Shown piece by piece: positions 1 through 63,497 of a stretch of DNA of 63,497 nt (positions within the stretch are counted from its first letter, which is position 1; every line of letters begins with the position of its first letter). A program made the translations under genes and the position numbers. The notes beneath the pieces are model-generated. The model was not told where the DNA came from. It did no database searches and saw nothing but the letters and a program-made list of their open reading frames with translations. Origin of the DNA: Lysobacteraceae bacterium CU05-9 (GTDB lineage: Bacteria; Pseudomonadota; Gammaproteobacteria; Xanthomonadales; Xanthomonadaceae); contig SWJS01000003.1 of assembly GCA_007556525.1 (NCBI GenBank), positions 1-63,497 on the forward strand. The letters are read 5' to 3'.

Positions 1-79
1 CCGAACTCGGAAGTGAAACGCTCTTGCGCCGATGGTAGTGTGGCTCAAGCCATGCGAGAGTAGGTCATCGCTGGGCATT
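1..79 (+). rRNA. rrf: 5S ribosomal RNA, 3' part (5' end outside window)
   Basis: The first ~79 bases match the conserved 3' two thirds of bacterial 5S rRNA. They include the CCGAACTCGGAAGTGAAAC segment, the GCCGATGGTAGTGTGG arm and the CCATGCGAGAGTAGG arm. The gene starts before the window. The exact 3' end is estimated from the closing acceptor stem near CTGGGCAT. It implies that an rRNA operon ends here. Confidence 0.95.
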
Positions 80-87
80 TATCCCAA

Positions 88-118
88 AACCCCGTACAGC
101 AATGTGCGGGGTTTTTCT
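88..118 (+). terminator. rho-independent terminator of the rRNA operon
   Basis: A CCCCG ... CGGGG stem (90-94 with 107-111) is followed by a run of five T and further T-rich sequence. It lies about 10 bases past the 5S rRNA end, as expected for an rrn operon terminator. Confidence 0.85.
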
Positions 119-159
119 TTGCGTGGCGTTTGCCCGCAGAAAAACCCGAGTAGGAGTAC

Positions 160-241
160 GAGTTAGAGGAGTGAGTCAAAGCGGCGGAGCCGCGCCCGTC
201 GCGCAGCGGCTGTCACTCAATCGTCTACCTCTACCTCTACC
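160..241. repeat. pair of facing copies of a dispersed purine-rich intergenic repeat
   Basis: A minus-strand copy (about 201-241) begins directly after the stop codon of the glycosidase gene. It reads GGTAGAGGTAGAGGTAGACG, then ATTGAGTGACAGCCGCTGCG. A degenerate plus-strand copy lies at 160-196 (AGTTAGAGGAGTGAGTCAAA then GCGGCGGAGCCGCG). The same repeat occurs after the stop codons at 6706 and 34520. Its function is unknown. Confidence 0.7.
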
Positions 242-2338
242 TCAATGCTCGGTCTTCGACCGCGCAACCGGAAGCAGTGTGAACTGATGGACGGGCTGCC
301 CGGCTCGAATCACTGTGCCTCGGTTGTCCCGTACCACCAGCTCATCTCCGGGTTTAACATCGACAATTGTGGCCTCATAGTTGGGGAGATCGAGCCGGAT
401 GCGGGTAAGAAGATTGTCGAACGTGTAGCGCAGTTCGGAGGGTGATGCGTGGAAGCGGATGTAGCCGGAGCCGATGCGGGCGGTGGAGACGATATGTTTT
501 GGGTTGATCAGGCGGGGGGCGAGGCTGACGTAACCGTCAATCAAGTGCGGCCGGATGCCGACGAAGTACTGGTTCCAGATGCGGAGTTGCTCGGCGAGGG
601 ACCAGGCTTGCGAGTAGGTACCGGAGAGGCGGGGGAGTTTTTCGCGGGGGTGTGGGAGCGCGTCCATGGTTTCGGGGAGGCTGCCGTTGGTGCGCATGGC
701 GAGAGCACTGTTGAACTGGAAAAGCTGCCAGGCCTGGGCGGTGCGATCGGATTCGATGAGGCGCTGCATGGCGATGCCGTCGAGCCAAGGCCAGACCGTG
801 CCATTGTGGTACGCGGCGTCCTTGTGCCACTTGCCGGGGGCGAGGTGGTAAGGAAGGAATTGCGGATCTTTGGAGTCGAGGGTGGCGACGCCCCAGGGGT
901 GGACCAGTTTGGATGTGAGGCGCTGGAGTTCGCGGGCGCGTTCGGGTTGGCGCATGAGGTCCAACGCGAAAAAGGCATTCGGCCGGATTTGTGTGTCCCG
1001 TGTTCCGTCAGCATTGAGGTGGTCTGCGAGTTGACCGTTGGAAATGAAGTCGCGGGAGAAATTTTGGCGGACTTTGCTGGCGAGAGCATCCCATTTGAAG
1101 TGCGAATCGAGATCATCCATGCGGCTGGCGAAGGCCGCACCGGCCTCGAGTTGTGCGATCCAGAGGGCTTGGATGTCGTTGGCGCGGTTGCCGCGTGGGG
1201 AGTAGGAGACTTTGTCGGGTTCGCGGCGGGCGTCCATCCACGTTTCGTTGTCAGCGTGAGTGAGGTAGCCGGAGGAGTCGGTGTGGTTTTGGATGGAACC
1301 TTCGATGCTGGCTTTGACGACGGGGTAAAGTTCGCGGGCGAATGCGAAGTCACCGCTATAGTCGACGTAATCGCGCAGTGCGATGACGAAGCGCGGGGTG
1401 CCGTCGGTCGTGTGATAGTTGAGTTCGTCGGGTTTGACGATGTTGGGGAGACGGCCGTAGAAGGGTGATTTGGGGTCGGTGTCCTGAAAGCGGGCGAATG
1501 AGCTTAGGATCGCCTTCGCCGAATCGAATTGACCGTTCACCAACGTCGCGCCGGGTAATGCGATGAATTGATCGCGTCCCCAATATTCCTGGAACCATGG
1601 CAGTCCGGCGTAGATGCCGGTGCCGCGTTGGCGAGTGAGGAGTGCATCGAGACTCAACGTCATCCAACGCAGCGCTTCCGTTTGCGAGTCGGCGGCGAAG
1701 TAGTGATCGCCTTGCAGCAGATTTTCCATGCGTGCTTTGCGTTCGATCGTCCAGGTGTCGGAGAGGATCGTTGCGCGGAATGCGAGTTCGCGAGCGGCGA
1801 GTGACGATGGAGCGATCGCGATAAAGGCGCGACCGGTGTTGGAGAGAGTGGCGACGTAGAGTTTGTTTTCGCCGGTGCCGGATTCGTATAAGTCGGGTAG
1901 GACTTGAACTAGGTCATCGCCGCTGAGTTTGATCTGAGGTCTCGCGCGGCTGTTTGGGTAATGCAATCCGAGCAGATCCAAGTTGTCGTACATGCGAATT
2001 TGTTCGCGCAAACCGTTCGGATAAATGCGTTCGAGTTCGTCGGGAATGATGGTTGGTTTTGACTTGGATGGGTCAAGATTGATGCCGTCAATTTGCACGG
2101 AAACATCTTGAAATAAGCGTTTTCCTGCAATGTTGTAGCCGCGGAACCATGCGTGTTCGGGGTGATCATTGCGAAGTGCTTGGGTTTGGAAAAAAGCGGA
2201 TCTTTTGTTCGTGTACGCCATTTGTGGGTTGGCACCCCGGGGGAGTTCGAGTCGCATCGTGCTGATGTCGACTTCTTCCTGCGCAAATGTTGCAGAGGGC
2301 GCTAACGCCAGTGCGAGCAACAACGTGATACGGATCAT
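242..2338 (-). CDS. secreted amylo-alpha-1,6-glucosidase (GDE C-terminal)-like glycoside hydrolase
   Basis: The 698-residue protein has a clear N-terminal signal peptide (MIRITLLLALALAPSATFAQ). Its body resembles the (alpha/alpha)6-barrel of glycogen debranching enzyme C-terminal domains. The hallmark segment LPWFQEYWGRDQFIALPGA lies near residues 245-265, followed by helical-barrel motifs such as NETWMDAR and the later YHNGTVWPWLDG. It probably hydrolyses an alpha-glucoside in the periplasm; the substrate is not visible from sequence. An SD-like GGAG precedes the ATG. It is the last gene of a minus-strand run starting with a Dps-like ferritin, 16 bp after the FAD oxidoreductase. Family membership is fairly sure, specificity is not. 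Confidence 0.8.
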   Translation of the reverse strand: MIRITLLLALALAPSATFAQEEVDISTMRLELPRGANPQMAYTNKRSAFFQTQALRNDHPEHAWFRGYNIAGKRLFQDVSVQIDGINLDPSKSKPTIIPDELERIYPNGLREQIRMYDNLDLLGLHYPNSRARPQIKLSGDDLVQVLPDLYESGTGENKLYVATLSNTGRAFIAIAPSSLAARELAFRATILSDTWTIERKARMENLLQGDHYFAADSQTEALRWMTLSLDALLTRQRGTGIYAGLPWFQEYWGRDQFIALPGATLVNGQFDSAKAILSSFARFQDTDPKSPFYGRLPNIVKPDELNYHTTDGTPRFVIALRDYVDYSGDFAFARELYPVVKASIEGSIQNHTDSSGYLTHADNETWMDARREPDKVSYSPRGNRANDIQALWIAQLEAGAAFASRMDDLDSHFKWDALASKVRQNFSRDFISNGQLADHLNADGTRDTQIRPNAFFALDLMRQPERARELQRLTSKLVHPWGVATLDSKDPQFLPYHLAPGKWHKDAAYHNGTVWPWLDGIAMQRLIESDRTAQAWQLFQFNSALAMRTNGSLPETMDALPHPREKLPRLSGTYSQAWSLAEQLRIWNQYFVGIRPHLIDGYVSLAPRLINPKHIVSTARIGSGYIRFHASPSELRYTFDNLLTRIRLDLPNYEATIVDVKPGDELVVRDNRGTVIRAGQPVHQFTLLPVARSKTEH

Positions 2339-2354
2339 TGCGAACTCCAGAAGA

Positions 2355-3623
2355 CTATCTGGAAATCATATCGCAACGGTCGAAGCCAAACAGTTTGGAA
2401 AGTTCGTGTTCGCGCCCTTCGATTTGAGCGCGGACGATTTCGGAACCAAGAAGTGAGTAGACGATGCCGTTGCCGCCGAATGCCATCAGGAAGTAAACGT
2501 GATCGCCGGTTTCATCATTGCGGCCGATGTAAGGCAAGCCGTCCTTGGTTTCGGCAAAGGTGCCTGCCCATGCGAATGCGAGTTTGAAGGGAAGGTTGGG
2601 GAAGCGTGTGGCGAAGGCTTTCTGGAGTTTGCGAGTTTTGCGGGAGAGCAATGCATCGCGCTTGGCGGGGATATCGATGTAGTCGTCTTCGCCACCGAAA
2701 AGAATGCGACCATCAAGCGTGCGACGGATGTATGGATATGGCCGCGCCGTTTCCCAGTACAAGGTATGTTGAAGGAAGTGGTCGATGCGTGGGGATGATT
2801 CGACTTCAGGTAATACGGAAGCCTCCAACGAAGGCAAAATAGGTTCACTGACGATCGCATAGGTGCTGCGATTCTTCGCGTATTTTTGCGAAAGGTGATT
2901 CTGCGATTCATAGCCGCATGCGATGATCACGGACTTCGCACGAATGCGATTGCCATCTTCCGTATGTGCGGTGATGCCATCTTCGTGGCGGTCGATGTGC
3001 GTGATGCGTGTGCGTGCGGAAACCCGCCCGTTATGTTTAATCACATCATCGAGCAGGCGATGGCAAAAGCGGTAAGGGTCGACGATTGCGGCGTCGCTGC
3101 TGAGGATGCCTGCATAGGTGTCATCAAGTTGATACTGCTTGCGGAGCGCCTCTTCATCGAGCCATTCCACATCGATGCCATGTTTGGCGCGCATGTCGAA
3201 TTCATCGCGGAGATCTTTCAGGTGCGGTTTCTTACGGGTGGTGTAGAGGCTTTTTTGACGGATGAATTCGACGTCGTTGAATTGCGTTGCGATGGTTTGC
3301 AACTTGTTGATGGCTTCGATGCACGATTTGTAGGCGAGTGCGGCGTTTTCTTCGCCAAACTGCTTGGCGAGATCGACCATGTGCGTATCGATTTCGTACT
3401 GCAGCAATGCGGTGCTTGCACTGGTGCTTCCGTACGCGACGGGGCGCTTGTCAACGACGATGACTTTATGGCCATGTCGCGCCAGTTCGTATGCGGCGAG
3501 TGAGCCCGTGATGCCGGCGCCGATAATGAGAACGTCCGCCTCCAAGTCATCGGAGACGCACGGGAAGTTTTGGATCAGACCGTTCTTAATCGACCAGAAC
3601 GTACTGCCGCTCTTGAGGTCCAT
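2355..3623 (-). CDS. FAD-dependent oxidoreductase (DAO/GlpD-like fold)
   Basis: 422 residues. The N-terminal Rossmann dinucleotide-binding motif is VLIIGAGITGSLAAYELA (GxGxxG at residues 35-40), with the acidic ribose-binding end VIVVDKR near 54-60. The C-terminal FAD-closing motif is YFLMAFGGNGIVYSLLGSE. These define the DAO superfamily of amine, amino acid or glycine oxidases. The C-terminal Rieske domain present in some relatives is missing. The ATG directly abuts the stop codon of the upstream 51-residue ORF (TAAATG), so translation is likely coupled. The substrate is unknown. Confidence 0.85.
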   Translation of the reverse strand: MDLKSGSTFWSIKNGLIQNFPCVSDDLEADVLIIGAGITGSLAAYELARHGHKVIVVDKRPVAYGSTSASTALLQYEIDTHMVDLAKQFGEENAALAYKSCIEAINKLQTIATQFNDVEFIRQKSLYTTRKKPHLKDLRDEFDMRAKHGIDVEWLDEEALRKQYQLDDTYAGILSSDAAIVDPYRFCHRLLDDVIKHNGRVSARTRITHIDRHEDGITAHTEDGNRIRAKSVIIACGYESQNHLSQKYAKNRSTYAIVSEPILPSLEASVLPEVESSPRIDHFLQHTLYWETARPYPYIRRTLDGRILFGGEDDYIDIPAKRDALLSRKTRKLQKAFATRFPNLPFKLAFAWAGTFAETKDGLPYIGRNDETGDHVYFLMAFGGNGIVYSLLGSEIVRAQIEGREHELSKLFGFDRCDMISR

Positions 3624-3779
3624 TTACTCAGGCTTCTTCTGATCTTCCTGATAACCGGACTTTCGAGATTGGTCGAGTTCGCCTTCGCGATCTTCGCGCG
3701 TTGGCTTGATCTCCTGACTTTGCCCGCAATCCGGCTCAATCAACTTGTCGTCTTCGCGTGGCTTGTTCTCATTAGTCAC
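3624..3779 (-). CDS. 51-residue highly charged hypothetical peptide
   Basis: This short ORF starts with GTG, has a good Shine-Dalgarno (GGAGG, about 9 bases upstream) and overlaps the end of the lipoprotein gene by eight bases (GTGACTAA). It ends with TAA immediately before the ATG of the FAD oxidoreductase. The product (VTNENKPREDDKLIEPD...SGYQEDQKKPE) is almost entirely hydrophilic, rich in Asp, Glu, Lys and Arg, and has one Cys. This resembles small disordered stress peptides. No family is recognised. The tight overlaps at both ends are the main support. Confidence 0.6.
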   Translation of the reverse strand: MTNENKPREDDKLIEPDCGQSQEIKPTREDREGELDQSRKSGYQEDQKKPE

Positions 3780-4251
3780 GGCAATAGCCCTCCGATTCTT
3801 TCGTAATCACCAAACAATCTTTCTTTCCCGCAAGCCATTTCATGCCAGTGCCGTCACCATCGGTTGCGCGGATCGTTTCGGTCTTGCCGTTGCGCTCGAA
3901 GGAAATGTGATCGCCGCGACCGGTGCCTTTATACATTTTCGGACCATCCAGATCCGCAAGTTCAATGCCATAAAATTCATCCGCTGGCTTGATCGTAAGA
4001 TAAGTGGCTTCGACGCCAATCCATTTGCCCATCCACTTCGCGAGCGTTGCGTTATCCGGCGTGTTGTCGGTGTCAGGCTTCGGATCCGCTGGCTTCACTG
4101 GCTCCGCCGCTTGTTCAGTGGCGGGTGCTGGCTCGGTGGTTGGTGGCGTGGTGTCGACAGGGTCCGTTGTCACTGGCGATTCACTGCGCGAACATGCGGC
4201 CAAGGTCAATGCGAGCAAAATGACCGCGGTTGAGTTGACGGTGTTTTTCAT
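3772..4251 (-). CDS. hypothetical lipoprotein
   Basis: 159 residues from ATG 4251 (an upstream in-frame TTG at 4260 is possible). The N-terminus is a lipoprotein signal (VILLALTLAACS, lipobox LAAC). A Pro/Thr/Glu-rich linker of about 50 residues follows, then a compact domain beginning WMGKWIGVEATYLTI and ending in the C-terminal EGYCRD. The domain holds two Cys that could form a disulfide. It looks like an envelope-anchored small domain of unknown function. It lies in the minus-strand run downstream of the Dps-like gene and overlaps the following 51-residue ORF. Confidence 0.75.
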   Translation of the reverse strand: MKNTVNSTAVILLALTLAACSRSESPVTTDPVDTTPPTTEPAPATEQAAEPVKPADPKPDTDNTPDNATLAKWMGKWIGVEATYLTIKPADEFYGIELADLDGPKMYKGTGRGDHISFERNGKTETIRATDGDGTGMKWLAGKKDCLVITKESEGYCRD

Positions 4252-4274
4252 GATGATCAAAATCTCCCTGAAAA

Positions 4275-4847
4275 TCAGGCTTTAACGCGCGTCATCCAAT
4301 CGGAAAGTTCATCGGCATGCTCTTCTTCATCAGCAAGGATGCTTTCGATCAGACGCTTCGTGGTTGGATCAATGTCGCCGATGAGTCGAACCATTTGGCG
4401 GTAGGTTTCGACGGCGATGCGTTCGGCGATGAGGTTGGATTCGATCATGGCTTTCAAGCTCAACGAATCGTTGTAGTCGGCATGGCTGCGCTCAAGCAAC
4501 GTGTCCGGATTGTAATCAGGCTCACCGCCGAGTTGCACGATGCGCTCTGCGATGCGGTCGGCGTGACCCAACTCTGAGTTCGCGTGCACCATGAATTCTG
4601 CGGCGATGGCCGGTGACTCGAGGCCACGTGCAGTGAAGTGGTGACGGCGATAACGCATCACGCAAACCAACTCCGTTGCGAGCGAGTCGTTGAGCAATCT
4701 GATGATCGCTTCTGTGTGACCTTCAAGCGACGGAGTGACCGGACCATCGTCCAACGACTTGCGCGCTTTATCGATGGCGGCTTCGTCGAGTTTGATGGTG
4801 TTGGTTTTGGCGGGGGCTTTCTTCGCTGGAGCCTTCTTCGTAGCCAT
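4275..4847 (-). CDS. Dps/bacterioferritin-like ferritin-family protein with a Lys/Ala/Pro tail
   Basis: 190 residues from the ATG at 4847, chosen because MATKKAPAKKAPAK is a typical start and AAGAGAA lies upstream; the ORF stays open 42 codons further. The ferritin-like four-helix core carries diiron-type ligands: ELVCVMRYRRHHF (Glu on helix 1), SELGHADRIAERI (ExxH on helix 2), AERIAVETYRQM, and DEEEHADEL (ExxH on helix 4). Iron storage or peroxide-linked ferroxidation is likely. The basic N-terminal tail resembles the DNA-binding tails of Dps proteins. It is divergently transcribed from the glycosyltransferase gene. Confidence 0.85.
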   Translation of the reverse strand: MATKKAPAKKAPAKTNTIKLDEAAIDKARKSLDDGPVTPSLEGHTEAIIRLLNDSLATELVCVMRYRRHHFTARGLESPAIAAEFMVHANSELGHADRIAERIVQLGGEPDYNPDTLLERSHADYNDSLSLKAMIESNLIAERIAVETYRQMVRLIGDIDPTTKRLIESILADEEEHADELSDWMTRVKA

Positions 4848-4950
4848 TGCAGTTCTCTTTGCGGGTGATGTCACTATGATGTGCCAGCACCCTGTCAGCG
4901 GAATGTGAAGCCCACGATAATATTCCCGAAAACCCCGTAAAATAAGCCTC

Positions 4951-5844
4951 ATGACCGCTGCGATCATCGTCACATATCAGCCGGAGCCAGGGCAAGTTAA
5001 TGCGTTGGTGCAGCGGATTTTGCCGCAGGTCAATCGAGTCTTAATCATCGACAACGGCAGTGGCGATGGACTTCAGGATGAGTTGCGTGACTTGCCGATT
5101 TTGTTTCTGCCCAATTCGAAAAACATCGGGTTGGCCGCTGCGTTGAATCAAGGGTTGTTGATTGCGGCGGATTTCGGCGAGGATGCCGTTGTCCTGTTCG
5201 ATCAGGATAGTGAGCCTTCCGGCGACATGGTCGAGCGATTACAGGATTCGTATACGAGCTTGAGCGGTGCGCAGAAAGTCGCGGCAGTCGGTCCGTTGTT
5301 TGTGGATGCACGCAATGGCAAGAAGCAACCGTTCGTTCGCATCGGTTTTCCGTTGAATACCAAGATCATTCCGAATGACGATGCGCCGGTTGCGTGTGAC
5401 TATCTGATCACCTCGGGTTGCTACATTCCGATGAAGGTGCTCGAAGATGTCGGGATGATGGATGATGCGTTGTTCATCGATAACATCGACATGGACTGGA
5501 GTTTCCGCGCGAAGGCAAAGGGATATGAATTGTTCGGCGTTCCGACGGCAACGATGATGCATCGCATTGGTGATGTTTTGTTTGATATGCCGATGGGGAT
5601 GGGGCAGGTGATGGTGCATTCCCCGAAGCGGCTGTATTACTCGTCGCGGAACCGTGTTTTGCTGTACAAGCGCAAGCATGTTTCATGGACGTGGGTGTTG
5701 CAGGATGTGCCACGTTTTGTGTTGAAATTCATGCGTTTGGTGACGTTCGTGATGCCTCGGCGGAAGATTGCACGTGCGATGATTCTCGGATTGTTTGACG
5801 GCATCGCGGGTCGGACTGGCGAACCTTCATATCGTTTCGATTAG
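4951..5844 (+). CDS. family 2 glycosyltransferase (rhamnosyltransferase-like)
   Basis: 297 residues with a GT-A fold. The N-terminus AAIIVTYQP and VLIIDNGSGDG form the nucleotide-sugar binding part, and VVLFDQDSEPSGDM carries the DxD-like metal site. NIGLAAALNQG and DNIDMDWSFRAKAKGYEL are typical of RfbF/WsaF-type rhamnosyltransferases. The C-terminus is basic and amphipathic (RKIARAMILGLFDGIAG). It likely adds a sugar, perhaps rhamnose, to a surface polysaccharide. It stands alone, without other O-antigen genes nearby. Confidence 0.85.
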   Translation: MTAAIIVTYQPEPGQVNALVQRILPQVNRVLIIDNGSGDGLQDELRDLPILFLPNSKNIGLAAALNQGLLIAADFGEDAVVLFDQDSEPSGDMVERLQDSYTSLSGAQKVAAVGPLFVDARNGKKQPFVRIGFPLNTKIIPNDDAPVACDYLITSGCYIPMKVLEDVGMMDDALFIDNIDMDWSFRAKAKGYELFGVPTATMMHRIGDVLFDMPMGMGQVMVHSPKRLYYSSRNRVLLYKRKHVSWTWVLQDVPRFVLKFMRLVTFVMPRRKIARAMILGLFDGIAGRTGEPSYRFD

Positions 5845-5853
5845 ACTGCAGTT

Positions 5854-6102
5854 ATGGACGAAAATAATCCTTATTGGTTCGCACGCAAGCGCTACGGTTG
5901 GGGCTGGGGTTTGCCTCTGCGCTGGGAAGGCTGGGCGGTTCTCGCCGCGTATGCGATCGGCATGACATTGCTTGGCATTTTCGTGTCGCCGGCGAAGTCG
6001 ATGATTTGGTTTTTGTACGGCGTGTTTGTTTTGACGGGTGCGTTGATCTGGATCTGCGCCGCGAAAGGCGAGCCGCCGGGTGGATGGCACTGGGGTGACT
6101 GA
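5854..6102 (+). CDS. small inner-membrane protein, conserved hypothetical
   Basis: 82 residues starting MDENNPYWFARKRYGWGWG, followed by two predicted membrane helices (WAVLAAYAIGMTLLGIFV and MIWFLYGVFVLTGALIWIC). The Trp/Gly-rich N-terminus before helix 1 is characteristic of a family of tiny membrane proteins seen in Xanthomonadales-type genomes (from memory). It begins 10 bases after the glycosyltransferase and overlaps the TRIC gene. Function unknown. Confidence 0.75.
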   Translation: MDENNPYWFARKRYGWGWGLPLRWEGWAVLAAYAIGMTLLGIFVSPAKSMIWFLYGVFVLTGALIWICAAKGEPPGGWHWGD

Positions 6103-6706
6103 TCTGCCGTGGTTGATGTATGCCGATTGGCTCGGCACGTTTGTGTTCGCGTTGTCCGGCGCGACGATGGCGGTGCGCAACCGCTTCGATATTTTCGGGA
6201 TCATGGTCTTGTCGTTTGTCGCGGCATCGTTCGGGGGCATCACGCGTGACGTTTTGCTCGGCGATCATCCACCTGTCGCATTACAAAACTGGCATTACAT
6301 CGCGATCAGTTGCGTCGCCGGATTGATCGGGTTTTTCCGGCATCGGTGGATCGAACATTTCCGCAATCCGGTACGCATTCTCGATGCCGCCGGTTTGGCG
6401 TTGTTCGTTGTCGTTGGTACCGAGAAAGCCTTGGCCTATGACATCACGCCAGTGCCCGCGATGATTCTCGGCATGTTAAGTGGCATCGGTGGTGGTATTG
6501 TGCGTGACATGCTGGCGAATGAAGTGCCGTTTGTTTTTCGCTCAGAGCTGTATGCAGTCGCGGCCCTGGTTGGTGCAGGGATTGTCGTTGCCGGGAAGTA
6601 TCTGCATACGCCGGGTGATTGGCACCTCGTTGTTGCGGCATTGACGGTGTTTGGTCTGCGCTACATGGCGATTCGGCGGGGGTGGAGTTTGCCTTCAGCG
6701 CAATAG
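6080..6706 (+). CDS. trimeric intracellular cation (TRIC) channel family protein, YicG/UPF0126-like
   Basis: 208 residues with two repeats of about three membrane helices, each ending in the glycine-rich family motif: ASFGGITRDVLLGD in repeat 1 and GIGGGIVRDMLANEVP in repeat 2. These are the conserved GG.xRD elements of bacterial TRIC channels, which conduct monovalent cations. ATG 6080 overlaps the preceding gene. A GTG at 6095 in the stop overlap (GTGACTGA) or ATG 6116 are alternative starts. A dispersed repeat follows the stop directly. Confidence 0.88.
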   Translation: MDGTGVTDLPWLMYADWLGTFVFALSGATMAVRNRFDIFGIMVLSFVAASFGGITRDVLLGDHPPVALQNWHYIAISCVAGLIGFFRHRWIEHFRNPVRILDAAGLALFVVVGTEKALAYDITPVPAMILGMLSGIGGGIVRDMLANEVPFVFRSELYAVAALVGAGIVVAGKYLHTPGDWHLVVAALTVFGLRYMAIRRGWSLPSAQ

Positions 6707-6765
6707 TTAGAGGTAGAGGTAGACGATTGAGTAAAAGCAGCTTCGCTGTGAGCGCTCGCTAGTTC
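6707..6765 (+). repeat. dispersed purine-rich repeat after a stop codon (copy 2)
   Basis: Directly after the TRIC stop codon the sequence reads TTAGAGGTAGAGGTAGACGA, then TTGAGTAAAAGCAGCTTCGC and an imperfect stem GCTTCGCTGTGAGCG. It matches the copies at 201-241 (inverted) and 34527-34580. It is in the sense orientation of the upstream gene. Confidence 0.7.
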
Positions 6766-7421
6766 GTTGAATCCTTGAGGACAGGATAGGCGAGTTCACC
6801 GAAGATATTTTCCTTGACCGGAATCATGAGTGCGATCACCAGCGGGACCAGTTTCTCCATCACCTGCAGAGCGTTCGCGAGCTGATCGCGATTTACTTTG
6901 CTGCCATAGGTTGCGCCACCATGGATGAGTTGATTTCGCATGACATAAAGGCGTTGATAGACGTGGCAAAAAACATCAACCGTCCGATTCGCAAGCACTG
7001 CGTCCATCGCATCCTTTGAACTCGCGGCGAACGATGCTTTCCATGCGTCGCTTGAATCATGCCGGCGACCGCTCTCCCAAAATTTCTCGAACATGTATTT
7101 GTCTTGCAGGACATTCCGGATTGCACCGCTGTAATTTTGCAACAGCAGACCGTGAAGACGGCGCTTCACGTCGACCGTCAGGAGAGACGTAATGAAGTTG
7201 CGGACTTGCTCAACTTGCTTTGATTCCCCGCCAAATTCCTGCGCATAAACCGCATTCAATGAAATCCATAAAAAGATGAACCTCGCATCCAGGTCATCCT
7301 TCTCCTTCTCGGCGCGGCCAAGCCAACTGATCGCTCTGTGAATCCGGATGCGAAGCGCTTCTTCCTGATCGTCGCGTTGTAAGCGAAACGTCTCGTCCAA
7401 TTCGTGATGCGACAACGACAT
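6759..7421 (-). CDS. HEPN-domain protein (Apea-like)
   Basis: 220 residues, all helical in appearance. It carries the HEPN signature RNQLIHGG (Arg162-x4-His167), the R-x4-6-H motif that forms the RNase active site in HEPN proteins. Its N-terminal part (ARFIFLWISLNAVYAQEF) matches the usual first helices of Apea-like HEPN domains. No MNT nucleotidyltransferase partner is adjacent, so it is an orphan. Role unknown; it could be a defence- or stress-linked RNase or an inactive scaffold. Confidence 0.7.
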   Translation of the reverse strand: MSLSHHELDETFRLQRDDQEEALRIRIHRAISWLGRAEKEKDDLDARFIFLWISLNAVYAQEFGGESKQVEQVRNFITSLLTVDVKRRLHGLLLQNYSGAIRNVLQDKYMFEKFWESGRRHDSSDAWKASFAASSKDAMDAVLANRTVDVFCHVYQRLYVMRNQLIHGGATYGSKVNRDQLANALQVMEKLVPLVIALMIPVKENIFGELAYPVLKDSTN

Positions 7422-7554
7422 GTTTCCAATTCCCTCATTAAAAGCCTACGGTGCATTAACGCGTGCGTAGGGATACTCGATGAATGTAGCTGTTTCGGCA
7501 CGCGATGCCAATTCTTTCGCTGCAGAAAATATCTCAACTCCCCAAGGAATGCCC

Positions 7555-9645
7555 GTGGCCACGAAGAAAACAGCACCTGCCAAGAAAGCAGCGACGAAAG
7601 CCAAGACGCCTCGCGGCAACGGTGGCGAGCCCCAATATCAGTCGGGCGGCACGCATCCAACGATGACGACCGCACAGGGCATTCCTGTACCTGACAATCA
7701 GAATTCACTGAGATCTAGCCCGCGTGGGCCGACCTTGCTGGAGGATTTCATCCTCCGTGAAAAAATCACCCACTTCGACCACGAACGCATTCCCGAGCGA
7801 ATCGTGCATGCACGTGGATCGGCTGCACACGGTTACTTCGAGTTGACGAAATCGCTGAGCAAATTCACGACGGCGAAGATTCTCACCGAGGTCGGTGAAA
7901 AGACACCTTTGTTTACGCGGTTTTCGACGGTTGCCGGTGGTGCGGGTTCGGTGGATACGCCGCGGGACATTCGTGGATTTGCCGTAAAGGTGTACACGAA
8001 GGAAGGTAACTGGGACATCGTCGGGAATAATGCGCCGGTGTTTTTCATCCAGGATGCAATGAAGTTTCCGGATTTAGTGCATGCGGTCAAGATGGAGCCG
8101 GACCGTGGATTTCCGCAGGCGGCGAGTGCGCATGATACGTTTTGGGATTTCGTGTCGTTGATGCCTGAGAGCATGCACGCGGTGATGTGGGCGATGAGTG
8201 ACCGAGCAATTCCGCGGAGCCTGCGCATGATGGAAGGATTTGGCATCCATTCGTTCCGCTTGTTGAATGCGAAAGGCGAATCCACGTTCGTGAAGTTCCA
8301 TTGGCGTCCGAAGCTCGGTATGCAATCCACGATCTGGGACGAGGCGGTGAAGCTGCAAGCGGCAGACAATGATTTCCATCGTCGTGACTTGTTTGAAGCG
8401 ATCGATCGCGGTGATTACCCTGAGTGGGAATTTGGCGTGCAATTGTTTACGCAGGAACAGGCGGACAAGCTTCCATTCGATCACCTTGATCCCACGAAAT
8501 TGATTCCGGAAGAGTTGATTCCCGTACAGATTATTGGGCGGATGGTTTTGGATCGTAATCCGGACAACTTGTTTGCGGAGACGGAGCAAGTTGCGTTCTG
8601 TCCGGCGAACATTGTGCCGGGTGTGGATTTCTCGAATGATCCATTACTGCAGGGACGTTTGTTTTCGTACCTCGATACGCAACTGTCGCGGCTCGGTGGT
8701 CCGAATTTCCATCAGATACCGATCAATGCGCCGAAGTGTCCTTTTGCCAATCATCAGCGTGACGGACACATGCAAATGGAAGTCCCGAAAGGCCGCGTCA
8801 ACTACGAGCCATCCAGTCTTGAAGATGATTCACCGCGTGCGAATGCAAAGCAGGGTTTCCGTTCGTTTGCGCAACAGGATGATGGCGTGAAAGGACGGGT
8901 GCGTGCAGAGAGTTTTGCCGATCACTACAGCATGCCGCGCATGTACTTCCATAGTCTCAACGAAACGGAGCAAGCGCATTTGGCGTCGGCGGTTGTGTTC
9001 GAGTTGAGCAAAGTTGGAACGCCGCACGTTCGCGAGCGTGTTGTCGCACATATGCGCAATGTCGATCCGGATCTTGGTCAACGCATTGCAGATGGTCTCG
9101 GGATGGCGAAGTTGCCGCCAGCAATTGCGCCAGCCGCACCGATCCAGGATTGGGAGCCATCTCCTGCATTGAGCATCATCGAAAACATGAAAGATACGCT
9201 GCAAGGAAGGGCAATCGGAATTCTCGTTGCCGATGGCAGCGACATGGATTCAGTCAACAAAATCAAAATTGCAGCCGAGAAGGCCGGCGCAAGCGTCAAA
9301 CTTGTCGCGCCTAAGTTGGCGATCAAGGCGAAGGGTGGCGCGCAGGTTGCGATCGACGGGCAACTGGCGGGAACGCCATCGACCATTTTCGATGCGGTGG
9401 CGAGCATCCTGATGCCGGAAGAAGCGGCGAAGCTTGCGAAGGAAGCTGCAGCCGTGGATTGGTTCCGCGATGCGTTCGGTCACTTGAAGGCGATTGCAGC
9501 TTGCAAGGGCACGCAGCAGATTCTGCAGGCTGGAGGCATCACACCGGATGGCGGAGTGGTGGATCCGAAAGAGGTGAAGGAATTTTTGGAATTGGCCAAA
9601 ACACGCCAATGGGCACGCGAACCAAACGTTCGCACACTTTGTTAA
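7555..9645 (+). CDS. katE: large-subunit catalase (HPII/KatE type)
   Basis: About 696 residues from GTG 7555, chosen for AAGGA six bases upstream; ATG 7549 is also possible and the frame is open to 7480. The catalytic set sits at the expected spacing: His85 ([12 protein letters not shown]), Asn158 ([12 protein letters not shown]) and the haem-ligand Tyr372 ([14 protein letters not shown]). These distances equal those of E. coli HPII His128/Asn201/Tyr415. A flavodoxin-like C-terminal domain starts near residue 530 ([13 protein letters not shown]). It removes hydrogen peroxide. The first ~20 residues form a Lys/Ala/Pro tail like that of the Dps-like protein at 4275. A small ORF follows. Confidence 0.97.
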
Positions 9646-9662
9646 TTGATGGAGGAAAAACG

Positions 9663-9866
9663 ATGACTAACATTCCAGACGACAATGTCACCAAGGACAA
9701 CGCGCCACACGATAATTTGCCGAAGGACAACGTGCCGGGCGTGAATGATAACAGCGCGAAACAAAAGGAAGACATCAAAACCATCAAGGACGATACGCCG
9801 CCCCAACAGGATCAGACCGGGACGGACAATCCGGAAATCATCCGCCGCGGCAATCGTGGTCAGTGA
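9663..9866 (+). CDS. 67-residue hydrophilic hypothetical protein
   Basis: It starts at ATG 9663 with a strong GGAGG ribosome site and lies 17 bases after the catalase stop. The product is disordered-looking and rich in Asp, Asn, Lys and Pro. It has near-repeats of DNVxKDNxP (DDNVTKDNAPHDN, LPKDNVPGVNDN). Its position suggests co-transcription with the catalase. No family is recognised. Confidence 0.65.
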   Translation: MTNIPDDNVTKDNAPHDNLPKDNVPGVNDNSAKQKEDIKTIKDDTPPQQDQTGTDNPEIIRRGNRGQ

Positions 9867-9882
9867 TGAAGTAAGGAAGCGT

Positions 9883-9902
9883 TGGATCCTTAGCGGGATC
9901 CA
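9883..9902. terminator. possible bidirectional hairpin between convergent genes
   Basis: TGGATCC-TTAGCG-GGATCCA forms a perfect 7-bp stem between the convergent 67-residue ORF and the membrane protein gene, overlapping the latter's final codons. It has no T-tract, so the terminator role is only possible. Confidence 0.35.
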
Positions 9903-10543
9903 GCGCGATCTTGAAATGCAGTTGTTGCGACGACGGAAGTGAGCAACAGCAACTCGAACAAGTTCGTTGCGGCGTTACTCGCGATCGGCAATTGCACCAT
10001 GCTCATGACGGTCATCAATGCGGAGGCGAGGAAGAGCCATGGCCATTTTTGACGCTTCCAGAGAATGCCGCCGGCGATCAACATCACGATAGCGACGATG
10101 ACAGGAACCAGTGGCGCCGCGGCAGGTGCGGAGCTGATGTAAGAGAACGAGCCGTACTCATCGCGGGGAATCAAATCGAGGCCTTGGATTTCCCTCAAGA
10201 ATGTCGTGACGACTAATGCTGCTGCGACCAACCACGTACTGGGCTTGACCGCGGAGTGACGCATTGTGCCGGAGCGTTGCAACGCATCGACAGACCAAAT
10301 GAAAAGCAGCGGCGTGAATACCGTCAACCAATAGCGGCCGGCGTTGAGCGTTTTGAGAAAATCACCTTCACCAATGAACTTTCCTGAGCCCAGCACAATG
10401 TTGTCGTAGGCAAGTGCGGCGATCACGAGGATGGGAAGCATCGCAGCGCGACCCCAGCCGTTGTTCGCACCCAAGCGCGCGTACCAAGCCAGCAGCGCGA
10501 GATACGCTGCACCATATGCGAGAAAAATAATGCTGTCCATCAC
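9890..10543 (-). CDS. multi-pass membrane protein, hypothetical
   Basis: 217 residues (ATG 10543 or 10540) with about six hydrophobic segments, including IIFLAYGAAYLALLAWY, AAMLPILVIAALAYDNIVLG, WLVAAALVVTTFL, LVPVIVAIVMLIAGGILW and LFELLLLTSVVATTAF. No catalytic motif is evident. It ends close to the convergent 67-residue ORF and starts about 30 bases after the SDR gene on the same strand. Function unknown. Confidence 0.7.
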   Translation of the reverse strand: MMDSIIFLAYGAAYLALLAWYARLGANNGWGRAAMLPILVIAALAYDNIVLGSGKFIGEGDFLKTLNAGRYWLTVFTPLLFIWSVDALQRSGTMRHSAVKPSTWLVAAALVVTTFLREIQGLDLIPRDEYGSFSYISSAPAAAPLVPVIVAIVMLIAGGILWKRQKWPWLFLASALMTVMSMVQLPIASNAATNLFELLLLTSVVATTAFQDRAGSR

Positions 10544-10576
10544 GCTAGCGTAGGAAACGTGATGTGAAGGAAATGC

Positions 10577-11350
10577 TTACTTGCGGCGCCGCGTTACGGC
10601 TTTCACAGCCTTCGCTTGCCAAGTGCGTGGGAGCAAGCGCATGGCGAAGACGTTGAGTTTGTTTTTGAGGCCGTGAACCACGACTCCGCGTTCTGCCAAG
10701 CAAGCCCGCCAAGCATCGGCACCGACTTCTTCGCCGGAAGGAACGCCGCCACCTTTGAAAATGCCGGAACCGCTCGCATCCGCGGCTGCTTCGAAATTCG
10801 TGTGGGTCGGGCCTGGGCAATAGGTCGTGACGCTAACGCCTTTGCGTTGCAACTCTTCGGCGATGCCCTCGCTCCAAATTCGTAAGTACGCTTTGGTCGC
10901 GTGGTAGTTGGCGAAGTAAGGTCCGGGCATGAAGCCCGCGATCGAGGCGATGTTGAGGATACGGCCATTGCGTGCGACGAGTCCAGGCATCAACGCATGC
11001 GTGATCATCGTTGGCGCGTCCATGTTCAGTCGCATCATATTCAACACGTCATCGATGTCGGTCTCGACGAAAGGACCATAAACCCCGCGACCTGCATTGT
11101 TCACGAAGACATCAATGTCGCGTGATGCGACGGCATCGATGAGCACGCGGCATCCAACTGAAGTCGAAAGATTTGCCGCGATGCAATCGACGCGGACGCC
11201 GTACGTCGTGCGCAATTCCTCAGCGAGTTTCTCCAGTGCGTCTTCAGAACGTGCATTGAGGATTAAGTCGAAGCCATTACGCGCAGCGGCGAAAGCGATG
11301 CCACGGCCAATGCCGACGGATGCGCCGGTGATGAGGGCGAGTTGGGTCAT
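10577..11350 (-). CDS. short-chain dehydrogenase/reductase
   Basis: 257 residues of the classical SDR family. The cofactor motif TGASVGIG is at residues 8-15 and NNAG near 87-90. The catalytic Ser (NIASIAG) and YHATK (Tyr-x3-Lys) lie near 137-156, and the PG motif (YCPGPTHTNF) follows. The basic residue after the glycine motif (NARSE) suggests NADPH. It overlaps the patatin gene by four bases (ATGA), implying a shared transcript and perhaps a lipid-related substrate. The actual substrate is unknown. Confidence 0.9.
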   Translation of the reverse strand: MTQLALITGASVGIGRGIAFAAARNGFDLILNARSEDALEKLAEELRTTYGVRVDCIAANLSTSVGCRVLIDAVASRDIDVFVNNAGRGVYGPFVETDIDDVLNMMRLNMDAPTMITHALMPGLVARNGRILNIASIAGFMPGPYFANYHATKAYLRIWSEGIAEELQRKGVSVTTYCPGPTHTNFEAAADASGSGIFKGGGVPSGEEVGADAWRACLAERGVVVHGLKNKLNVFAMRLLPRTWQAKAVKAVTRRRK

Positions 11351-12699
11351 TTTGTCTTCAAGTCCTTGAGCAGACGTTGAAATTCAGGGTTATCGCGAAG
11401 GAGCGACTGGCCCGCGTCAATCAGTTGATCGACTTGCGAATTTTCGAGCTGCAATGTCGTTGGCATGTGCGACAAGGTGTCGGCAAGCTTGCGGTCCTTC
11501 AATGACCCGAAATCCAGATGTACCATGTAAAGCTCGACCGGGTGCGAAGGTGTTGACCACTCTTTCGCCCACTGTCTTGCGTTATTGCTGATGAACTGAA
11601 GCGTGTCGACACTGTAGCGGTTGATCTGCGCATCGGAAATGGCGGCCGCAGTTTGCTTCAACGAAGGCGGATTGGGACTGAGATCCATCACTGGATCTGC
11701 TGTGCTGGCCGCATCGACGACGATCACCACGAAACGTTTTGAAACCGGCTTGCCCAGTCTTTCAATGTATGCCTTTGCACCGCCGCTGGCTTCGACAATG
11801 TCATACAGCGCGCGTAACCCAAGGTTGTCAGTGATGCCGCCATCGACGAGATGGATGAATGGCCGCTTGTCCTTTCGCGAATAACCCTGCAAACCGTTCG
11901 CAAGCTGCGTGAGATTCGGATTTCCCGCAGCGCGTTTCTGCATCTCGCTGAGCCAAGCGGTGTCCGATGTCGAACAGGTGGAATAATTCGCAAGCATGAC
12001 AGGATCAAACAAAAACGGTACCGCGGACGACGCAGTCACTGCTTGCGCCAACGGGACATCATCCAGTCGTGAACACAGCAAAAGGAAATACTCGGGAATG
12101 TACGAGAAACGCACGCCACTCCCCAGATCTGATGCATTGATGATGAGAGCCGGACCGCCTGCACGTTTCACATCCGCGAATGTCGCGTTCGCGAAGAGAT
12201 CCTGACTGTACAGATCCATCGCAGCGACGGTGCGGGAAGTGCGCGAAAATATTTGCCCCGGCCGCAACCAACGCTTCTTGATTTCAGATTCGATCTCACG
12301 GCGGAGAAACTTGGGCTCGAAGGATTGGAACGTTTTTTCGCCATGGAGAGCGTAATATGCCGCGGTGAAGCTTCCGCCCGATACGGACGTGATGGCATCC
12401 ACCTCATCCAGCATCCGTTGCGAATGCATTGGCGTGTCGCGCAAACCTTTCAGGACACCGTACGATAACGCCGCCGCCCGCGTGCCGCCACCGGAAAACG
12501 CAAGGATCATCGTGATGTCATTGGTTGAAGATTCACCGGCATCAACCGTTGTCGATTGCAGGACATCTTCGGGAGTGGCCTGCTCAACAGCCAGAGGCTC
12601 ATTCATGATGACGCCATACGTCGCGCAACCCGTCAGCATCGAGATGGGCAGCATCGCCGCAACAAGGAAAGCTGCCAGTCGGTTGAGTCCTTTTCGCAT
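11347..12699 (-). CDS. patatin-like phospholipase lipoprotein
   Basis: 450 residues with a lipoprotein signal (LPISMLTGCATYG, lipobox LTGC). The patatin catalytic elements are an oxyanion loop SGGGTRAAALSYGVL near residue 70, the nucleophile elbow ITSVSGGSF (Ser of VSGG, a GxSxG variant) and the dyad Asp in LVDGGITDNLG. It is probably an outer-membrane or periplasmic lipid acyl hydrolase. It is divergent from the cyanophycin cluster and shares that intergenic region. Confidence 0.88.
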   Translation of the reverse strand: MRKGLNRLAAFLVAAMLPISMLTGCATYGVIMNEPLAVEQATPEDVLQSTTVDAGESSTNDITMILAFSGGGTRAAALSYGVLKGLRDTPMHSQRMLDEVDAITSVSGGSFTAAYYALHGEKTFQSFEPKFLRREIESEIKKRWLRPGQIFSRTSRTVAAMDLYSQDLFANATFADVKRAGGPALIINASDLGSGVRFSYIPEYFLLLCSRLDDVPLAQAVTASSAVPFLFDPVMLANYSTCSTSDTAWLSEMQKRAAGNPNLTQLANGLQGYSRKDKRPFIHLVDGGITDNLGLRALYDIVEASGGAKAYIERLGKPVSKRFVVIVVDAASTADPVMDLSPNPPSLKQTAAAISDAQINRYSVDTLQFISNNARQWAKEWSTPSHPVELYMVHLDFGSLKDRKLADTLSHMPTTLQLENSQVDQLIDAGQSLLRDNPEFQRLLKDLKTK

Positions 12700-12750
12700 G
12701 GATTGAATTTAACGCATTTCGGAGTACTCGGTCGCAGTGTAAGTTTGCGG

Positions 12751-12770
12751 TATATTGAACTTTCCGTTCA
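12751..12770 (+). promoter_or_regulatory. candidate -10 box and dyad before the cyanophycin genes
   Basis: TATATT (12751-12756) is a plausible -10. The dyad TGAAC-TTTCC-GTTCA (12756-12770) overlaps its downstream edge. No good -35 is seen, which would fit a regulated promoter. The assignment is tentative. Confidence 0.3.
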
Positions 12771-12792
12771 GGGTGTCCAAAGGAGTCCACTC

Positions 12793-13950
12793 TTGCTGTT
12801 ATTACGCAACGCAAATGTCCATGCACCCGAAGCCGTGGGATTGCGTAATATTTTGATTGGTGGCTCGAAGATTCTTTGGACCGGCGAAAATGTACCGGAT
12901 ATCCAGGGCATTACAATCACCGACGTTGATCTGGAAGGACGTGATGTGATTCCGGGTTTCGTCGATGGCCACGTGCATGTCACCGGTGGCGGTGGCGAAA
13001 CTGGATATGCAAGCCGCGTACCGGCGCCGGATTTGTCGATCTACACGAAGGCCGGCGTGACGACCGTCATCGGTTTGCTCGGAACTGACGATGTCATCCG
13101 GACCACCGCGCAATTGGTTGCGCAGATCTATGCGTTGAGAGAAAGCGGACTGTCGGCGTGGGGATACTGCGGTGGTTATCACGTGCCGCCGGTCACCATC
13201 ACGGGTTCTGTGCGTGGGGATATTGTTTTGGTTGAGCCGTTGATTGGAGTGGGCGAACTCGCTTTGAGCGACCACCGTTCGAGCCAGCCGACGTTGAACG
13301 AATTATTGCGCATCGCCTCCGATGTGCATGTTGCGGGTTTGATGAGTGGCAAGGCCGGCGTGATCCATGTCCACATGGGTGATGGCAAGCGTGGTTTGGA
13401 ACTCATCAGAGAAGCGATTTCGACGAGCGAAATTCCACCGCGCGTTTTTCAACCTACGCACGTGAATCGCAAAAAGGCATTGTTTGACGAAGCACTGGAA
13501 GTCGCGCGCATTGGTTGCCATATCGATGCCACTGCATTCCCAACGGAGGAAGGCGCGGATGAATGGTCTGCGGCGGAATCGGCGATCAAGTATTTGGATT
13601 CGGGATTGCCTGCGCATCGTTTCTCGATCAGCTCCGATGCCGGTGGCTGCTTGCCATGCTTCGATGACGAAGGTCGCGCATGTGGAATGGATGTCGCGCA
13701 TTCCGGATCGATGATCGAGACGTTGCAGGAGCTCGTCGCGAAGGGAGTGCCGTTGGAAAGTGCGGTGCCGTTTTTTAGCAGCAATCCTGCCAAGCATTTA
13801 AGACTGCAAAATAAGGGTCGAATTGAGGCCGGTGCCGATGCTGATTTGATTGTGTTGGATGAGCGCTGCAAGCCGCATCACGTGATCGCGCTCGGTGAGT
13901 TTCATGTAAAGGACGGGTCGCTTGTGAAGCGCGGCGCGTTCGAAAAGTAA
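12793..13950 (+). CDS. iadA: isoaspartyl dipeptidase (beta-aspartyl peptidase)
   Basis: 385 residues from TTG 12793, chosen because AAAGGAG lies seven bases upstream and the length then equals known IadA (about 390); the frame is open far upstream. Amidohydrolase-fold metal ligands are visible: HVH in FVDGHVHVTGGGGE, His in VIHVHMGDG and PTHVNRK, and Asp in SISSDAGGCLP. It splits beta-Asp-Arg dipeptides, the product of cyanophycinase, to free Asp and Arg. It is first in an iadA-cphB-cphA-cphA' cluster, so synthesis and breakdown of cyanophycin are co-located. Confidence 0.93.
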   Translation: MLLLRNANVHAPEAVGLRNILIGGSKILWTGENVPDIQGITITDVDLEGRDVIPGFVDGHVHVTGGGGETGYASRVPAPDLSIYTKAGVTTVIGLLGTDDVIRTTAQLVAQIYALRESGLSAWGYCGGYHVPPVTITGSVRGDIVLVEPLIGVGELALSDHRSSQPTLNELLRIASDVHVAGLMSGKAGVIHVHMGDGKRGLELIREAISTSEIPPRVFQPTHVNRKKALFDEALEVARIGCHIDATAFPTEEGADEWSAAESAIKYLDSGLPAHRFSISSDAGGCLPCFDDEGRACGMDVAHSGSMIETLQELVAKGVPLESAVPFFSSNPAKHLRLQNKGRIEAGADADLIVLDERCKPHHVIALGEFHVKDGSLVKRGAFEK

Positions 13951-13978
13951 TTTGATTTGGAAAGAGAGATTTTTTGCA

Positions 13979-14824
13979 ATGCCAAGTAAGCGCAGTGAAA
14001 ATTCGAAGCGCGGATGGATCATTCCCATCGGTGGCGCGGAAGACAAGTTGGAACGTAAGAGGATTTTGAGCCGTTTCGTGGATCTGTCCGGCGGTGAGAA
14101 TGCACGGATCGTGATCATCCCAACCGCAAGCCGTTTGACGACGACCGGCGACCGTTACTTGAAACTGTTTCAGGAGCTCGGGGTCAAGGACGTTCAAGTC
14201 GCCGATATCCTGACGCGCGAAGATGCCGAGCGCGAAGACTACGAAGCCATGATTGAGAATGCGACTGGCGTGTTTCTCACCGGTGGCAACCAGCTGCGTA
14301 TCACGACCATCATCGGTGGCACGAAAGTCGCGAAAGCAATTCGCCGCGGCAACGCCGATGGCTTGAATGTCGCGGGAACGAGTGCGGGTGCGAGTGTTTT
14401 GTCCGATCACATGATTGCGTTCGGTAAGGATGGATCGTCGCCGCGCGCAGGCGCAGTACGTTTGGCGCCGGGTTTGGGATTGACCAACCGCTTCATCATT
14501 GACCAGCACTTCCGTCAACGTGATCGCCTCGGACGGTTGGTGGCGGCGTTGGCATTCAATCCGCATCCGACAGGCATCGGACTCGATGAAGATACCGCGG
14601 CTTTCATTGGTCCGGACAACACATTGGAAGTCGAAGGCAGCGGTGCACTGACTCTGGTAGACAGTTCGAAAACGCAATTTTCATCCATGGCCGAAGCCGG
14701 CGTGAACGATCCGATTTGCATTTTGGGCATTACCGTGCACATTCTGGTACACGGAGCAACTTATAACCTCCACACGCGAACCGCATCGCCGGGCACGTTG
14801 GTTGGGGAACGGACAGACGACTAA
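13979..14824 (+). CDS. cphB: cyanophycinase
   Basis: 281 residues from ATG 13979 (AAAGAGAG upstream; the frame opens at 13952). Peptidase family S51 features are GWIIPIGGAEDK at the start, GVFLTGGNQLRI, and the serine-nucleophile elbow GTSAGASVLSDHM. FIIDQHFRQRDRLGRL and the late GIGLDEDTAAF are also typical. It is an exo-acting serine hydrolase releasing beta-Asp-Arg from cyanophycin granules. It lies 28 bases after iadA and about 10 before cphA. Confidence 0.96.
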   Translation: MPSKRSENSKRGWIIPIGGAEDKLERKRILSRFVDLSGGENARIVIIPTASRLTTTGDRYLKLFQELGVKDVQVADILTREDAEREDYEAMIENATGVFLTGGNQLRITTIIGGTKVAKAIRRGNADGLNVAGTSAGASVLSDHMIAFGKDGSSPRAGAVRLAPGLGLTNRFIIDQHFRQRDRLGRLVAALAFNPHPTGIGLDEDTAAFIGPDNTLEVEGSGALTLVDSSKTQFSSMAEAGVNDPICILGITVHILVHGATYNLHTRTASPGTLVGERTDD

Positions 14825-14834
14825 GGTTTTTTAT

Positions 14835-17651
14835 ATGCGCATTCTTGATCGCAACATTTACGGTGGACCTTCGCAATTCGCGCTTTTTCCGGTCATTCGA
14901 CTTGAATTGGACTTGGAGGAGCTCGAGAACTGGCCGACGGCGAAGATCGGTCAGGAGTTTGTCGACGGTCTCATCGAAGCGTTGCCGGGATTGAATTCGC
15001 ATGGGTGTTCCTACCGCGAGGCTGGCGGCTTCGTCCGTCGCATGCGCGAGGATGAAGGCACATGGATGGGTCACGTGCTTGAGCATCTGGCGCTCGAGTT
15101 GCAGAACGTTGCGGGCGAGTATGTGACCTTTGGCAAAACGCGACAGGTCCGTGACGGCCGCGAGGGTGTCTACAACGTCATCTACGAATACGAAACGAAG
15201 GAAGAAGGCATCGCCGCCGGTGAGCTTGCCATGCAACTCATCGATTCGTTGTTGCCGGCGAACTTGAAGACACCGGGTTTGGTTCCGGAGGATTGGACGT
15301 GGGCGGAAGCGTTGGAAAACTTCATCCGCTATGCGCAGCGTCGCGCACTCGGTCCATCGACGGCATCGCTGGTTCGCGCCGCGAAACGCCGCAAGATTCC
15401 ATGGATGCGACTGAACCAGAATTCTTCGTTGATCCAACTCGGTCACGGCAAATATCAGCAACGCATTCAAGCAACCGTGACCGGACGCACCTCGCATATC
15501 GCCGTTGAACTGGCGAGCGATAAGGAAGAAACCAATAAGATTCTCGGTGCGCTCGGTTTACCGGTCCCTCGCCAAAGGTTGGTGCAGACGGCGGACGCTG
15601 CCGTCAACGCGGCGGCTCAGTTGGGTGGATCCGTTGTCCTCAAACCTTACAACGGCAATCACGGACGCGGCATCACCATTGATATTCGCGAAGAAGCGGA
15701 CATTCGCGCGGCGTTTGAAGAAGCGCATCAGATTTCAAATTCGGTGATCGTCGAAACGTTCCAGCCGGGTTGTGATCACCGCATGCTCGTGGTCAATGGC
15801 GAACTTGTCGCCGCGACTTTGCGTACGCCGGGTTGCGTCGTTGGTGACGGTGAGAGCACCGTCTCTCAATTGCTCGACGTGTTGAACTCGAATCCTGACC
15901 GTGGTGTTGGCCATGAGAAAATTTTGACCCAAATCAAACTCGACCGCGAAGCCTTCGACATGCTGGGTCGCGTGGGAATGGACGAGCATTCCGTTCCGGC
16001 AGCGGGACAGATTGTGCAACTGCGTGCGACAGCCAACCTTTCGACCGGCGGCACTGCAACTGACGTTCTCGACATCGTGCATCCGGACAATCGCTCGATG
16101 GCGGAGCGTGCGGTTCAAGCGATCGGTCTCGATGTCGGTGGCGTCGACTTCATCACGCCGAACATCGCAGAAAGCTATAAGAGTGCCGGTGGCGCCATTT
16201 GCGAAATCAATGCCGCGCCTGGCTTCCGCATGCATGTCTCTCCAAGCGAAGGAACGCCACGCGATGTGGCAGGACCGGTGGTCGACATGCTCTTCCCGCA
16301 AGGTGCTGCGTCGACGGTACCGATCACCGCAATTACCGGCACCAACGGCAAGACCACTACCGCGCGCATGGTTGCGCACATCGCGAAGATGGCGGGCTTC
16401 ACTCCGGGCCTGACGACGACGGATGGTGTCTACATTGATGGACATCGCACCGTTGAAGGCGACATGACTGGACCGGTATCGGCGCAGATGGTGTTGCGCG
16501 ATCCTACGATCGACTTCGCGGTGCTTGAGACAGCGCGTGGCGGCATGGTGCGTGCCGGTATGGGCGTGCCGAAGGTTGACGTGGGTGCAGTGATTAACGT
16601 CGCAAGCGACCACCTTGGCTTGAAAGGTGTCAACACGCTTGAACAGCTAGCCGAAATCAAACGTATCGTTGTGGAAGTCGCGAAAGATTGCGCAGTGCTC
16701 AACGCCGATGATCCATTGGTTGTCCGCATGTCCGGCTATACCGACGCGAAAGTGATTTGCTACGTCACGATGGATCCGGCGAATACTTTCGTGCGTGATC
16801 ACGTTCGGTCCGGTGGACGTGCATGTGCGCTGGAAGAGGGCGTCAACGGCGAGATGATCACGATCTACGATCAAGGCAAGCACATTCCATTGTTGTGGAC
16901 GCATCTCGTGCAATCGACGTTAGAAGGTCAGGCACGTCATAACGTCCAGAACGCGATGATGGCTGCCGCAATCACCTATTCGATGGGCATCAAGCTCGAT
17001 GCGATCCGCCAAGGCTTGCGCACGTTTGATACGAGCTTCTTCCAGGCACCTGGCCGTTTGAACGTTTTCAGCAAACTGCCCTTCAAGGTCATCATGGACT
17101 ACGGTCATAACGCGCATGCCGTGAGCATGATGGCGGACTTGGCCAAGCGCATTGACGTGAATGGACGTCGCATTGTGGTTTTGTCGGGTCCCGGTGATCG
17201 CCGTGATGAAGACTTGCGAGAGTTGGCGAATGCGGTGAGCGGTGTTTTTGACCATTACATCCTGAAGCGCGATGACAACCGACGTGGACGTGGTCACGAT
17301 GAAGTGCCTCAAATCATGGCACAAGCGTTGCGTGCTGCAGGGATTCCCGATTCTGCGATTACCATTGCGCCGGAAGAAGTTGAAGCCGTTGATACTGCGT
17401 TGACGATGGCGGAGAAGGGTGATTTGGTGTTGGTTTTTGCGGATGCGCTCGCGAGGACATGGAAGCAAATTACCAAGTTCGGTGCCGCTGAAGCGGGTGA
17501 TGACAGTTCCAAAAATATCCCGCCAGAACCACTTGCACCAACGTCGTTGGATCCGGCCGAAGATCATGCCTATGACGCGACCGAAATGCAGGGCATGGTT
17601 CGTGATGACCGCGGATTGCACTATACGCGGATGGATGAGGAAAGCGACTGA
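14835..17651 (+). CDS. cphA: cyanophycin synthetase
   Basis: 938 residues from ATG 14835 (MRILDRNIYGGPSQFALFP); the frame opens at 14802 inside cphB. An N-terminal domain (1-160) is followed by an ATP-grasp domain (about 220-480, with SVVLKPYNGNHGRGITIDI and CEINAAPGF). The C-terminal Mur-ligase domain has P-loop GTNGKTTT at 502-509 and later ETARGGMVRAGMG, NVASDHLG and DYGHNAHAVSMM. Both ATP sites look intact, so it should add Asp to the backbone and Arg to each side chain. It is slightly longer than the usual 870-900 because of an acidic C-terminal tail. Confidence 0.96.
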   Translation: MRILDRNIYGGPSQFALFPVIRLELDLEELENWPTAKIGQEFVDGLIEALPGLNSHGCSYREAGGFVRRMREDEGTWMGHVLEHLALELQNVAGEYVTFGKTRQVRDGREGVYNVIYEYETKEEGIAAGELAMQLIDSLLPANLKTPGLVPEDWTWAEALENFIRYAQRRALGPSTASLVRAAKRRKIPWMRLNQNSSLIQLGHGKYQQRIQATVTGRTSHIAVELASDKEETNKILGALGLPVPRQRLVQTADAAVNAAAQLGGSVVLKPYNGNHGRGITIDIREEADIRAAFEEAHQISNSVIVETFQPGCDHRMLVVNGELVAATLRTPGCVVGDGESTVSQLLDVLNSNPDRGVGHEKILTQIKLDREAFDMLGRVGMDEHSVPAAGQIVQLRATANLSTGGTATDVLDIVHPDNRSMAERAVQAIGLDVGGVDFITPNIAESYKSAGGAICEINAAPGFRMHVSPSEGTPRDVAGPVVDMLFPQGAASTVPITAITGTNGKTTTARMVAHIAKMAGFTPGLTTTDGVYIDGHRTVEGDMTGPVSAQMVLRDPTIDFAVLETARGGMVRAGMGVPKVDVGAVINVASDHLGLKGVNTLEQLAEIKRIVVEVAKDCAVLNADDPLVVRMSGYTDAKVICYVTMDPANTFVRDHVRSGGRACALEEGVNGEMITIYDQGKHIPLLWTHLVQSTLEGQARHNVQNAMMAAAITYSMGIKLDAIRQGLRTFDTSFFQAPGRLNVFSKLPFKVIMDYGHNAHAVSMMADLAKRIDVNGRRIVVLSGPGDRRDEDLRELANAVSGVFDHYILKRDDNRRGRGHDEVPQIMAQALRAAGIPDSAITIAPEEVEAVDTALTMAEKGDLVLVFADALARTWKQITKFGAAEAGDDSSKNIPPEPLAPTSLDPAEDHAYDATEMQGMVRDDRGLHYTRMDEESD

Positions 17652-17662
17652 GTGCCGCACAC

Positions 17663-19333
17663 ATGACGGTGACCATTGAAGAGTCGCGCCGCCTGACGGG
17701 AGCGAACATTTATTTTGACGGGACCGGTGCCGCGCTTGAGGCCGTCGGCGCCGACATTCCGGAGTCCGTTGTTGCGGATTGGGCAGGGCTGGTCAGGATC
17801 GCGCGCTCCCGTCTGCACTGGCCCGATGGTGCGATCGTGACGCGACGACATGCGAGCGGTGTTTCGTTGGCGTTTGAAGCACCGTTGGATCAACTGATTA
17901 CGGCGACCGAAGTCAACGAGTGGGCGCTAACACGCGCTGCCCAAAACCGTGCGGCAGCCGATTTGCCCGACGACATCATTGACATGGCCGACCGTGAAGC
18001 GGACGTGCGTTTGGTGGAGCTTGTTGGCGTGGCAACGTCGCAAGGATTGCCGGTGCATTTCGATGATGAGTTTTTTACGGCTGGAGAAGGTCACTTGTCG
18101 CAGCAATGGCCAGCGGACCAATTGCCAACCGTTGCCGTGATGAATGCCGCGCAGACAGGACGCGTGCCGAAGGTCGTGATTACCGGATCAAACGGTAAAA
18201 CCACCACGACGCGCGCGCTTGCCGCAATCCTGTCCATGACCGGAAAGCGCACCGGCTACAGCAGCACGGATGGCATCGTCGTTGATGGCGATGTTGTTGA
18301 AGACGGAGACTTCTCGGGACCGATGGGGCTGCGATCCGTGTTGCGCAATCCATCCGTTGAAGTGGCCATTCTCGAAACGGCTCGCGGCGGCTTGCTGCGA
18401 CGTGGGCTTGCGACGCAAGATGCCGATGTTGCCGTCGTCACGAATGTGAGCGCCGATCACTTCGGCGAATACGGCGTGCATGCGCTCGAGCATCTGCTTG
18501 AAGTCAAACTGCTGGTGCACAAGTCGTTGCGTCCGGATGGAACACTCGTGGTGAATGCGGGTGATGAATTCCTCGCGTCGCGTGCGGCGGAAATTCCCGG
18601 CCAAAATCTCGCCTGGTTTGCTCGTTCCCTGTCTACGGCGCGTGAGCGTGGTTTGCCTGCATGTGGCGTGCAAGATGGCCGCATGATCATCGCAACGGTG
18701 GATGGTGACATCGATCTCGGTGAAACGGTGGCGATGCCGATCGGCCTGCAAAACAAGGCGCCATACAATCTCGAAAATCTCGCGGCTGCCGCTTTGTCCG
18801 CACACTTGCTGGGTGTTGATGCTGCGGGGATCTCGGCGGGACTGTTGAGTTTTGGCCGGAATAAAAATGACAACTTGGGCCGCCTGCAATATTGGACGAT
18901 TAATGGCGCGCATGTGTTGCTCGATTACGCGCACAATCCCGATGGCATGCAGTCGTTGCTCAACGTCGCCTCGCAGTTCCGCGGTGACGGGCGAATGGGA
19001 TTGGTGCTTGAGCAAGCCGGAAACCGTACGGATGAAGATATCGCGGCATTGGCAGTCGCAGCTGCTGTTGCGAAGCCGGACCATGTTTGGTTGAAGGACA
19101 TCGGCAGCACTTACTTGCGGGGTCGAGCGGAAGGTGAAGTGATTGGTATCCTGCGGCAGGCATTGTTGGATGCGGGCATGGAACATTCGCAGATGACGGT
19201 GGTGACGGACATTGAAGAACTGATGTCGAGTGCGTTGGCATGGGCGGGCGAAGGTGACGTGTTGGTTTTGCCGGTGCATCAGCCGGAAGACCGTGAAGTT
19301 GCGATCGCGATGCTCGACGGATTGGCCGCGTAG
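17663..19333 (+). CDS. Mur-ligase-type cyanophycin synthetase paralogue (CphA'-like), no ATP-grasp
   Basis: 556 residues. The first ~165 have no ATP-grasp motifs. The remainder parallels the C-terminal half of CphA: P-loop GSNGKTTTT at 175-183, YSSTDGIVVDG, ETARGGLLRRGL, TNVSADHFGEYG, and DYAHNPDGMQSLL. Mur-type ligases join an amino acid to an acyl-phosphate-activated carboxylate. Here the ATP-grasp half-reaction is missing, so the protein must depend on CphA or do a partial reaction. It lies 11 bases after cphA. A truncated copy of the same C-terminus occurs at 22902-23092. Confidence 0.8.
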   Translation: MTVTIEESRRLTGANIYFDGTGAALEAVGADIPESVVADWAGLVRIARSRLHWPDGAIVTRRHASGVSLAFEAPLDQLITATEVNEWALTRAAQNRAAADLPDDIIDMADREADVRLVELVGVATSQGLPVHFDDEFFTAGEGHLSQQWPADQLPTVAVMNAAQTGRVPKVVITGSNGKTTTTRALAAILSMTGKRTGYSSTDGIVVDGDVVEDGDFSGPMGLRSVLRNPSVEVAILETARGGLLRRGLATQDADVAVVTNVSADHFGEYGVHALEHLLEVKLLVHKSLRPDGTLVVNAGDEFLASRAAEIPGQNLAWFARSLSTARERGLPACGVQDGRMIIATVDGDIDLGETVAMPIGLQNKAPYNLENLAAAALSAHLLGVDAAGISAGLLSFGRNKNDNLGRLQYWTINGAHVLLDYAHNPDGMQSLLNVASQFRGDGRMGLVLEQAGNRTDEDIAALAVAAAVAKPDHVWLKDIGSTYLRGRAEGEVIGILRQALLDAGMEHSQMTVVTDIEELMSSALAWAGEGDVLVLPVHQPEDREVAIAMLDGLAA

Positions 19334-19337
19334 ATCG

Positions 19338-19967
19338 ATGAAACTTTTGTTGGTTGGATCAACCGGTCTGGTTGGACGTGAAGTGTTGAAGCTCGCGCTG
19401 CAAGATTCGCGTGTCACATCCATCGTTGCACCGATGCGCCGCACGCTTCTGACGCACCCGAAATTGGAATCGCCAATCATTGATTTCGAAAACTTACCGA
19501 CCGACGTTTCGTGGTGGCGAGCCGATGCGGTGATTTGCACGCTCGGTACAACGATGGCGACGGCGGGTTCGAAGGAAGCCTTTTATCGTGTCGATCACGA
19601 TTATCCGTTGATGGTTGCAGAGCTTGCGCACGAACATGGGACTTCCACGTATGTGCTGAATTCGGCGATTGGGGCGGATGCGTCGTCGCGTGTTTTTTAT
19701 ACGCGTGTGAAAGGAGAGTTGGAGCGCGACTTGATGCAAGTCGGTTTCAAGTCGTTGACGTTCGTACAGCCAGGCGTCATCGGTGGTGTGCGCGATGAGT
19801 TGCGAATTGGCGAACGGGCATTGACGTCAGTGTTGAAAGTGTTCGGTCCGGTGCTGCCTGCCCGATGGCGCATCAATCCCGCAGAGAAAATCGCCGCCGC
19901 CCTCCTGGAAGCCGCATTGCAATCCCAACCCGGCATCCATCGCGTTACGTCGGATCGTTTGATTTGA
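19338..19967 (+). CDS. NAD(P)-binding oxidoreductase (atypical SDR, NmrA/HTATIP2-like)
   Basis: 209 residues from ATG 19338, four bases after the previous stop. It starts MKLLLVGSTGLVGREVLKLA, an atypical SDR glycine motif (GxxGxxG). Later parts include VICTLGTTMATAGSKEAFYRVDHDYP, here read as the substrate-side region, and VFYTRVKGELERDL, which carries Tyr and Lys in a YxxxK-like arrangement. FVQPGVIGG matches the PxxxxG of this family. The role is unknown. The 3' end overlaps the convergent SDR gene by 23 bases. Confidence 0.8.
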   Translation: MKLLLVGSTGLVGREVLKLALQDSRVTSIVAPMRRTLLTHPKLESPIIDFENLPTDVSWWRADAVICTLGTTMATAGSKEAFYRVDHDYPLMVAELAHEHGTSTYVLNSAIGADASSRVFYTRVKGELERDLMQVGFKSLTFVQPGVIGGVRDELRIGERALTSVLKVFGPVLPARWRINPAEKIAAALLEAALQSQPGIHRVTSDRLI

Positions 19968-20820
19968 TTTCGTTGAGTCCTTCGCGGTAATTCGCGAAGT
20001 GCGGCTGTATGCCTAACGCTTGGCACGAACCGTGTGCATTGATCCGCTTGCTCGACTCATAAAACCGGCGCAATCCCTCCGTCATTTCGGGATCATCCAA
20101 CGACATAGGTTTTGGTAAATGTAACCCCGTAATTTCGGCAGCATATTCCAGCACGCGCGATTGTTCTGCGGGTTCGTTGTCGGCGATGAGATACAACGCA
20201 TTACGCTGAGGGCGTTGCATCGATGCAATCACTGCGCGTGCGATGTCATGAACGTGGACGCGATTGAACAGAACTCCGGGGGCGTGCACATTTCTTGCGC
20301 TGCCTTCTTGCAGTGACTTGATCGCATTGCGGTTCGGGCCATAAATGCCTGCGAGCCGGAATAACGCGCTGGCAATGTCGCGCTCATTCGCGATCGTGCG
20401 CCACTGCTTTTCGGCGAGCAGTCTTCGTGTCGCAACGGTGTCGGTTGCATCGGCTTCGCTTCCTTCATCGATGATTCCGCCATCGCGGTTCGCATAGACG
20501 CCCGTTGATGACAGGTATCCAATCCAGCGAAGCTTAGACGCGTTCGCAATGTGACCTTTCAACGCGCGCGCAGCTGGATCGCCGTCGTCATCCGGAGGCA
20601 GCGTGCAAAGCAAAGCATCTGCGTTGTTCAGTGCCTCCAAAAATTCCGCCGAAAGTTCGCGCGCATCGAACGCAATGACATCAACGCCGTCGATGGAGGA
20701 GCGGACTTCGCGTTGCGTGGCGTTACATCGAATTCCCAAAGCGGTGGCTTGGCGCGCAACTTCGCTGCCGCAATATCCGAAGCCAAGGATCAACAAATTC
20801 TTTGGAAGTGGTGATGTCAT
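19945..20820 (-). CDS. NAD-dependent epimerase/dehydratase family protein (YeeZ-like)
   Basis: 291 residues of the extended-SDR type. NLLILGFGYCGSEVARQA gives a GxGxxG nucleotide site at about residues 13-18. YLSSTGVYANRDGG holds the Ser-Ser-Thr-x-Tyr segment, and LFRLAGIYGPNRNA is the family GPxR signature. The catalytic YxxxK Lys is not obvious, as in other YeeZ-like proteins. It converges with and overlaps the preceding gene. Substrate unknown. Confidence 0.85.
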   Translation of the reverse strand: MTSPLPKNLLILGFGYCGSEVARQATALGIRCNATQREVRSSIDGVDVIAFDARELSAEFLEALNNADALLCTLPPDDDGDPAARALKGHIANASKLRWIGYLSSTGVYANRDGGIIDEGSEADATDTVATRRLLAEKQWRTIANERDIASALFRLAGIYGPNRNAIKSLQEGSARNVHAPGVLFNRVHVHDIARAVIASMQRPQRNALYLIADNEPAEQSRVLEYAAEITGLHLPKPMSLDDPEMTEGLRRFYESSKRINAHGSCQALGIQPHFANYREGLNEIKSNDPT

Positions 20821-20929
20821 TTCGTAGCCAGTGTACGTGAATAAGGGGCGGTGTTTTTGGAGGGATTCACGGACTTTCCAATAGTGCTGGGCTAAACTGA
20901 TGAATGACAGGATTTTTGCGGAATTTCAG

Positions 20930-21448
20930 ATGAAACGTTCAATTTCGGCATCGCTTGCGTTGATGGGCGCAGCACCTTTGTTCCTCGTAGCGTGTGGCGA
21001 CGATTCAAAGGTGAAGGAAGACATTGCGTACGACAGCGAAGCGACTTGCGTTGCGGACGGCAACACGGCTGCAGATTGCGCATTGGCGTTCAACAAGGCC
21101 GTCGAAGATGCGCCGAAGTTTGCGACGGAAGAAGATTGCAAAACGTCATTTGACGGTTGCCAGAAAGTGACGGACAACAACGGCAATTCGTGGTTCATGC
21201 CGATGATGATGGGCTACATGCTCGCGCGCACCATGGGTGGCGGTGGCGCAGCGGCAGTTGGCCGGCCGTTGTATCAAAGCCGTGGTGGCGCGTTGACGGA
21301 AGTCAGCAAAGTTTCGAACGGTGGCTACTCGATGCGTCCGCATCCGGGCTCCGTTGCATCGATGTCGAATTTGTCGAGCGTTCGTTCGGCGGCAAATGCA
21401 CGCACGACGCGTGGCTTCGGTGGCAGCTCACGCATCAGCGGTGGTTAA
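20930..21448 (+). CDS. ygiB: DUF1190 lipoprotein (YgiB-like)
   Basis: 172 residues from ATG 20930 (MKRSISASLALMG), giving a lipoprotein signal with lipobox LVAC. The alternative ATG at 20900 has no ribosome site. It contains the family Cys pattern (EATCVADGNTAADCALAFNKA and EEDCKTSFDGC), then a Met/Gly-rich stretch (MPMMMGYMLARTMGGGG) and a Ser/Gly/Arg-rich low-complexity tail. It stands immediately before a YgiC-like synthetase, the conserved ygiBC arrangement. Function unknown. Confidence 0.85.
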   Translation: MKRSISASLALMGAAPLFLVACGDDSKVKEDIAYDSEATCVADGNTAADCALAFNKAVEDAPKFATEEDCKTSFDGCQKVTDNNGNSWFMPMMMGYMLARTMGGGGAAAVGRPLYQSRGGALTEVSKVSNGGYSMRPHPGSVASMSNLSSVRSAANARTTRGFGGSSRISGG

Positions 21449-21458
21449 GCGCTAAGTG

Positions 21459-22646
21459 ATGGAACGCGTCGCACTTTCCGAACGCCCGGATTGGCGGGAG
21501 AAGGCGGAGAGTTTTGGGTTTAGCTTTCATACGATTGGTGGCGAGCGCTACTGGGATGAGTCGGGCGCGTATCGATTCTCACTGAGCGACGTCGAAAACA
21601 TCATCGAAGACCCCACCGCCGAATTGCATGAGATGGCGATGGATACGGTGGATTTTGTCTGCAATGACGAACACATGTTGTCGTTGTTGAACATTCCGGC
21701 AGATATGCAAAATGCTGTGCGCGATTCGTGGATCCGCCGTGATCCGCATTTGTACGGGCGCATGGACCTGTCGTGGAATGGCGTGGGTCCTGCCAAATTG
21801 CTGGAGCTCAATTACGATACGCCGACGTCGTTGTATGAGGCGGCTTTTTTCCAGTGGTTATGGCTTGAAGATTCGATTCGCAGCGGCGCGATTCCGTCCA
21901 ACGCCGATCAGTTCAATTCGATCCAGGACAAATTGATCGAAGCGTTTGGTGCCATCGCCAAAACCTTCCGCAAGCGCATCCACTTCGCCTCCTGCGAAGG
22001 CTCCGACGAAGACGCGGGAACGGTTGGCTACTTGCGTGACTGCGCGCATCAAGCCGGCTTGCGAACATTCGCCATGCACGTCGAAGACATCGGCGCGCCG
22101 GTCGATGGTGATCCGCGCTTCCTCGACAACGAAGGTTTGCCGATCGACATGTTGTTCAAGCTGTATCCTCTCGAGCAAATGTTTGAAGATGATTTCGCGC
22201 GCTTCATTCCAACATCGGGTACGCAATTCATCGAGCCGTTGTGGAAGTCGGTGTTGTCGAACAAGGGAATTTTGCCGGTTCTGTGGGCGCGCTTCCCCGA
22301 TCATCCGAATTTGTTGGAATCGCATTTCGAAGAGGACGCGACGCGCCGTGATCCTGTCCGCGCAGGTTGGGTCCGCAAGCCGTTGTTCTCACGCGAAGGT
22401 GCGAACATTGAGTTTGTTTCATCTGATGGCGCGCGTGAGTCGAGCGATGGCGAATACTCCGGTGGTCGCACCATTCTCCAGAAGGCACACGCGCTTCCGT
22501 TAGTCCGCGATGCAAACGGAAATGGCGGCTATCCAGTGATTGGATCGTGGGTGGTTGGCGATCTGCCGGCGGGCATGGGCATCCGCGAAGACAACACGTT
22601 GATCACGCGCGACACCTCGCGCTTCGTGCCGCATTTCATAAGCTAG
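21459..22646 (+). CDS. ygiC: glutathionylspermidine synthase family protein (YgiC-like)
   Basis: 395 residues from ATG 21459 (a GTG precedes it at 21456). This is the ATP-grasp C-N ligase of the glutathionylspermidine synthase family without the amidase half. Visible pieces are LLELNYDTPTSLYEAAFFQWLW, FASCEGSDEDAGTVGYL, IEPLWKSVLSNKGILPVLW, WVRKPLFSREGANI and the end GYPVIGSWVVGD. The true substrate of the YgiC group is not established. It follows ygiB by 10 bases and is closed by a terminator at 22654. Confidence 0.9.
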   Translation: MERVALSERPDWREKAESFGFSFHTIGGERYWDESGAYRFSLSDVENIIEDPTAELHEMAMDTVDFVCNDEHMLSLLNIPADMQNAVRDSWIRRDPHLYGRMDLSWNGVGPAKLLELNYDTPTSLYEAAFFQWLWLEDSIRSGAIPSNADQFNSIQDKLIEAFGAIAKTFRKRIHFASCEGSDEDAGTVGYLRDCAHQAGLRTFAMHVEDIGAPVDGDPRFLDNEGLPIDMLFKLYPLEQMFEDDFARFIPTSGTQFIEPLWKSVLSNKGILPVLWARFPDHPNLLESHFEEDATRRDPVRAGWVRKPLFSREGANIEFVSSDGARESSDGEYSGGRTILQKAHALPLVRDANGNGGYPVIGSWVVGDLPAGMGIREDNTLITRDTSRFVPHFIS

Positions 22647-22653
22647 CGGCAAC

Positions 22654-22682
22654 AAAAAACCCGCTCATCGGCGGGTTCCTTC
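22654..22682. terminator. bidirectional terminator between ygiC and the tRNA-Met fragment
   Basis: A CCCGC-TCATCG-GCGGG stem (22660-22664 with 22671-22675) is flanked by six A on the left and TT on the right. Read on the minus strand it ends in TTTTTT. It lies just after the displaced tRNA-Met 3' half, so it is probably the original terminator of that tRNA as well as the end of ygiBC. Confidence 0.7.
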
Positions 22683-22693
22683 AAAATCGCAGG

Positions 22694-22739
22694 ATGGTGG
22701 CTATGGGTGGACTCGAACCACCGACCCCAGCATTATGAG
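22694..22739 (-). repeat. attachment-site repeat: displaced 3' half of tRNA-Met
   Basis: These 46 bases are identical to 31448-31493. They cover tRNA-Met from the anticodon region (plus-strand CATTATGAG) to the CCA end. After 22739 the sequence diverges completely from the tRNA. This is the expected scar of site-specific integration into a tRNA 3' end. Confidence 0.9.
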
Positions 22740-22778
22740 AGGTGGGTTCACAGCGCAACCATGCGCCTTTCAGGCCTG

Positions 22779-22869
22779 TCTGGGACATTTCTGGGACACA
22801 AAAACGTGCATCTGTCACGAAATAATGCAATAGCCCACGCTAAATAGAGTGTTGCAAACTAAAGTCTAT
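22779..22869. repeat. left-end motifs shared with the right end of the island
   Basis: A tandem TCTGGGACATTTCTGGGACA (from 22779) is matched at 31209 by TCTGGGACATTCCTGGGACA. A 40-base block starting ATAGCCCAC and containing TTGCAAACT and GTCTAT (22830-22869) is matched at 31347-31386 with about 28 of 40 identities. The order and orientation are the same at both ends. They could be integrase arm sites or remains of two tandem insertions. The rest of 22647-22901 shows no gene. Confidence 0.55.
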
Positions 22870-22901
22870 TTAGCAAAAAAACTTACAAAAAAGAATGCCG
22901 A

Positions 22902-23092
22902 GGAGCGTTATTCAAGGGCGCCGTGACAAGGGCAGGCATTCCCACTGAGCAGGTGATGGTCGTCGCGGATATTCACCAGTTGATCAGTGCCGCATTGGAC
23001 TGGGCGCGGACCGGCGATGTCCTGGTTCTACCCATTCATGCCATGGACGAGCGCGACGCAGTGATTGAACTGCTCGAGCGTGTGGTCAATTA
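22902..23092 (+). pseudogene. C-terminal remnant of a CphA'-like Mur ligase
   Basis: The reading frame ending at TAA 23092 translates to a peptide containing AGIPTEQVMVVADIHQL, ISAALDWARTGDVLVLPIH and ERDAVIELLERVVN. It aligns with the last ~55 residues of the 556-residue protein at 17663 (AGMEHSQMTVVTDIEEL, MSSALAWAGEGDVLVLPVH, DREVAIAMLDGL). The rest of the gene is absent. Sequence similarity fades upstream of about 22902. It is clearly a truncated homologue, diverged enough to come from another strain or species rather than a recent local duplication. Confidence 0.8.
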
Positions 23093-23095
23093 ACG

Positions 23096-23132
23096 AAAAA
23101 ACCCACCAACATCCGTCGGTGGGTTCTTATTT
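23096..23132. terminator. terminator closing the metal-efflux operon (minus) and the remnant gene (plus)
   Basis: ACCCACC-AACATCCGTC-GGTGGGT forms a 7-bp stem flanked by AAAAAA on the left and TTCTTATTT on the right, so it can act in both directions. The ~100 bases from here to the CDF gene hold no further feature. Confidence 0.7.
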
Positions 23133-23233
23133 CGAATGTTCTGCAATTCAAGATCGGCGCGAAACATTCGTGAGGCAGAAAGTGCGATGGGAGACCGGGC
23201 CAGTCCCAGGCAGTAATATCCTGCCTGGCCCTG

Positions 23234-24115
23234 TCAGTTTATGCATGCACTTGATTCGATTTGAATCGTGCTTTGATGCACATCAAAGCGATCCCTAAGC
23301 ATCCGAGTCGCTTCTTGCCTTAGAGCTTCCGCATCAATTTCGGTTTCATCATAGACAAGATGCGTCGTCAGAACCGTTTGCGTTGACCCCAGTGCCCAGA
23401 TATGCAGGTTGTGCAACTCGCGGACGCCTTTGATCTCCCTCAGTGCACCATCGACGGTCGCCAGTTCCAGTCCTTCCGGAACACCCTGCATCAGCATATG
23501 TACGGCTTGGGACATTAGTCGCCATGTTCGTGGAAGTACCCAAAGGCCAATCAGCACGGCAACAATCGGATCGATGATGGTCCATCCCGTGAAATAAATG
23601 ATGACCGCACCTGCTATCACACCCAGGGAACCGAGCATGTCAGCCCACACCTCAAGATATGCGCCTTTGACATTCAGGCTCTCGCCCGAGCCTGCCGCGA
23701 GCAACCGCATTGAGATCAGGTTAATGACAAGGCCCAGCGTTGCGATGACAAGCATTCCAACTGACGCAACTTCGGTTGATTTCTGAAACCTGCCAAACGC
23801 TTCCCATAGGATGTAGCCAGCCACCAGAAAGAGCATTCCCCCGTTTATCAGCGCCCCGATTGCTTCCATGCGGGCATAGCCGTATGTCTTCTTTGCATCT
23901 GCCGGCCTACGGCTAAGACGAACCGCGAACAGCGAAATGCCGAGCGCTAGCACGTCAGTCCCCATGTGCGCCGCATCGGAAAGCAGTGCAAGGCTGTTTG
24001 TAATCAGTCCACCGACGACTTCGGCAATCAGGAAAGTACCTGTCAGTAAGAGCGCGATCCAAAGCGGCTTTTCGTGCTTGATTTCGCCGGCGCCATGATC
24101 ATGTCCGCCACTCAT
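23234..24115 (-). CDS. czcD: cation diffusion facilitator exporter (CzcD-like)
   Basis: 293 residues, standard CDF size. The His/Asp-rich start (MSGGHDHGAGEIKHEKP) is followed by six membrane helices. Helix 2 has NSLALLSDAAHMGTDVLALG, carrying the HxxxD metal site; helix 5 has LEVWADMLGSLGVIAG (DxxxD variant). The cytoplasmic C-terminal domain includes HNLHIWALGSTQTVLTTHLV. It exports Zn, Co or Cd from the cytoplasm. It overlaps the upstream cation transporter by four bases and is last in the czc-type operon. Confidence 0.93.
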   Translation of the reverse strand: MSGGHDHGAGEIKHEKPLWIALLLTGTFLIAEVVGGLITNSLALLSDAAHMGTDVLALGISLFAVRLSRRPADAKKTYGYARMEAIGALINGGMLFLVAGYILWEAFGRFQKSTEVASVGMLVIATLGLVINLISMRLLAAGSGESLNVKGAYLEVWADMLGSLGVIAGAVIIYFTGWTIIDPIVAVLIGLWVLPRTWRLMSQAVHMLMQGVPEGLELATVDGALREIKGVRELHNLHIWALGSTQTVLTTHLVYDETEIDAEALRQEATRMLRDRFDVHQSTIQIESSACIN

Positions 24116-24774
24116 TTATTCATCCCCCTTGGCGAGGCGCCGCAAGTTGCCGCGGAATCCGGACTCGACGATAGGCTTCTCCACGCAGAACGAAGGACGC
24201 GCCACGCCGAGCGAAGGAACATGACCAGCAATGCGATGGCAACAACCAGGTCTGGCCATCCCGATTCAAATAGCCAGACGCCTGCCGTAGCGGCGAGGAC
24301 GGCTACGCCTTCAAACATGTCGTTTCGTGAACATTCCCAGGCAGACGAAATATTGATGTCGGTGTCGCGAATCGGCGTCAATAGCCACAGACAGACGCCG
24401 TTCAATGCAAGGTTCAACGCCGCCACCACGCCCATGGTTTCAAAGACCGGAACAGCCGGGTTATTCAGTCGCCAGATGATCTGCAGTCCAACGGCGATGG
24501 CTGCGCCAAATATCAGCAGCCCTTTAAACAGTGCAACACGTGCCTTAGCCCGTACGCTGGCACCGATGACAAGGATGCTCAGCAGATAGGTAGCAGCGTC
24601 ACCGAGGTTATCCAACGTCCCTGAAAGTAGCGACGACGACCCGCTGAAGTAAGCGGCGCTGAACATCATGATGCACGTCACGATATTAATCGACATGACG
24701 ATCATCAATACCCGGCGCTGTCTCGCCTCCATCGACTTGAGTTCTACGGGCTTGCCGCAATCGCAATCTGACAT
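24112..24774 (-). CDS. cation transporter, CDF-like membrane protein
   Basis: 220 residues from ATG 24774, which has a near-perfect GAAGGAGG ribosome site; the frame remains open to 24855. The N-terminus holds Cys pairs (MSDCDCGKPVEL), possibly metal-binding. It then has about six hydrophobic segments with CDF-like pieces (SGSSSLLSGTLDNLGDAATYLL and SAWECSRNDMFEGVAVL), where the HxxxD sites are replaced by DxxxD-type positions. It lacks the CDF C-terminal domain. It sits between czcA and czcD, so a metal export role is likely. Confidence 0.8.
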   Translation of the reverse strand: MSDCDCGKPVELKSMEARQRRVLMIVMSINIVTCIMMFSAAYFSGSSSLLSGTLDNLGDAATYLLSILVIGASVRAKARVALFKGLLIFGAAIAVGLQIIWRLNNPAVPVFETMGVVAALNLALNGVCLWLLTPIRDTDINISSAWECSRNDMFEGVAVLAATAGVWLFESGWPDLVVAIALLVMFLRSAWRVLRSAWRSLSSSPDSAATCGASPRGMNK

Positions 24775-24862
24775 ATGAAACCTCCTTCTGGAACTATTGT
24801 GCCAGGACAACCCGCGATCTTGGGTTGGACCCGGGTTCTTATCTATTATCGACATTAATCAT

Positions 24863-27800
24863 TCAATCTGTCGGCAATGCGACCTTCTCGCGAGCACGCA
24901 GGGTACGACTCGCGAATGCCGGAAGAACCAGCAAGGTCAATAGCGTTGCCGTGAGCAGACCGCCAATTACGACGGTTGCCAAGGGTTTCTGGACCTCCGC
25001 CCCGGCTCCGGCTGCCATTGCCATTGGCATGAAGCCGACGATGGCCACGAGTGCGGTTGTCAGCACAGCGCGCAATCGACTCTTCGCGCCGATCCGCGCC
25101 GCTTCCAGCGAAACCGTTCCGGCGTCGAATTGCTCCCGGATGGCTTGCATCAGAACGAGACCGTTCAACGTGGCAACGCCTGAAACTGCAATGAAACCAA
25201 CGGCTGCCGAGACCGAGAACGGCATGCCGCGAACGGAAAGTGCAAGCACGCCGCCAACCAAGGCCAGTGGCACGCAAGCGAAGACCAGTGCCGCCTCGCG
25301 AATGCTCCCTAGTGCCATGTACAGCAGTCCACCAATGAGGATAAAGACGATCGGAATGACGAAAGCGAGTCGACGTTCGGCGCGTTGCAGATTCTCAAAT
25401 TGGCCTCCCCATTCAATGCGGATACCAGGAGGCAATTTTACGGCCGATACCTGTTCCTGAGCTTGCGTCACGAAGCCCCCGAGGTCACGCCCGCGGACAT
25501 TGGCCTGTACGACAATGCGGCGGCTGCCATTGTTGCGACTAATCTGGTTAGGACCTTCCGCGACGACGATTTTTGCGACAGACGACAGAGGTACCGAAAC
25601 CCCGCTTGGTCCGATTACCGGCAGTGCGGCCAATTGCACCGGATCCGCACGCATGCTCTCCTCGAGACGTACAGCGACTTCAAAGCGCCGATCCGCTTCA
25701 AAAATGGTGCCTGCAGACTCACCCCCGACTGCCGTGGAAAACGCCTGCGCGACATCCTGAGCCGTCAGTCCGAATTGAGATGCGGCGGAATGATCAACTT
25801 GCACAGTCATGGCGGGCAAGCCAGCCACCTGTTCCACCTGTACGTCAACCGCACCGTCAACAGTGCGTAATTTGCCCGCCACTTCGTCCGCTACCTTACG
25901 AAGAACATCGAAATCCTCGCCATAGATCATCACCGCCATATCGGAGCGTACTCCGGAAATAAGCTCGTTGAATCGCAATTCGATCGGCTGACTGAATTCG
26001 AAATTATTGCCGATATGCGTTTTCGCAACGCTTTCAAATTTTTCTACCAGCTCTTCCTTGGAAAGACCCGGGTCTGGCCATTGCGATCTCGGCTTTAACA
26101 CGATAACGCTGTCGGAAATATTGGCAGGCATTGGATCGATTGCGGCTTCCGCGGTACCGGTACGCGAAAACATCGTCTGAACCTGCGGCTGTTTTTTTAT
26201 CGCAGATTCCAGTTCCCGTTGCATTTCTGCTGATTGCGCCAGGGACGTTGACGGGACTCGCAATGACTGCATGGCGATGTCGCCTTCATCCAGTGTCGGC
26301 ATGAACTCACGACCGAGCGACAAAAAGGCGACGACTCCAACCAACGACAGGACCGCAGCGCCAGCAAGCATTCGCCGCGGCTTCGCAATTGCCGCATCAA
26401 TCAGCGGTTCGAACTGCCGACGAAGTACCCGGAGGACTTTCGTCTCATGTTCGTCCGCATGTCCCTCCTCGGAGTGCATCGAATCGGCAGGGGCAATGGC
26501 GGTTTCAGGTGCGCGGATGAACAACGCCGCCATTGCGGGAACAAACGTAAACGAAAAAATGAAAGCGCCCACCAGCGCAAACATGAACGTCGCAGCCATC
26601 GGCTGAAATGTCTTTCCTTCAACACCTTGCAACGTCAGAATTGGCGCGAACACGAGGAGAATAATTGCCTGTCCAAATGCTGCTGGGCGCGCCATCTTTC
26701 CGGTCGCTTCAACGACAACGCTCAATCGTTCCCTGAGTGTCAGCCGCCGCCCCAGCTCATGCTGGCGTTGCGTAAGCAACAGCAGCGTCGCTTCGACCAC
26801 AATCACTGCGCCATCCACCAAGATCCCGAAATCCAAGGCACCGAGACTCATCAGGTTCCCACTGATGCCGAAGCGCTGCATTCCGATCACGGCAAACAGG
26901 AAAGAGAGAGGGATCACCAAGGCAGTAATGGTCGCGGCGCGAATGTTGCCGAGCAACAGAAACAGCACGACGATGACCAACAGGGCACCAACCGCGAGAT
27001 TCTCCGCAACCGTGCCAATCGTGGCATTGACCAGCTTACTGCGGTCGAGAACGACTTTAACTTCGATTCCCGGGGGCAATGACTTTGAAACCTCGGTGAG
27101 TCGGGCAGATGCGTCCTGCGCAACTGTCCGGCTGTTACCGCCCGCAATCATCAGCGCCGAGCCAAGCACGATCTCATGACCATCGCGCGTGGCCACACCT
27201 AGTCTTGGAGACTGTCCTTCGGACACCTGCGCGACATCACTGACGCGGATTATGAGTCCGTTGCGGTTGACCACCGGTGCTTGCGCCAAGTCCTGCACAC
27301 CACGCGCAAGGGCGTCAGTCCGCACGACCAAGCCTTCACCGGAGCGTTCAATGAAACCAGCGCCTGCCTGAACATTCGAACGGCGCAATGCGTCCGCCAG
27401 CTCCGTAAAACTGATGCCATACGCAGTTAACCGTGCGGGGTCAGGATGCACGGAGTACTCTTTTTCGTAACCCCCGATTGAGTCGACGTCCGCCAGACCT
27501 TTCGTTGATCGCATCTGCGGTGCAATGAGCCAATCCTGCAAAGTGCGAAGATACGTTGCACGCTCCTGTGGGCTGGAGAGTACCTTGCCTTCCGGAGTCA
27601 GGAAAGTTCCGTCGGCTTGCCAGCCAGGAGCACCAGCTGCAGATGAAGCCTTGGGATCTCGAGGGGCGAAATCGACGGTCCATGTCAATACTTCGCCTAG
27701 CCCCGTCGTGACCGGTGACATTGCAGGGACGACTCCTTCGGGCAACGACGACTGCGCCTCTCGCAAGCGTTCTGCGATCTGCTGCCTCGCGAAATAGATG

Positions 27801-28105
27801 TCCGTATCATCGGTAAACACGACGGTTACCTGCGAAAAGCCATTTCGGGAAAGCGAACGAGTGCTGACCAATCCGGGCAGTCCGGCAAATGCGGTCTCAA
27901 GCGGGTAGGTGACTTGACGTTCCATCTGCCCCGGTGCCAGCGCAGGAGCGAACGTATTGATCTGAACCTGGCGATTGGTGATGTCCGGCACCGCGTCCAT
28001 CGGCAGACGCGCAAGTTGAAAAATGCCATAAAAGGCTAGCCCAACGCTGAGAAGAATGACGGCCCAGCGATAGCGAACCACTTGTCCTATTAAATTCAAT
28101 GACAT
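24863..28105 (-). CDS. czcA: heavy-metal efflux RND transporter (CzcA/CusA family)
   Basis: 1080 residues, the normal size for HME-RND pumps. The N-terminus VRYRWAVILLSVGLAFYGIF is the first membrane helix. The second helix block contains LDFGILVDGAVIVVEATLLL, whose two Asp and Glu form the proton relay of CzcA. Porter segments such as GLPGLVSTRSLSRNGFSQVT and PGFSQ-like loops are present. The protein forms the inner-membrane trimer that pumps divalent cations with CzcB and CzcC. The metal (Co/Zn/Cd versus Cu/Ag) is inferred from neighbouring CDF genes and the absence of CusF. It lies nine bases after czcB. Confidence 0.93.
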   Translation of the reverse strand: MSLNLIGQVVRYRWAVILLSVGLAFYGIFQLARLPMDAVPDITNRQVQINTFAPALAPGQMERQVTYPLETAFAGLPGLVSTRSLSRNGFSQVTVVFTDDTDIYFARQQIAERLREAQSSLPEGVVPAMSPVTTGLGEVLTWTVDFAPRDPKASSAAGAPGWQADGTFLTPEGKVLSSPQERATYLRTLQDWLIAPQMRSTKGLADVDSIGGYEKEYSVHPDPARLTAYGISFTELADALRRSNVQAGAGFIERSGEGLVVRTDALARGVQDLAQAPVVNRNGLIIRVSDVAQVSEGQSPRLGVATRDGHEIVLGSALMIAGGNSRTVAQDASARLTEVSKSLPPGIEVKVVLDRSKLVNATIGTVAENLAVGALLVIVVLFLLLGNIRAATITALVIPLSFLFAVIGMQRFGISGNLMSLGALDFGILVDGAVIVVEATLLLLTQRQHELGRRLTLRERLSVVVEATGKMARPAAFGQAIILLVFAPILTLQGVEGKTFQPMAATFMFALVGAFIFSFTFVPAMAALFIRAPETAIAPADSMHSEEGHADEHETKVLRVLRRQFEPLIDAAIAKPRRMLAGAAVLSLVGVVAFLSLGREFMPTLDEGDIAMQSLRVPSTSLAQSAEMQRELESAIKKQPQVQTMFSRTGTAEAAIDPMPANISDSVIVLKPRSQWPDPGLSKEELVEKFESVAKTHIGNNFEFSQPIELRFNELISGVRSDMAVMIYGEDFDVLRKVADEVAGKLRTVDGAVDVQVEQVAGLPAMTVQVDHSAASQFGLTAQDVAQAFSTAVGGESAGTIFEADRRFEVAVRLEESMRADPVQLAALPVIGPSGVSVPLSSVAKIVVAEGPNQISRNNGSRRIVVQANVRGRDLGGFVTQAQEQVSAVKLPPGIRIEWGGQFENLQRAERRLAFVIPIVFILIGGLLYMALGSIREAALVFACVPLALVGGVLALSVRGMPFSVSAAVGFIAVSGVATLNGLVLMQAIREQFDAGTVSLEAARIGAKSRLRAVLTTALVAIVGFMPMAMAAGAGAEVQKPLATVVIGGLLTATLLTLLVLPAFASRTLRAREKVALPTD

Positions 28106-28114
28106 GGCGCTTCC

Positions 28115-29302
28115 TTAGTGTCCTTCCTCAGCCTCGCCTTTGGCGATTTCGGCCTTGAGCAAGAATGCGTTGCGCGAAACGACTTGCTCGTCGCCGCGTA
28201 ATCCACTTAGGATCTCAACCCATCCGCCGGCGTCACGCCCCACGGTGACCGGCACGACACGAAACTGATTTGCTTTTTCGGCTACGAAAACGACGTTACG
28301 CCCATCCAGACTTTGCACTGCGTCGGATGGAACGGAGAGTGCGCCGGCGTCCGAGTCGATCGACAGGATCGCGGAGACGATGGTTCCGGACGGAGGTAAC
28401 GTTCCGGATTCGACTCTTGCACGAATCGTCGTCATACCGGTCGCCTCGTCTGTGTCCGGAGCCACTCCGGTGACAATTGCCGAAAAAGTGCTCCCCGAAG
28501 CTGTGACAGCCAGGCGCATCCCGGCCTTGACGCCGGACGCAACTGCAGGTGCCACCGCAAATACCAGTTCGTTCCGTTCCGGATCTGCGACATTGGCGAC
28601 CACATCGCCGGGCTGCACAAACCCTCCGGGTGTGATCGAAACCTGCGTGACAACTCCGGAAAACGGGCTAGTGATTGCGAGGCGACCGTTCGCGTCCGGG
28701 CGACCTGACGCAACGACGCGCGCACGTGCCGCACGCGCGTTCGCCGCCGCGGCCAGGGCGCGAGCTCTGGAGGTCTCCATTTCCTGGCGTGCCACAATTC
28801 CTTGATTCAGCAGGTTGCTGTCGCGACGGTATACCATCTGTGCAGCATCGGCTTCCGCCGCCGCCGCATCAGCCGCCGCTCGAAGCGAAGCACCCTCACC
28901 ACTCACAATGGTGGCGACAGCGGAGCCCGCCCTTATCGTGGTACCCGGTGCGACAAGGACGCGTTCAACGCGACCCGAGGTTGAAGCTCCGACTGCAGCG
29001 CGTGCACCGACCATGGACTCGACACGGCCCGAAAGGCGAATTGCAGCACCCCCGCCACGTGTGACATTGGACAGCTCAAGTTTCGACGATGCGACCTGTT
29101 CGGCAGTCAACTTCAGTTCGCTTGACTCCTCGCCATGTCGATCCTCATATTCCCCCTCGGCATCCGCCGTTTCCGTGGTTTCGGTCTGAGGCGTCGTCTG
29201 GGAAGTGGATCGTGGGTCAAGCCATCGCGCAACGCCGAAACCAGCGAGCAATGCCAGGAGAATCGCGATGGAAAATGCAATGTAAGTATTCTTGCTCGTC
29301 AT
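28115..29302 (-). CDS. czcB: efflux RND periplasmic adaptor subunit (CzcB family)
   Basis: 395 residues. An N-terminal membrane anchor (IAFSIAILLALLAGFGVARW) is followed by an acidic linker with a His (AEGEYEDRHGEESSEL). The split barrel-sandwich domain has VRGG..IRLSGRVESMVG and AITSPFSGVVTQVSITPGGF, and a helical hairpin of Ala-rich repeats lies between. The membrane-proximal domain ends VEILSGLRGDEQVVSRNAFLLKAE. It links the RND pump to the outer-membrane channel. It overlaps czcC by four bases (ATGA). Confidence 0.93.
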   Translation of the reverse strand: MTSKNTYIAFSIAILLALLAGFGVARWLDPRSTSQTTPQTETTETADAEGEYEDRHGEESSELKLTAEQVASSKLELSNVTRGGGAAIRLSGRVESMVGARAAVGASTSGRVERVLVAPGTTIRAGSAVATIVSGEGASLRAAADAAAAEADAAQMVYRRDSNLLNQGIVARQEMETSRARALAAAANARAARARVVASGRPDANGRLAITSPFSGVVTQVSITPGGFVQPGDVVANVADPERNELVFAVAPAVASGVKAGMRLAVTASGSTFSAIVTGVAPDTDEATGMTTIRARVESGTLPPSGTIVSAILSIDSDAGALSVPSDAVQSLDGRNVVFVAEKANQFRVVPVTVGRDAGGWVEILSGLRGDEQVVSRNAFLLKAEIAKGEAEEGH

Positions 29303-30555
29303 CGTTGGACTCCGAATGGCAGGCGGCCCTCAATTTGGGCCAATTGGATTTCAGCGTTTGCTCGGGACAGCTTCGCGTCAACTTCACTGCGCAACGCAGA
29401 GACGAGCGCGGCGCGTGAGGCACGAAGCTCGAGCTGCGATATGCGGCCGGCGTCAACACCGATGCGGGAAAGCCGATAAGCCTCCCTTGCTGCGCTGACA
29501 CTGATGCGTGCGGCGTTGACACGGGACTGGGAGGCAAGCATGGCAGCACCTGCGGCAACTTTCTCGGCGCGAACTTCAAGCTCAACGGCCGCTAGACGAG
29601 CCTCCGCGGCGCGTAACTCCGCCGCCGCTGCGCGAATATTTCCCGTGTTTCGATCAAAAACGGGAATCGTGATTCCAACCCCTGCCACAAGAGCGGCATC
29701 CCGTTCATTCGCAAAATGACGCAAACCCAGAGTGACGCTGAAATCGGGCATCGCGCGCCGCTTTTCGAAAGTGACCTGCTTATCGGCGACCAGTGTCTCG
29801 GCACGGGCAATCCGAATCTGCGGCGACTCAGTGGTGCCGTCCGACAGATGGGACGGTGAAAGATTCAACAAACTTGAACCCAGTGCCTCAATTGGTTGGT
29901 CGCGCATGACTATTGCGGCGAGGCGAGCCAATGCAATCGCCCTGTTGGCAGTTGCCTCATCCAACTGAGAACGGACGCTGGCAAGTTCTGACTGCGCTTG
30001 AATCTCGCGAAATTTCGCCTCGCGCCCTTCCCGGACAAGTGCAGCTACAGCACGGGTTTCCGCTTCTGCGAGGGACATTCCCTCCGTTGCCAGCGCATGA
30101 CGCGCAATGGCGGCCTCTGCATCGACATAAGCCTGGGCAAGTCTGGCAGCCGCTCTCCACCGGCTGGCTTCGCCCCGATTTGCCGTTGCGTCGACTTGCG
30201 CTCCGGCGACCGCGATGCGAGCACGGCGTTTGGATGGGTTCTCGATTGGTTGGGTGGCGGAGAGTGTCGTTTCACTTCCGCCAAATCCCTTGCGCTCACC
30301 AGTGCCCAGGAAATTGTCGACTTCGAGCGTCAACACGGGATTGGAAATGGTCTTGGATTGGTCCAGTCGTCCTAAACTTGCTTCGTACAGCGCGGCGGTT
30401 TCTCGCTGAGATGGAAATGTCTCCAGCTGTTGCAGCAAAGACTCATAAGTTGGCGCGACCACGTTCATTGGTTGGGCGGAAAGAGGGCCAGTGATGCATA
30501 GAAGCATCAACGACCACGCAGCTGCGCTCGGCAGCTGACGTTGAAAGACGTTCAT
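29299..30555 (-). CDS. czcC: TolC-family outer-membrane efflux protein (CzcC family)
   Basis: 418 residues with an N-terminal signal peptide (AAAWSLMLLCITGPLSAQ). The TolC fold is seen as two internal repeats of long amphipathic helices, with NPVLTLEVDNFLG..GFGGSETTLSATQPI and MPDFSVTLGLRHFANERDAALVAGVGI marking the beta-strand segments. It provides the outer-membrane tunnel for the CzcBA pump. It is 59 bases downstream of the His-rich gene and the first of the pump genes in transcription order. Confidence 0.92.
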   Translation of the reverse strand: MNVFQRQLPSAAAWSLMLLCITGPLSAQPMNVVAPTYESLLQQLETFPSQRETAALYEASLGRLDQSKTISNPVLTLEVDNFLGTGERKGFGGSETTLSATQPIENPSKRRARIAVAGAQVDATANRGEASRWRAAARLAQAYVDAEAAIARHALATEGMSLAEAETRAVAALVREGREAKFREIQAQSELASVRSQLDEATANRAIALARLAAIVMRDQPIEALGSSLLNLSPSHLSDGTTESPQIRIARAETLVADKQVTFEKRRAMPDFSVTLGLRHFANERDAALVAGVGITIPVFDRNTGNIRAAAAELRAAEARLAAVELEVRAEKVAAGAAMLASQSRVNAARISVSAAREAYRLSRIGVDAGRISQLELRASRAALVSALRSEVDAKLSRANAEIQLAQIEGRLPFGVQR

Positions 30556-30614
30556 TGGAACTCCAAAGGTAAACCAGAAATTTTAACCGCAGAGATGCGG
30601 CTGTTCAATTTGGT

Positions 30615-31010
30615 TTAGGCGCGCGGTGGACGCATCAATCCTTCGGAAAGCGTGGAGGCGGCCGACGGCAAAACCTCAGGAAGCGACTGCCTCAGATTCA
30701 CTTCAGGGTATGCGAGTTCGTCGACGGATCCGTCGGCGATTGACGTATGGCTATGTCCATGCGAGCAATGCTCGTAGACATGGCCCCCAAACTCCGGGCT
30801 GGGCCCAGGTGAGGAATCGCGATCCAAGTTGCCTTGCGACCCTGAGATGCCAACAGCATTGACGTCGGCACATTCCGACGCAGAATGCGTTAATTCCGCA
30901 CGAATGTCGTCAAATCCGCATTGGAATGCTTCTGCCACCGGCACGACCAGCATCACCGCCATAAGCAATGCTGCTGTGAACAGTCGTAGCGGATTCCGAA
31001 GCAACTTCAT
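30615..31010 (-). CDS. His-rich periplasmic metal-binding protein (CzcI-like)
   Basis: 131 residues with an N-terminal signal peptide (LFTAALLMAVMLVVPVAEA). The mature part has Cys/His metal-ligand clusters (FQCGFDDIRAEL, SASECADV and YEHCSHGHSHTS). It is first in the czc-type operon, where small His-rich CzcI or related proteins are typical and act as periplasmic metal binders or modulators. Assignment to CzcI rests on size, position and the histidines, not on a clear family signature. Confidence 0.7.
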   Translation of the reverse strand: MKLLRNPLRLFTAALLMAVMLVVPVAEAFQCGFDDIRAELTHSASECADVNAVGISGSQGNLDRDSSPGPSPEFGGHVYEHCSHGHSHTSIADGSVDELAYPEVNLRQSLPEVLPSAASTLSEGLMRPPRA

Positions 31011-31016
31011 GTACGG

Positions 31017-31307
31017 TTGATTGTACCACCTCTAGACCACCGTGAGGAGTTGATTAGGAATGGATATAGGACACTTGGGAGGATCGATCGGGCTGCGGAC
31101 AAGGAGCTTTTGGCCGTCAAAGGTATTGGCCCCGTAGTTCTGTATAGAACAGATGCCTCCGAATTGGTCCTTACCTCCCCGAAAAACGGTCGAGAGTTTC
31201 TGAAAAATTCTGGGACATTCCTGGGACAAAAATTACACTTTCCCGAACAGGCGATCCGACTTCTGGGACAAAATTTTCCGGCCGGGGACATCCGAAACCT
31301 AATGTAG
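31017..31307 (+). other. possible helix-hairpin-helix gene remnant
   Basis: A plus-strand frame here (nominally 96 codons from TTG) contains ELIRNGYRTLGRIDRAADKE followed by LLAVKGIGPVVLYR. This matches a helix-hairpin-helix DNA-binding motif (two helices closed by KGIG). No ribosome site is seen, and the end of the frame runs through the TGGGACA motifs. I read it as a fragment of a DNA-binding protein left at the island's right end, not a working gene. Confidence 0.35.
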
Positions 31308-31386
31308 ACGCCAATACATTGAATGTTGAATGCACGATTCAGGACGATAGCCCACCAAGCACAGCATTTTGCAAACTGGGGTCTAT
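31209..31386. repeat. right-end motifs of the island
   Basis: TCTGGGACATTCCTGGGACA starts at 31209 and a further TTCTGGGACAAAA at 31261. The block beginning ATAGCCCAC with TTGCAAACT and GTCTAT is at 31347-31386. All have counterparts in the same orientation at the left end (22779-22869). No gene other than the possible HhH remnant is seen in 31011-31411. Confidence 0.55.
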
Positions 31387-31411
31387 CAATCGGTTGCAAG
31401 GCCCCGAAAAG

Positions 31412-31438
31412 AAAAAACCCCTGACGAATCAGGGGCTT
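31412..31438 (-). terminator. terminator of tRNA-Met
   Basis: On the minus strand the stem CCCCTGA/TCAGGGG (31418-31424 with 31429-31435) is followed by six T. It lies about 10 bases downstream of the tRNA 3' end. It is inside the island and so was brought in with it, replacing the original terminator at 22654. Confidence 0.85.
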
Positions 31439-31447
31439 ATGCGGAAC

Positions 31448-31493
31448 ATGGTGGCTATGGGTGGACTCGAACCACCGACCCCAGCATTATGAG
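31448..31493 (-). repeat. attachment-site repeat restoring the tRNA-Met 3' half
   Basis: These 46 bases are identical to 22694-22739. They complete the tRNA from the anticodon to the CCA end. The island-side attP therefore carried the tRNA 3' half, so integration did not destroy the gene. Confidence 0.9.
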
Positions 31494-31525
31494 TGCTGTG
31501 CTCTAACCGGCTGAGCTACATAGCC
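31449..31525 (-). tRNA. tRNA-Met (CAU anticodon)
   Basis: The minus strand folds as a standard 77-nt tRNA: acceptor GGCTATG/CATAGCC, D-arm AGCTCAGCCGGTTAGAGC, anticodon loop ACTCATAAT with CAT, T-arm GGTTCGAGTCC and an encoded CCA. The acceptor begins with a paired G, as in elongator tRNA-Met. Ile2 (lysidine-modified CAU) cannot be fully excluded. Confidence 0.93.
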
Positions 31526-31687
31526 CCGCGATAGCCGAACATTATTGCACACGCCGAAAAGCACCGTCAACAGGTTTTGTCGCCTAATTTGACCGTCTGT
31601 CGTGCCAAAATCCGAATTTCCTGACTTGTCGATGTCACAGAAAGCTGGCAAGCTGGAGGCAGTTGATAATTTTTTGGAGTCCGTATC

Positions 31688-32233
31688 ATGATTGATCCGG
31701 ACGGCTACCGGCCTAATGTCGGCATTATCCTGATGAACCCGAACGGGCAACTGTTCTGGGCTCGGCGGATTAATCGGGATGGCTGGCAATTCCCGCAAGG
31801 CGGGATGAACACTGACGAGACTCCCCGCGAGGCTATGTTTCGCGAGTTACGGGAGGAGACAGGGCTGCTGCCTGAGCACGTCGACGTGCTGGGGGAGACG
31901 CCTGGTTGGCTGCGCTATAAGCTCCCCAGCCGCGCGATCCGACGCCGCGAGAAGGTCGTGTGCATCGGCCAGAAGCAGGTGTGGTTCCTGCTGCACATGA
32001 AGGGCGAGGACAAGCACGTCCAGCTGAATCTAACCGAGTCGCCGGAGTTTGATACCTGGCGGTGGGTGGATTTTTGGTATCCGCTGGACCACGTGGTCAT
32101 GTTCAAACGGGAGGTCTACAGCAATGCGCTGAGGTTTTTGGCGCCGTTTGCGCGGGACATCGCGGGGCATGAGGCGATCGGGGATTCAGAGCCGCTGGGC
32201 GGGGCTGTCGATATCAAACGATACTTCAGATAA
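31688..32233 (+). CDS. rppH: RNA pyrophosphohydrolase
   Basis: 181 residues starting [17 protein letters not shown], the usual RppH start, with GGAG upstream. The Nudix box is complete at about residues 38-60 ([20 protein letters not shown] then TGL). [20 protein letters not shown] is the RppH-specific C-terminal signature. It removes pyrophosphate from 5'-triphosphorylated mRNA and so starts RNase E-dependent decay. It is a single gene just outside the tRNA-Met island. Confidence 0.97.
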
Positions 32234-32252
32234 ACGTTCAGAATTTTGTAAT

Positions 32253-32272
32253 TGACAATCATTCTCATTCGC
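32253..32272 (+). promoter_or_regulatory. Fur box upstream of bfd
   Basis: TGACAATCATTCTCATTCGC matches the 7-1-7 Fur consensus TGATAATNATTATCA at 12 of 14 positions. It lies about 55 bases before bfd, where a promoter is expected. Iron repression of bfd is thus likely, as in other gammaproteobacteria. Confidence 0.75.
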
Positions 32273-32326
32273 GTTTAAATACTCTCGATGGGCGCAATTG
32301 GTGTGCTCAATGAGGTTTAAAGCGAA

Positions 32327-32578
32327 ATGTACGTGTGTGTTTGCAATGGTGTAACGGACAAGGATATCCAGCGCGAAGTCGACGCAGGATGCGACACGCT
32401 GTCCGATCTCACGATGAACACGGGTCTGGGCGCGAACTGCGGTAGCTGCGTGACCTTGGCTGAAACGCTAATCGAAGGTATGCGCATGAAAGCCGCGAAG
32501 CGCGATCTCGACGTGCCGGTGTTGGGCGGCGAGGTGCCGATGCATTTTTTTGCGCACGATCAACACGCTGCCGCTTAA
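32327..32578 (+). CDS. bfd: bacterioferritin-associated ferredoxin
   Basis: 83 residues with the BFD-type [2Fe-2S] ligands: CVCNGVTDKDI gives CxC, and LGANCGSCVTLAETLI gives the second CxxC pair. Bfd reduces bacterioferritin iron for release when iron is scarce. It sits next to bfr, about 100 bases upstream, and has a Fur box in its promoter region. The C-terminal ~25 residues are an extension with two His. Confidence 0.95.
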   Translation: MYVCVCNGVTDKDIQREVDAGCDTLSDLTMNTGLGANCGSCVTLAETLIEGMRMKAAKRDLDVPVLGGEVPMHFFAHDQHAAA

Positions 32579-32675
32579 CGATAATCAATAGCAATTAGCA
32601 CTTGGTTTGCAACTCGCTTTGCGCGGGCGTGCAAGCTATGCTGATGGTCGAACACGAAATTTTAGGTGACAAAAA

Positions 32676-33146
32676 ATGAAAGGCGACCGCAAGGTAATCG
32701 AATATCTCAACAAGGCTCTGTACAACGAGTTGATTGCGATTAACCAGTATTTTTTGCATGCGAAAATGCTGAAGAACTGGGGCTTGAAGGAGCTCGCTGA
32801 TCACGAATACGAAGAGTCGATCGATGAGATGAAACATGCGGACAAGTTGTCGGATCGCATTTTGTTTCTCGAAGGTCTGCCGAACTTCCAGAACCTCGGA
32901 AAGTTGCGCATCGGTGAGACGCCGAAGGAGATTTTTGAGTGTGATTTGGCGCTTGAGCTCGACGCGATTCCGCTGCTGCGCGAAGCCATTAAGTACTGCG
33001 AAACCGTCGACGACATTATCAGCCGTCAGTTGTTTGCGGACATTCTCGATTCTGAGGAAGAGCACGTCGATTGGCTGGAAACGCAGCTTGATTTGATTTC
33101 CCGCTTGGGCGAGCAACTGTACTTGTCTACGAAAATCGAAAGCTGA
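32676..33146 (+). CDS. bfr: bacterioferritin
   Basis: 156 residues, standard length. The ferroxidase ligands are present: Glu in [25 protein letters not shown] with ExxH and the haem-ligand Met52, Glu in [14 protein letters not shown], and [11 protein letters not shown] with ExxH. It forms 24-mer iron-storage cages with haem at subunit interfaces. AGGTG precedes the ATG. It follows bfd in the same direction. Confidence 0.97.
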
Positions 33147-33204
33147 CGCGGTCGCGCATCGTGCTGAAACGCCGCGGGATGGTGAGTCCGGCGGCGTTTT
33201 TTGT

Positions 33205-33308
33205 GGGTGTCACAATGGTGACAAAACGATGCAAAATTCCCCGTTTTGGTGGTGAAACGGAACCATTTCGCAACCAAAGTGCTGCGTTTTGCCATAATTG
33301 TGACACCC
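33205..33308. repeat. 104-bp nested inverted repeat after bfr
   Basis: The 12-bp outer arm GGGTGTCACAAT (33205-33216) pairs perfectly with ATTGTGACACCC (33297-33308). The next ~16 bases pair imperfectly (ACAAAACGATGC with GCTGCGTTTTGCC). An inner hairpin CCGTTT-TGGTGGTG-AAACGG lies at 33241-33260. No ORF is inside. It could be a MITE-like element or a large bfr 3' structure. Confidence 0.6.
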
Positions 33309-33319
33309 GGAGATAGGAT

Positions 33320-33387
33320 GGCGTTACAAACGCATCACCCTGCATCGCAAGTCATCAGTTTGGTTCAGCGCGTTACGTTTGTAACAC
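33320..33387. repeat. dispersed ~65-bp palindromic-ended repeat (copy A)
   Basis: It begins GGCGTTACAAACGCATCACC and ends GTTACGTTTGTAACAC. The reverse complement of 53060-53117 matches over nearly its whole length, apart from a nine-base gap. The ends are themselves inverted repeats (GTTACAAACG / CGTTTGTAAC). The 33147-33409 gap otherwise holds only the nested repeat before it. Confidence 0.7.
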
Positions 33388-33409
33388 CCGTCACGCGACG
33401 ACAAGGGAG

Positions 33410-34006
33410 TCAGTAGGTGACGGGGGCGGACTTTTTGCGGGAGCCGAAGAGTTTGCGCCAGACGAACCAGATGAGCAGGCCGCCGAGGATGGTCAGCACG
33501 GAGACGATGCCGAAGGTGAGCCAGGGGTAGGCGAACACCATGGCGATGCCGCCGGTGACGGCGAGGTCTTCACCGATGGAGGCGGTCCAGTTGGTGACGG
33601 GTTCGGGCGAGGTGTTCAATAAAGCGCGCGTGCCGGTCTTCATCAAGTGCGAGGTCAACGCGACGCCAGCGCCGGCGGCGAGAGCGCCGGCACCTAGATC
33701 GCCGGTCTCCGACATGGTTGCAGCGGCGAGGAATGCACCTGCGGGAACACGCAGCAATGTTTGGAAGAGATCCCAGACTGAGTCGACGCCAGGGATTTTG
33801 TCAGCGAAAAATTCCACCCCCGCCAAAATTCCCGAGATCCCAATCACCCACGGGGATGCAGCCACTTCCAGTTGATTCGGCAAATCGAGCCAGCCGAAGT
33901 AGCCGGCGATGCCGACGCCGAAGACGGTCAGGTACGCGCGGATGCCTGCGAGCCATGCAAGCACGATGCCGATCGCAAAAATAATCGGAGAATCCAAAGT
34001 CATCAT
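33410..34006 (-). CDS. DUF4126 membrane protein
   Basis: 198 residues with four to five hydrophobic helices. Family-typical parts are GIVLAWLAGIRAYLTVFGVG, IPGVDSVWDLFQTLLRVPAGA, and GAGVALTSHLMKTGTRALLN..SPEPVTN. The C-terminal helix VSVLTILGGLLIWFVWR is followed by a basic end. Function of the family is unknown. It is divergent from erpA and ends near the palindromic repeats. Confidence 0.85.
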   Translation of the reverse strand: MMTLDSPIIFAIGIVLAWLAGIRAYLTVFGVGIAGYFGWLDLPNQLEVAASPWVIGISGILAGVEFFADKIPGVDSVWDLFQTLLRVPAGAFLAAATMSETGDLGAGALAAGAGVALTSHLMKTGTRALLNTSPEPVTNWTASIGEDLAVTGGIAMVFAYPWLTFGIVSVLTILGGLLIWFVWRKLFGSRKKSAPVTY

Positions 34007-34142
34007 TCCACTCCAGGAACCTGCGGCACGATGCCGCTTACGTCATCATTACAGCAGAAAAATCGCAAAAATGTGAAGATTCGCGCACCCATTATGCGGC
34101 GATTTAACTTGAGTTTCAGGGATTAAACCGCACAATAGAGGG

Positions 34143-34520
34143 ATGGAACTGATCTCCCCCGAAATTTTTGCGCCGACTTACCAGACTGCTGGCGGCAGCC
34201 TCACGTTTACGCAAGCCGCGGCGGCGAAGGTGCGCGACCTCATCAATGAAGAGGGCAATCCGGAATTGAAGCTGCGTGTTTACATCAATGGCGGCGGCTG
34301 TTCGGGGTTCCAGTATGGTTTTGAATTCGACGAAGAACAATCCGAAGATGACGTTGCGGTCGTGACTGACGACGTGACGCTGCTGGTCGATCCGCTGAGC
34401 ATGCAATATCTCGCGGGCGCGGAAGTCGATTACACCGAAAGCCTGCATGGCGCGCAATTCGTGATCCGCAATCCGAATGCGAAAACAACCTGCGGGTGTG
34501 GATCCTCTTTTTCGACGTAG
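34143..34520 (+). CDS. erpA: iron-sulfur cluster insertion protein ErpA
   Basis: 125 residues of the A-type carrier family. The three cluster-binding Cys are present: [13 protein letters not shown] and the C-terminal TTCGCGSSF (CGC). It delivers [4Fe-4S] or [2Fe-2S] clusters to apoproteins. A C-terminal Ser/Phe tail is usual for ErpA rather than IscA. A dispersed repeat follows the stop. Confidence 0.95.
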
Positions 34521-34526
34521 TCGAAA

Positions 34527-34580
34527 TAGTTAGAGGTAGAGTTAGACGGTTGAGTGAAAGCCGCTGCGCGCGCTCATCAC
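34527..34580 (+). repeat. dispersed purine-rich repeat after a stop codon (copy 3)
   Basis: TAGTTAGAGGTAGAGTTAGA is followed by CGGTTGAGTGAAAGCCGCTG and a CGCGCGC run, starting seven bases past the erpA stop and in its sense direction. It matches the copies at 201-241 and 6707-6765. Confidence 0.7.
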
Positions 34581-34620
34581 TCCGGTGTGCCGTCCTGTTG
34601 TAACGAAGGAGCGGAGAGCT

Positions 34621-35002
34621 ATGCCTGATAGTGTGAAGAAGAAAACGTCGTCGCGACGATTGCGCGGCGATCCGGAAGATGATGCATGAGGCGACCGGCG
34701 AGCCTGCGGAAATGTGGGGGCCGAGCATCATTGGTTTTGGGCGGTACGTCTACACGAATACTTCTTCAAAGAATCCTTTGGAGTGGCCGTTGATCGGTTT
34801 TTCACCGCGCAAGAATGATCTCACGTTGTATCTGTCGAACGGCTTCGATGACTATGCGCCGTTGTTGGACAAGTTGGGCAAGCACAAAACTTCGAAGGCG
34901 TGTTTGTACATCAAGCGGTTGAGCGATGTGGATGTTGGCGTGTTGCGGCAGTTGATTGAGCTGTCGGTGGCGCACATGGAGCCGCAGCGCGTGCGGACAT
35001 AG
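34621..35002 (+). pseudogene. DUF1801 protein gene, decayed by internal deletion/frameshift
   Basis: The true start ATG 34621 has a good ribosome site (GGAGCGGAGAG) and encodes MPDSVKKKTSS, a normal DUF1801 start, but its frame stops after 22 codons. The remaining family body is in another frame: DDCAAIRKMMHEATGEPAEM then WGPSIIGFGRYVY, ending CLYIKRLSDVDVGVLRQLI. The part between (about 20 residues in intact relatives) is missing. The 107-codon ORF from ATG 34679 lacks the N-terminal helix and a ribosome site. Confidence 0.7.
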
Positions 35003-35032
35003 CGCCGCGCGTGGAGAGCAGAAAATTGTAGT

Positions 35033-35080
35033 TTTCAAAAGTTGAACTTGTGTCCATGGACAGAGATTCAACCTTTGAAA
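35033..35080. repeat. 48-bp perfect-axis inverted repeat between DUF1801 remnant and frmR
   Basis: TTTCAAA (35033-35039) pairs with TTTGAAA (35074-35080) and GTTGAA (35041-35046) with TTCAAC (35067-35072). The centre TGTCCATGGACA (35051-35062) is a perfect palindrome on the same axis. It could be a hairpin terminator for the upstream gene or a regulator site. It has no T-tract. Confidence 0.55.
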
Positions 35081-35133
35081 TAATCGTTTTTCGAGGGTGC
35101 ATGTGCTTTCGCTGAAGATTTCAGTGGAGAGTG

Positions 35134-35157
35134 TATACTGTAGGGGAGTACCCTATA
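35134..35157 (+). promoter_or_regulatory. FrmR-type operator at the frm promoter
   Basis: The dyad around TACTGTAGGGGAGTACCCTA has a G-rich centre flanked by AT-rich inverted ends, the pattern bound by CsoR/RcnR/FrmR repressors. It lies about 10 bases before the frmR start, so FrmR probably represses its own operon. Confidence 0.65.
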
Positions 35158-35166
35158 GGTGACGTG

Positions 35167-35442
35167 ATGCCGCATACGCCGGAAGAGAAGTCGAAAGTTT
35201 TGGCCCGAGTGAAGAGGGTCAAGGGACAAATGGAAGCGCTGGAAAGAGCGCTCGAAGCGGGTGCGGAGTGCGGGCCGGTGCTGCAGCAGATTGCGGCCGT
35301 GAGAGGCGCGATCAACGGACTGATGTCGCAAGTGCTCGAGTCGCACATGCGCGAAGAATTCACACAATTGCCAAAGACGGCCAAGGCGCGCAACGAGCGT
35401 GTTGATGAAATGGTGTCGTTGGTTCGTTCGTATCTGAAGTAA
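35167..35442 (+). CDS. frmR: formaldehyde-responsive transcriptional repressor FrmR (CsoR/RcnR family)
   Basis: 91 residues from ATG 35167 (MPHTPEEKSKVLARVKRVKG), preceded by AGGTGA; the frame starts earlier at 35131 inside the operator. The all-helical family core has the sensing Cys in EAGAECGPVLQQIAAVRGAI and the His in QVLESHMREEF. Formaldehyde crosslinks this Cys with the N-terminal Pro2 in FrmR, and the MPH start keeps that Pro. It is the first gene of the frmR-frmA-(46 aa)-fghA operon. Confidence 0.93.
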   Translation: MPHTPEEKSKVLARVKRVKGQMEALERALEAGAECGPVLQQIAAVRGAINGLMSQVLESHMREEFTQLPKTAKARNERVDEMVSLVRSYLK

Positions 35443-36582
<1,140 letters not shown>

Positions 36583-36610
36583 TTGAGGTTCGTCATGCGG
36601 AGGAGAGCCG

Positions 36611-36751
36611 GTGGATTTGCTGACTGGGTTTTGGGACGGGAAGAAAAAGCACGGTCGCCCCTGCGGCGTTCTCGCGCTCGGTCCCGATCGATTTCTCATT
36701 AGTGATGATGCGAACGGCATCATTTACTACATCAGTCCAAAGGAAAAGTAA
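36611..36751 (+). CDS. 46-residue peptide resembling the last blade of a PQQ-dependent sugar dehydrogenase
   Basis: GTG 36611 has an AGGAGAG ribosome site six bases upstream. The stop TAA overlaps the fghA start (TAATG). The translation DLLTGFWDGKKKHGRPCGV, LALGPDRFLISDDANGIIYY resembles the C-terminal beta-propeller blade of PQQ-dependent (YliI/sorbosone-type) sugar dehydrogenases (GRPVG...DGSLLVSDDxxGxIYRI). The rest of such a protein is absent. It is either a remnant kept by translational coupling or a small protein in its own right. Confidence 0.55.
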   Translation: MDLLTGFWDGKKKHGRPCGVLALGPDRFLISDDANGIIYYISPKEK

Positions 36752-37596
36752 TGATGGAACTCGTTGAAGCACACGAAAGTTTCGGTGGTGTGCAAGAAGT
36801 GTGGCGCACGAAGTCGCTGACACTGGATTGTGACACCACGATTGGCGTTTACACGCCACCATTGGCGAAGATTGGCCAAAAATGTCCGGTTGTCTTTTGG
36901 CTCTCCGGTTTGACATGCACCGAACAAAATTTCATTACGAAGGCAGGTGCACAGAAGGCCGCATCTGAACTTGGTTTGATCATCGTTGCGCCGGATACAT
37001 CGCCGCGTGGTGAGCATGTGCCGAATGATGATGCGTATGACATGGGGCAGGGTGCGGGTTTTTATTTGAATGCCACGCAAGAGCCTTGGGTCCGCAACTA
37101 TCGGATGTACGATTACATCGTCAACGAATTGCCAGCGTTGGTTGAATCGCATTTCGATGCGGCGTCTGCTGTGCGTTGCATCAGCGGTCACTCGATGGGT
37201 GGTCACGGTGCGTTGATGATTGCGTTGAAGAATCCGGGCTTGTTCCGTTCTGCCTCTGCGTTCTCTCCGATTGTGGCTCCCTCCAAAGTGCCGTGGGGCC
37301 AAAAAGCCTTTACCTCTTACCTTGGTGACGATCTTTCGTTGTGGGCAGAATACGATACGGTTGAATTGATTCGCGCGGGTTTGAATCCATCGCTTCCGAT
37401 GTTGATCGATCAAGGAACGCGCGATGACTTCCTGGAAGAGCAATTGCAGACGCAACGTCTAGCGGAAGTGGTTGGTGACCGTCCGATTGAGATTCGTATG
37501 CAGGAAGGTTACGACCATTCGTACTACTTCATTGCGAGCTTCATTGAAGATCACTTGAAGTGGCATGCCGAACAGATGAAAAAGCCTCAGGCTTGA
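36751..37596 (+). CDS. fghA: S-formylglutathione hydrolase
   Basis: 281 residues (ATG 36751 or 36754). An alpha/beta-hydrolase of the esterase D family. The oxyanion area is VFWLSGLTCTEQNFITKAG, the nucleophile elbow ISGHSMGGHGALMIALKN (Ser in GHSMGG), the Asp in LIDQGTRDDFL and the His in QEGYDHSYYFI. It completes glutathione-dependent formaldehyde oxidation to formate. Its last 10 bases overlap the convergent MFS-PlsC gene. Confidence 0.97.
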   Translation: MMELVEAHESFGGVQEVWRTKSLTLDCDTTIGVYTPPLAKIGQKCPVVFWLSGLTCTEQNFITKAGAQKAASELGLIIVAPDTSPRGEHVPNDDAYDMGQGAGFYLNATQEPWVRNYRMYDYIVNELPALVESHFDAASAVRCISGHSMGGHGALMIALKNPGLFRSASAFSPIVAPSKVPWGQKAFTSYLGDDLSLWAEYDTVELIRAGLNPSLPMLIDQGTRDDFLEEQLQTQRLAEVVGDRPIEIRMQEGYDHSYYFIASFIEDHLKWHAEQMKKPQA

Positions 37597-39503
37597 TCGC
37601 CGCGTAACGCTTGCACAACGTCCTGCATTTGTTCCGCACTGCTGCTTGGCGGTAACGCGGGACCTGCGATCACTTCGATCGGTGCGCGGAAGCGGCGTGG
37701 CACGCGCGCACGGCGAAGGCGCGAATCGCGACGGCTCCACATGCTGCCCCACATGTTGCGCAATGCCATTGGAACGACGGGAACGGGGCAGGCTGCGAGG
37801 ATTTTTTCGACGCCGGATTTGAACGGAGCGATCTCGCCGTCCTTCGTCAATGCACCTTCGGGGAAAATGCAAACCAACTGCCCATCGCGCAATGCATCTT
37901 CAACTTCCTCGAAGGCTTCGCGCATGATGTCGGGGTTTTCGCGGGCACCAGCAATCGGAATCGCCTTCGCAGTTGCGAAAATCCAGCGCATGACTGGGAT
38001 GTCGAAAATTTTGTAATACATCACGAAGCGCACGGGACGCGGAATCGACGCACTGAGAATCAACGCGTCCATGTAACTCACGTGATTGCAGACGATGAGC
38101 GCAGGACCTTCCTCGGGGATGTTGTCATGCACGCCATGCACTCGCACGCGGTACAACGCGCGCACCATGATCCAGCTGAGGAAGCGCATGAGGAATTCCG
38201 GCACGATACTGAAGATCAACAACGCAACCAACGCGTTGAAGATTGCCAGTGCGAGGAACAACTGCGTGACGGTCAGTCCGGGCATCGGCATGGTGAAGTC
38301 GCCGATTTTCAGCAATGTCATTTGCAATGCAATCGCGAGGACGGAGGCAAGGACGACGAAGCCGGAGTTTTGGATATTGATGCCCGCGAAGACGCGAGAG
38401 ATTTCGTTGGATGGCGAGCGCGCTTGCACTAACGCGAACAACGGCACGACGTAAAAGCCCGTGAAAACACCGATCAAAATGATGTCAGCAATGATCCGCC
38501 AGTTGGCGCTATTGGTGAGGAACGCGTGGAAGCCAACACCATGCACCGTGGCGGGATGATACGTCTGCCAAACGAGATCCAGCAAAAACACCGTCATCCC
38601 AATCGCACCAAACGGCACTAACCCGATTTCAATCACGCGACCAGACAAGCGTTCGCACAACAGCGAACCCACCCCAGTGCCAATCGAAAACAATGCGAGC
38701 ATCAAAATGTAGAGCCGCTCATCACCACCGAGAAACACTTCGGCAAACGCAGGCAATTGCGAGGTGACCATCGTTCCAAAAAACCAGAACCACGAAATCC
38801 CCAGCACGGAGTTGCGGACGGCGAGTTGCTTGCGCGTCAACGACAAACAATAACGCGATTCGGGAATTGGATTCCAGTTGACCTTCAATGACGGATCGCC
38901 CGGTGCCGCGTAAGGAATCTGCCGCGCGACCATGTTGCCGCAGATCGCCAACGTGATGATCAACGCACCCGCAACGATGGGGCCGTTATCGCCCGCGAGC
39001 CGGAACACCAAACCGCCGACCATCATGCCGAGCAAAATCGAAATCGTCGTGCCCATTTCGACGAGACCGTTACCGCCGGTCAATTCTTCCTTGCGCAACA
39101 CCGCGGGCAACAGCGAATACTTCACGGGACCGAACAACGTCGATTGCACACCCGTTGCGAACAAGCACACCAACAGCAACGGCAATGATTTGAAATAAAA
39201 CCCAATCGCCGCCACCGACATGATCACGATTTCCATCGTGGTGGTGATGCGGATGAGTTTGGATTTTTCTAACTTGTCAGCGATCTGCCCGGCATACGCG
39301 CTGAAGAGGAAATACGGCAAGATGAAAATCGCGGGTGCCAACGTTGCATACAAGGAGCGCTCGGCTGTCGAGATACCCATCGCAAACAGCAGGCCGATGA
39401 TGGCCTGCCGATAGACGTTGTCGTTGAAGGCGCCGAACGCCTGCGTCCCGAAAAACGGCAAGAACCGTCGTTGTTTCAGCAGTTCGTATTGGTTATGCGC
39501 CAT
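37587..39503 (-). CDS. MFS transporter fused to 1-acylglycerol-3-phosphate acyltransferase (LplT-PlsC type)
   Basis: 638 residues. Residues 1 to about 425 form a 12-helix MFS domain like the lysophospholipid transporter LplT (FGAFNDNVYRQAIIGLLF, SLLPAVLRKEELTGGNGLVE). Residues 440-638 form a PlsC domain with VCNHVSYMDALIL (HxxxxD motif I), GARENPDIMREAF and FPEGALTKDGEIAPF (FPEG). It may flip and re-acylate lysophospholipids at the inner membrane. The acyl-ACP synthetase domain of E. coli Aas-type partners is missing. It is downstream of purD. Confidence 0.92.
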   Translation of the reverse strand: MAHNQYELLKQRRFLPFFGTQAFGAFNDNVYRQAIIGLLFAMGISTAERSLYATLAPAIFILPYFLFSAYAGQIADKLEKSKLIRITTTMEIVIMSVAAIGFYFKSLPLLLVCLFATGVQSTLFGPVKYSLLPAVLRKEELTGGNGLVEMGTTISILLGMMVGGLVFRLAGDNGPIVAGALIITLAICGNMVARQIPYAAPGDPSLKVNWNPIPESRYCLSLTRKQLAVRNSVLGISWFWFFGTMVTSQLPAFAEVFLGGDERLYILMLALFSIGTGVGSLLCERLSGRVIEIGLVPFGAIGMTVFLLDLVWQTYHPATVHGVGFHAFLTNSANWRIIADIILIGVFTGFYVVPLFALVQARSPSNEISRVFAGINIQNSGFVVLASVLAIALQMTLLKIGDFTMPMPGLTVTQLFLALAIFNALVALLIFSIVPEFLMRFLSWIMVRALYRVRVHGVHDNIPEEGPALIVCNHVSYMDALILSASIPRPVRFVMYYKIFDIPVMRWIFATAKAIPIAGARENPDIMREAFEEVEDALRDGQLVCIFPEGALTKDGEIAPFKSGVEKILAACPVPVVPMALRNMWGSMWSRRDSRLRRARVPRRFRAPIEVIAGPALPPSSSAEQMQDVVQALRGDQA

Positions 39504-39512
39504 CGAAGCAGA

Positions 39513-40790
39513 TTAGCGCGAAATCGCGCGCCAACCAATATCGCTGCGGTGGAACTCGTTATCCCAGTGAATCGTCGCCACACGCTCATATGCAGCCGCC
39601 TGCGCCTCTTCGATCGTGTCACCGAGCCCAACAACGCACAAAACACGCCCACCCGCAGAGACGACTTCTGACGCATCATTCAACGCGGTGCCTGCGTGAA
39701 ATACTTTCGTGCTTTCGATATCGGCAGAGAGACCGCCAATCACATCACCGCTGATTGGAGTTTCAGGATACGGCTTTGATGCCATCACGACGCCAAGTGC
39801 GGCACGTGGATCCCAATCGGCTTGTGCCAAGGACAACTGACCATCCAACGCCGCATCAATCAGATCGACGATGTCCGATTGCAATCGCATCAAAACCGGC
39901 TGCGTTTCCGGATCGCCGAAGCGGACGTTGAATTCGATGACTTTTGGCGAGCCTGCTGCATCAATCATCAATCCCGCATAGAGGAAGCCCGTGAACGGGA
40001 CACCATCAGCGATCATGCCTTGCAACGTAGGATTGATGATCTCGCGCATCACGCGCTCATGCACTTCCGGCGTCACCACGGGCGCTGGCGAATACGCACC
40101 CATGCCGCCCGTATTCGGACCGGTGTCACCATCGCCAACACGTTTGTGATCCTGCGACGTCGCCATCTCCAACGCAAACTTGCCATCGCTCATCACGATG
40201 AAACTCGCTTCCTCACCGTCGAGGAATTCTTCGATCACGACGCGCGACCCCGCATCACCAAACGCATTGCCCGACAACATGTCGGTCAACGTTTCGCGCG
40301 CTTCTTCAAGCGTCGTAGGAATCACCACACCCTTGCCAGCGGCAAGACCATCAGCCTTGATGACGATGGGCACGCCGTGCTTTTCGACGTAAGCAATCGC
40401 ATCAGCGAGATCGGTATGCACCGCGTAATGCGCAGTTGGAATTTGATGACGTGCCAAAAAATCCTTCGCAAACGCCTTCGACCCTTCCAACTGTGCCGCC
40501 GCGGCTGTTGGTCCGAAAATACGCAAGCCTGCGTCATTAAACCGATCAACGATGCCTGCAACCAATGGAACTTCCGGGCCAACAACAGTCAATGCGATGT
40601 CGTTATCGCGAACGAACGCGAGCAAGCCATCGATGTCGGTGACTTTCAATGCAACGTTCGAGCACTTTGGCTCCAATGAAGTTCCAGCATTGCCTGGCGC
40701 GATAAACACTTCGGACACTCGCGGTGACTGCGCAATTTTCCACGCCAATGCATGTTCGCGGCCACCGGATCCAATCACCAAAATTTTCAT
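39513..40790 (-). CDS. purD: phosphoribosylamine-glycine ligase
   Basis: 425 residues. N-terminal MKILVIGSGGREHALAWKIA and the ATP-grasp parts VIKADGLAAGKGVVIPTTLE, DGEEASFIVMSDGK, DGDTGPNTGGMGAYSPAPV and VIEFNVRFGDPETQPVLMRL are all present. It catalyses the second step of purine synthesis. It is 17 bases after the lipoprotein gene and shares the purH transcript. Confidence 0.97.
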   Translation of the reverse strand: MKILVIGSGGREHALAWKIAQSPRVSEVFIAPGNAGTSLEPKCSNVALKVTDIDGLLAFVRDNDIALTVVGPEVPLVAGIVDRFNDAGLRIFGPTAAAAQLEGSKAFAKDFLARHQIPTAHYAVHTDLADAIAYVEKHGVPIVIKADGLAAGKGVVIPTTLEEARETLTDMLSGNAFGDAGSRVVIEEFLDGEEASFIVMSDGKFALEMATSQDHKRVGDGDTGPNTGGMGAYSPAPVVTPEVHERVMREIINPTLQGMIADGVPFTGFLYAGLMIDAAGSPKVIEFNVRFGDPETQPVLMRLQSDIVDLIDAALDGQLSLAQADWDPRAALGVVMASKPYPETPISGDVIGGLSADIESTKVFHAGTALNDASEVVSAGGRVLCVVGLGDTIEEAQAAAYERVATIHWDNEFHRSDIGWRAISR

Positions 40791-40807
40791 TTCTCAATAC
40801 TCATTTG

Positions 40808-41671
40808 TTAGCCATCGATGCATTCAAGTTTGACGGCGTCATCACTGCTGAAGACATAGCCCTTCGCATTCGAAGGCAGTAACATGCTGCGGGTTTTCTC
40901 GGCTTCGTTGCGTACTTGCGACGACGCGCGAATCAAAACCGGCCAGCGTCCCCACGCGTCGATGGGTTTATTTTTGAGGAGTTCCGGTTCGCAAGATTGC
41001 CTATGCGAAGTACATTCCTTGTCGGTCTCGTCGCAACCCGGCTCGTACGAGTGGTAATCGGGCACCGAAAGTTCCGATGCGAATTTTCCGTTACGGAGAA
41101 CAATCCAGCTTTGTTCGGAGATCGTTTCACCGGTGGAGGTGTAGCCCGAGTTGATGAGGACTGCGTATGCGGCAGGTCCAATCTGCAGCCATTCCGGCTC
41201 TTGTGGATGACCGAAACCATTGCTCGTCATGTGCCACTTTGAATCGATGACGCCAACTTCCGGTGAGCTGACGTCAAACGCATGCAGATTTATCAAGCCA
41301 GGTGTGACGTGACCACCCTCATCGGTGGACAGACACACTGCAACGTACTCGATATTCTCAACGCGTGTACGCAGGCACACTTCATGGGTGTACATCGTCT
41401 CGTCGACGAATTCGTTTTTGACGACGCGAGTCCAGGAGCGCTTGAACGACGCCATTCCATTGCCGCCGTCACCTTCAATGGGATACAGCGATGCCAAAAC
41501 ACCCGCGAGTGTTTTGGATTCGCCGCTCGTTGTCGCTTCAACGGGAGCCTCCACGACAGAAGGCTCAACAACCGGAACCTGCGGGGCTTCCGGAACGACG
41601 GGTTGCGACTTCTCTTTGCAGCCCGACAACGCGAGCATCGCAACACACAACGAGAGCGCGACGGACTTCAT
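40808..41671 (-). CDS. hypothetical lipoprotein between purH and purD
   Basis: 287 residues with a lipoprotein signal (LSLCVAMLALSGCKEKS, lipobox LSGC). A Pro/Val/Glu-rich linker is followed by a globular domain with WHMTSNGFGHPQEPEWLQIG and SEQSWIVLRNGKF, and paired Cys near PGCDETDKECTSHRQSCEPEL. No family is recognised. Its ATG overlaps the purH stop (TGATG), so it is translationally coupled to a purine gene, which is unexpected for an envelope protein. Confidence 0.75.
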   Translation of the reverse strand: MKSVALSLCVAMLALSGCKEKSQPVVPEAPQVPVVEPSVVEAPVEATTSGESKTLAGVLASLYPIEGDGGNGMASFKRSWTRVVKNEFVDETMYTHEVCLRTRVENIEYVAVCLSTDEGGHVTPGLINLHAFDVSSPEVGVIDSKWHMTSNGFGHPQEPEWLQIGPAAYAVLINSGYTSTGETISEQSWIVLRNGKFASELSVPDYHSYEPGCDETDKECTSHRQSCEPELLKNKPIDAWGRWPVLIRASSQVRNEAEKTRSMLLPSNAKGYVFSSDDAVKLECIDG

Positions 41672-43281
41672 CAGTGACGGAAATGTCGCACGCCGGTGAA
41701 CACCATCGCGAGACCATGCTCGTCGGCCGCCGCGATCACTTCCTCGTCGCGCATCGAACCGCCCGGTTGAATCACCGCGGAAATTCCAACCGAAGCCGCT
41801 GCATCAATGCCATCACGGAACGGGAAAAACGCATCCGACGCCATCACCGATCCCGGCACAACGAGGCCCGCTTCTTCGGCTTTGAGGCCAGCGATTTTGG
41901 CAGAGATCACACGCGACATTTGACCTGCGCCGATGCCGACGGTTTGGAGATTTTTCGCGTAGACGATCGCATTCGACTTCACGTACTTCGCAACTCGCCA
42001 TGCAAACATCAGATCACGCAGTTGCGCATCCGATGGCGCGACCTTGGAAACGACACGCAACTCCGACATCTGCACTTCGCGGATGTCCGCCGTTTGCATC
42101 AACAAACCGGAACCGACGCGCTTGACGTCCATGTTGTTGCGGCCATCACCGTGTGGGATTTGTAAGACGCGCACGTTGGCTTTTTTGCGGCAGACATCTA
42201 ACGCTTCTGCGGAATAGGAAGGTGCAATCAAAACTTCAACGAACTGACGATCGAGAATCAACTTCGCGGTTGCGCCATCAAGTTCGATGTTGAATGCGAT
42301 GATGCCACCGAATGCCGACGTTGGATCCGTGGCATAAGCGAGTTCATACGCTTCCGATGAAGTAGCTGCGACTGCAACGCCGCAAGGATTCGCGTGCTTG
42401 ACGATCACGCAAGCCGGCGTGTCGACGAACTGACGCACGCACTCCCACGCGGCATCCGCATCGGCGAGATTGTTGTACGACAACTCCTTGCCCTGCAGCT
42501 GCGTGAACGTTGCCAACGTGCCAGGCACCGGCCACAAATCGCGGTAAAAAACACCTTGTTGATGTGGGTTTTCGCCGTAACGCAAATCCATGACCTTCAC
42601 GAAGTTGCTGTTGTTCTGCGCGGGGAACAAAACTTGCTCACCATCATGCGCCGACAACGACGAGAGGTAGTTCGAAATCGCGGCATCGTAATGTGCGACG
42701 CGGTTGAATGCAGCGACGGATAACTTGAAGCGCGATGCCAACGTCAACGATGCATCACCGGACTCGCGCAATTCCTTGATGAGATCGTCATATTGCGACG
42801 GAGAAGTGGCGACGGCAACGCGGGCGTAATTTTTGGCGGCCGAACGCAACATCGCAGGTCCACCGATGTCGATGTTTTCGATGATGTCTTCCATGCTCGA
42901 CGACGAATCCATCGACACGGATTCGAAGGGGTAGAGGTTGAGGACGAGGAGGTCGATTTTCTCAATGCCATGCGACGCCATCACGTCATCATCAATGCCA
43001 GCGCGACCAAGCAAACCACCATGCACGACGGGGTGCAACGTCTTGACGCGGCCGTCCATCATTTCCGGGAACGAGGTGACTTCGGAGACATCGCGAACGG
43101 TCAAGCCGGCATCACGCAGCGCGCGGGCGGTGCCACCGGTGGACAGCAATTCCACGTTGAGATCGGCGAGCGCCTGGGCTAGGGGGATCAAATCCGTTTT
43201 GTCCGATACTGACAAAAGGGCGCGGCGAATCTGGACTGCGTTCGACAAAATCGTGAGTTCCTGCGGCGTAGTGAACGTCAA
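41671..43281 (-). CDS. purH: bifunctional AICAR formyltransferase / IMP cyclohydrolase
   Basis: 536 residues. The N-terminal IMP cyclohydrolase (MGS-like) domain has [37 protein letters not shown] and [19 protein letters not shown]. The transformylase domain has [33 protein letters not shown] and the late [18 protein letters not shown]. It carries out the last two steps of IMP synthesis. In related genomes it neighbours fis; here a cassette array lies between them. Confidence 0.97.
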
Positions 43282-43446
43282 TTTTACTGCACATCACGCA
43301 TTCAGTCGCCTATGGAGTCGTTGTCGAAATCCGTTTGCGTGACTAAACCTTTGATTCGAGTCGCGTGAAAGCCGAAAGAGTATGGGATATGCTCCATTTA
43401 TATCTTCAATTTTGAATAATATTTGGCGTTAGCTGCCTTGAAACCT

Positions 43447-44250
43447 ATGCGCTTACTCGCATCTCTGCTTTTCTCCATCCTGGTGATCTGCACATCGTGC
43501 AGCGTGCAGAATTCGCCAAGACAATCAGAAAGGGTGCTTTTCGTCGGGAATAGCCTTACCTACGTAGGGAATTCGCCAGCTGTTTTCTCGGCGCTGGCCG
43601 AGGCCAATGGGAAGCCCATCGCTAGTGACATGATCGTGAGAGGCGGAGCAACGCTGACTCAGCGAGTCGCTGACGGGTCGGTCGCGCGGGCGCTAGATGA
43701 GAGGAAGTACACGGCGCTTGTTCTTCAGGAGCGCGGTGGCGATCTGATGTGTTCCTTCGGTCCTGACTCTTGTGTTCAGTCGCGGCAAGCAATCAAGGCC
43801 TTGAGTGCTTTTGCCGAGCAGAGCGGGGCGTCCGTTGTACTTCTTGGGTCGTACCAGCCTCACCCGGCTGCGTCTCAACGCTTGATCGAAGCCGAGTCTG
43901 CCGCAGCCGCGGAGGTGGGAATTCCATACATCGAGGTGTCGGAAAAGCTGCGACGTCTACGCAGTGCGGCGCCCGAGCTAACGTGGTTTGCTCCTGACGG
44001 CATGCATCCTGGGAAGGAATTAGCGCTACTGAACGCAATTCTCGTCTACCAAGCACTTCATGGATCGCTGCCAAGCCCACAGCCACTCACGGTGATGGCC
44101 CCAATATACGGAAGTACAAGCGGGCTCACGGAGACGTTGAGACAAGCAGACGCCCCGCCGCCCTTGTCGGAAACGCCCAAGGAGGTACGCTACTCGTCCG
44201 CTACATTGAGAAAGCTGCTGGGCGCCGTCGGTATCGAGGGCGGCAGCTAA
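43447..44250 (+). CDS. SGNH/GDSL-type hydrolase lipoprotein (cassette gene)
   Basis: 267 residues from ATG 43447, just inside the cassette junction. The signal LLFSILVICTSCSVQ carries a lipobox TSC. The SGNH features are VLFVGNSLTYVGNSP (GNS in place of GDS), IVRGGATLTQ, and the C-terminal DGMHPGKE (DxxHP). It is an envelope esterase or acyl hydrolase of unknown substrate. The stop codon TAA lies within the attC site, as usual for integron cassettes. Confidence 0.82.
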   Translation: MRLLASLLFSILVICTSCSVQNSPRQSERVLFVGNSLTYVGNSPAVFSALAEANGKPIASDMIVRGGATLTQRVADGSVARALDERKYTALVLQERGGDLMCSFGPDSCVQSRQAIKALSAFAEQSGASVVLLGSYQPHPAASQRLIEAESAAAAEVGIPYIEVSEKLRRLRSAAPELTWFAPDGMHPGKELALLNAILVYQALHGSLPSPQPLTVMAPIYGSTSGLTETLRQADAPPPLSETPKEVRYSSATLRKLLGAVGIEGGS

Positions 44251-44304
44251 CAAGTCATTCAAGCCGATGCCGCTTCGCGGCACGGCTTAATTCTGGTGTT
44301 AGAA
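44246..44304 (+). other. attC recombination site 1 (canonical)
   Basis: The left core GCTAACAA and right core GTTAGAA flank an imperfect stem: TTCAAGCCGATGCCGC / TTCGCGGCACGGCTTAA. This closely resembles the well-known ~60-bp attC sites of aadA-type cassettes. The cassette boundary is within GTTAGAA at 44298. Confidence 0.88.
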
Positions 44305-44341
44305 GCACACTGTATTTCAATGGTGAGAGGGGAACGAATAC

Positions 44342-45028
44342 ATGAATACAAAATCATTAATACTCTTAGTGGCGTTTGTTGTAAGCCCCACAGTTTATGG
44401 CCAAGAACCTTCAACCAAACAGGTTGTTGAAAAGAACTACAGGGTAGGTGAGAAGACATTCGCGTACGTCGGGGACCCTGTTGTAAAGGTAAAGGATTAT
44501 TGGATACGAGAAACATCTTTCTCAGCATACAGATCCAGCCAACCATTTGAAGTCTCACGAGCAATACTTGGAGTACTTGCACGGGTTCAACCAGACACGG
44601 ATATCCCGGTCGCTCAAAAACGCGCGGATGGAACCACGTTAGTTCAGCTCCAAACTATGCCAGGTGTCCACCTCGTAGTTGGGAAAGATGGAAAATTCAC
44701 CGGCAAAGCGATTTCGGGCTTTGGAATGCCGATGGGATTTAAGTATAAGATCCATCCGGAGGTCACATTAACACCTAGCTTTGGCCGCGTTATAGAGCCA
44801 AGCCGCGGTTTTACCAATTTCGAAATTTTATATGGTGGAATCAGCAAAGATGAACTCAAGCTTTCTTACCGAGAGTACACGCCGGACGACATGACCAGAG
44901 CCGCCTTTGCCCAGGAGCTGACATACTCGCCCGACAGTAAAACGGTTCGCTTCAAGAAAGTGGTCCTGCATATCGAAAGTGCCGACAATGAAAGAATAAT
45001 CTACACCGTCGTTTCAGATGGTTTATAA
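44342..45028 (+). CDS. secreted hypothetical protein (cassette gene)
   Basis: 228 residues with a signal peptide (SLILLVAFVVSPTVYGQ). The mature part has YRVGEKTFAYVGDPVVKVKD near the start and IIYTVVSDGL at the end, and appears beta-rich. Codon use looks more A+T-rich than in the flanking core genes (for example ATA, TTA and AAA codons), which suggests a foreign source. No family is recognised. It is the sole gene of the second cassette. Confidence 0.72.
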   Translation: MNTKSLILLVAFVVSPTVYGQEPSTKQVVEKNYRVGEKTFAYVGDPVVKVKDYWIRETSFSAYRSSQPFEVSRAILGVLARVQPDTDIPVAQKRADGTTLVQLQTMPGVHLVVGKDGKFTGKAISGFGMPMGFKYKIHPEVTLTPSFGRVIEPSRGFTNFEILYGGISKDELKLSYREYTPDDMTRAAFAQELTYSPDSKTVRFKKVVLHIESADNERIIYTVVSDGL

Positions 45029-45033
45029 GAAGA

Positions 45034-45092
45034 AGCGGTCTAAAAAATCGTTAAATCGAAAGTATGTTCGTACCATTGATTCTGGTTTGTGC
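45034..45092 (+). other. attC-like site 2 (decayed)
   Basis: GTCTAAAAAATCGTTAAATC followed by GAAAGTATGTTCGTACCATT and GATTCTGGTTTGTG aligns base for base in layout with attC site 1. The right core is no longer GTTRRRY (GTTTGTG), and the stem is reduced (GTA/TAC and AATC/GATT). It is probably a mutated attC. Confidence 0.55.
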
Positions 45093-45151
45093 GCTATGCT
45101 AACAGGCAGACTGGGCCACGCCTGCATCGGATCAAATCAGCGCAAGGATCA

Positions 45152-45787
45152 ATGGAAACTTCCGTCGAGATACTGGGACGAGCAAGAGAAACGTTAGCGA
45201 CGGCGCGTCTTGGACTTGATGATATTTTGGGCGAGCAGGCTCAGCGACGCCTCAGTGGCGTACGCAATCTCATTGTCTTTGGCAGAGCTGTGACTAACGT
45301 TCTCCAAAACCTGCGGTCGATCGAGTCAAATTTCGACTCCTGGTATCAACCGTACGTAGATGAGATGCGCGCCGATCCGCTGCTGAGGTATTTCTATCGC
45401 TGGCGTTCAGAGATTCTGAAGGAAGGAATTTTGCGGACTGGCTCCAGTATCCACGTCCATAGTTTCAATTTTCCAGATGATCTTTTGCGCCACGGTCCGC
45501 CCCCGGCGAGAGCTACGAGTTTTTTTATAGGAGATCAAAGCGGAGGAAGCGGCTGGTTGGTTGAATTACCCAACGGCATTACAGAGAAATTCTACGTAGA
45601 TATGCCAGAAGATTTAGTGACGTCTTCCGTGCATTTCCGGGACGCACCTGATTTACATCTTGGCATCCCTGTTCCAGACAAGAGCATTGAAACCCTTTCA
45701 TTCCTCTACTTCAGCTATCTCGAAAGCATGCTTCATAGCGCTCTAGCAGAGTTCTGCGGCATTGATGACGACCAACTCGTGTCTTGA
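45152..45787 (+). CDS. hypothetical cytosolic protein (cassette gene)
   Basis: 211 residues from ATG 45152 (METSVEILGRARETL, AAGGA upstream); the frame opens at 45089. It is mostly helical at the start (ATARLGLDDILGEQAQRRLS, GRAVTNVLQNLRSIESNF). A middle region has IHVHSFNFPDDLLRHGPPPA and SGGSGWLVELPNGITEKFYV, and the C-terminus is helical (SYLESMLHSALAEF). I recognise no family. It is the only ORF of cassette 3. The 325 bases after it show no further gene. Confidence 0.65.
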   Translation: METSVEILGRARETLATARLGLDDILGEQAQRRLSGVRNLIVFGRAVTNVLQNLRSIESNFDSWYQPYVDEMRADPLLRYFYRWRSEILKEGILRTGSSIHVHSFNFPDDLLRHGPPPARATSFFIGDQSGGSGWLVELPNGITEKFYVDMPEDLVTSSVHFRDAPDLHLGIPVPDKSIETLSFLYFSYLESMLHSALAEFCGIDDDQLVS

Positions 45788-46112
45788 CTTCTCCGTCAAT
45801 AACATTTCGTGCGTCTCTTGATCTTTGTTGATATGGGACGGTGCGGCAGTGTATTCCACCTTGCCGCGGACTCATCTTGTCGTGTCGGCGGCAAGGCATC
45901 GCCAGGTATCGCACCACGACGTTGTTTGCGATGGCGCATGCGACACGATTCTGGCCATGGCGACTGGAAACTGCCAGTTTAGATACGTCCTTATTTTCGA
46001 ATCAACTCCATCTGTTTTAGCATGTTTTATGCGGACTCCTTATCGTATTTCCATTTGCTGATAAGAACTAGTCCAGCTCATCGACGTCGCGAGGCGATAT
46101 GGAAGGAGGCTA

Positions 46113-46149
46113 GTCCACTTCGTGACGTGGCTTGATTCAGGCGTTAAGC
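46113..46149 (+). other. attC-like site 3 (right half)
   Basis: GTCCACTTCGTGACGTGG forms a hairpin, and CTTGATTCAGGCGTTAAGC matches the right arm and core (GTTAAGC) of attC sites. The left arm and left core are not recognisable in 46040-46112. The following gene starts 34 bases later. Confidence 0.55.
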
Positions 46150-46182
46150 AGAATTCTTTTACATATTGGGGAGTTCAATTTC

Positions 46183-47667
46183 ATGAGGCGGTTTCTTGAA
46201 TACTTCTTGGGGATAGCTGCTACCCTAGCGGTGTTGCTTGCAGTGGGGGTACTTTGGCCATCGGCAAACGCACCGCTGCCCGACGCCGCCAATAGCCGAG
46301 TGATTCGCAATGTACGCATCATCGATGTCGATCGAGGTACTGTCAGTGAACCGACGGATGTTTTGATCGAAGAGGGTAGGATCGCAGCCATCGGTGAAAA
46401 AGCACGTGCTAAACAGAACCTGTTGGTACTCGAGGCCGACGGAAGATACTTGGTGCCGGGCTTTTGGGACATGCATACGCATGCCTTGAAACTTTCGCCG
46501 CAGTTGCACCTGCCGCTGGCGCTCGCCAACGGTGTCACCGGCACTCGGGACATGATGGATTGCCCTGGAACTGATGATGCCCTGATTGCCTGCATTGATG
46601 ACAAGCGAAAATGGACACATGCCGCCGCAGAGGGTCAGATGGCGAGTCCTCGGTTTGTGGAGGTGGCGAGTTTTTACTTCGAGCGAAATGACATGACGCC
46701 GGATCAGGCGGTCATACTCGCGGCGGAATATCGGGCTCGCGGACTGGATTCGCTGAAAATCTACAACAACCTGCCTGCCGCAACGTACTCTCGATTGACC
46801 AACGAGGCGCGTCAGTGGGGCATGCCGATCGTTGGGCACTTACCCAAAGCGGTCAGTCTCGATGAAGCTGTCGGCGCAGGGCAGCGAAGTTTCGAGCACG
46901 CACATGTTTTTGTCCGTCATTGTTTCCGAGGTGGTGCACAGTGGCGAAGCGGTGCACTGGACAAGGAAGAGCCGACGGCGCTGGCGGAACGCATGGTCAC
47001 TCAATACGATGCAGAGGCGTGCACGCGAGCGTTCGCATTGATGCGTGAGAGGGGAACAGCATTTGTGCCCACACACGTGACGCGTGAGGAGGACGCACGT
47101 GCGCAAGATCTGAACTTCAAAAACGATCCTCGCCTCGCTTACCTTGATCCGCTCTCGCGATGGGCTTACAACGATGACATGAAGTCCACGGCGACGCGGT
47201 ATCCCGACGCACGCGGCGAAGCGGCTCTGCAAAACTACTTCTCTCACGGCTTAAAATTGACACACTCAGCGTACCGGGCAGGTGTGCCGGTGTTGGTCGG
47301 TACTGACACGGCGATTGGTGGTTTTCGCTATCACGACGAGATGGCACATCTCGTCCGCGCCGGGATGTCGCCAGCCGAGGTGCTGCGTGCGGCCACGCTC
47401 GATGCAGCGCGCTATGCCAAGCAGACTGACCAGCATGGTCGCGTAGTCGTAGGCAACGCCGCCGACCTCGTTCTCCTCGATGCGAATCCACTGGAGGACA
47501 TCGCGAACACGCGTCGCATCCATGCGGTGTTTTTGGCTGGGCGGTTGTATGATCGCCCACGTCTCGACGCGCTGCTTGAATTCACACGCACCCAGGCTCG
47601 TTCACCGATCAACGCAATCAAGTTGGTATGGGGGTTTTTGACAAGTTCCGTCAACGGTGAGCTTTGA
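46183..47667 (+). CDS. amidohydrolase family protein (imidazolonepropionase/prolidase-like)
   Basis: 494 residues from ATG 46183, with GGGGAG upstream. A membrane anchor (FLGIAATLAVLLAVGVLW) precedes a metal-dependent amidohydrolase domain. Ligands are HxH in VPGFWDMHTHALKL, a probable carboxylated Lys in LDSLKIYNNLP, His in PIVGHLPKAV, His in SFEHAHVF and Asp in VLVGTDTAIGG. It is a periplasm-facing hydrolase of unknown substrate, perhaps peptide-like. It follows attC-like site 3, so may be a cassette gene, though large for one. The next 188 bases hold only a GCCTGT-AA-ACAGGC palindrome (47699-47712). Confidence 0.82.
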   Translation: MRRFLEYFLGIAATLAVLLAVGVLWPSANAPLPDAANSRVIRNVRIIDVDRGTVSEPTDVLIEEGRIAAIGEKARAKQNLLVLEADGRYLVPGFWDMHTHALKLSPQLHLPLALANGVTGTRDMMDCPGTDDALIACIDDKRKWTHAAAEGQMASPRFVEVASFYFERNDMTPDQAVILAAEYRARGLDSLKIYNNLPAATYSRLTNEARQWGMPIVGHLPKAVSLDEAVGAGQRSFEHAHVFVRHCFRGGAQWRSGALDKEEPTALAERMVTQYDAEACTRAFALMRERGTAFVPTHVTREEDARAQDLNFKNDPRLAYLDPLSRWAYNDDMKSTATRYPDARGEAALQNYFSHGLKLTHSAYRAGVPVLVGTDTAIGGFRYHDEMAHLVRAGMSPAEVLRAATLDAARYAKQTDQHGRVVVGNAADLVLLDANPLEDIANTRRIHAVFLAGRLYDRPRLDALLEFTRTQARSPINAIKLVWGFLTSSVNGEL

Positions 47668-47830
47668 TGCAAAAAACGCTAGCAATTTATGCAACATTGC
47701 CTGTAAACAGGCGTATCACGATTCGTTTCTGCTGACATCGATTTGTCTCCGTGCCTTGGCCTCCTTCATCCCCGCCTCGCTACGATGACGCGTCGTGCTG
47801 CATACAGGAGTAAACCACAGTTGACAGGCT

Positions 47831-47846
47831 GTAAACTATAATTTAC
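47831..47846 (+). promoter_or_regulatory. operator-like dyad over the toxin-antitoxin -10 box
   Basis: GTAAACTATAATTTAC has inverted ends GTAAA/TTTAC and contains a consensus -10 TATAAT (47837-47842). It lies 10 bases before the toxin start, as expected for autorepression by the antitoxin or the complex. Confidence 0.55.
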
Positions 47847-47855
47847 ACTAACTTT

Positions 47856-48152
47856 GTGTATGAACTCGTCGCCAGTCAGACATTTGATGCATGGATTCGC
47901 AAACTTCGCGACCGTGAGGCGAAAGCGCGAATTCAATCCCGAATCCGACGACTCTCGTTGGGAAATCCTGGGCAGATGCGGGCACTTAAGAACGCGATTT
48001 GCGAAATGAAGATTGATTACGGGCCCGGTTACAGGGTGTATTACACCTTCAAAGGGTCGACTCTGGTTTTGCTACTTTGCGGAGGCGATAAGTCGACGCA
48101 GACCGAAGATATTAAGTTGGCGACGAGAATTTTGGCTGATTGGGAGAAATGA
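47856..48152 (+). CDS. RelE/ParE-superfamily toxin (HigB-like, COG3657 type)
   Basis: 98 residues from GTG 47856; the transcript may be leaderless, since no ribosome site is seen. Motifs are FDAWIRKLRDREAKARIQSR, RRLSLGNPGQMRALKNAICE (basic catalytic region), MKIDYGPGYRVYYTFKGSTL and LLLCGGDKSTQTEDIKLA. All are typical of the addiction-module killer group. These toxins cleave mRNA on ribosomes. The antitoxin gene starts two bases after its stop. Confidence 0.88.
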   Translation: MYELVASQTFDAWIRKLRDREAKARIQSRIRRLSLGNPGQMRALKNAICEMKIDYGPGYRVYYTFKGSTLVLLLCGGDKSTQTEDIKLATRILADWEK

Positions 48153-48154
48153 AA

Positions 48155-48448
48155 ATGGCAAAGGTCAAAGAGAAATTTGCCCGATACGACACCGCTGATT
48201 ATTTGGAATCCGAAGAGGATATCGCGGCGTACCTAAGTGCATGCGCCGAAGAAAATGATCCTGCGTTGTTTCTCGTTGCATTGGGCGATGTTGCACGCGC
48301 AAGGAACATGTCTGAGTTGGCTGCGCAAACTGGATTGACGCGAATGGGACTATACAAGGCTCTTTCCGGAACAGGTAATCCAAGCTTTGCCACGGTCAGT
48401 AAAGTTGCCCATGCGTTAGGGTTCAAAATTACAGTTGAGGCTGCTTAA
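48155..48448 (+). CDS. XRE-type antitoxin (COG3636 addiction-module antidote)
   Basis: 97 residues from ATG 48155 ([20 protein letters not shown]). The N-terminal toxin-wrapping part includes [20 protein letters not shown], and the C-terminal helix-turn-helix is [20 protein letters not shown] then [20 protein letters not shown]. It neutralises the upstream toxin and probably binds the dyad at 47831. Its last four bases overlap the 3' end of fis, which is convergent. Confidence 0.88.
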
Positions 48449-48774
48449 CTCAGCCCGTACAACCGCAGCTTCTTGCGCAGGGTGGCGCGGTGGATGCCGA
48501 GGATGTCGGCGGCCTTGCTTTGATTGCCATCGACGTGCGCGAGGACTTCCGTAAACAACGGGATTTCCATTTCGCGCAACACGACTTCATAGAGATTGGG
48601 ATTGTCGACGACGGAGACATCGATGTCGGCGAGCAACTGGCGCACCGAGCTGACGACATGGCGGCGGAGGGGAGCCGCTTCCAACTCCGCATTCACCGCG
48701 TTGGAGAATGTGCCGGCACCGATGAAGGGATCTTTCAAATAATTCACGGGACTCTGAGATTCCCGCGCCACCAC
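48445..48774 (-). CDS. fis: nucleoid protein Fis (Fis-family HTH regulator)
   Basis: 109 residues from GTG 48774; a GTG at 48744 (VNYLKDPF) would give 99, closer to E. coli Fis. The C-terminal half is highly typical: [40 protein letters not shown] and the end YGLS. Fis bends DNA and activates rRNA and tRNA promoters. In related genomes fis directly precedes purH; here they are separated by about 5 kb of accessory genes. The start is uncertain. Confidence 0.92.
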
Positions 48775-48867
48775 CGCGCAGGAATTTAACTGAAGTGAAT
48801 ATCAAGTGTAGCCCTGAATTTTGACAGTTTGGCGAAACTGCCCGGACCAATGTTCAATTTTGCGAAA

Positions 48868-49785
48868 TTACCGTCGCGTTCCCGTGACGCGCATCCAATC
48901 ATCGAGCTGCGTCGCCTTCAGATCCTTGAACTCAGCGGAATAAGCCTGAATCACTTCGTCCTCTTGCCCTTCCAAAATACCCGACATCGCCAGCACGCCA
49001 CCGGCTTCGACACGCGACGTAATCGTCGGAGCCAATTCAATCAACGCACTCGCGAGAATGTTCGCAACCACGATCGGATAAGTTTCGACGGGTTCTTCGG
49101 ACGGCAAATATACATCGACAAACGAAGAGATCTCATTACGTTCGGCATTATCACGCGCCGCGATGATCGCCTGCGGATCATTGTCGACACCGACCGCATG
49201 CACCGCGCCGAGCTTCACCGCAGCGATCGCGAGAATGCCCGAACCACAACCAAAGTCCAACACACGCTCACCTTGCAACGCGCGCGCCGATGCCAACGTG
49301 TCCAACCATTCCAAACACAGCGCCGTTGTTGGATGCGTGCCCGAACCAAACGCCAAGCCTGGATCCAAACGCACGACGGCGGCCGACGACACGGCAGCCT
49401 CAGCAGGCAACTCCGAATTCCACGGCACAATCCAAGTGTTCAAACCAAACTTCAATGGCTCGTACTGATCCATCCATGCCCGTTCCCAGTCTTGGTCGGC
49501 GATGATTTTGAAAGTACCCACCGACCAATCGACCGAAGCATCTGCGGCATTCAACGATGCCAACACATCCTCCGACGACCGCGAGCCGTCGAACAACGCA
49601 TTCAACGTCATCTCATTCCACAAAGGAGTTTCGCCGACGCCAGGTTCAAAGATGGCTTGCTCATCGACCGCATCCAAATGCGCATCCGACATCGTGACTG
49701 ACAACGCACCGGCAGCTTCCAACGCTTCTTCAAAGCGAACGAACTGTTCCAGCGAACACGGAATGGTCAACTCAAGAAATGCCAT
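48868..49785 (-). CDS. prmA: ribosomal protein L11 methyltransferase
   Basis: 305 residues from ATG 49785 (MAFLELTI); ATG/GTG two codons earlier is possible. SAM-binding motif VLDFGCGSGILAIAAVKLGA near 165-185, RLDPGLAFGSGTHPTT and VANILASALIELAP (NILA motif) are diagnostic of PrmA. It trimethylates L11 on the ribosome. It is six bases after accC. Confidence 0.96.
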   Translation of the reverse strand: MAFLELTIPCSLEQFVRFEEALEAAGALSVTMSDAHLDAVDEQAIFEPGVGETPLWNEMTLNALFDGSRSSEDVLASLNAADASVDWSVGTFKIIADQDWERAWMDQYEPLKFGLNTWIVPWNSELPAEAAVSSAAVVRLDPGLAFGSGTHPTTALCLEWLDTLASARALQGERVLDFGCGSGILAIAAVKLGAVHAVGVDNDPQAIIAARDNAERNEISSFVDVYLPSEEPVETYPIVVANILASALIELAPTITSRVEAGGVLAMSGILEGQEDEVIQAYSAEFKDLKATQLDDWMRVTGTRR

Positions 49786-49791
49786 AACCAA

Positions 49792-51159
49792 TTAGCTCAT
49801 CGTGAGAGCGGATTCTTTTTGCTCTTTCAACCGCTTCTCAAGGTAATGAATATTCTGGCCACCTTGCTGGAATCCAACATCGGCCAAAATACGCTGCTGC
49901 AAAGGGATATTCGTTTTGATGCCATCAACCACGAACTCCGATAATGCAACACGCATGCGCGCAATCGCCGTCTCACGGTCAGGACCATGCACGATCAACT
50001 TGCCGATCATCGAATCGTAATTCGGTGGTACGACATAACCTTCATAGATGTGCGAATCCACACGCACGCCCGGACCACCCGGCACATGGAAGTGATGGAT
50101 CGGACCCGGCGATGGCATGAACGTATCGGGATCTTCCGCGTTGATGCGGCACTCAATCGCGTGACCATCAATCACGATGTCTTCCTGCTTGATCGACAAC
50201 TTGTTGCCGGCCGCAATCGACAATTGCTCACGGATCAAATCAACACCGGTGATCATCTCCGTCACCGGATGCTCCACTTGAATCCGCGTGTTCATTTCAA
50301 TGAAGTAAAAACGTCCATTTTCGTAGAGGAATTCGAACGTTCCTGCACCGCGATAACCGATGTTGATGCACGCATCGACGCACACCTTGCCGATCTCCGC
50401 ACGTTGCTCCGGAGTGATGCCGGGAGCAGGGGCTTCTTCGACAACCTTCTGGTGGCGACGTTGCATCGAGCAATCACGCTCACCCAAATGGATCGCACCG
50501 CCTTGACCATCCGCCAAAACTTGAATCTCAACGTGACGTGGATTTTCGAGAAATTTCTCCATGTAAACCATGTCATTGCCGAACGCGGCTTTCGCTTCCG
50601 ACTTCGTCGTTGCAATCGCGGCATTCAACGCAGCTTCGGTATGCACAACGCGCATGCCCCGACCACCACCACCACCGGCGGCTTTGACAATCACGGGATA
50701 GCCAATTTCACGGGCAATTTTGATGTTTTCGACGTCATCATCACCGAGTGGACCACCGCTGCCAGGCACGCACGGAACACCGGCTTCCTGCATTGCGCGA
50801 ATGGCTTCGACCTTGTCGCCCATCAAACGGATCGTTTCAGCGCGAGGGCCAATAAAAACAAAACCGGATTCTTCAACGCGTTCTGCGAAGTCCGCATTTT
50901 CGCTGAGAAAACCATAACCCGGATGAATCGCCTGCGCGTCCGTGACTTCCGCCGCCGCAATGATTGCAGGCATATTCAAGTAACTTTCCGTCGAGGGAGC
51001 CGGTCCGATGCACACGGATTCGTCGGCCATCGCGACGTGTTTGAGATTGCGGTCAACAGTGGAATGCACGGCGACCGTCCGAATGCCGAGCGCGTGACAC
51101 GCGCGCAAAATGCGCAACGCAATTTCACCGCGGTTGGCGATCACAACTTTATCGAGCAT
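49792..51159 (-). CDS. accC: biotin carboxylase subunit of acetyl-CoA carboxylase
   Basis: 455 residues. [20 protein letters not shown] start; ATP-grasp [35 protein letters not shown]; and [20 protein letters not shown] with FIEMN. It carboxylates biotin on AccB, the first step of fatty acid synthesis. It is 10 bases after accB on the same strand. A short basic/acidic tail ([12 protein letters not shown]) ends the protein. Confidence 0.97.
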
Positions 51160-51169
51160 GATGCGCCCC

Positions 51170-51652
51170 TCAGCCGATCACAAACAGTGGTTGATCAAAC
51201 TCAACTGGGTTGCCATTTTCAGCCAAAATCTGCACCACCGTCCCACTCGTTTCCGCTTCGATTGGGTTGAACATTTTCATCGCTTCAATGATGCCGAGCG
51301 TGTCACCGACATTCACTTGCTGGCCGACCGTCACGAACGCTGGCTTGTCCGGCGACGGCGATGCGTAGAACGTGCCGACCATTGGCGACTTCACGACGGT
51401 GCCGTCGGCGAGATCGTTCTTCGGCAGTGGTGCACCACCGGTTGCGGATTCGGTCGGCGACGCCATCGGCATCACCTGTGCCGGGGCTGCTTGTGCAGCT
51501 TGCATCGGAGCCGCGGTCGCATACGTCACAGGCGCTGCAGTCGCAACGGCACGCGCAAGACGCACGGACTCTTCGCCTTCCTTGATTTCAATTTCGGCGA
51601 GGTTGGATTCTTCGAGCAGGTCGATGAGTTTTTTGATCTTTCGCAGGTCCAT
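51170..51652 (-). CDS. accB: biotin carboxyl carrier protein of acetyl-CoA carboxylase
   Basis: 160 residues. The N-terminal dimerising helices ([20 protein letters not shown]) are followed by an Ala/Pro linker, then the biotinyl domain at about 90-160 with [19 protein letters not shown] and the biotinylated Lys in [14 protein letters not shown]. It carries the carboxyl group between the two ACC half-reactions. It is preceded by aroQ, nine bases upstream, as in many gammaproteobacteria. Confidence 0.97.
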
Positions 51653-51661
51653 GGGGGTCTC

Positions 51662-52096
51662 TCAGTCGTTGAGGTTGAGGCGGCGCTGGGCCGCGTCGAG
51701 TGCGTACATATAGGATTGTTTGCCAAAACCACTCACCACTCCCTCCGCGATGTCGCTGAAGTAGGAGGTGTGCCGGAACGGTTCGCGTGCGTGCGGGTTG
51801 CTCAGGTGGATTTCGATAAAAGGTATTTGGGTTGCGCTCAGTGCATCCCGTATCGCGACGCTCGTGTGGGTATACGCCGCGGGGTTGATCAAAATGAATT
51901 GGGTGCCATCTTCGCGTGCTTTGTGAATCCGCTCGATGATCTCGGCTTCGCTGTTGCTTTGGAATGCCGCCAAGTTGTTCTCGCGCTCACGCAGTTCGGC
52001 GATGATGCTGTCGAGCGTGTCGGTCCCATACGTTTCCGGCTCGCGCGTACCGAGCAGGTTCAGATTGGGGCCGTTGATGAGGAGGATGCGGGACAT
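51662..52096 (-). CDS. aroQ: type II 3-dehydroquinate dehydratase
   Basis: 144 residues. [21 protein letters not shown] start with the catalytic Tyr, [20 protein letters not shown] with Asn and His, and [21 protein letters not shown] are diagnostic of the dodecameric type II enzyme. It makes 3-dehydroshikimate in the shikimate pathway. It is first of the aroQ-accB-accC-prmA run. Confidence 0.97.
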
Positions 52097-52204
52097 TCAG
52101 TCATTTTGCAGGGGCAAGCCTGAATTTTGCAGATATAACTGCCAAAAGTCCAGCATTTACGTGCTAATTCGCCGAAGTTGTTGTGTTTAAAACAATCGTT
52201 TGAA

Positions 52205-52795
52205 TTATTTCGGCGCGACCCATTTTTCGATGTCGCCTTTGTGGAAGGGGCCGATTTTTTGCTTGATCAGGCGGCCATCTGCATCGATCAGGACGCTATA
52301 AGGCAGGACGCCCCTCGGGTTGCCGAGACTGACGCTGGCATCGCGCGGCCCGACCTCGTCATACAGCTGTGGGTACTTCATGTTGAAGCGTTCTACGAAT
52401 TGCTTCGCTGCGTCCGGTTCGTCGAGAGCGATGCCCAGTACTTCGATGTCTGTTTGGTTGGTGGCGAACTCGACGAGTTCCGGAATCTCCTCGATGCACG
52501 GTCCGCACCAGGTGGCCCAGAAGTTCACGAGTGTCGGCTTCTTTATCGCGGTGCGGAGTTCGTGCTCGTTGCCGTCGAGATCCTTGAGTTTCAGGTTCGG
52601 AATGATCTCGCCTTCTTTCGCGACTTCCAGTCCGGGCGGCGTGGCAGGTGCGGTGGCCTCCATCGCTTTCTGCAGCGCCTTGTTGCCGGTGTCGGTTTCG
52701 TAGATCGGGTTGCGGCCGTCTGTGGCGTAGAGCACGGCGAGCGCGAGAGCGACGCCGGCGGCGGCGAACCAGAGAGTTTTTGTGAGATTTCGCAT
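52205..52795 (-). CDS. TlpA-family thioredoxin-like disulfide reductase
   Basis: 196 residues from ATG 52795 (MRNLTKTLWFAAAGVALALA); the frame runs upstream into the palindrome array. A single membrane anchor precedes a thioredoxin-fold domain with VNFWATWCGPCIEEIPELVE (WCGPC active site) and RGVLPYSVLIDADGRL (cis-Pro). It is periplasmic and probably accepts electrons from DsbD, whose gene is the next upstream on the same strand. It likely reduces apocytochrome or other envelope thiols. Confidence 0.92.
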   Translation of the reverse strand: MRNLTKTLWFAAAGVALALAVLYATDGRNPIYETDTGNKALQKAMEATAPATPPGLEVAKEGEIIPNLKLKDLDGNEHELRTAIKKPTLVNFWATWCGPCIEEIPELVEFATNQTDIEVLGIALDEPDAAKQFVERFNMKYPQLYDEVGPRDASVSLGNPRGVLPYSVLIDADGRLIKQKIGPFHKGDIEKWVAPK

Positions 52796-53059
52796 GGTCA
52801 TCATTGTCGGCGCTGCGCCGCGGGGTGTCAAAGCCGCGCGCGTGACCACATTTGTGGTCAATGGCCACATTTGTGGTCACGGACGAAGAGTTGATCAATA
52901 CGCGCGGTTACATTTGTAACCACCGGAAACAATTGTTTCCGCGGGCGAAAGCCTGTTCGCCGAACGTGTCCACAATTGTGGATTTTGGCTACATTTGTGG
53001 ACCAGCGGGAGATGGGCCGTCAGCCGTGACCACAATTGTGGTCAATGGCCACATTTGTC

Positions 53060-53117
53060 GTGTTACAAACGTAACTGGCTGAAGCAAACCGATGCAAGGT
53101 GATGCGTTTGTAACGCC
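53060..53117. repeat. dispersed ~60-bp palindromic-ended repeat (copy B, inverted)
   Basis: Its reverse complement begins GGCGTTACAAACGCATCACC and ends GTTACGTTTGTAACAC, matching 33320-33387 except for a nine-base gap and a few substitutions. It is embedded in the palindrome array. Confidence 0.7.
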
Positions 53118-53243
53118 CCGCGATGGTGAGGGTGTTCGTGGCGCAGCAACAATTGTTGCTGACAGAAACATTTGTTTCTGCGGATACGTTTGTAGCCAGT
53201 GGACACGATTGTGTCCGTGGCGGGAGATCTCGCTGCGGCGGTT

Positions 53244-53275
53244 GTTGCAAATGTCACAAATGCGACATTTGCAAC
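53244..53275 (-). terminator. 12-bp stem immediately after dsbD
   Basis: GTTGCAAATGTC pairs perfectly with GACATTTGCAAC around an 8-base loop, one base past the dsbD stop codon. It could block 3' exonucleases or end transcription, but there is no T-tract. It is also the strongest hairpin of the palindrome array. Confidence 0.5.
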
Positions 53276-53276
53276 A

Positions 53277-55529
53277 TCACTTGGTGAGGGCGTTGCGGAC
53301 GGTGGCGGGGGTGAGGATCGTGGGGAGCACGACCGGGTCGCCGGAGCCTGCGGGGTAGTAGACGTACAGGGGGACGCCGACGGCGTTGAAGGATTGCAGG
53401 TACGCGGTGAGGGAGTCGTCGACGTTCGTGTAGTCGCCGACCATGTAGACCGTGCGCGTCGAGGTCAATAGCGAGCGGAAGTCGGGTTTTGAGAGGACGG
53501 CGCGTTCGTTGATCTTGCAGGAGATGCACCAGTCGGCGGTGATGTTGACGAAGACGGGCTGGCCGGCGGCGCGGAGAGCGGCGATGCGCGAGGCGTCGAA
53601 GGGGATGTGTTCGCCGGTGACGGGAGCGGTGGCGGACGCGGAGATCAGGGGCGTGCGGGCGATGGAGAGTACGGGCCAGGCGACGGCGATGAGAGCGGCG
53701 AGGGCGAGAACTTTGAGAGCGCGGGAGTCGACACGGTTGGCGCGGGTCCAGGCCCAGGCGGCGAAGGCGATGAGCAGTGCGGCGACGAGACACCATGCGG
53801 CGGCGGTGGAACCACGTTGCTGTGCGAGCACCCAGACGAGCCAAATGGATGTCAGATACATCGGGAACGCCATGAATTGCTTGAAGGTTTCCATCCAGGG
53901 GCCGGGTTTTGGAAGGATACGAGCGACCGCAGGGAAGAAGCCGATCAACAAGAATGGCAGTGCCAGGCCGAGGCCGAGCGCGAGGAAGACCAGCAGCGCT
54001 TCGAGGGTTGGTGCAAAAAACGCCCACGCCATCGCCGCTCCCATGAACGGTGCGACACACGGGGTGGCCACGACGACTGCGAGGAGGCCAGTGAAGAAGT
54101 CAGAGCGCCACGTCGATCCGGTCGTCAGGGATTGGCCAAAACCTAGCCATTTTCCGCCCGCATACCAGACGCCGCTGAGCGAGAGGCCGAGTGCAAAGAT
54201 GAGGAGGGCGAGCGCGGTGATGACGAGCGGTTGCTGCATCTGGAACGCCCAGCCGACCGAGTCGCCTGCGCCGCGTAGTGCGAGGAGGAGGCCGCCGAGT
54301 GCGAGGAAGCTCGCCATGACGCCGGCCGTGTAGGCGAGTGCATGTTTGCGCGCGTCGCCGCCGCCATGTTGAGCGATGGAGAGGGCTTTTAGGGACAGCA
54401 CCGGCAGCACGCACGGCATCAGGTTGAGGATCAGGCCGCCGAGCAGCGCCATCAACAGCGCGAGACCCATCGAGATGGAGGATTTAGCGGGAGCCGCGGC
54501 GGGAGTGACGGGCTTCGCGACGGTCGGGTCGACGGGTTTGACGGCCGCGGTGGCGAGGACTTCCGGCGCGGTTTCCGCGCCGGGGGCGGCGACGGTGTTG
54601 GTGGCTTCAGGGGATGTTGCATTTGTAACATTTGCAACATTTGCAACAGCGGCCGGAGGAGGAGTCACCGCCGACGCGGCGGGCAGTGAGACGGTGAAGG
54701 ATTGCGACATCGGTGTGTAGCAGATCCCGTTTTCCTTGCAGCCTTGGTAGGCGACGGTCAACTTGAGCGGGCCGGCGGCGGTGGAGGTGCGGTGCAGCGG
54801 GATGTCTAAATCATGCGCGCCAAAATACACCGGCACACGACCGAACTCCGGGTCATCGAACATACGGGCGGTGGGCCAGGAAGGTTTTCCGAGGACGACT
54901 GACGGTGTGTGGGAGGTGACGCGGATCTGGCGTTGGTAGAGGTAGTAACCGTCGACGGCGACGAGCGAGATGCGCAGTCGGTCCGCGCCGACGGGCGTGG
55001 CGGTGATCTGGAATGCGCGGTCGGCGGGAAGTGCCTGGTCCGGTGCGGCGATGGGCTTGCCGAACAGGTTGGTGGGCCCGGCAGCGGCGACGGGGAGCGG
55101 CACGCGAAGAGTGCGCGTTTGTGGTGGGTAGCAGACACCGACGTCGGCGCAGCCTTGGTAGCGGATGGTGAATTCGGCGGTGGGGCCAGCGTTGGAGCCG
55201 AGGATACCGACGCGCAGACGGTCGCGGTAAGTTTCGACGTCGCCGAAGAATTCGTCGTGAGCCTTTTTGCCGGGGGGGATGTCGAGAGACGCGTTGGAGA
55301 GGCCACTCACAGAGGTGAGCTTGAGAGAGTGGCGATATAAGTAGAAGCCCTTAGAAATCTGCCAATTGAGCGCGACCTCGTCACCGGAGACGGCGTCGGC
55401 GGACAGGCGGAACACCGAATCCACGGGCGGCAGGTCGGCGATGGAGACTTGTGCGAGCGAGCGTACGGGCGCGGCGAAGACGAGCAGCGCGAACAAAAAC
55501 CCCGCAACACGGGAAAGGATGGATGGCAT
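53277..55529 (-). CDS. dsbD: thiol:disulfide interchange protein DsbD
   Basis: 750 residues. A signal peptide (FLFALLVFAAPVRSLAQ) is followed by a periplasmic alpha domain with Cys in GCADVGVCYPP and a related repeat at GCKENGICYTP. An Ala/Thr/Val-rich linker leads to eight membrane helices with LMPCVLPVLSLKALS and VVATPCVAPFMGAA (paired redox Cys). The C-terminal thioredoxin domain has NITADWCISCKINE. It moves electrons from cytosolic thioredoxin to periplasmic partners such as the TlpA-like protein next to it. It has two alpha-like repeats, so is longer than the E. coli protein (about 565). Confidence 0.94.
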   Translation of the reverse strand: MPSILSRVAGFLFALLVFAAPVRSLAQVSIADLPPVDSVFRLSADAVSGDEVALNWQISKGFYLYRHSLKLTSVSGLSNASLDIPPGKKAHDEFFGDVETYRDRLRVGILGSNAGPTAEFTIRYQGCADVGVCYPPQTRTLRVPLPVAAAGPTNLFGKPIAAPDQALPADRAFQITATPVGADRLRISLVAVDGYYLYQRQIRVTSHTPSVVLGKPSWPTARMFDDPEFGRVPVYFGAHDLDIPLHRTSTAAGPLKLTVAYQGCKENGICYTPMSQSFTVSLPAASAVTPPPAAVANVANVTNATSPEATNTVAAPGAETAPEVLATAAVKPVDPTVAKPVTPAAAPAKSSISMGLALLMALLGGLILNLMPCVLPVLSLKALSIAQHGGGDARKHALAYTAGVMASFLALGGLLLALRGAGDSVGWAFQMQQPLVITALALLIFALGLSLSGVWYAGGKWLGFGQSLTTGSTWRSDFFTGLLAVVVATPCVAPFMGAAMAWAFFAPTLEALLVFLALGLGLALPFLLIGFFPAVARILPKPGPWMETFKQFMAFPMYLTSIWLVWVLAQQRGSTAAAWCLVAALLIAFAAWAWTRANRVDSRALKVLALAALIAVAWPVLSIARTPLISASATAPVTGEHIPFDASRIAALRAAGQPVFVNITADWCISCKINERAVLSKPDFRSLLTSTRTVYMVGDYTNVDDSLTAYLQSFNAVGVPLYVYYPAGSGDPVVLPTILTPATVRNALTK

Positions 55530-55571
55530 GCAGGTATTTTAGCAATGGAGGGAGATTTTTGCGCAAAACCC

Positions 55572-55599
55572 CTTGAAACGCGGGCAGGGTGCCCCATTA
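55572..55599 (+). promoter_or_regulatory. sigma-32 heat-shock promoter of groESL
   Basis: CTTGAAA (55572-55578) and CCCCATTA (55592-55599), 13 bases apart, match the sigma-32 consensus CTTGAAA-N13-17-CCCCATNT. It lies about 65 bases before groES. No CIRCE inverted repeat is seen. Confidence 0.85.
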
Positions 55600-55609
55600 A
55601 TTAGTCAGA

Positions 55610-55625
55610 CCCCGTTGAAGCGGGG
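55610..55625 (+). other. hairpin at the start of the groES leader
   Basis: CCCCG-TTGAAG-CGGGG would form right at the 5' end of the sigma-32 transcript and is followed by ATATTTTT. It may stabilise the leader RNA or act as a weak attenuator. Confidence 0.5.
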
Positions 55626-55664
55626 ATATTTTTCCAAAAACATCAATAATTTAGTGAGACTGAC

Positions 55665-55955
55665 ATGGCTACGATCCAACCATTGTTCGACCGCGTTGTT
55701 ATCAAGCGCAAGGAAGAAGAGAAGCTGTCCGCTGGCGGCATCGTGATTCCGGATTCCGCGACCGAGAAGCCGATTAAGGGCGAAGTGATTGCTGTGGGCT
55801 CGGGCAAAGTGCTCGACAACGGCAACGTGCGCGCGCCGGTGGTGAAGGTGGGCGATGAAGTTTTGTTTGGCAAGTATGCCGGCACGGAAGTGAAGCTGGA
55901 TGGTCAAGACCTGCTGGTTGTAAAAGAAGACGATATTTTCGCCGTCCTCGCGTAA
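55665..55955 (+). CDS. groES: co-chaperonin GroES
   Basis: 96 residues. [39 protein letters not shown] (mobile loop), and [20 protein letters not shown] are all typical. It caps the GroEL ring. It is transcribed from the sigma-32 promoter and followed by groEL after 111 bases containing a heptamer repeat. Confidence 0.98.
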
Positions 55956-55965
55956 ATCGTTTTTT

Positions 55966-55993
55966 AAATCTGAAATCTGAAATCTGAAATCCG
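55966..55993 (+). repeat. heptamer tandem repeat between groES and groEL
   Basis: Three exact AAATCTG units and a fourth AAATCCG follow one another. A short Gly/Cys-rich hairpin-prone stretch (AGCCTTCGGCCTCCGAG) comes before the groEL ribosome site. No coding role. Confidence 0.8.
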
Positions 55994-56060
55994 CGCCTTG
56001 AGCCGTAAGCCATTAGCCTTCGGCCTCCGAGCGCAGCGGATTCAAATCACAAAGGAATAA

Positions 56061-57707
<1,647 letters not shown>

Positions 57708-57763
57708 TCGCTGCGCGATTAAAGAAGGCCCATAAACCTTAAAACAAAAATCAAAAATCGATT

Positions 57764-57794
57764 CCCCGCCGTTCGAAAGAGCGGCGGGGTTTTT
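57764..57794 (+). terminator. rho-independent terminator of groESL
   Basis: CCCCGCCG/CGGCGGGG form an 8-bp stem (57764-57771 with 57782-57789) followed by TTTTT. The next ~210 bases up to the AT-rich promoter at 58000 hold no feature I can support. Confidence 0.9.
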
Positions 57795-58011
57795 GCTGTT
57801 TTGCAGCAAGTCCCGTCAAATAATTTGAGCTGATCAATGGGCAACTCGCCTGAGGTTGCACAGATCTCCTCCAGACCTACGGTGATGGGGTTGGATGGAA
57901 CTATCCAATTCGACTGTATTCAGTAACTGCGGAACAACTGTGCCATCGCGCAAGTTGCAACTGCAGGGCAAGAATGGATAAGGGTGGGTGAAATTCTGAT
58001 AAATGTTGATA

Positions 58012-58026
58012 AATATATGATATATT
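58012..58026 (+). promoter_or_regulatory. operator-like palindrome before the 58054 operon
   Basis: AATATATGATATATT is a perfect 7-1-7 palindrome 27 bases before the start codon, preceded by two TGATAAAT direct repeats (57997-58014). It is a likely binding site for the XRE regulator encoded second in the operon, and overlaps the probable -10 region. Confidence 0.5.
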
Positions 58027-58053
58027 CGTTGAAAAGATTATTGAGATCTAGCA

Positions 58054-58710
58054 ATGGTATTGAATTTTGACGAAACTATTGGAGGTAAACTCTCCTCTAA
58101 TATACCCAAGGAATTGTGGTTGGCATTGGAGCAGTACATACCGTCTGCAATTGAAAAGGCGGAAAGACTCGGTGAAAGCTTTTACGAAGGTCATCGTTCC
58201 ACAGCGATTGGACTAAATCGGCACCTCTTGCTAAACGAGGGTTTCGCACGTGCAATGTGTGATGCTGGAATCCCTCACACTCAGGTGCGAGGAAATTCCA
58301 TTGTTTGTGGAAGAATTGGTGTGGTTAACATTGCTCGCATTCACATGCCGCACATCAAGTGGGACAATTCGAGGCGCAGTAAGTCAAAGGTGACTCTGTG
58401 CGCGCCGAATGTCACAGCCAAAAGGCTCAGGACCGGAGACCTATTTGATCCATCTTTATATACGCCACAGATGGAGCTGACCGTTTTCGTAGTCACTGAG
58501 TGTGGGGGAGGTTGGTTCAGAACACACGTTGTAGTACCTGATGAAAAAATGGATCTGAAATCACCGCTCTTCCGAGAAGAGTTGAATGTTTTTCTACAAC
58601 GTTATCAACCTGTAAGAGACGTGATCGACATTGCTAAGCCTAAGCTGAAAGCGTCTGTTCGTAAAACTAGCGGAAGTGATACAAACTCCGACGATTCGAC
58701 GGATCAGTAA
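58054..58710 (+). CDS. hypothetical protein paired with an XRE-ImmA/IrrE regulator
   Basis: 218 residues. The N-terminal helical part has KELWLALEQYIPSAIEKAER and GHRSTAIGLNRHLLLNEGFA. The middle has GIPHTQVRGNSIVCGRIGVV followed by NIARIHMPHIKW. ELTVFVVTECGGGWFRTHVV is the central strand region, and the tail is Ser/Asp-rich. No family is recognised with confidence. It is A+T-richer than the core genes and lies two bases before the regulator gene. By analogy with COG2856-type modules it could be the effector that the ImmA-type protein controls. Confidence 0.65.
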   Translation: MVLNFDETIGGKLSSNIPKELWLALEQYIPSAIEKAERLGESFYEGHRSTAIGLNRHLLLNEGFARAMCDAGIPHTQVRGNSIVCGRIGVVNIARIHMPHIKWDNSRRSKSKVTLCAPNVTAKRLRTGDLFDPSLYTPQMELTVFVVTECGGGWFRTHVVVPDEKMDLKSPLFREELNVFLQRYQPVRDVIDIAKPKLKASVRKTSGSDTNSDDSTDQ

Positions 58711-58712
58711 CC

Positions 58713-59936
58713 ATGACAATTACTACTCGATCAATTGGCAACTTCGTCGCCGAACGCATGGTCCAGGCACTCGATGCTAGGGGCATGTCTTCAGTTGAAC
58801 TCGCAGCTCGAATGGGAGTTACAGCCAATACCATTAGTCGGTGGAAGACAGGGAATAATCCACCTAGTGCAAGTATGCTTGAAACTATGGCACTTGCGCT
58901 TCGCGTCAATCCCGAATGGTTAACGCGACCTTTGGCGAAAAAGCTCTCAAATCCGTATTTCCGCGGAAGCGTGGCTCAGATGAAGCGGGAACGGAGCTTG
59001 CTTGGGGCGAGGTTGAGTTGGCTCGAAGAAGTTGCGAGTCAATTAGAAGATTACGTCGACTATCCAAAGGTAAATTTGCCGAACACCGAGTTTCAAAAGC
59101 TTTCTGAAATAACGGATAGATGCATTGAAGACATGGCTGAAACTTGTCGCGAACTTTGGGGATTAGGGGATGGCCCAGTTGGCGATCTGTTACTGATTCT
59201 TGAGAACAACGGAGTCATTGTTTCGCGTGAAGAGACGGGCATTTCGCGAATTGAGGGTCTGTCGGCCTGGACATCGAGTGGTCGACCGCTCGTATTGCTG
59301 AGTTCAGATAAGGGGAATGCTTTTCGAAGTCGTTTTGACGCGGCCCACGAGCTCGGGCATCTGGTTCTTCATAAGCAAATTCCTGCTCCAGGAGACTCGT
59401 CTAAACACAAAGTTATGGAGTCTCAAGCACATAGATTCGCAGGTGCATTTCTGCTGCCGGCCGAAAGTTTTGTTTCGGAAGTTACGGCTCCAGTCACATT
59501 GCACGGTCTGTTGTATCTTAAGCAGCGTTGGGGTGTGTCAGTTGCAGCAATGATCCTTCGACTTCGCGCATTAGGATTGGTAGGAGAGGAGGATTATCTT
59601 CGACTAATAAAGCATCGCTCTGCTAAGTGGGGGGTAAGGAAAGAACCCTTGGATGATGAGCGATCTGTTGAAGTACCTCGGTTGATGAATAGAACGCTGG
59701 ACTTGTTGGTAAGTGAAGGCGTACTCAAGCCAGATGCCATTTCGGATCTGCTCGGAATATCAACTCGAGATATTGAAAGCCTTATGGGGCTCCCTTTTGG
59801 CACATTATCTAGCAAAGTCGCCGAAGTGGTTGAGTTACAACTACGATCTCGCAGAAGTGAAAGTGGTCCAATTGAAGATAGAGGACAAGCCAGTTCGAAC
59901 GTAATTGTTGGAGACTTTGGGTCTAGGAAAAAGTAG
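58713..59936 (+). CDS. XRE-family regulator with ImmA/IrrE metallopeptidase domain
   Basis: 407 residues. An N-terminal helix-turn-helix (MSSVELAARMGVTANTISRW) is followed by a linker and a zinc peptidase domain with FDAAHELGHLVLH (HExxH) near 210 and ESQAHRFAGAFLLPAE, the third-ligand segment typical of ImmA/IrrE. It probably binds the palindrome at 58012 and cleaves a repressor or its partner protein. Such two-gene modules occur in prophages, ICEs and defence islands, which fits the type I restriction genes that follow. Confidence 0.9.
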   Translation: MTITTRSIGNFVAERMVQALDARGMSSVELAARMGVTANTISRWKTGNNPPSASMLETMALALRVNPEWLTRPLAKKLSNPYFRGSVAQMKRERSLLGARLSWLEEVASQLEDYVDYPKVNLPNTEFQKLSEITDRCIEDMAETCRELWGLGDGPVGDLLLILENNGVIVSREETGISRIEGLSAWTSSGRPLVLLSSDKGNAFRSRFDAAHELGHLVLHKQIPAPGDSSKHKVMESQAHRFAGAFLLPAESFVSEVTAPVTLHGLLYLKQRWGVSVAAMILRLRALGLVGEEDYLRLIKHRSAKWGVRKEPLDDERSVEVPRLMNRTLDLLVSEGVLKPDAISDLLGISTRDIESLMGLPFGTLSSKVAEVVELQLRSRRSESGPIEDRGQASSNVIVGDFGSRKK

Positions 59937-60279
59937 CTCCAAGTATGGTGGAATGACGGGCTTAGGGTAAGTTCTATTGCGAACAAAGGTAGGGGGCCAG
60001 CGTAGCGCGACTCGCAGTTACTTGTCACGGGCAGCTCGATTTTGAGTTGAATCCCTTGGCGACCGAAAAAGTTCTCAAGTCAAATGACACCGGTTAAATA
60101 CTCCGCCTATCTCTGAGAAAAGCAGGGTATATTCTATTTGGACACCGAGTGTTCGCTACTCAGACTGGGGGTATTGGTCAGCTCAGCGCCACGTTCGTGC
60201 AGTGCGGGATCGAGAGGAGTTTGCGCCGAGCGATCAAACCTCCCCCACAGCAATGACTCACGCAAAGGATACAAGTACG

Positions 60280-60333
60280 ATGACGCAGACTGATTCCATC
60301 ACAAACCTATGCTGTGCTGACCTACAATTTTGA
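60280..60333 (+). pseudogene. possible 5' remnant of hsdM
   Basis: A 17-codon ORF with a good ribosome site (AAAGGA, about 10 bases upstream) reads MTQTDSITNLCCADLQF then stops. MTQTDSITxxLxNL is the usual start of HsdM type I methyltransferases. An internal deletion joining the hsdM start to sequence just before hsdR would give this. The rest of 59937-60343 shows no gene. The reading is tentative. Confidence 0.35.
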
Positions 60334-60343
60334 GCCTTTGCAG

Positions 60344-63316
60344 ATGACGACAACTGAGAGCCAAATCGAGCAAGAACTAATCTCCAAGCTGGAAGATCTC
60401 AAGTACACATATCGCCCGGATATCCGTGACCGCACCGCATTGGAAAAGAACTTTCGCCAGCAATTCGAGGTGCTCAATCGTGTTCAGCTCACCGATGCCG
60501 AATTCGCACGCCTGCTGGAATCCATCGTCACCCCGGATGTTTTTGCCGCAGCCAAGCACCTCCGTGAGCGCAACAGCTTTGAGCGCGACGACGGTACGCC
60601 ACTTTATTACACGCTGGTCAATATCAAGGATTGGTGCAAGAACAACTTCGAAGTAATTAATCAGGTGCGTCTGAGCACCGACTACAGTCACCATCGCTTT
60701 GACGTGATCCTGCTCATCAACGGCGTACCCGTTGTGCAGATCGAGCTGAAAGCGCTGGCCATCAGTCCGCGTCGGGCGATGCAGCAGATCGTCGATTATA
60801 AAAATGACCCCGGCAATGGCTACAACAAAACGCTGCTGTGCTTTTTGCAGATTTTTATCGTCAGTAACCGCAGCGACACGTGGTACTTCGCCAACAACAA
60901 CAGCCGCCATTTCAGCTTTAACGCTGACGAGCGTTTCTTGCCGCTGTATCAATTTGCCGGTGAAGATAACAGCAAGATCACTCATCTAGACCGTTTTGCC
61001 GAGGCGTTCCTCGCCAAATGCACACTCGGCCAGATGATTAGCCGCTACATGGTACTTGTGGCCAGCGAGCAAAAGCTGTTGATGATGCGCCCTTACCAAA
61101 TCTACGCCGTGAAGGCCATTGTCGAGTGTATTCACCAGCATTGCGGTAATGGCTACATCTGGCACACGACTGGCAGCGGCAAGACACTGACGTCGTTCAA
61201 AACCTCGACCTTGCTGAAAGACAACCCCAACATCGATAAATGTCTTTTCGTGGTGGATCGAAAAGATCTTGATCGGCAAACCCGTGAGGAATTCAACAAG
61301 TTTCAGGAAGGCTGCGTGGAGGAAAACACGAACACCGAAACGCTAGTGCGCCGCCTGCTTTCCGACGACTACGCCGATAAGGTGATCGTCACTACAATCC
61401 AGAAGCTCGGTCTGGCGCTTGACGGCAACAACAAGCGCAATTACAAAGAGCGCCTGGAGCCACTGCGCAACCAGCGCATAGTGTTCATCTTCGACGAATG
61501 CCACCGCTCGCAATTTGGTGAGAACCACAAGGCCATCAAGGAGTTCTTCCCTAACGCACAATTGTTCGGCTTCACAGGCACACCCATTTTTGAGGCAAAC
61601 GCCAGCGCTCAACAGATTGAAGGCCAGCAAGCCAGCTACAAGACCACCGCGGACATCTTCCAGCAACAGCTCCACGCCTACACCATCACCCATGCCATCG
61701 AAGACCGCAACGTGTTGCGTTTCCATATCGATTACTACAAGCCGGATGGCAGTGTAAAGTCCAAGGCAGGTGAAGCGTTGGCGAAAAAGGCCATTGTCGA
61801 AGCCATCCTTGCCAAGCACGACGCCGCCACCGCGGAGCGCAAATTCAACGCCGTGCTTGCAACAGCCAGCATCAACGACGCTATCGAGTATCACGCATTA
61901 TTGAAAACCGTGCAGGCGGAAAAGCAGGCAGAAAGTCCAGACTTTCAACCGCTGAATGTTGCCTGTGTGTTTTCTCCGCCCGCCGAGGGCAACAAAGACG
62001 TGCAGCAGATTCAGGAAGACCTGCCGCAAGAAAGGGCCGACAACGAAGAAGCGCCTGACGAAAAGAAGGCCGCGCTGAAGGCCATCATTGCCGACTACAA
62101 CGCCCAGTTTGGCGCTAACCACAGCATTGGCGAGTTCGATCTCTATTACCAGGACGTGCAAAAGCGCATCAAAGATCAACAATACTCGAATGCCGATCTG
62201 CCGCACGCACAGAAAATCGACATCACCATCGTGGTGGACATGTTGCTCACCGGATTCGACTCCAAGTTCCTGAACACGCTCTACGTGGACAAGAACCTCA
62301 AATATCACGGCCTGATACAGGCATTTTCACGCACCAATCGCGTGCTGAACGATAGCAAGCCCTATGGCAACATCCTCGACTTCCGCCAGCAACAAGAGGC
62401 GGTAGACACTGCCATTGGCCTCTTCTCCGGCGAAACTAGCAAACCCGCCAAGGAAATCTGGCTGGTGGAGCCTGCCAAAGAAGTTATCCAGAAGTACGAG
62501 CAAGCGGTCAAAGCCATGGAAAAATTCATGACAGCTAAAAATCTCGTCTGTGAACCCGAGGCCGTCTACAACCTTAAGGGTGACATCGCCCGAATAGAGT
62601 TCATCAATCGCTTCAAAGAAGTGCAGCGTCTGAAAACCCAGCTCGATCAATACACCGATTTGGATTCAGAGCAGAAGTTAAAGATCGATGCCTTGCTACC
62701 GCAAGACCAGTTGCTGGGCTTTCGCAGCACTTATCTGGAAACCGCCAAACGCCTGAAGGAAATCCAGGATAAAGAAGGCAACGACGCCCAGCCTGAAGTG
62801 CAGCAACTCGATTTCGAGTTTGTACTGTTTGCCAGCGCGGTTATTGATTACGACTACATCATGGCTTTAATTGCTCGCTATGCCAGCCAGACACCGGGTA
62901 AGAAGAAAATGAGCCGCGAGCAGCTAATTGGCCTGATTCAGTCCGATGCCAAGTTTATCGACGAGCGCGATGACATTGCCGAATACATCAGCACGCTGGA
63001 AGAAGGCAAGGCGCTGGACGAGAAAGCCATCCGCGAGGGCTTAGAAGATTTCAAGGCCGACAAGCACGCGAAGGTGCTGAACGACATTGCCGCTAAACAC
63101 AGCCTAGAAGTTGCGGCCCTGAAAACCTTTGTGGAGACCATCTTGCGCCGCATGGTGTTTGATGGCGAGCAATTGAGTGAGCTGTTCATGCCGCTGGAAT
63201 TAGGTTGGAAGGCGCGTACCAAGGCAGAGCTAGCACTTATGGAAGAGTTGATTCCGCTGCTAAAAAAACGTGCCCAAGGGCGTGAGATTTCGGGCTTGGG
63301 GGCCTATGAGCAATAA
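60344..63316 (+). CDS. hsdR: type I restriction endonuclease R subunit
   Basis: 990 residues from ATG 60344 (MTTTESQIEQELISKLEDLK); the frame opens at GTG 60314. The nuclease domain has Asp120 (HHRFDVILL) and Glu134-x-Lys136 (VQIELKA). The helicase has Walker A TTGSGKT at 275-281, DECHRS at 384-389, FGFTGTPIF and VDMLLTGFDSKFLNTLYVDK with AFSRTNRVL. It translocates and cuts DNA unmodified by the cognate HsdM/HsdS. It overlaps the hsdS start by 11 bases. Confidence 0.96.
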   Translation: MTTTESQIEQELISKLEDLKYTYRPDIRDRTALEKNFRQQFEVLNRVQLTDAEFARLLESIVTPDVFAAAKHLRERNSFERDDGTPLYYTLVNIKDWCKNNFEVINQVRLSTDYSHHRFDVILLINGVPVVQIELKALAISPRRAMQQIVDYKNDPGNGYNKTLLCFLQIFIVSNRSDTWYFANNNSRHFSFNADERFLPLYQFAGEDNSKITHLDRFAEAFLAKCTLGQMISRYMVLVASEQKLLMMRPYQIYAVKAIVECIHQHCGNGYIWHTTGSGKTLTSFKTSTLLKDNPNIDKCLFVVDRKDLDRQTREEFNKFQEGCVEENTNTETLVRRLLSDDYADKVIVTTIQKLGLALDGNNKRNYKERLEPLRNQRIVFIFDECHRSQFGENHKAIKEFFPNAQLFGFTGTPIFEANASAQQIEGQQASYKTTADIFQQQLHAYTITHAIEDRNVLRFHIDYYKPDGSVKSKAGEALAKKAIVEAILAKHDAATAERKFNAVLATASINDAIEYHALLKTVQAEKQAESPDFQPLNVACVFSPPAEGNKDVQQIQEDLPQERADNEEAPDEKKAALKAIIADYNAQFGANHSIGEFDLYYQDVQKRIKDQQYSNADLPHAQKIDITIVVDMLLTGFDSKFLNTLYVDKNLKYHGLIQAFSRTNRVLNDSKPYGNILDFRQQQEAVDTAIGLFSGETSKPAKEIWLVEPAKEVIQKYEQAVKAMEKFMTAKNLVCEPEAVYNLKGDIARIEFINRFKEVQRLKTQLDQYTDLDSEQKLKIDALLPQDQLLGFRSTYLETAKRLKEIQDKEGNDAQPEVQQLDFEFVLFASAVIDYDYIMALIARYASQTPGKKKMSREQLIGLIQSDAKFIDERDDIAEYISTLEEGKALDEKAIREGLEDFKADKHAKVLNDIAAKHSLEVAALKTFVETILRRMVFDGEQLSELFMPLELGWKARTKAELALMEELIPLLKKRAQGREISGLGAYEQ

Positions 63317-63497
63317 AGAAGCAGGCTCAAGTATGAGTGCGAATGAAAAACAGAATGCGGGCTTGGTGCCGAGGCTGCGCTTTCCGGAGTTTCAGTGCGA
63401 GTCCGGCTGGGACTCTGAATTAGGAAATATGGTGTTTGATCAAATTTCTAATAAAGATCACAACTCCGATCTCCCTGTTCTTGCCATAACACAAGAC
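63306..63497 (+). CDS. hsdS: type I restriction specificity subunit, N-terminal part (runs off window)
   Basis: From ATG 63306 (or 63333) the frame stays open to the window end for 64 codons. VPRLRFPEFQCESGWDSELG is the standard N-terminal signature of HsdS proteins, and PVLAITQD is the start of the first target-recognition domain. It would give DNA specificity to the HsdR at 60344. Without hsdM in the window, the methyltransferase must be downstream or elsewhere. Confidence 0.85.
   Translation, partial: MSNKEAGSSMSANEKQNAGLVPRLRFPEFQCESGWDSELGNMVFDQISNKDHNSDLPVLAITQD

Follow-up and report, generated by a model that had tools for sequence, protein, structure and literature searches.

An eight-unit palindrome array between tlpA and dsbD belongs to a dispersed, likely REP-like repeat family in Lysobacteraceae bacterium CU05-9

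Introduction

What is a dense cluster of palindromes doing between the genes tlpA and dsbD, and how did it come to be there? The cluster lies in the genome of Lysobacteraceae bacterium CU05-9, in a stretch of 63,497 nucleotides of contig SWJS01000003.1 (assembly GCA_007556525.1), the whole of which we refer to as the window. A cluster of this kind could be a set of protein-binding sites or operators, palindromes made in place, recombination sites, or copies of a repeat, and we have weighed these readings against the organization of the sequences, their distribution in the genome, and their occurrence among relatives.

Results

The array spans positions 52842 to 53276 and adjoins the dsbD stop codon. 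Both flanking genes are on the minus strand, with dsbD terminating at 53277 and tlpA starting near 52795; the most upstream possible tlpA start, at 52870, is inside the array. By hmmscan, the dsbD product has DsbD_N, DsbD_TM, and thioredoxin-like domains, and the tlpA product matches the redoxin, AhpC-TSA, and thioredoxin families. Thirteen octamer-like cores are packed into the ∼435 bp array, ten of them conforming to ACAWWTGT and the others reading ACGTTTGT, ACGATTGT, and ACAAACGT; outside the array, ACAWWTGT occurs only twice in 62,997 bases of the window. Even 14-bp dyads with at most one mismatch number eight in 52843 to 53275, whereas 1000 dinucleotide shuffles average 0.82 and never exceed 4; control 433-bp stretches taken elsewhere in the window, one every 50 bases, have no more than three each. 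The first-pass annotation had described 13 to 15 palindromes of 14 to 18 bp with arms that remain self-complementary. The palindromes are nearer eight, however, and the arms pair over at least 3 bp at only nine of the 13 cores, the other four having 2, 0, 0, and 1 bp. That dyads exceed their random frequency is borne out both in the array, where they lie beyond the shuffles, and genome-wide, where the motif is enriched.

The repeating unit is larger than the single palindrome that had been taken for it, being an imperfect palindrome of usually ∼39 bp with two ACAWWTGT octamers exactly 19 bp apart and GC-rich outer arms. Octamer pairs with this spacing were collected from the window and from 47 stretches of the same genome chosen by octamer matches, among the matches listed. 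Of the 53 candidates, 46 were grouped by their inner 11-nt spacer into subfamilies alpha (16 units), beta (11), gamma (7), delta (5), and epsilon (7), and the remaining seven were left ungrouped. Alpha, beta, and gamma units share the general form GCRG-HH-ACAWWTGT-DD-(7 nt)-HH-ACAWWTGT-DD-CYGC. Octamer ends are nearly invariant over the 46 units, with every first octamer starting with AC and ending with TGT. When the two letters on each side of an octamer are read outward, 367 of 368 are other than G, and every one of the nine A/C/T pairs is represented. There are two additional layouts, T9, in which the same octamer is present in three copies stepped by 9 bp, and type I, which is ∼100 bp long with an octamer near each end, ∼82 bp apart. 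Because non-palindromic spacers (for example, AACCACCGGAA and TGCTGACAGAA) and outer sequence are shared by the members of a subfamily, we conclude that the units have been copied.

Delimited using the sequence, its ORFs, the octamer list, the dyad test, and matches to a sequence model (R1, described below), the array is composed of eight units of at least five subfamilies and a further class, eta, from one dispersed repeat family. It opens with a beta-type two-octamer unit with GTGACC arms (52842 to 52880, plus strand; octamers at 52848 and 52867), followed by an alpha unit (52904 to 52942, plus strand; octamers at 52910 and 52929) that is the top-scoring R1 match genome-wide, and by a delta unit (52966 to 53004, minus strand; octamers at 52972 and 52991) with GTCC outer arms that pair with one another. 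A second GTGACC beta-type unit (53026 to 53058, plus strand) has no right arm where the next element starts; this is an eta element (GTGTTACAAACGTAAC...GATGCGTTTGTAACGCC, 53060 to 53117, unstranded), of the same kind, on comparison by eye, as one at 33314 to 33396. The gamma unit, with CAG arms (53143 to 53181, plus strand; octamers at 53149 and 53168), includes the 19-bp tandem CAGAAACAATTGTTGCTGA, and fused to it is a beta unit (53180 to 53218, plus strand) with octamers ACGTTTGT at 53186 and ACGATTGT at 53205. The final component, a T9 (zeta) element, TGTTGCAAATGTCACAAATGCGACATTTGCAACA (53243 to 53276, unstranded), is directly beside the dsbD stop.

Related elements are present elsewhere in the window, in a convergent gap at 33147 to 33409, where a type I element of ∼100 bp with ends GGGTGTCACAATGGTGACAAAACG ... 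TTGCCATAATTGTGACACCC (33205 to 33310, plus strand) is adjoined by the second eta element (33314 to 33396, minus strand). This type I element sits directly after a terminator-like hairpin with a T run and is followed by the eta element, and by eye both type I and epsilon elements are frequently downstream of terminator-like T runs. The epsilon hairpins, of the form GTGTC-ACAATTGT-GGC-n5-GCC-ACAATTGR-GACA (at L117:3404-4272 and in stretches L086, L097, L098, and L112), include G-T wobbles, and a mismatch recurs in them where the octamer ends. Stretch L096 (1371-2113) has two similar shortened type I elements ∼667 bp apart, with a 118-residue reading frame lacking a Pfam match between them.

The window has other features of note. 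A perfect 7-bp tandem, AAATCTG, in 3.7 copies lies between the Cpn10 and Cpn60 chaperonin genes (55966 to 55991). The window end (58054 to 63316), probably a defense region, codes for a 218-residue ORF with no Pfam match, a 407-residue protein with HTH_3 and Peptidase_M78 domains (IrrE-like), and a 1000-residue type I restriction R subunit (HSDR_N, EcoR124_C).

The genome analyzed (2,347,053 bp in 15 contigs, 99.97% complete by tool estimate) was scanned against a control: ACAWTTGT is found 126 and 123 times on the two strands, versus 21 and 18 for the reversed sequence, and CACAWTTGTG 45 and 44 times, versus 1 and 3 for its control. The comparison genomes are all distant relatives, none of the same genus being in the sets searched, and among these the longer motifs are rare or absent. 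GGNNACAWTTGTNNCC is present 30 and 33 times here, whereas 23 of 394 other family genomes have one to three matches each and the rest have none; ACAWTTGT-N11-ACAWTTGT is present 19 and 17 times here, with one match each in two of 368 other genomes of the class; and TGTCACAATTGTGRCA is present 19 and 16 times here and in none of 39 relatives. R1, which models alpha, beta, and gamma unit sequences, has 68 both-strand matches corresponding to 36 distinct places in 20 loci; as it was built from copies that it finds, 34 of these places are training copies, and the other two are a further gamma copy and a single-octamer alpha/beta hybrid. None of 19 relatives matches R1 (the best 130 to 150 candidates scored per genome). 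The delta, epsilon, T9, and type I elements add to the 36 places. Searches of phage and plasmid collections returned no similar DNA at an E value of 1e-5, and viral contigs have no matches to two motif patterns.

We next consider the covariation of the arms. Over the 34 alpha, beta, and gamma units, pairing around each octamer gives 43 double-changed cells, compared with 19.0 ± 3.4 in shuffles, none of 500 shuffles reaching this number; these between-subfamily shuffles ignore relatedness, but slid controls likewise fall far short of 43. When both octamers are instead placed in one long hairpin, the number of double-changed cells is again 43, versus 27.4 ± 3.6 in shuffles. The proportion of paired cells is 78.1% for the single long hairpin and 83.8% for two small hairpins, such that both fit, and single-sequence folds favor the long hairpin in 38 of 46 units. 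Pooled within subfamilies, however, 28 of 92 octamers have perfect arms, compared with 23.9 ± 2.7, with 440 of 5000 shuffles as high; only beta, a mixed group, is above its shuffles (10 versus 5.5 perfect; 67 of 5000). The reported covariation around a fixed core thus holds between subfamilies and disappears when arms are pooled within them. Since arms within subfamilies pair no better than shuffled ones, the apparent covariation in the window comes mostly from the presence together of several copied subfamilies that differ in their half-sites. It had been taken to indicate that dyads are selected or generated and not copied, but the shared non-palindromic spacers show copying.

The alpha units present a more complex picture, in that the inner dinucleotides are near-constant (TT in 14 of 16 and AA in 12 of 16), whereas at the outer positions AA and TT are combined in all possible ways, with TA seen once. 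With the outer AA/TT mixed and the inner near-fixed, some alpha arms look as if they have been corrected to perfect dyads, which is what would be expected if the palindromes were made in place by quasi-palindrome template switching alone, with no spread of copies. This would leave unexplained both why 20 loci have the same unit with the same spacer and why that unit is absent from the relatives searched, and we regard production in place alone as very unlikely, although template switching in quasi-palindromes is a possible added contribution to arm variation. The free assortment of alpha outer half-sites with a near-fixed inner module could also be read as the shuffling of modules by a site-specific recombinase crossing over at the octamers, and in three of 135 octamers the two half-sites clearly come from different subfamilies (an alpha/beta hybrid at L105:1713 and gamma/type I hybrids at L113:1309 and L127:1598). 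Such hybrids are nonetheless rare and could stem from slippage between 8-bp repeats. The genome has no match to a serine recombinase and three matches to tyrosine recombinases (two full-length and one partial), and the two full-length proteins are presumably XerC and XerD. We regard a recombinase as a very unlikely explanation.

The dsbD-tlpA locus provides information on how the array arose. The gene order dsbD, tlpA, aroQ, accB recurs among relatives; 15 of 80 relatives' loci have dsbD with at least one of the other genes, and in 13 of those 15, tlpA follows dsbD. Measured from the dsbD stop, the farthest-upstream candidate start of tlpA lies at −4 to 53 nt in 12 of the 13 and at −155 nt in the remaining one; if the start closest to the tblastn match is used, the distance is 4 to 161 nt. 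The equivalent distances in the window are 406 nt (from the start at 52870) and ∼481 nt (from the start near 52795). ACAWWTGT is absent from the 400 bp after dsbD in all 15 relatives' loci. With a gap of no more than 161 nt in relatives and no octamer there, the simplest reading of these sequence comparisons is that this lineage acquired the ∼435 bp of units. Absence of the array from relatives had been named in the first-pass annotation as grounds for abandoning its interpretation; the absence is real, but we read it as lineage-specific gain, given the enrichment of these units throughout the genome.

Two copies of T9 are within coding sequences and in frame. One is in dsbD itself (54613 to 54650, minus strand), in an inter-domain linker (...VANVANVTNATS...), where it codes for VANVANVTNAT. 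The linker is longer here than in nine readable relatives, but these linkers are too variable for insertion of T9 to be proven. The second, in a protein of 143 residues (L099:12126-12557), specifies VTIVTNVTNVT within a segment rich in proline.

Most clusters of units, in contrast to these copies, are outside genes. Among the 45 clusters are 36 intergenic ones for which both neighbors were called; three others are flagged as coding (one of which merely overlaps a called gene start), and six have a neighbor beyond the stretch. The 36 resolved clusters comprise 19 between convergent genes, 13 between co-directional genes, and four between divergent genes, and convergent pairs make up only 7 of 49 gene pairs in the window (Fisher P = 2.6e-4); these orientation counts are estimates, as the gene caller missed some genes. 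Clusters are often just after stop codons, and the four divergent clusters could be in contact with promoters. Among 30 neighbor proteins scanned of 73 listed, 27 have Pfam hits of mixed kinds, none a transposase, and we found no function common to the neighbors of other arrays.

This distribution bears on whether the array is an operator cluster controlling tlpA, for example through a BlaI/CopY-type repressor with the core TACANNTGTA. The array is just upstream of tlpA, and ACANNTGT, given as the core of the BlaI/CopY box in an excerpt of PMC7253601, is a dyad core that the two have in common. The arms, location, and neighbors do not fit, though: TACANNTGTA accounts for only nine of 92 octamers, the base beside ACA is T in 45 of 184 half-sites, the other arrays are mostly between convergent genes or behind genes, their flanking genes have no common function, and the relatives' dsbD-tlpA loci are without the octamer. 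We therefore reject an operator array on location, neighbors, and flanking bases, and consider it highly unlikely. The statement in the first-pass annotation that this is not a normal operator cluster is well founded, as the units are dispersed and mostly intergenic with functionally mixed neighbors.

In another reading, the octamer pairs bind a chromosome-organizing or nucleoid-associated protein and are maintained by selection for binding and not by mobility. The constancy of the octamer and of the 19-bp spacing while arms vary would be consistent with this, as would the avoidance of G at the flanking letters and the uneven distribution of the 20 loci among contigs (P = 0.01 by Monte Carlo simulation; 12 of the 20 are on 17% of the genome, in contigs picked after seeing the distribution). 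The likely dif site is at C1:473833, one mismatch from the pattern used (L128, G000), and neither R1 nor TGTCACAATTGTGRCA has a place in the surrounding part of C1 (311 to 684 kb), which contains single octamers only, among the matches listed, and one GGTTACATTTGTTACC at the contig end. The units are thus not focused on the terminus, and terminus sites like matS are rejected, the dif-like site falling in a stretch without units. The spacers and outer sequence shared in subfamilies show copying, the insides of two genes are an odd place to select sites, and there is no candidate protein. We consider maintenance by binding alone to be unlikely.

A RAYT is not detected in the genome (no matches to PF01797, and none to NF047646 with two candidates scored), nor is a Y1 transposase; no mobilizing enzyme was identified in the searches for Y1, RAYT, and serine recombinase proteins. 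The tags of known REPs are also scarce, GTAG being in the flanks of one of 46 units, GTGG of five, and CGTC of two. With these tags missing and no RAYT found, we do not file the units as GTAG- or CGTC-REPs.

The units are predicted to form hairpins. The z score of the predicted fold of the whole array is −11.3 on the plus strand and −10.0 on the minus strand, and mean predicted values for units range from −2.4 to −5.4 by subfamily. The 46 two-octamer units do not resemble intrinsic terminators, none having five or more T residues within 15 nt of either end. The array has no Rfam match at the gathering score, and we judge the sub-threshold matches to mir-2032 (E = 0.008) and RsmY (E = 0.09) to be chance.

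Discussion

We consider it likely that the array is an eight-unit stack of a dispersed REP-like (BIME-like) family that is absent from the relatives searched and was spread by an enzyme. The units are best read as a new REP-like family that lacks a RAYT, although we do not claim that the octamer motif itself is unpublished. They have the attributes of REPs in the broad sense, being copied, restricted to a lineage, and predicted to form hairpins. Excerpts of PMC2817692 and PMC3733652 describe REPs and BIMEs as intergenic, located 3′ of genes or between convergent genes, stacked, restricted in lineage, and with several families per genome. The units here are similarly intergenic, stacked in composite clusters, and mainly between convergent or co-directional genes. 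The first-pass annotation had set the array apart from REPs, but it resembles them in location, unit size, stacking, and restriction to a lineage.

There are also differences from the known classes. The GTAG REPs and BIMEs with RAYTs, such as those of Stenotrophomonas and Xanthomonas (likely of the same order), are short imperfect palindromes in many copies whose constant part is a tetranucleotide beside the stem, whereas here it is a core octamer, paired at 19 bp across subfamilies. The usual REP copy number is >100 in the excerpted text of PMC2817692, and the units here are fewer if units and not octamers are counted. CGTC REPs, which include the rickettsial palindromic elements, are apparently without a dedicated transposase and have been reported inside genes, according to an excerpt of PMC3733652; they thus provide a precedent, within what that excerpt covers, for the lack of a known enzyme. 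The family resembles them in both respects and differs in sequence and architecture.

Miniature transposons and overrepresented octamers offer further comparisons. The type I element (∼100 bp) is like a MITE in having terminal inverted repeats around an inner part, but no parent transposon was seen for it, and the 39-bp units would be unusually small as MITEs. HIP1 is distributed all over genomes, within genes as well, whereas the octamers here are within mostly intergenic composite units. An excerpt of PMC4390886 describes HIP1 as an over-represented palindromic octamer of cyanobacteria.

How such a family might work can be sketched from the sequence features and by analogy. The ACAWWTGT pair, with its 19-bp spacing in subfamilies whose arms differ, is likely what a common protein recognizes, one that would bind dyads or process strands. 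Modeling of the folds suggests that units behind dsbD may be transcribed as hairpins, which could protect the upstream dsbD message or slow the polymerase. Intercistronic REPs elsewhere have these effects, and by analogy the hairpins may loosen the coupling of dsbD and tlpA, acting as an RNA barrier or brake before tlpA. Template switching across quasi-palindromes during replication would perfect some arms and flip modules, giving rise to arm variants; excerpted literature describes homogenization of inverted-repeat arms in this way.

A bolder proposal is that ACAWWTGT is the cut-and-join site of a non-RAYT enzyme that sets arm modules between octamer copies. The units would then be a new class of miniature palindromic mobile element, with the octamer pair at 19 bp as the unit of heredity, that splits operons and enters reading frames in phase by way of the 9-bp repeats of T9. 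We regard this as rather unlikely, and favor the more general interpretation of a REP-like family spread by an enzyme.

GTAG-type REPs are explained by a tagged hairpin and a RAYT, and here is a REP-like population in which neither is detected. The retention of one octamer pair, always 19 bp apart, by several subfamilies with different arms points to a protein that recognizes it, and the 39-bp site is a ready-made bait for finding that protein. The array splits dsbD from tlpA, which are tightly placed in 13 relatives, and the locus is thus a natural test of how intercistronic palindromes influence gene coupling.
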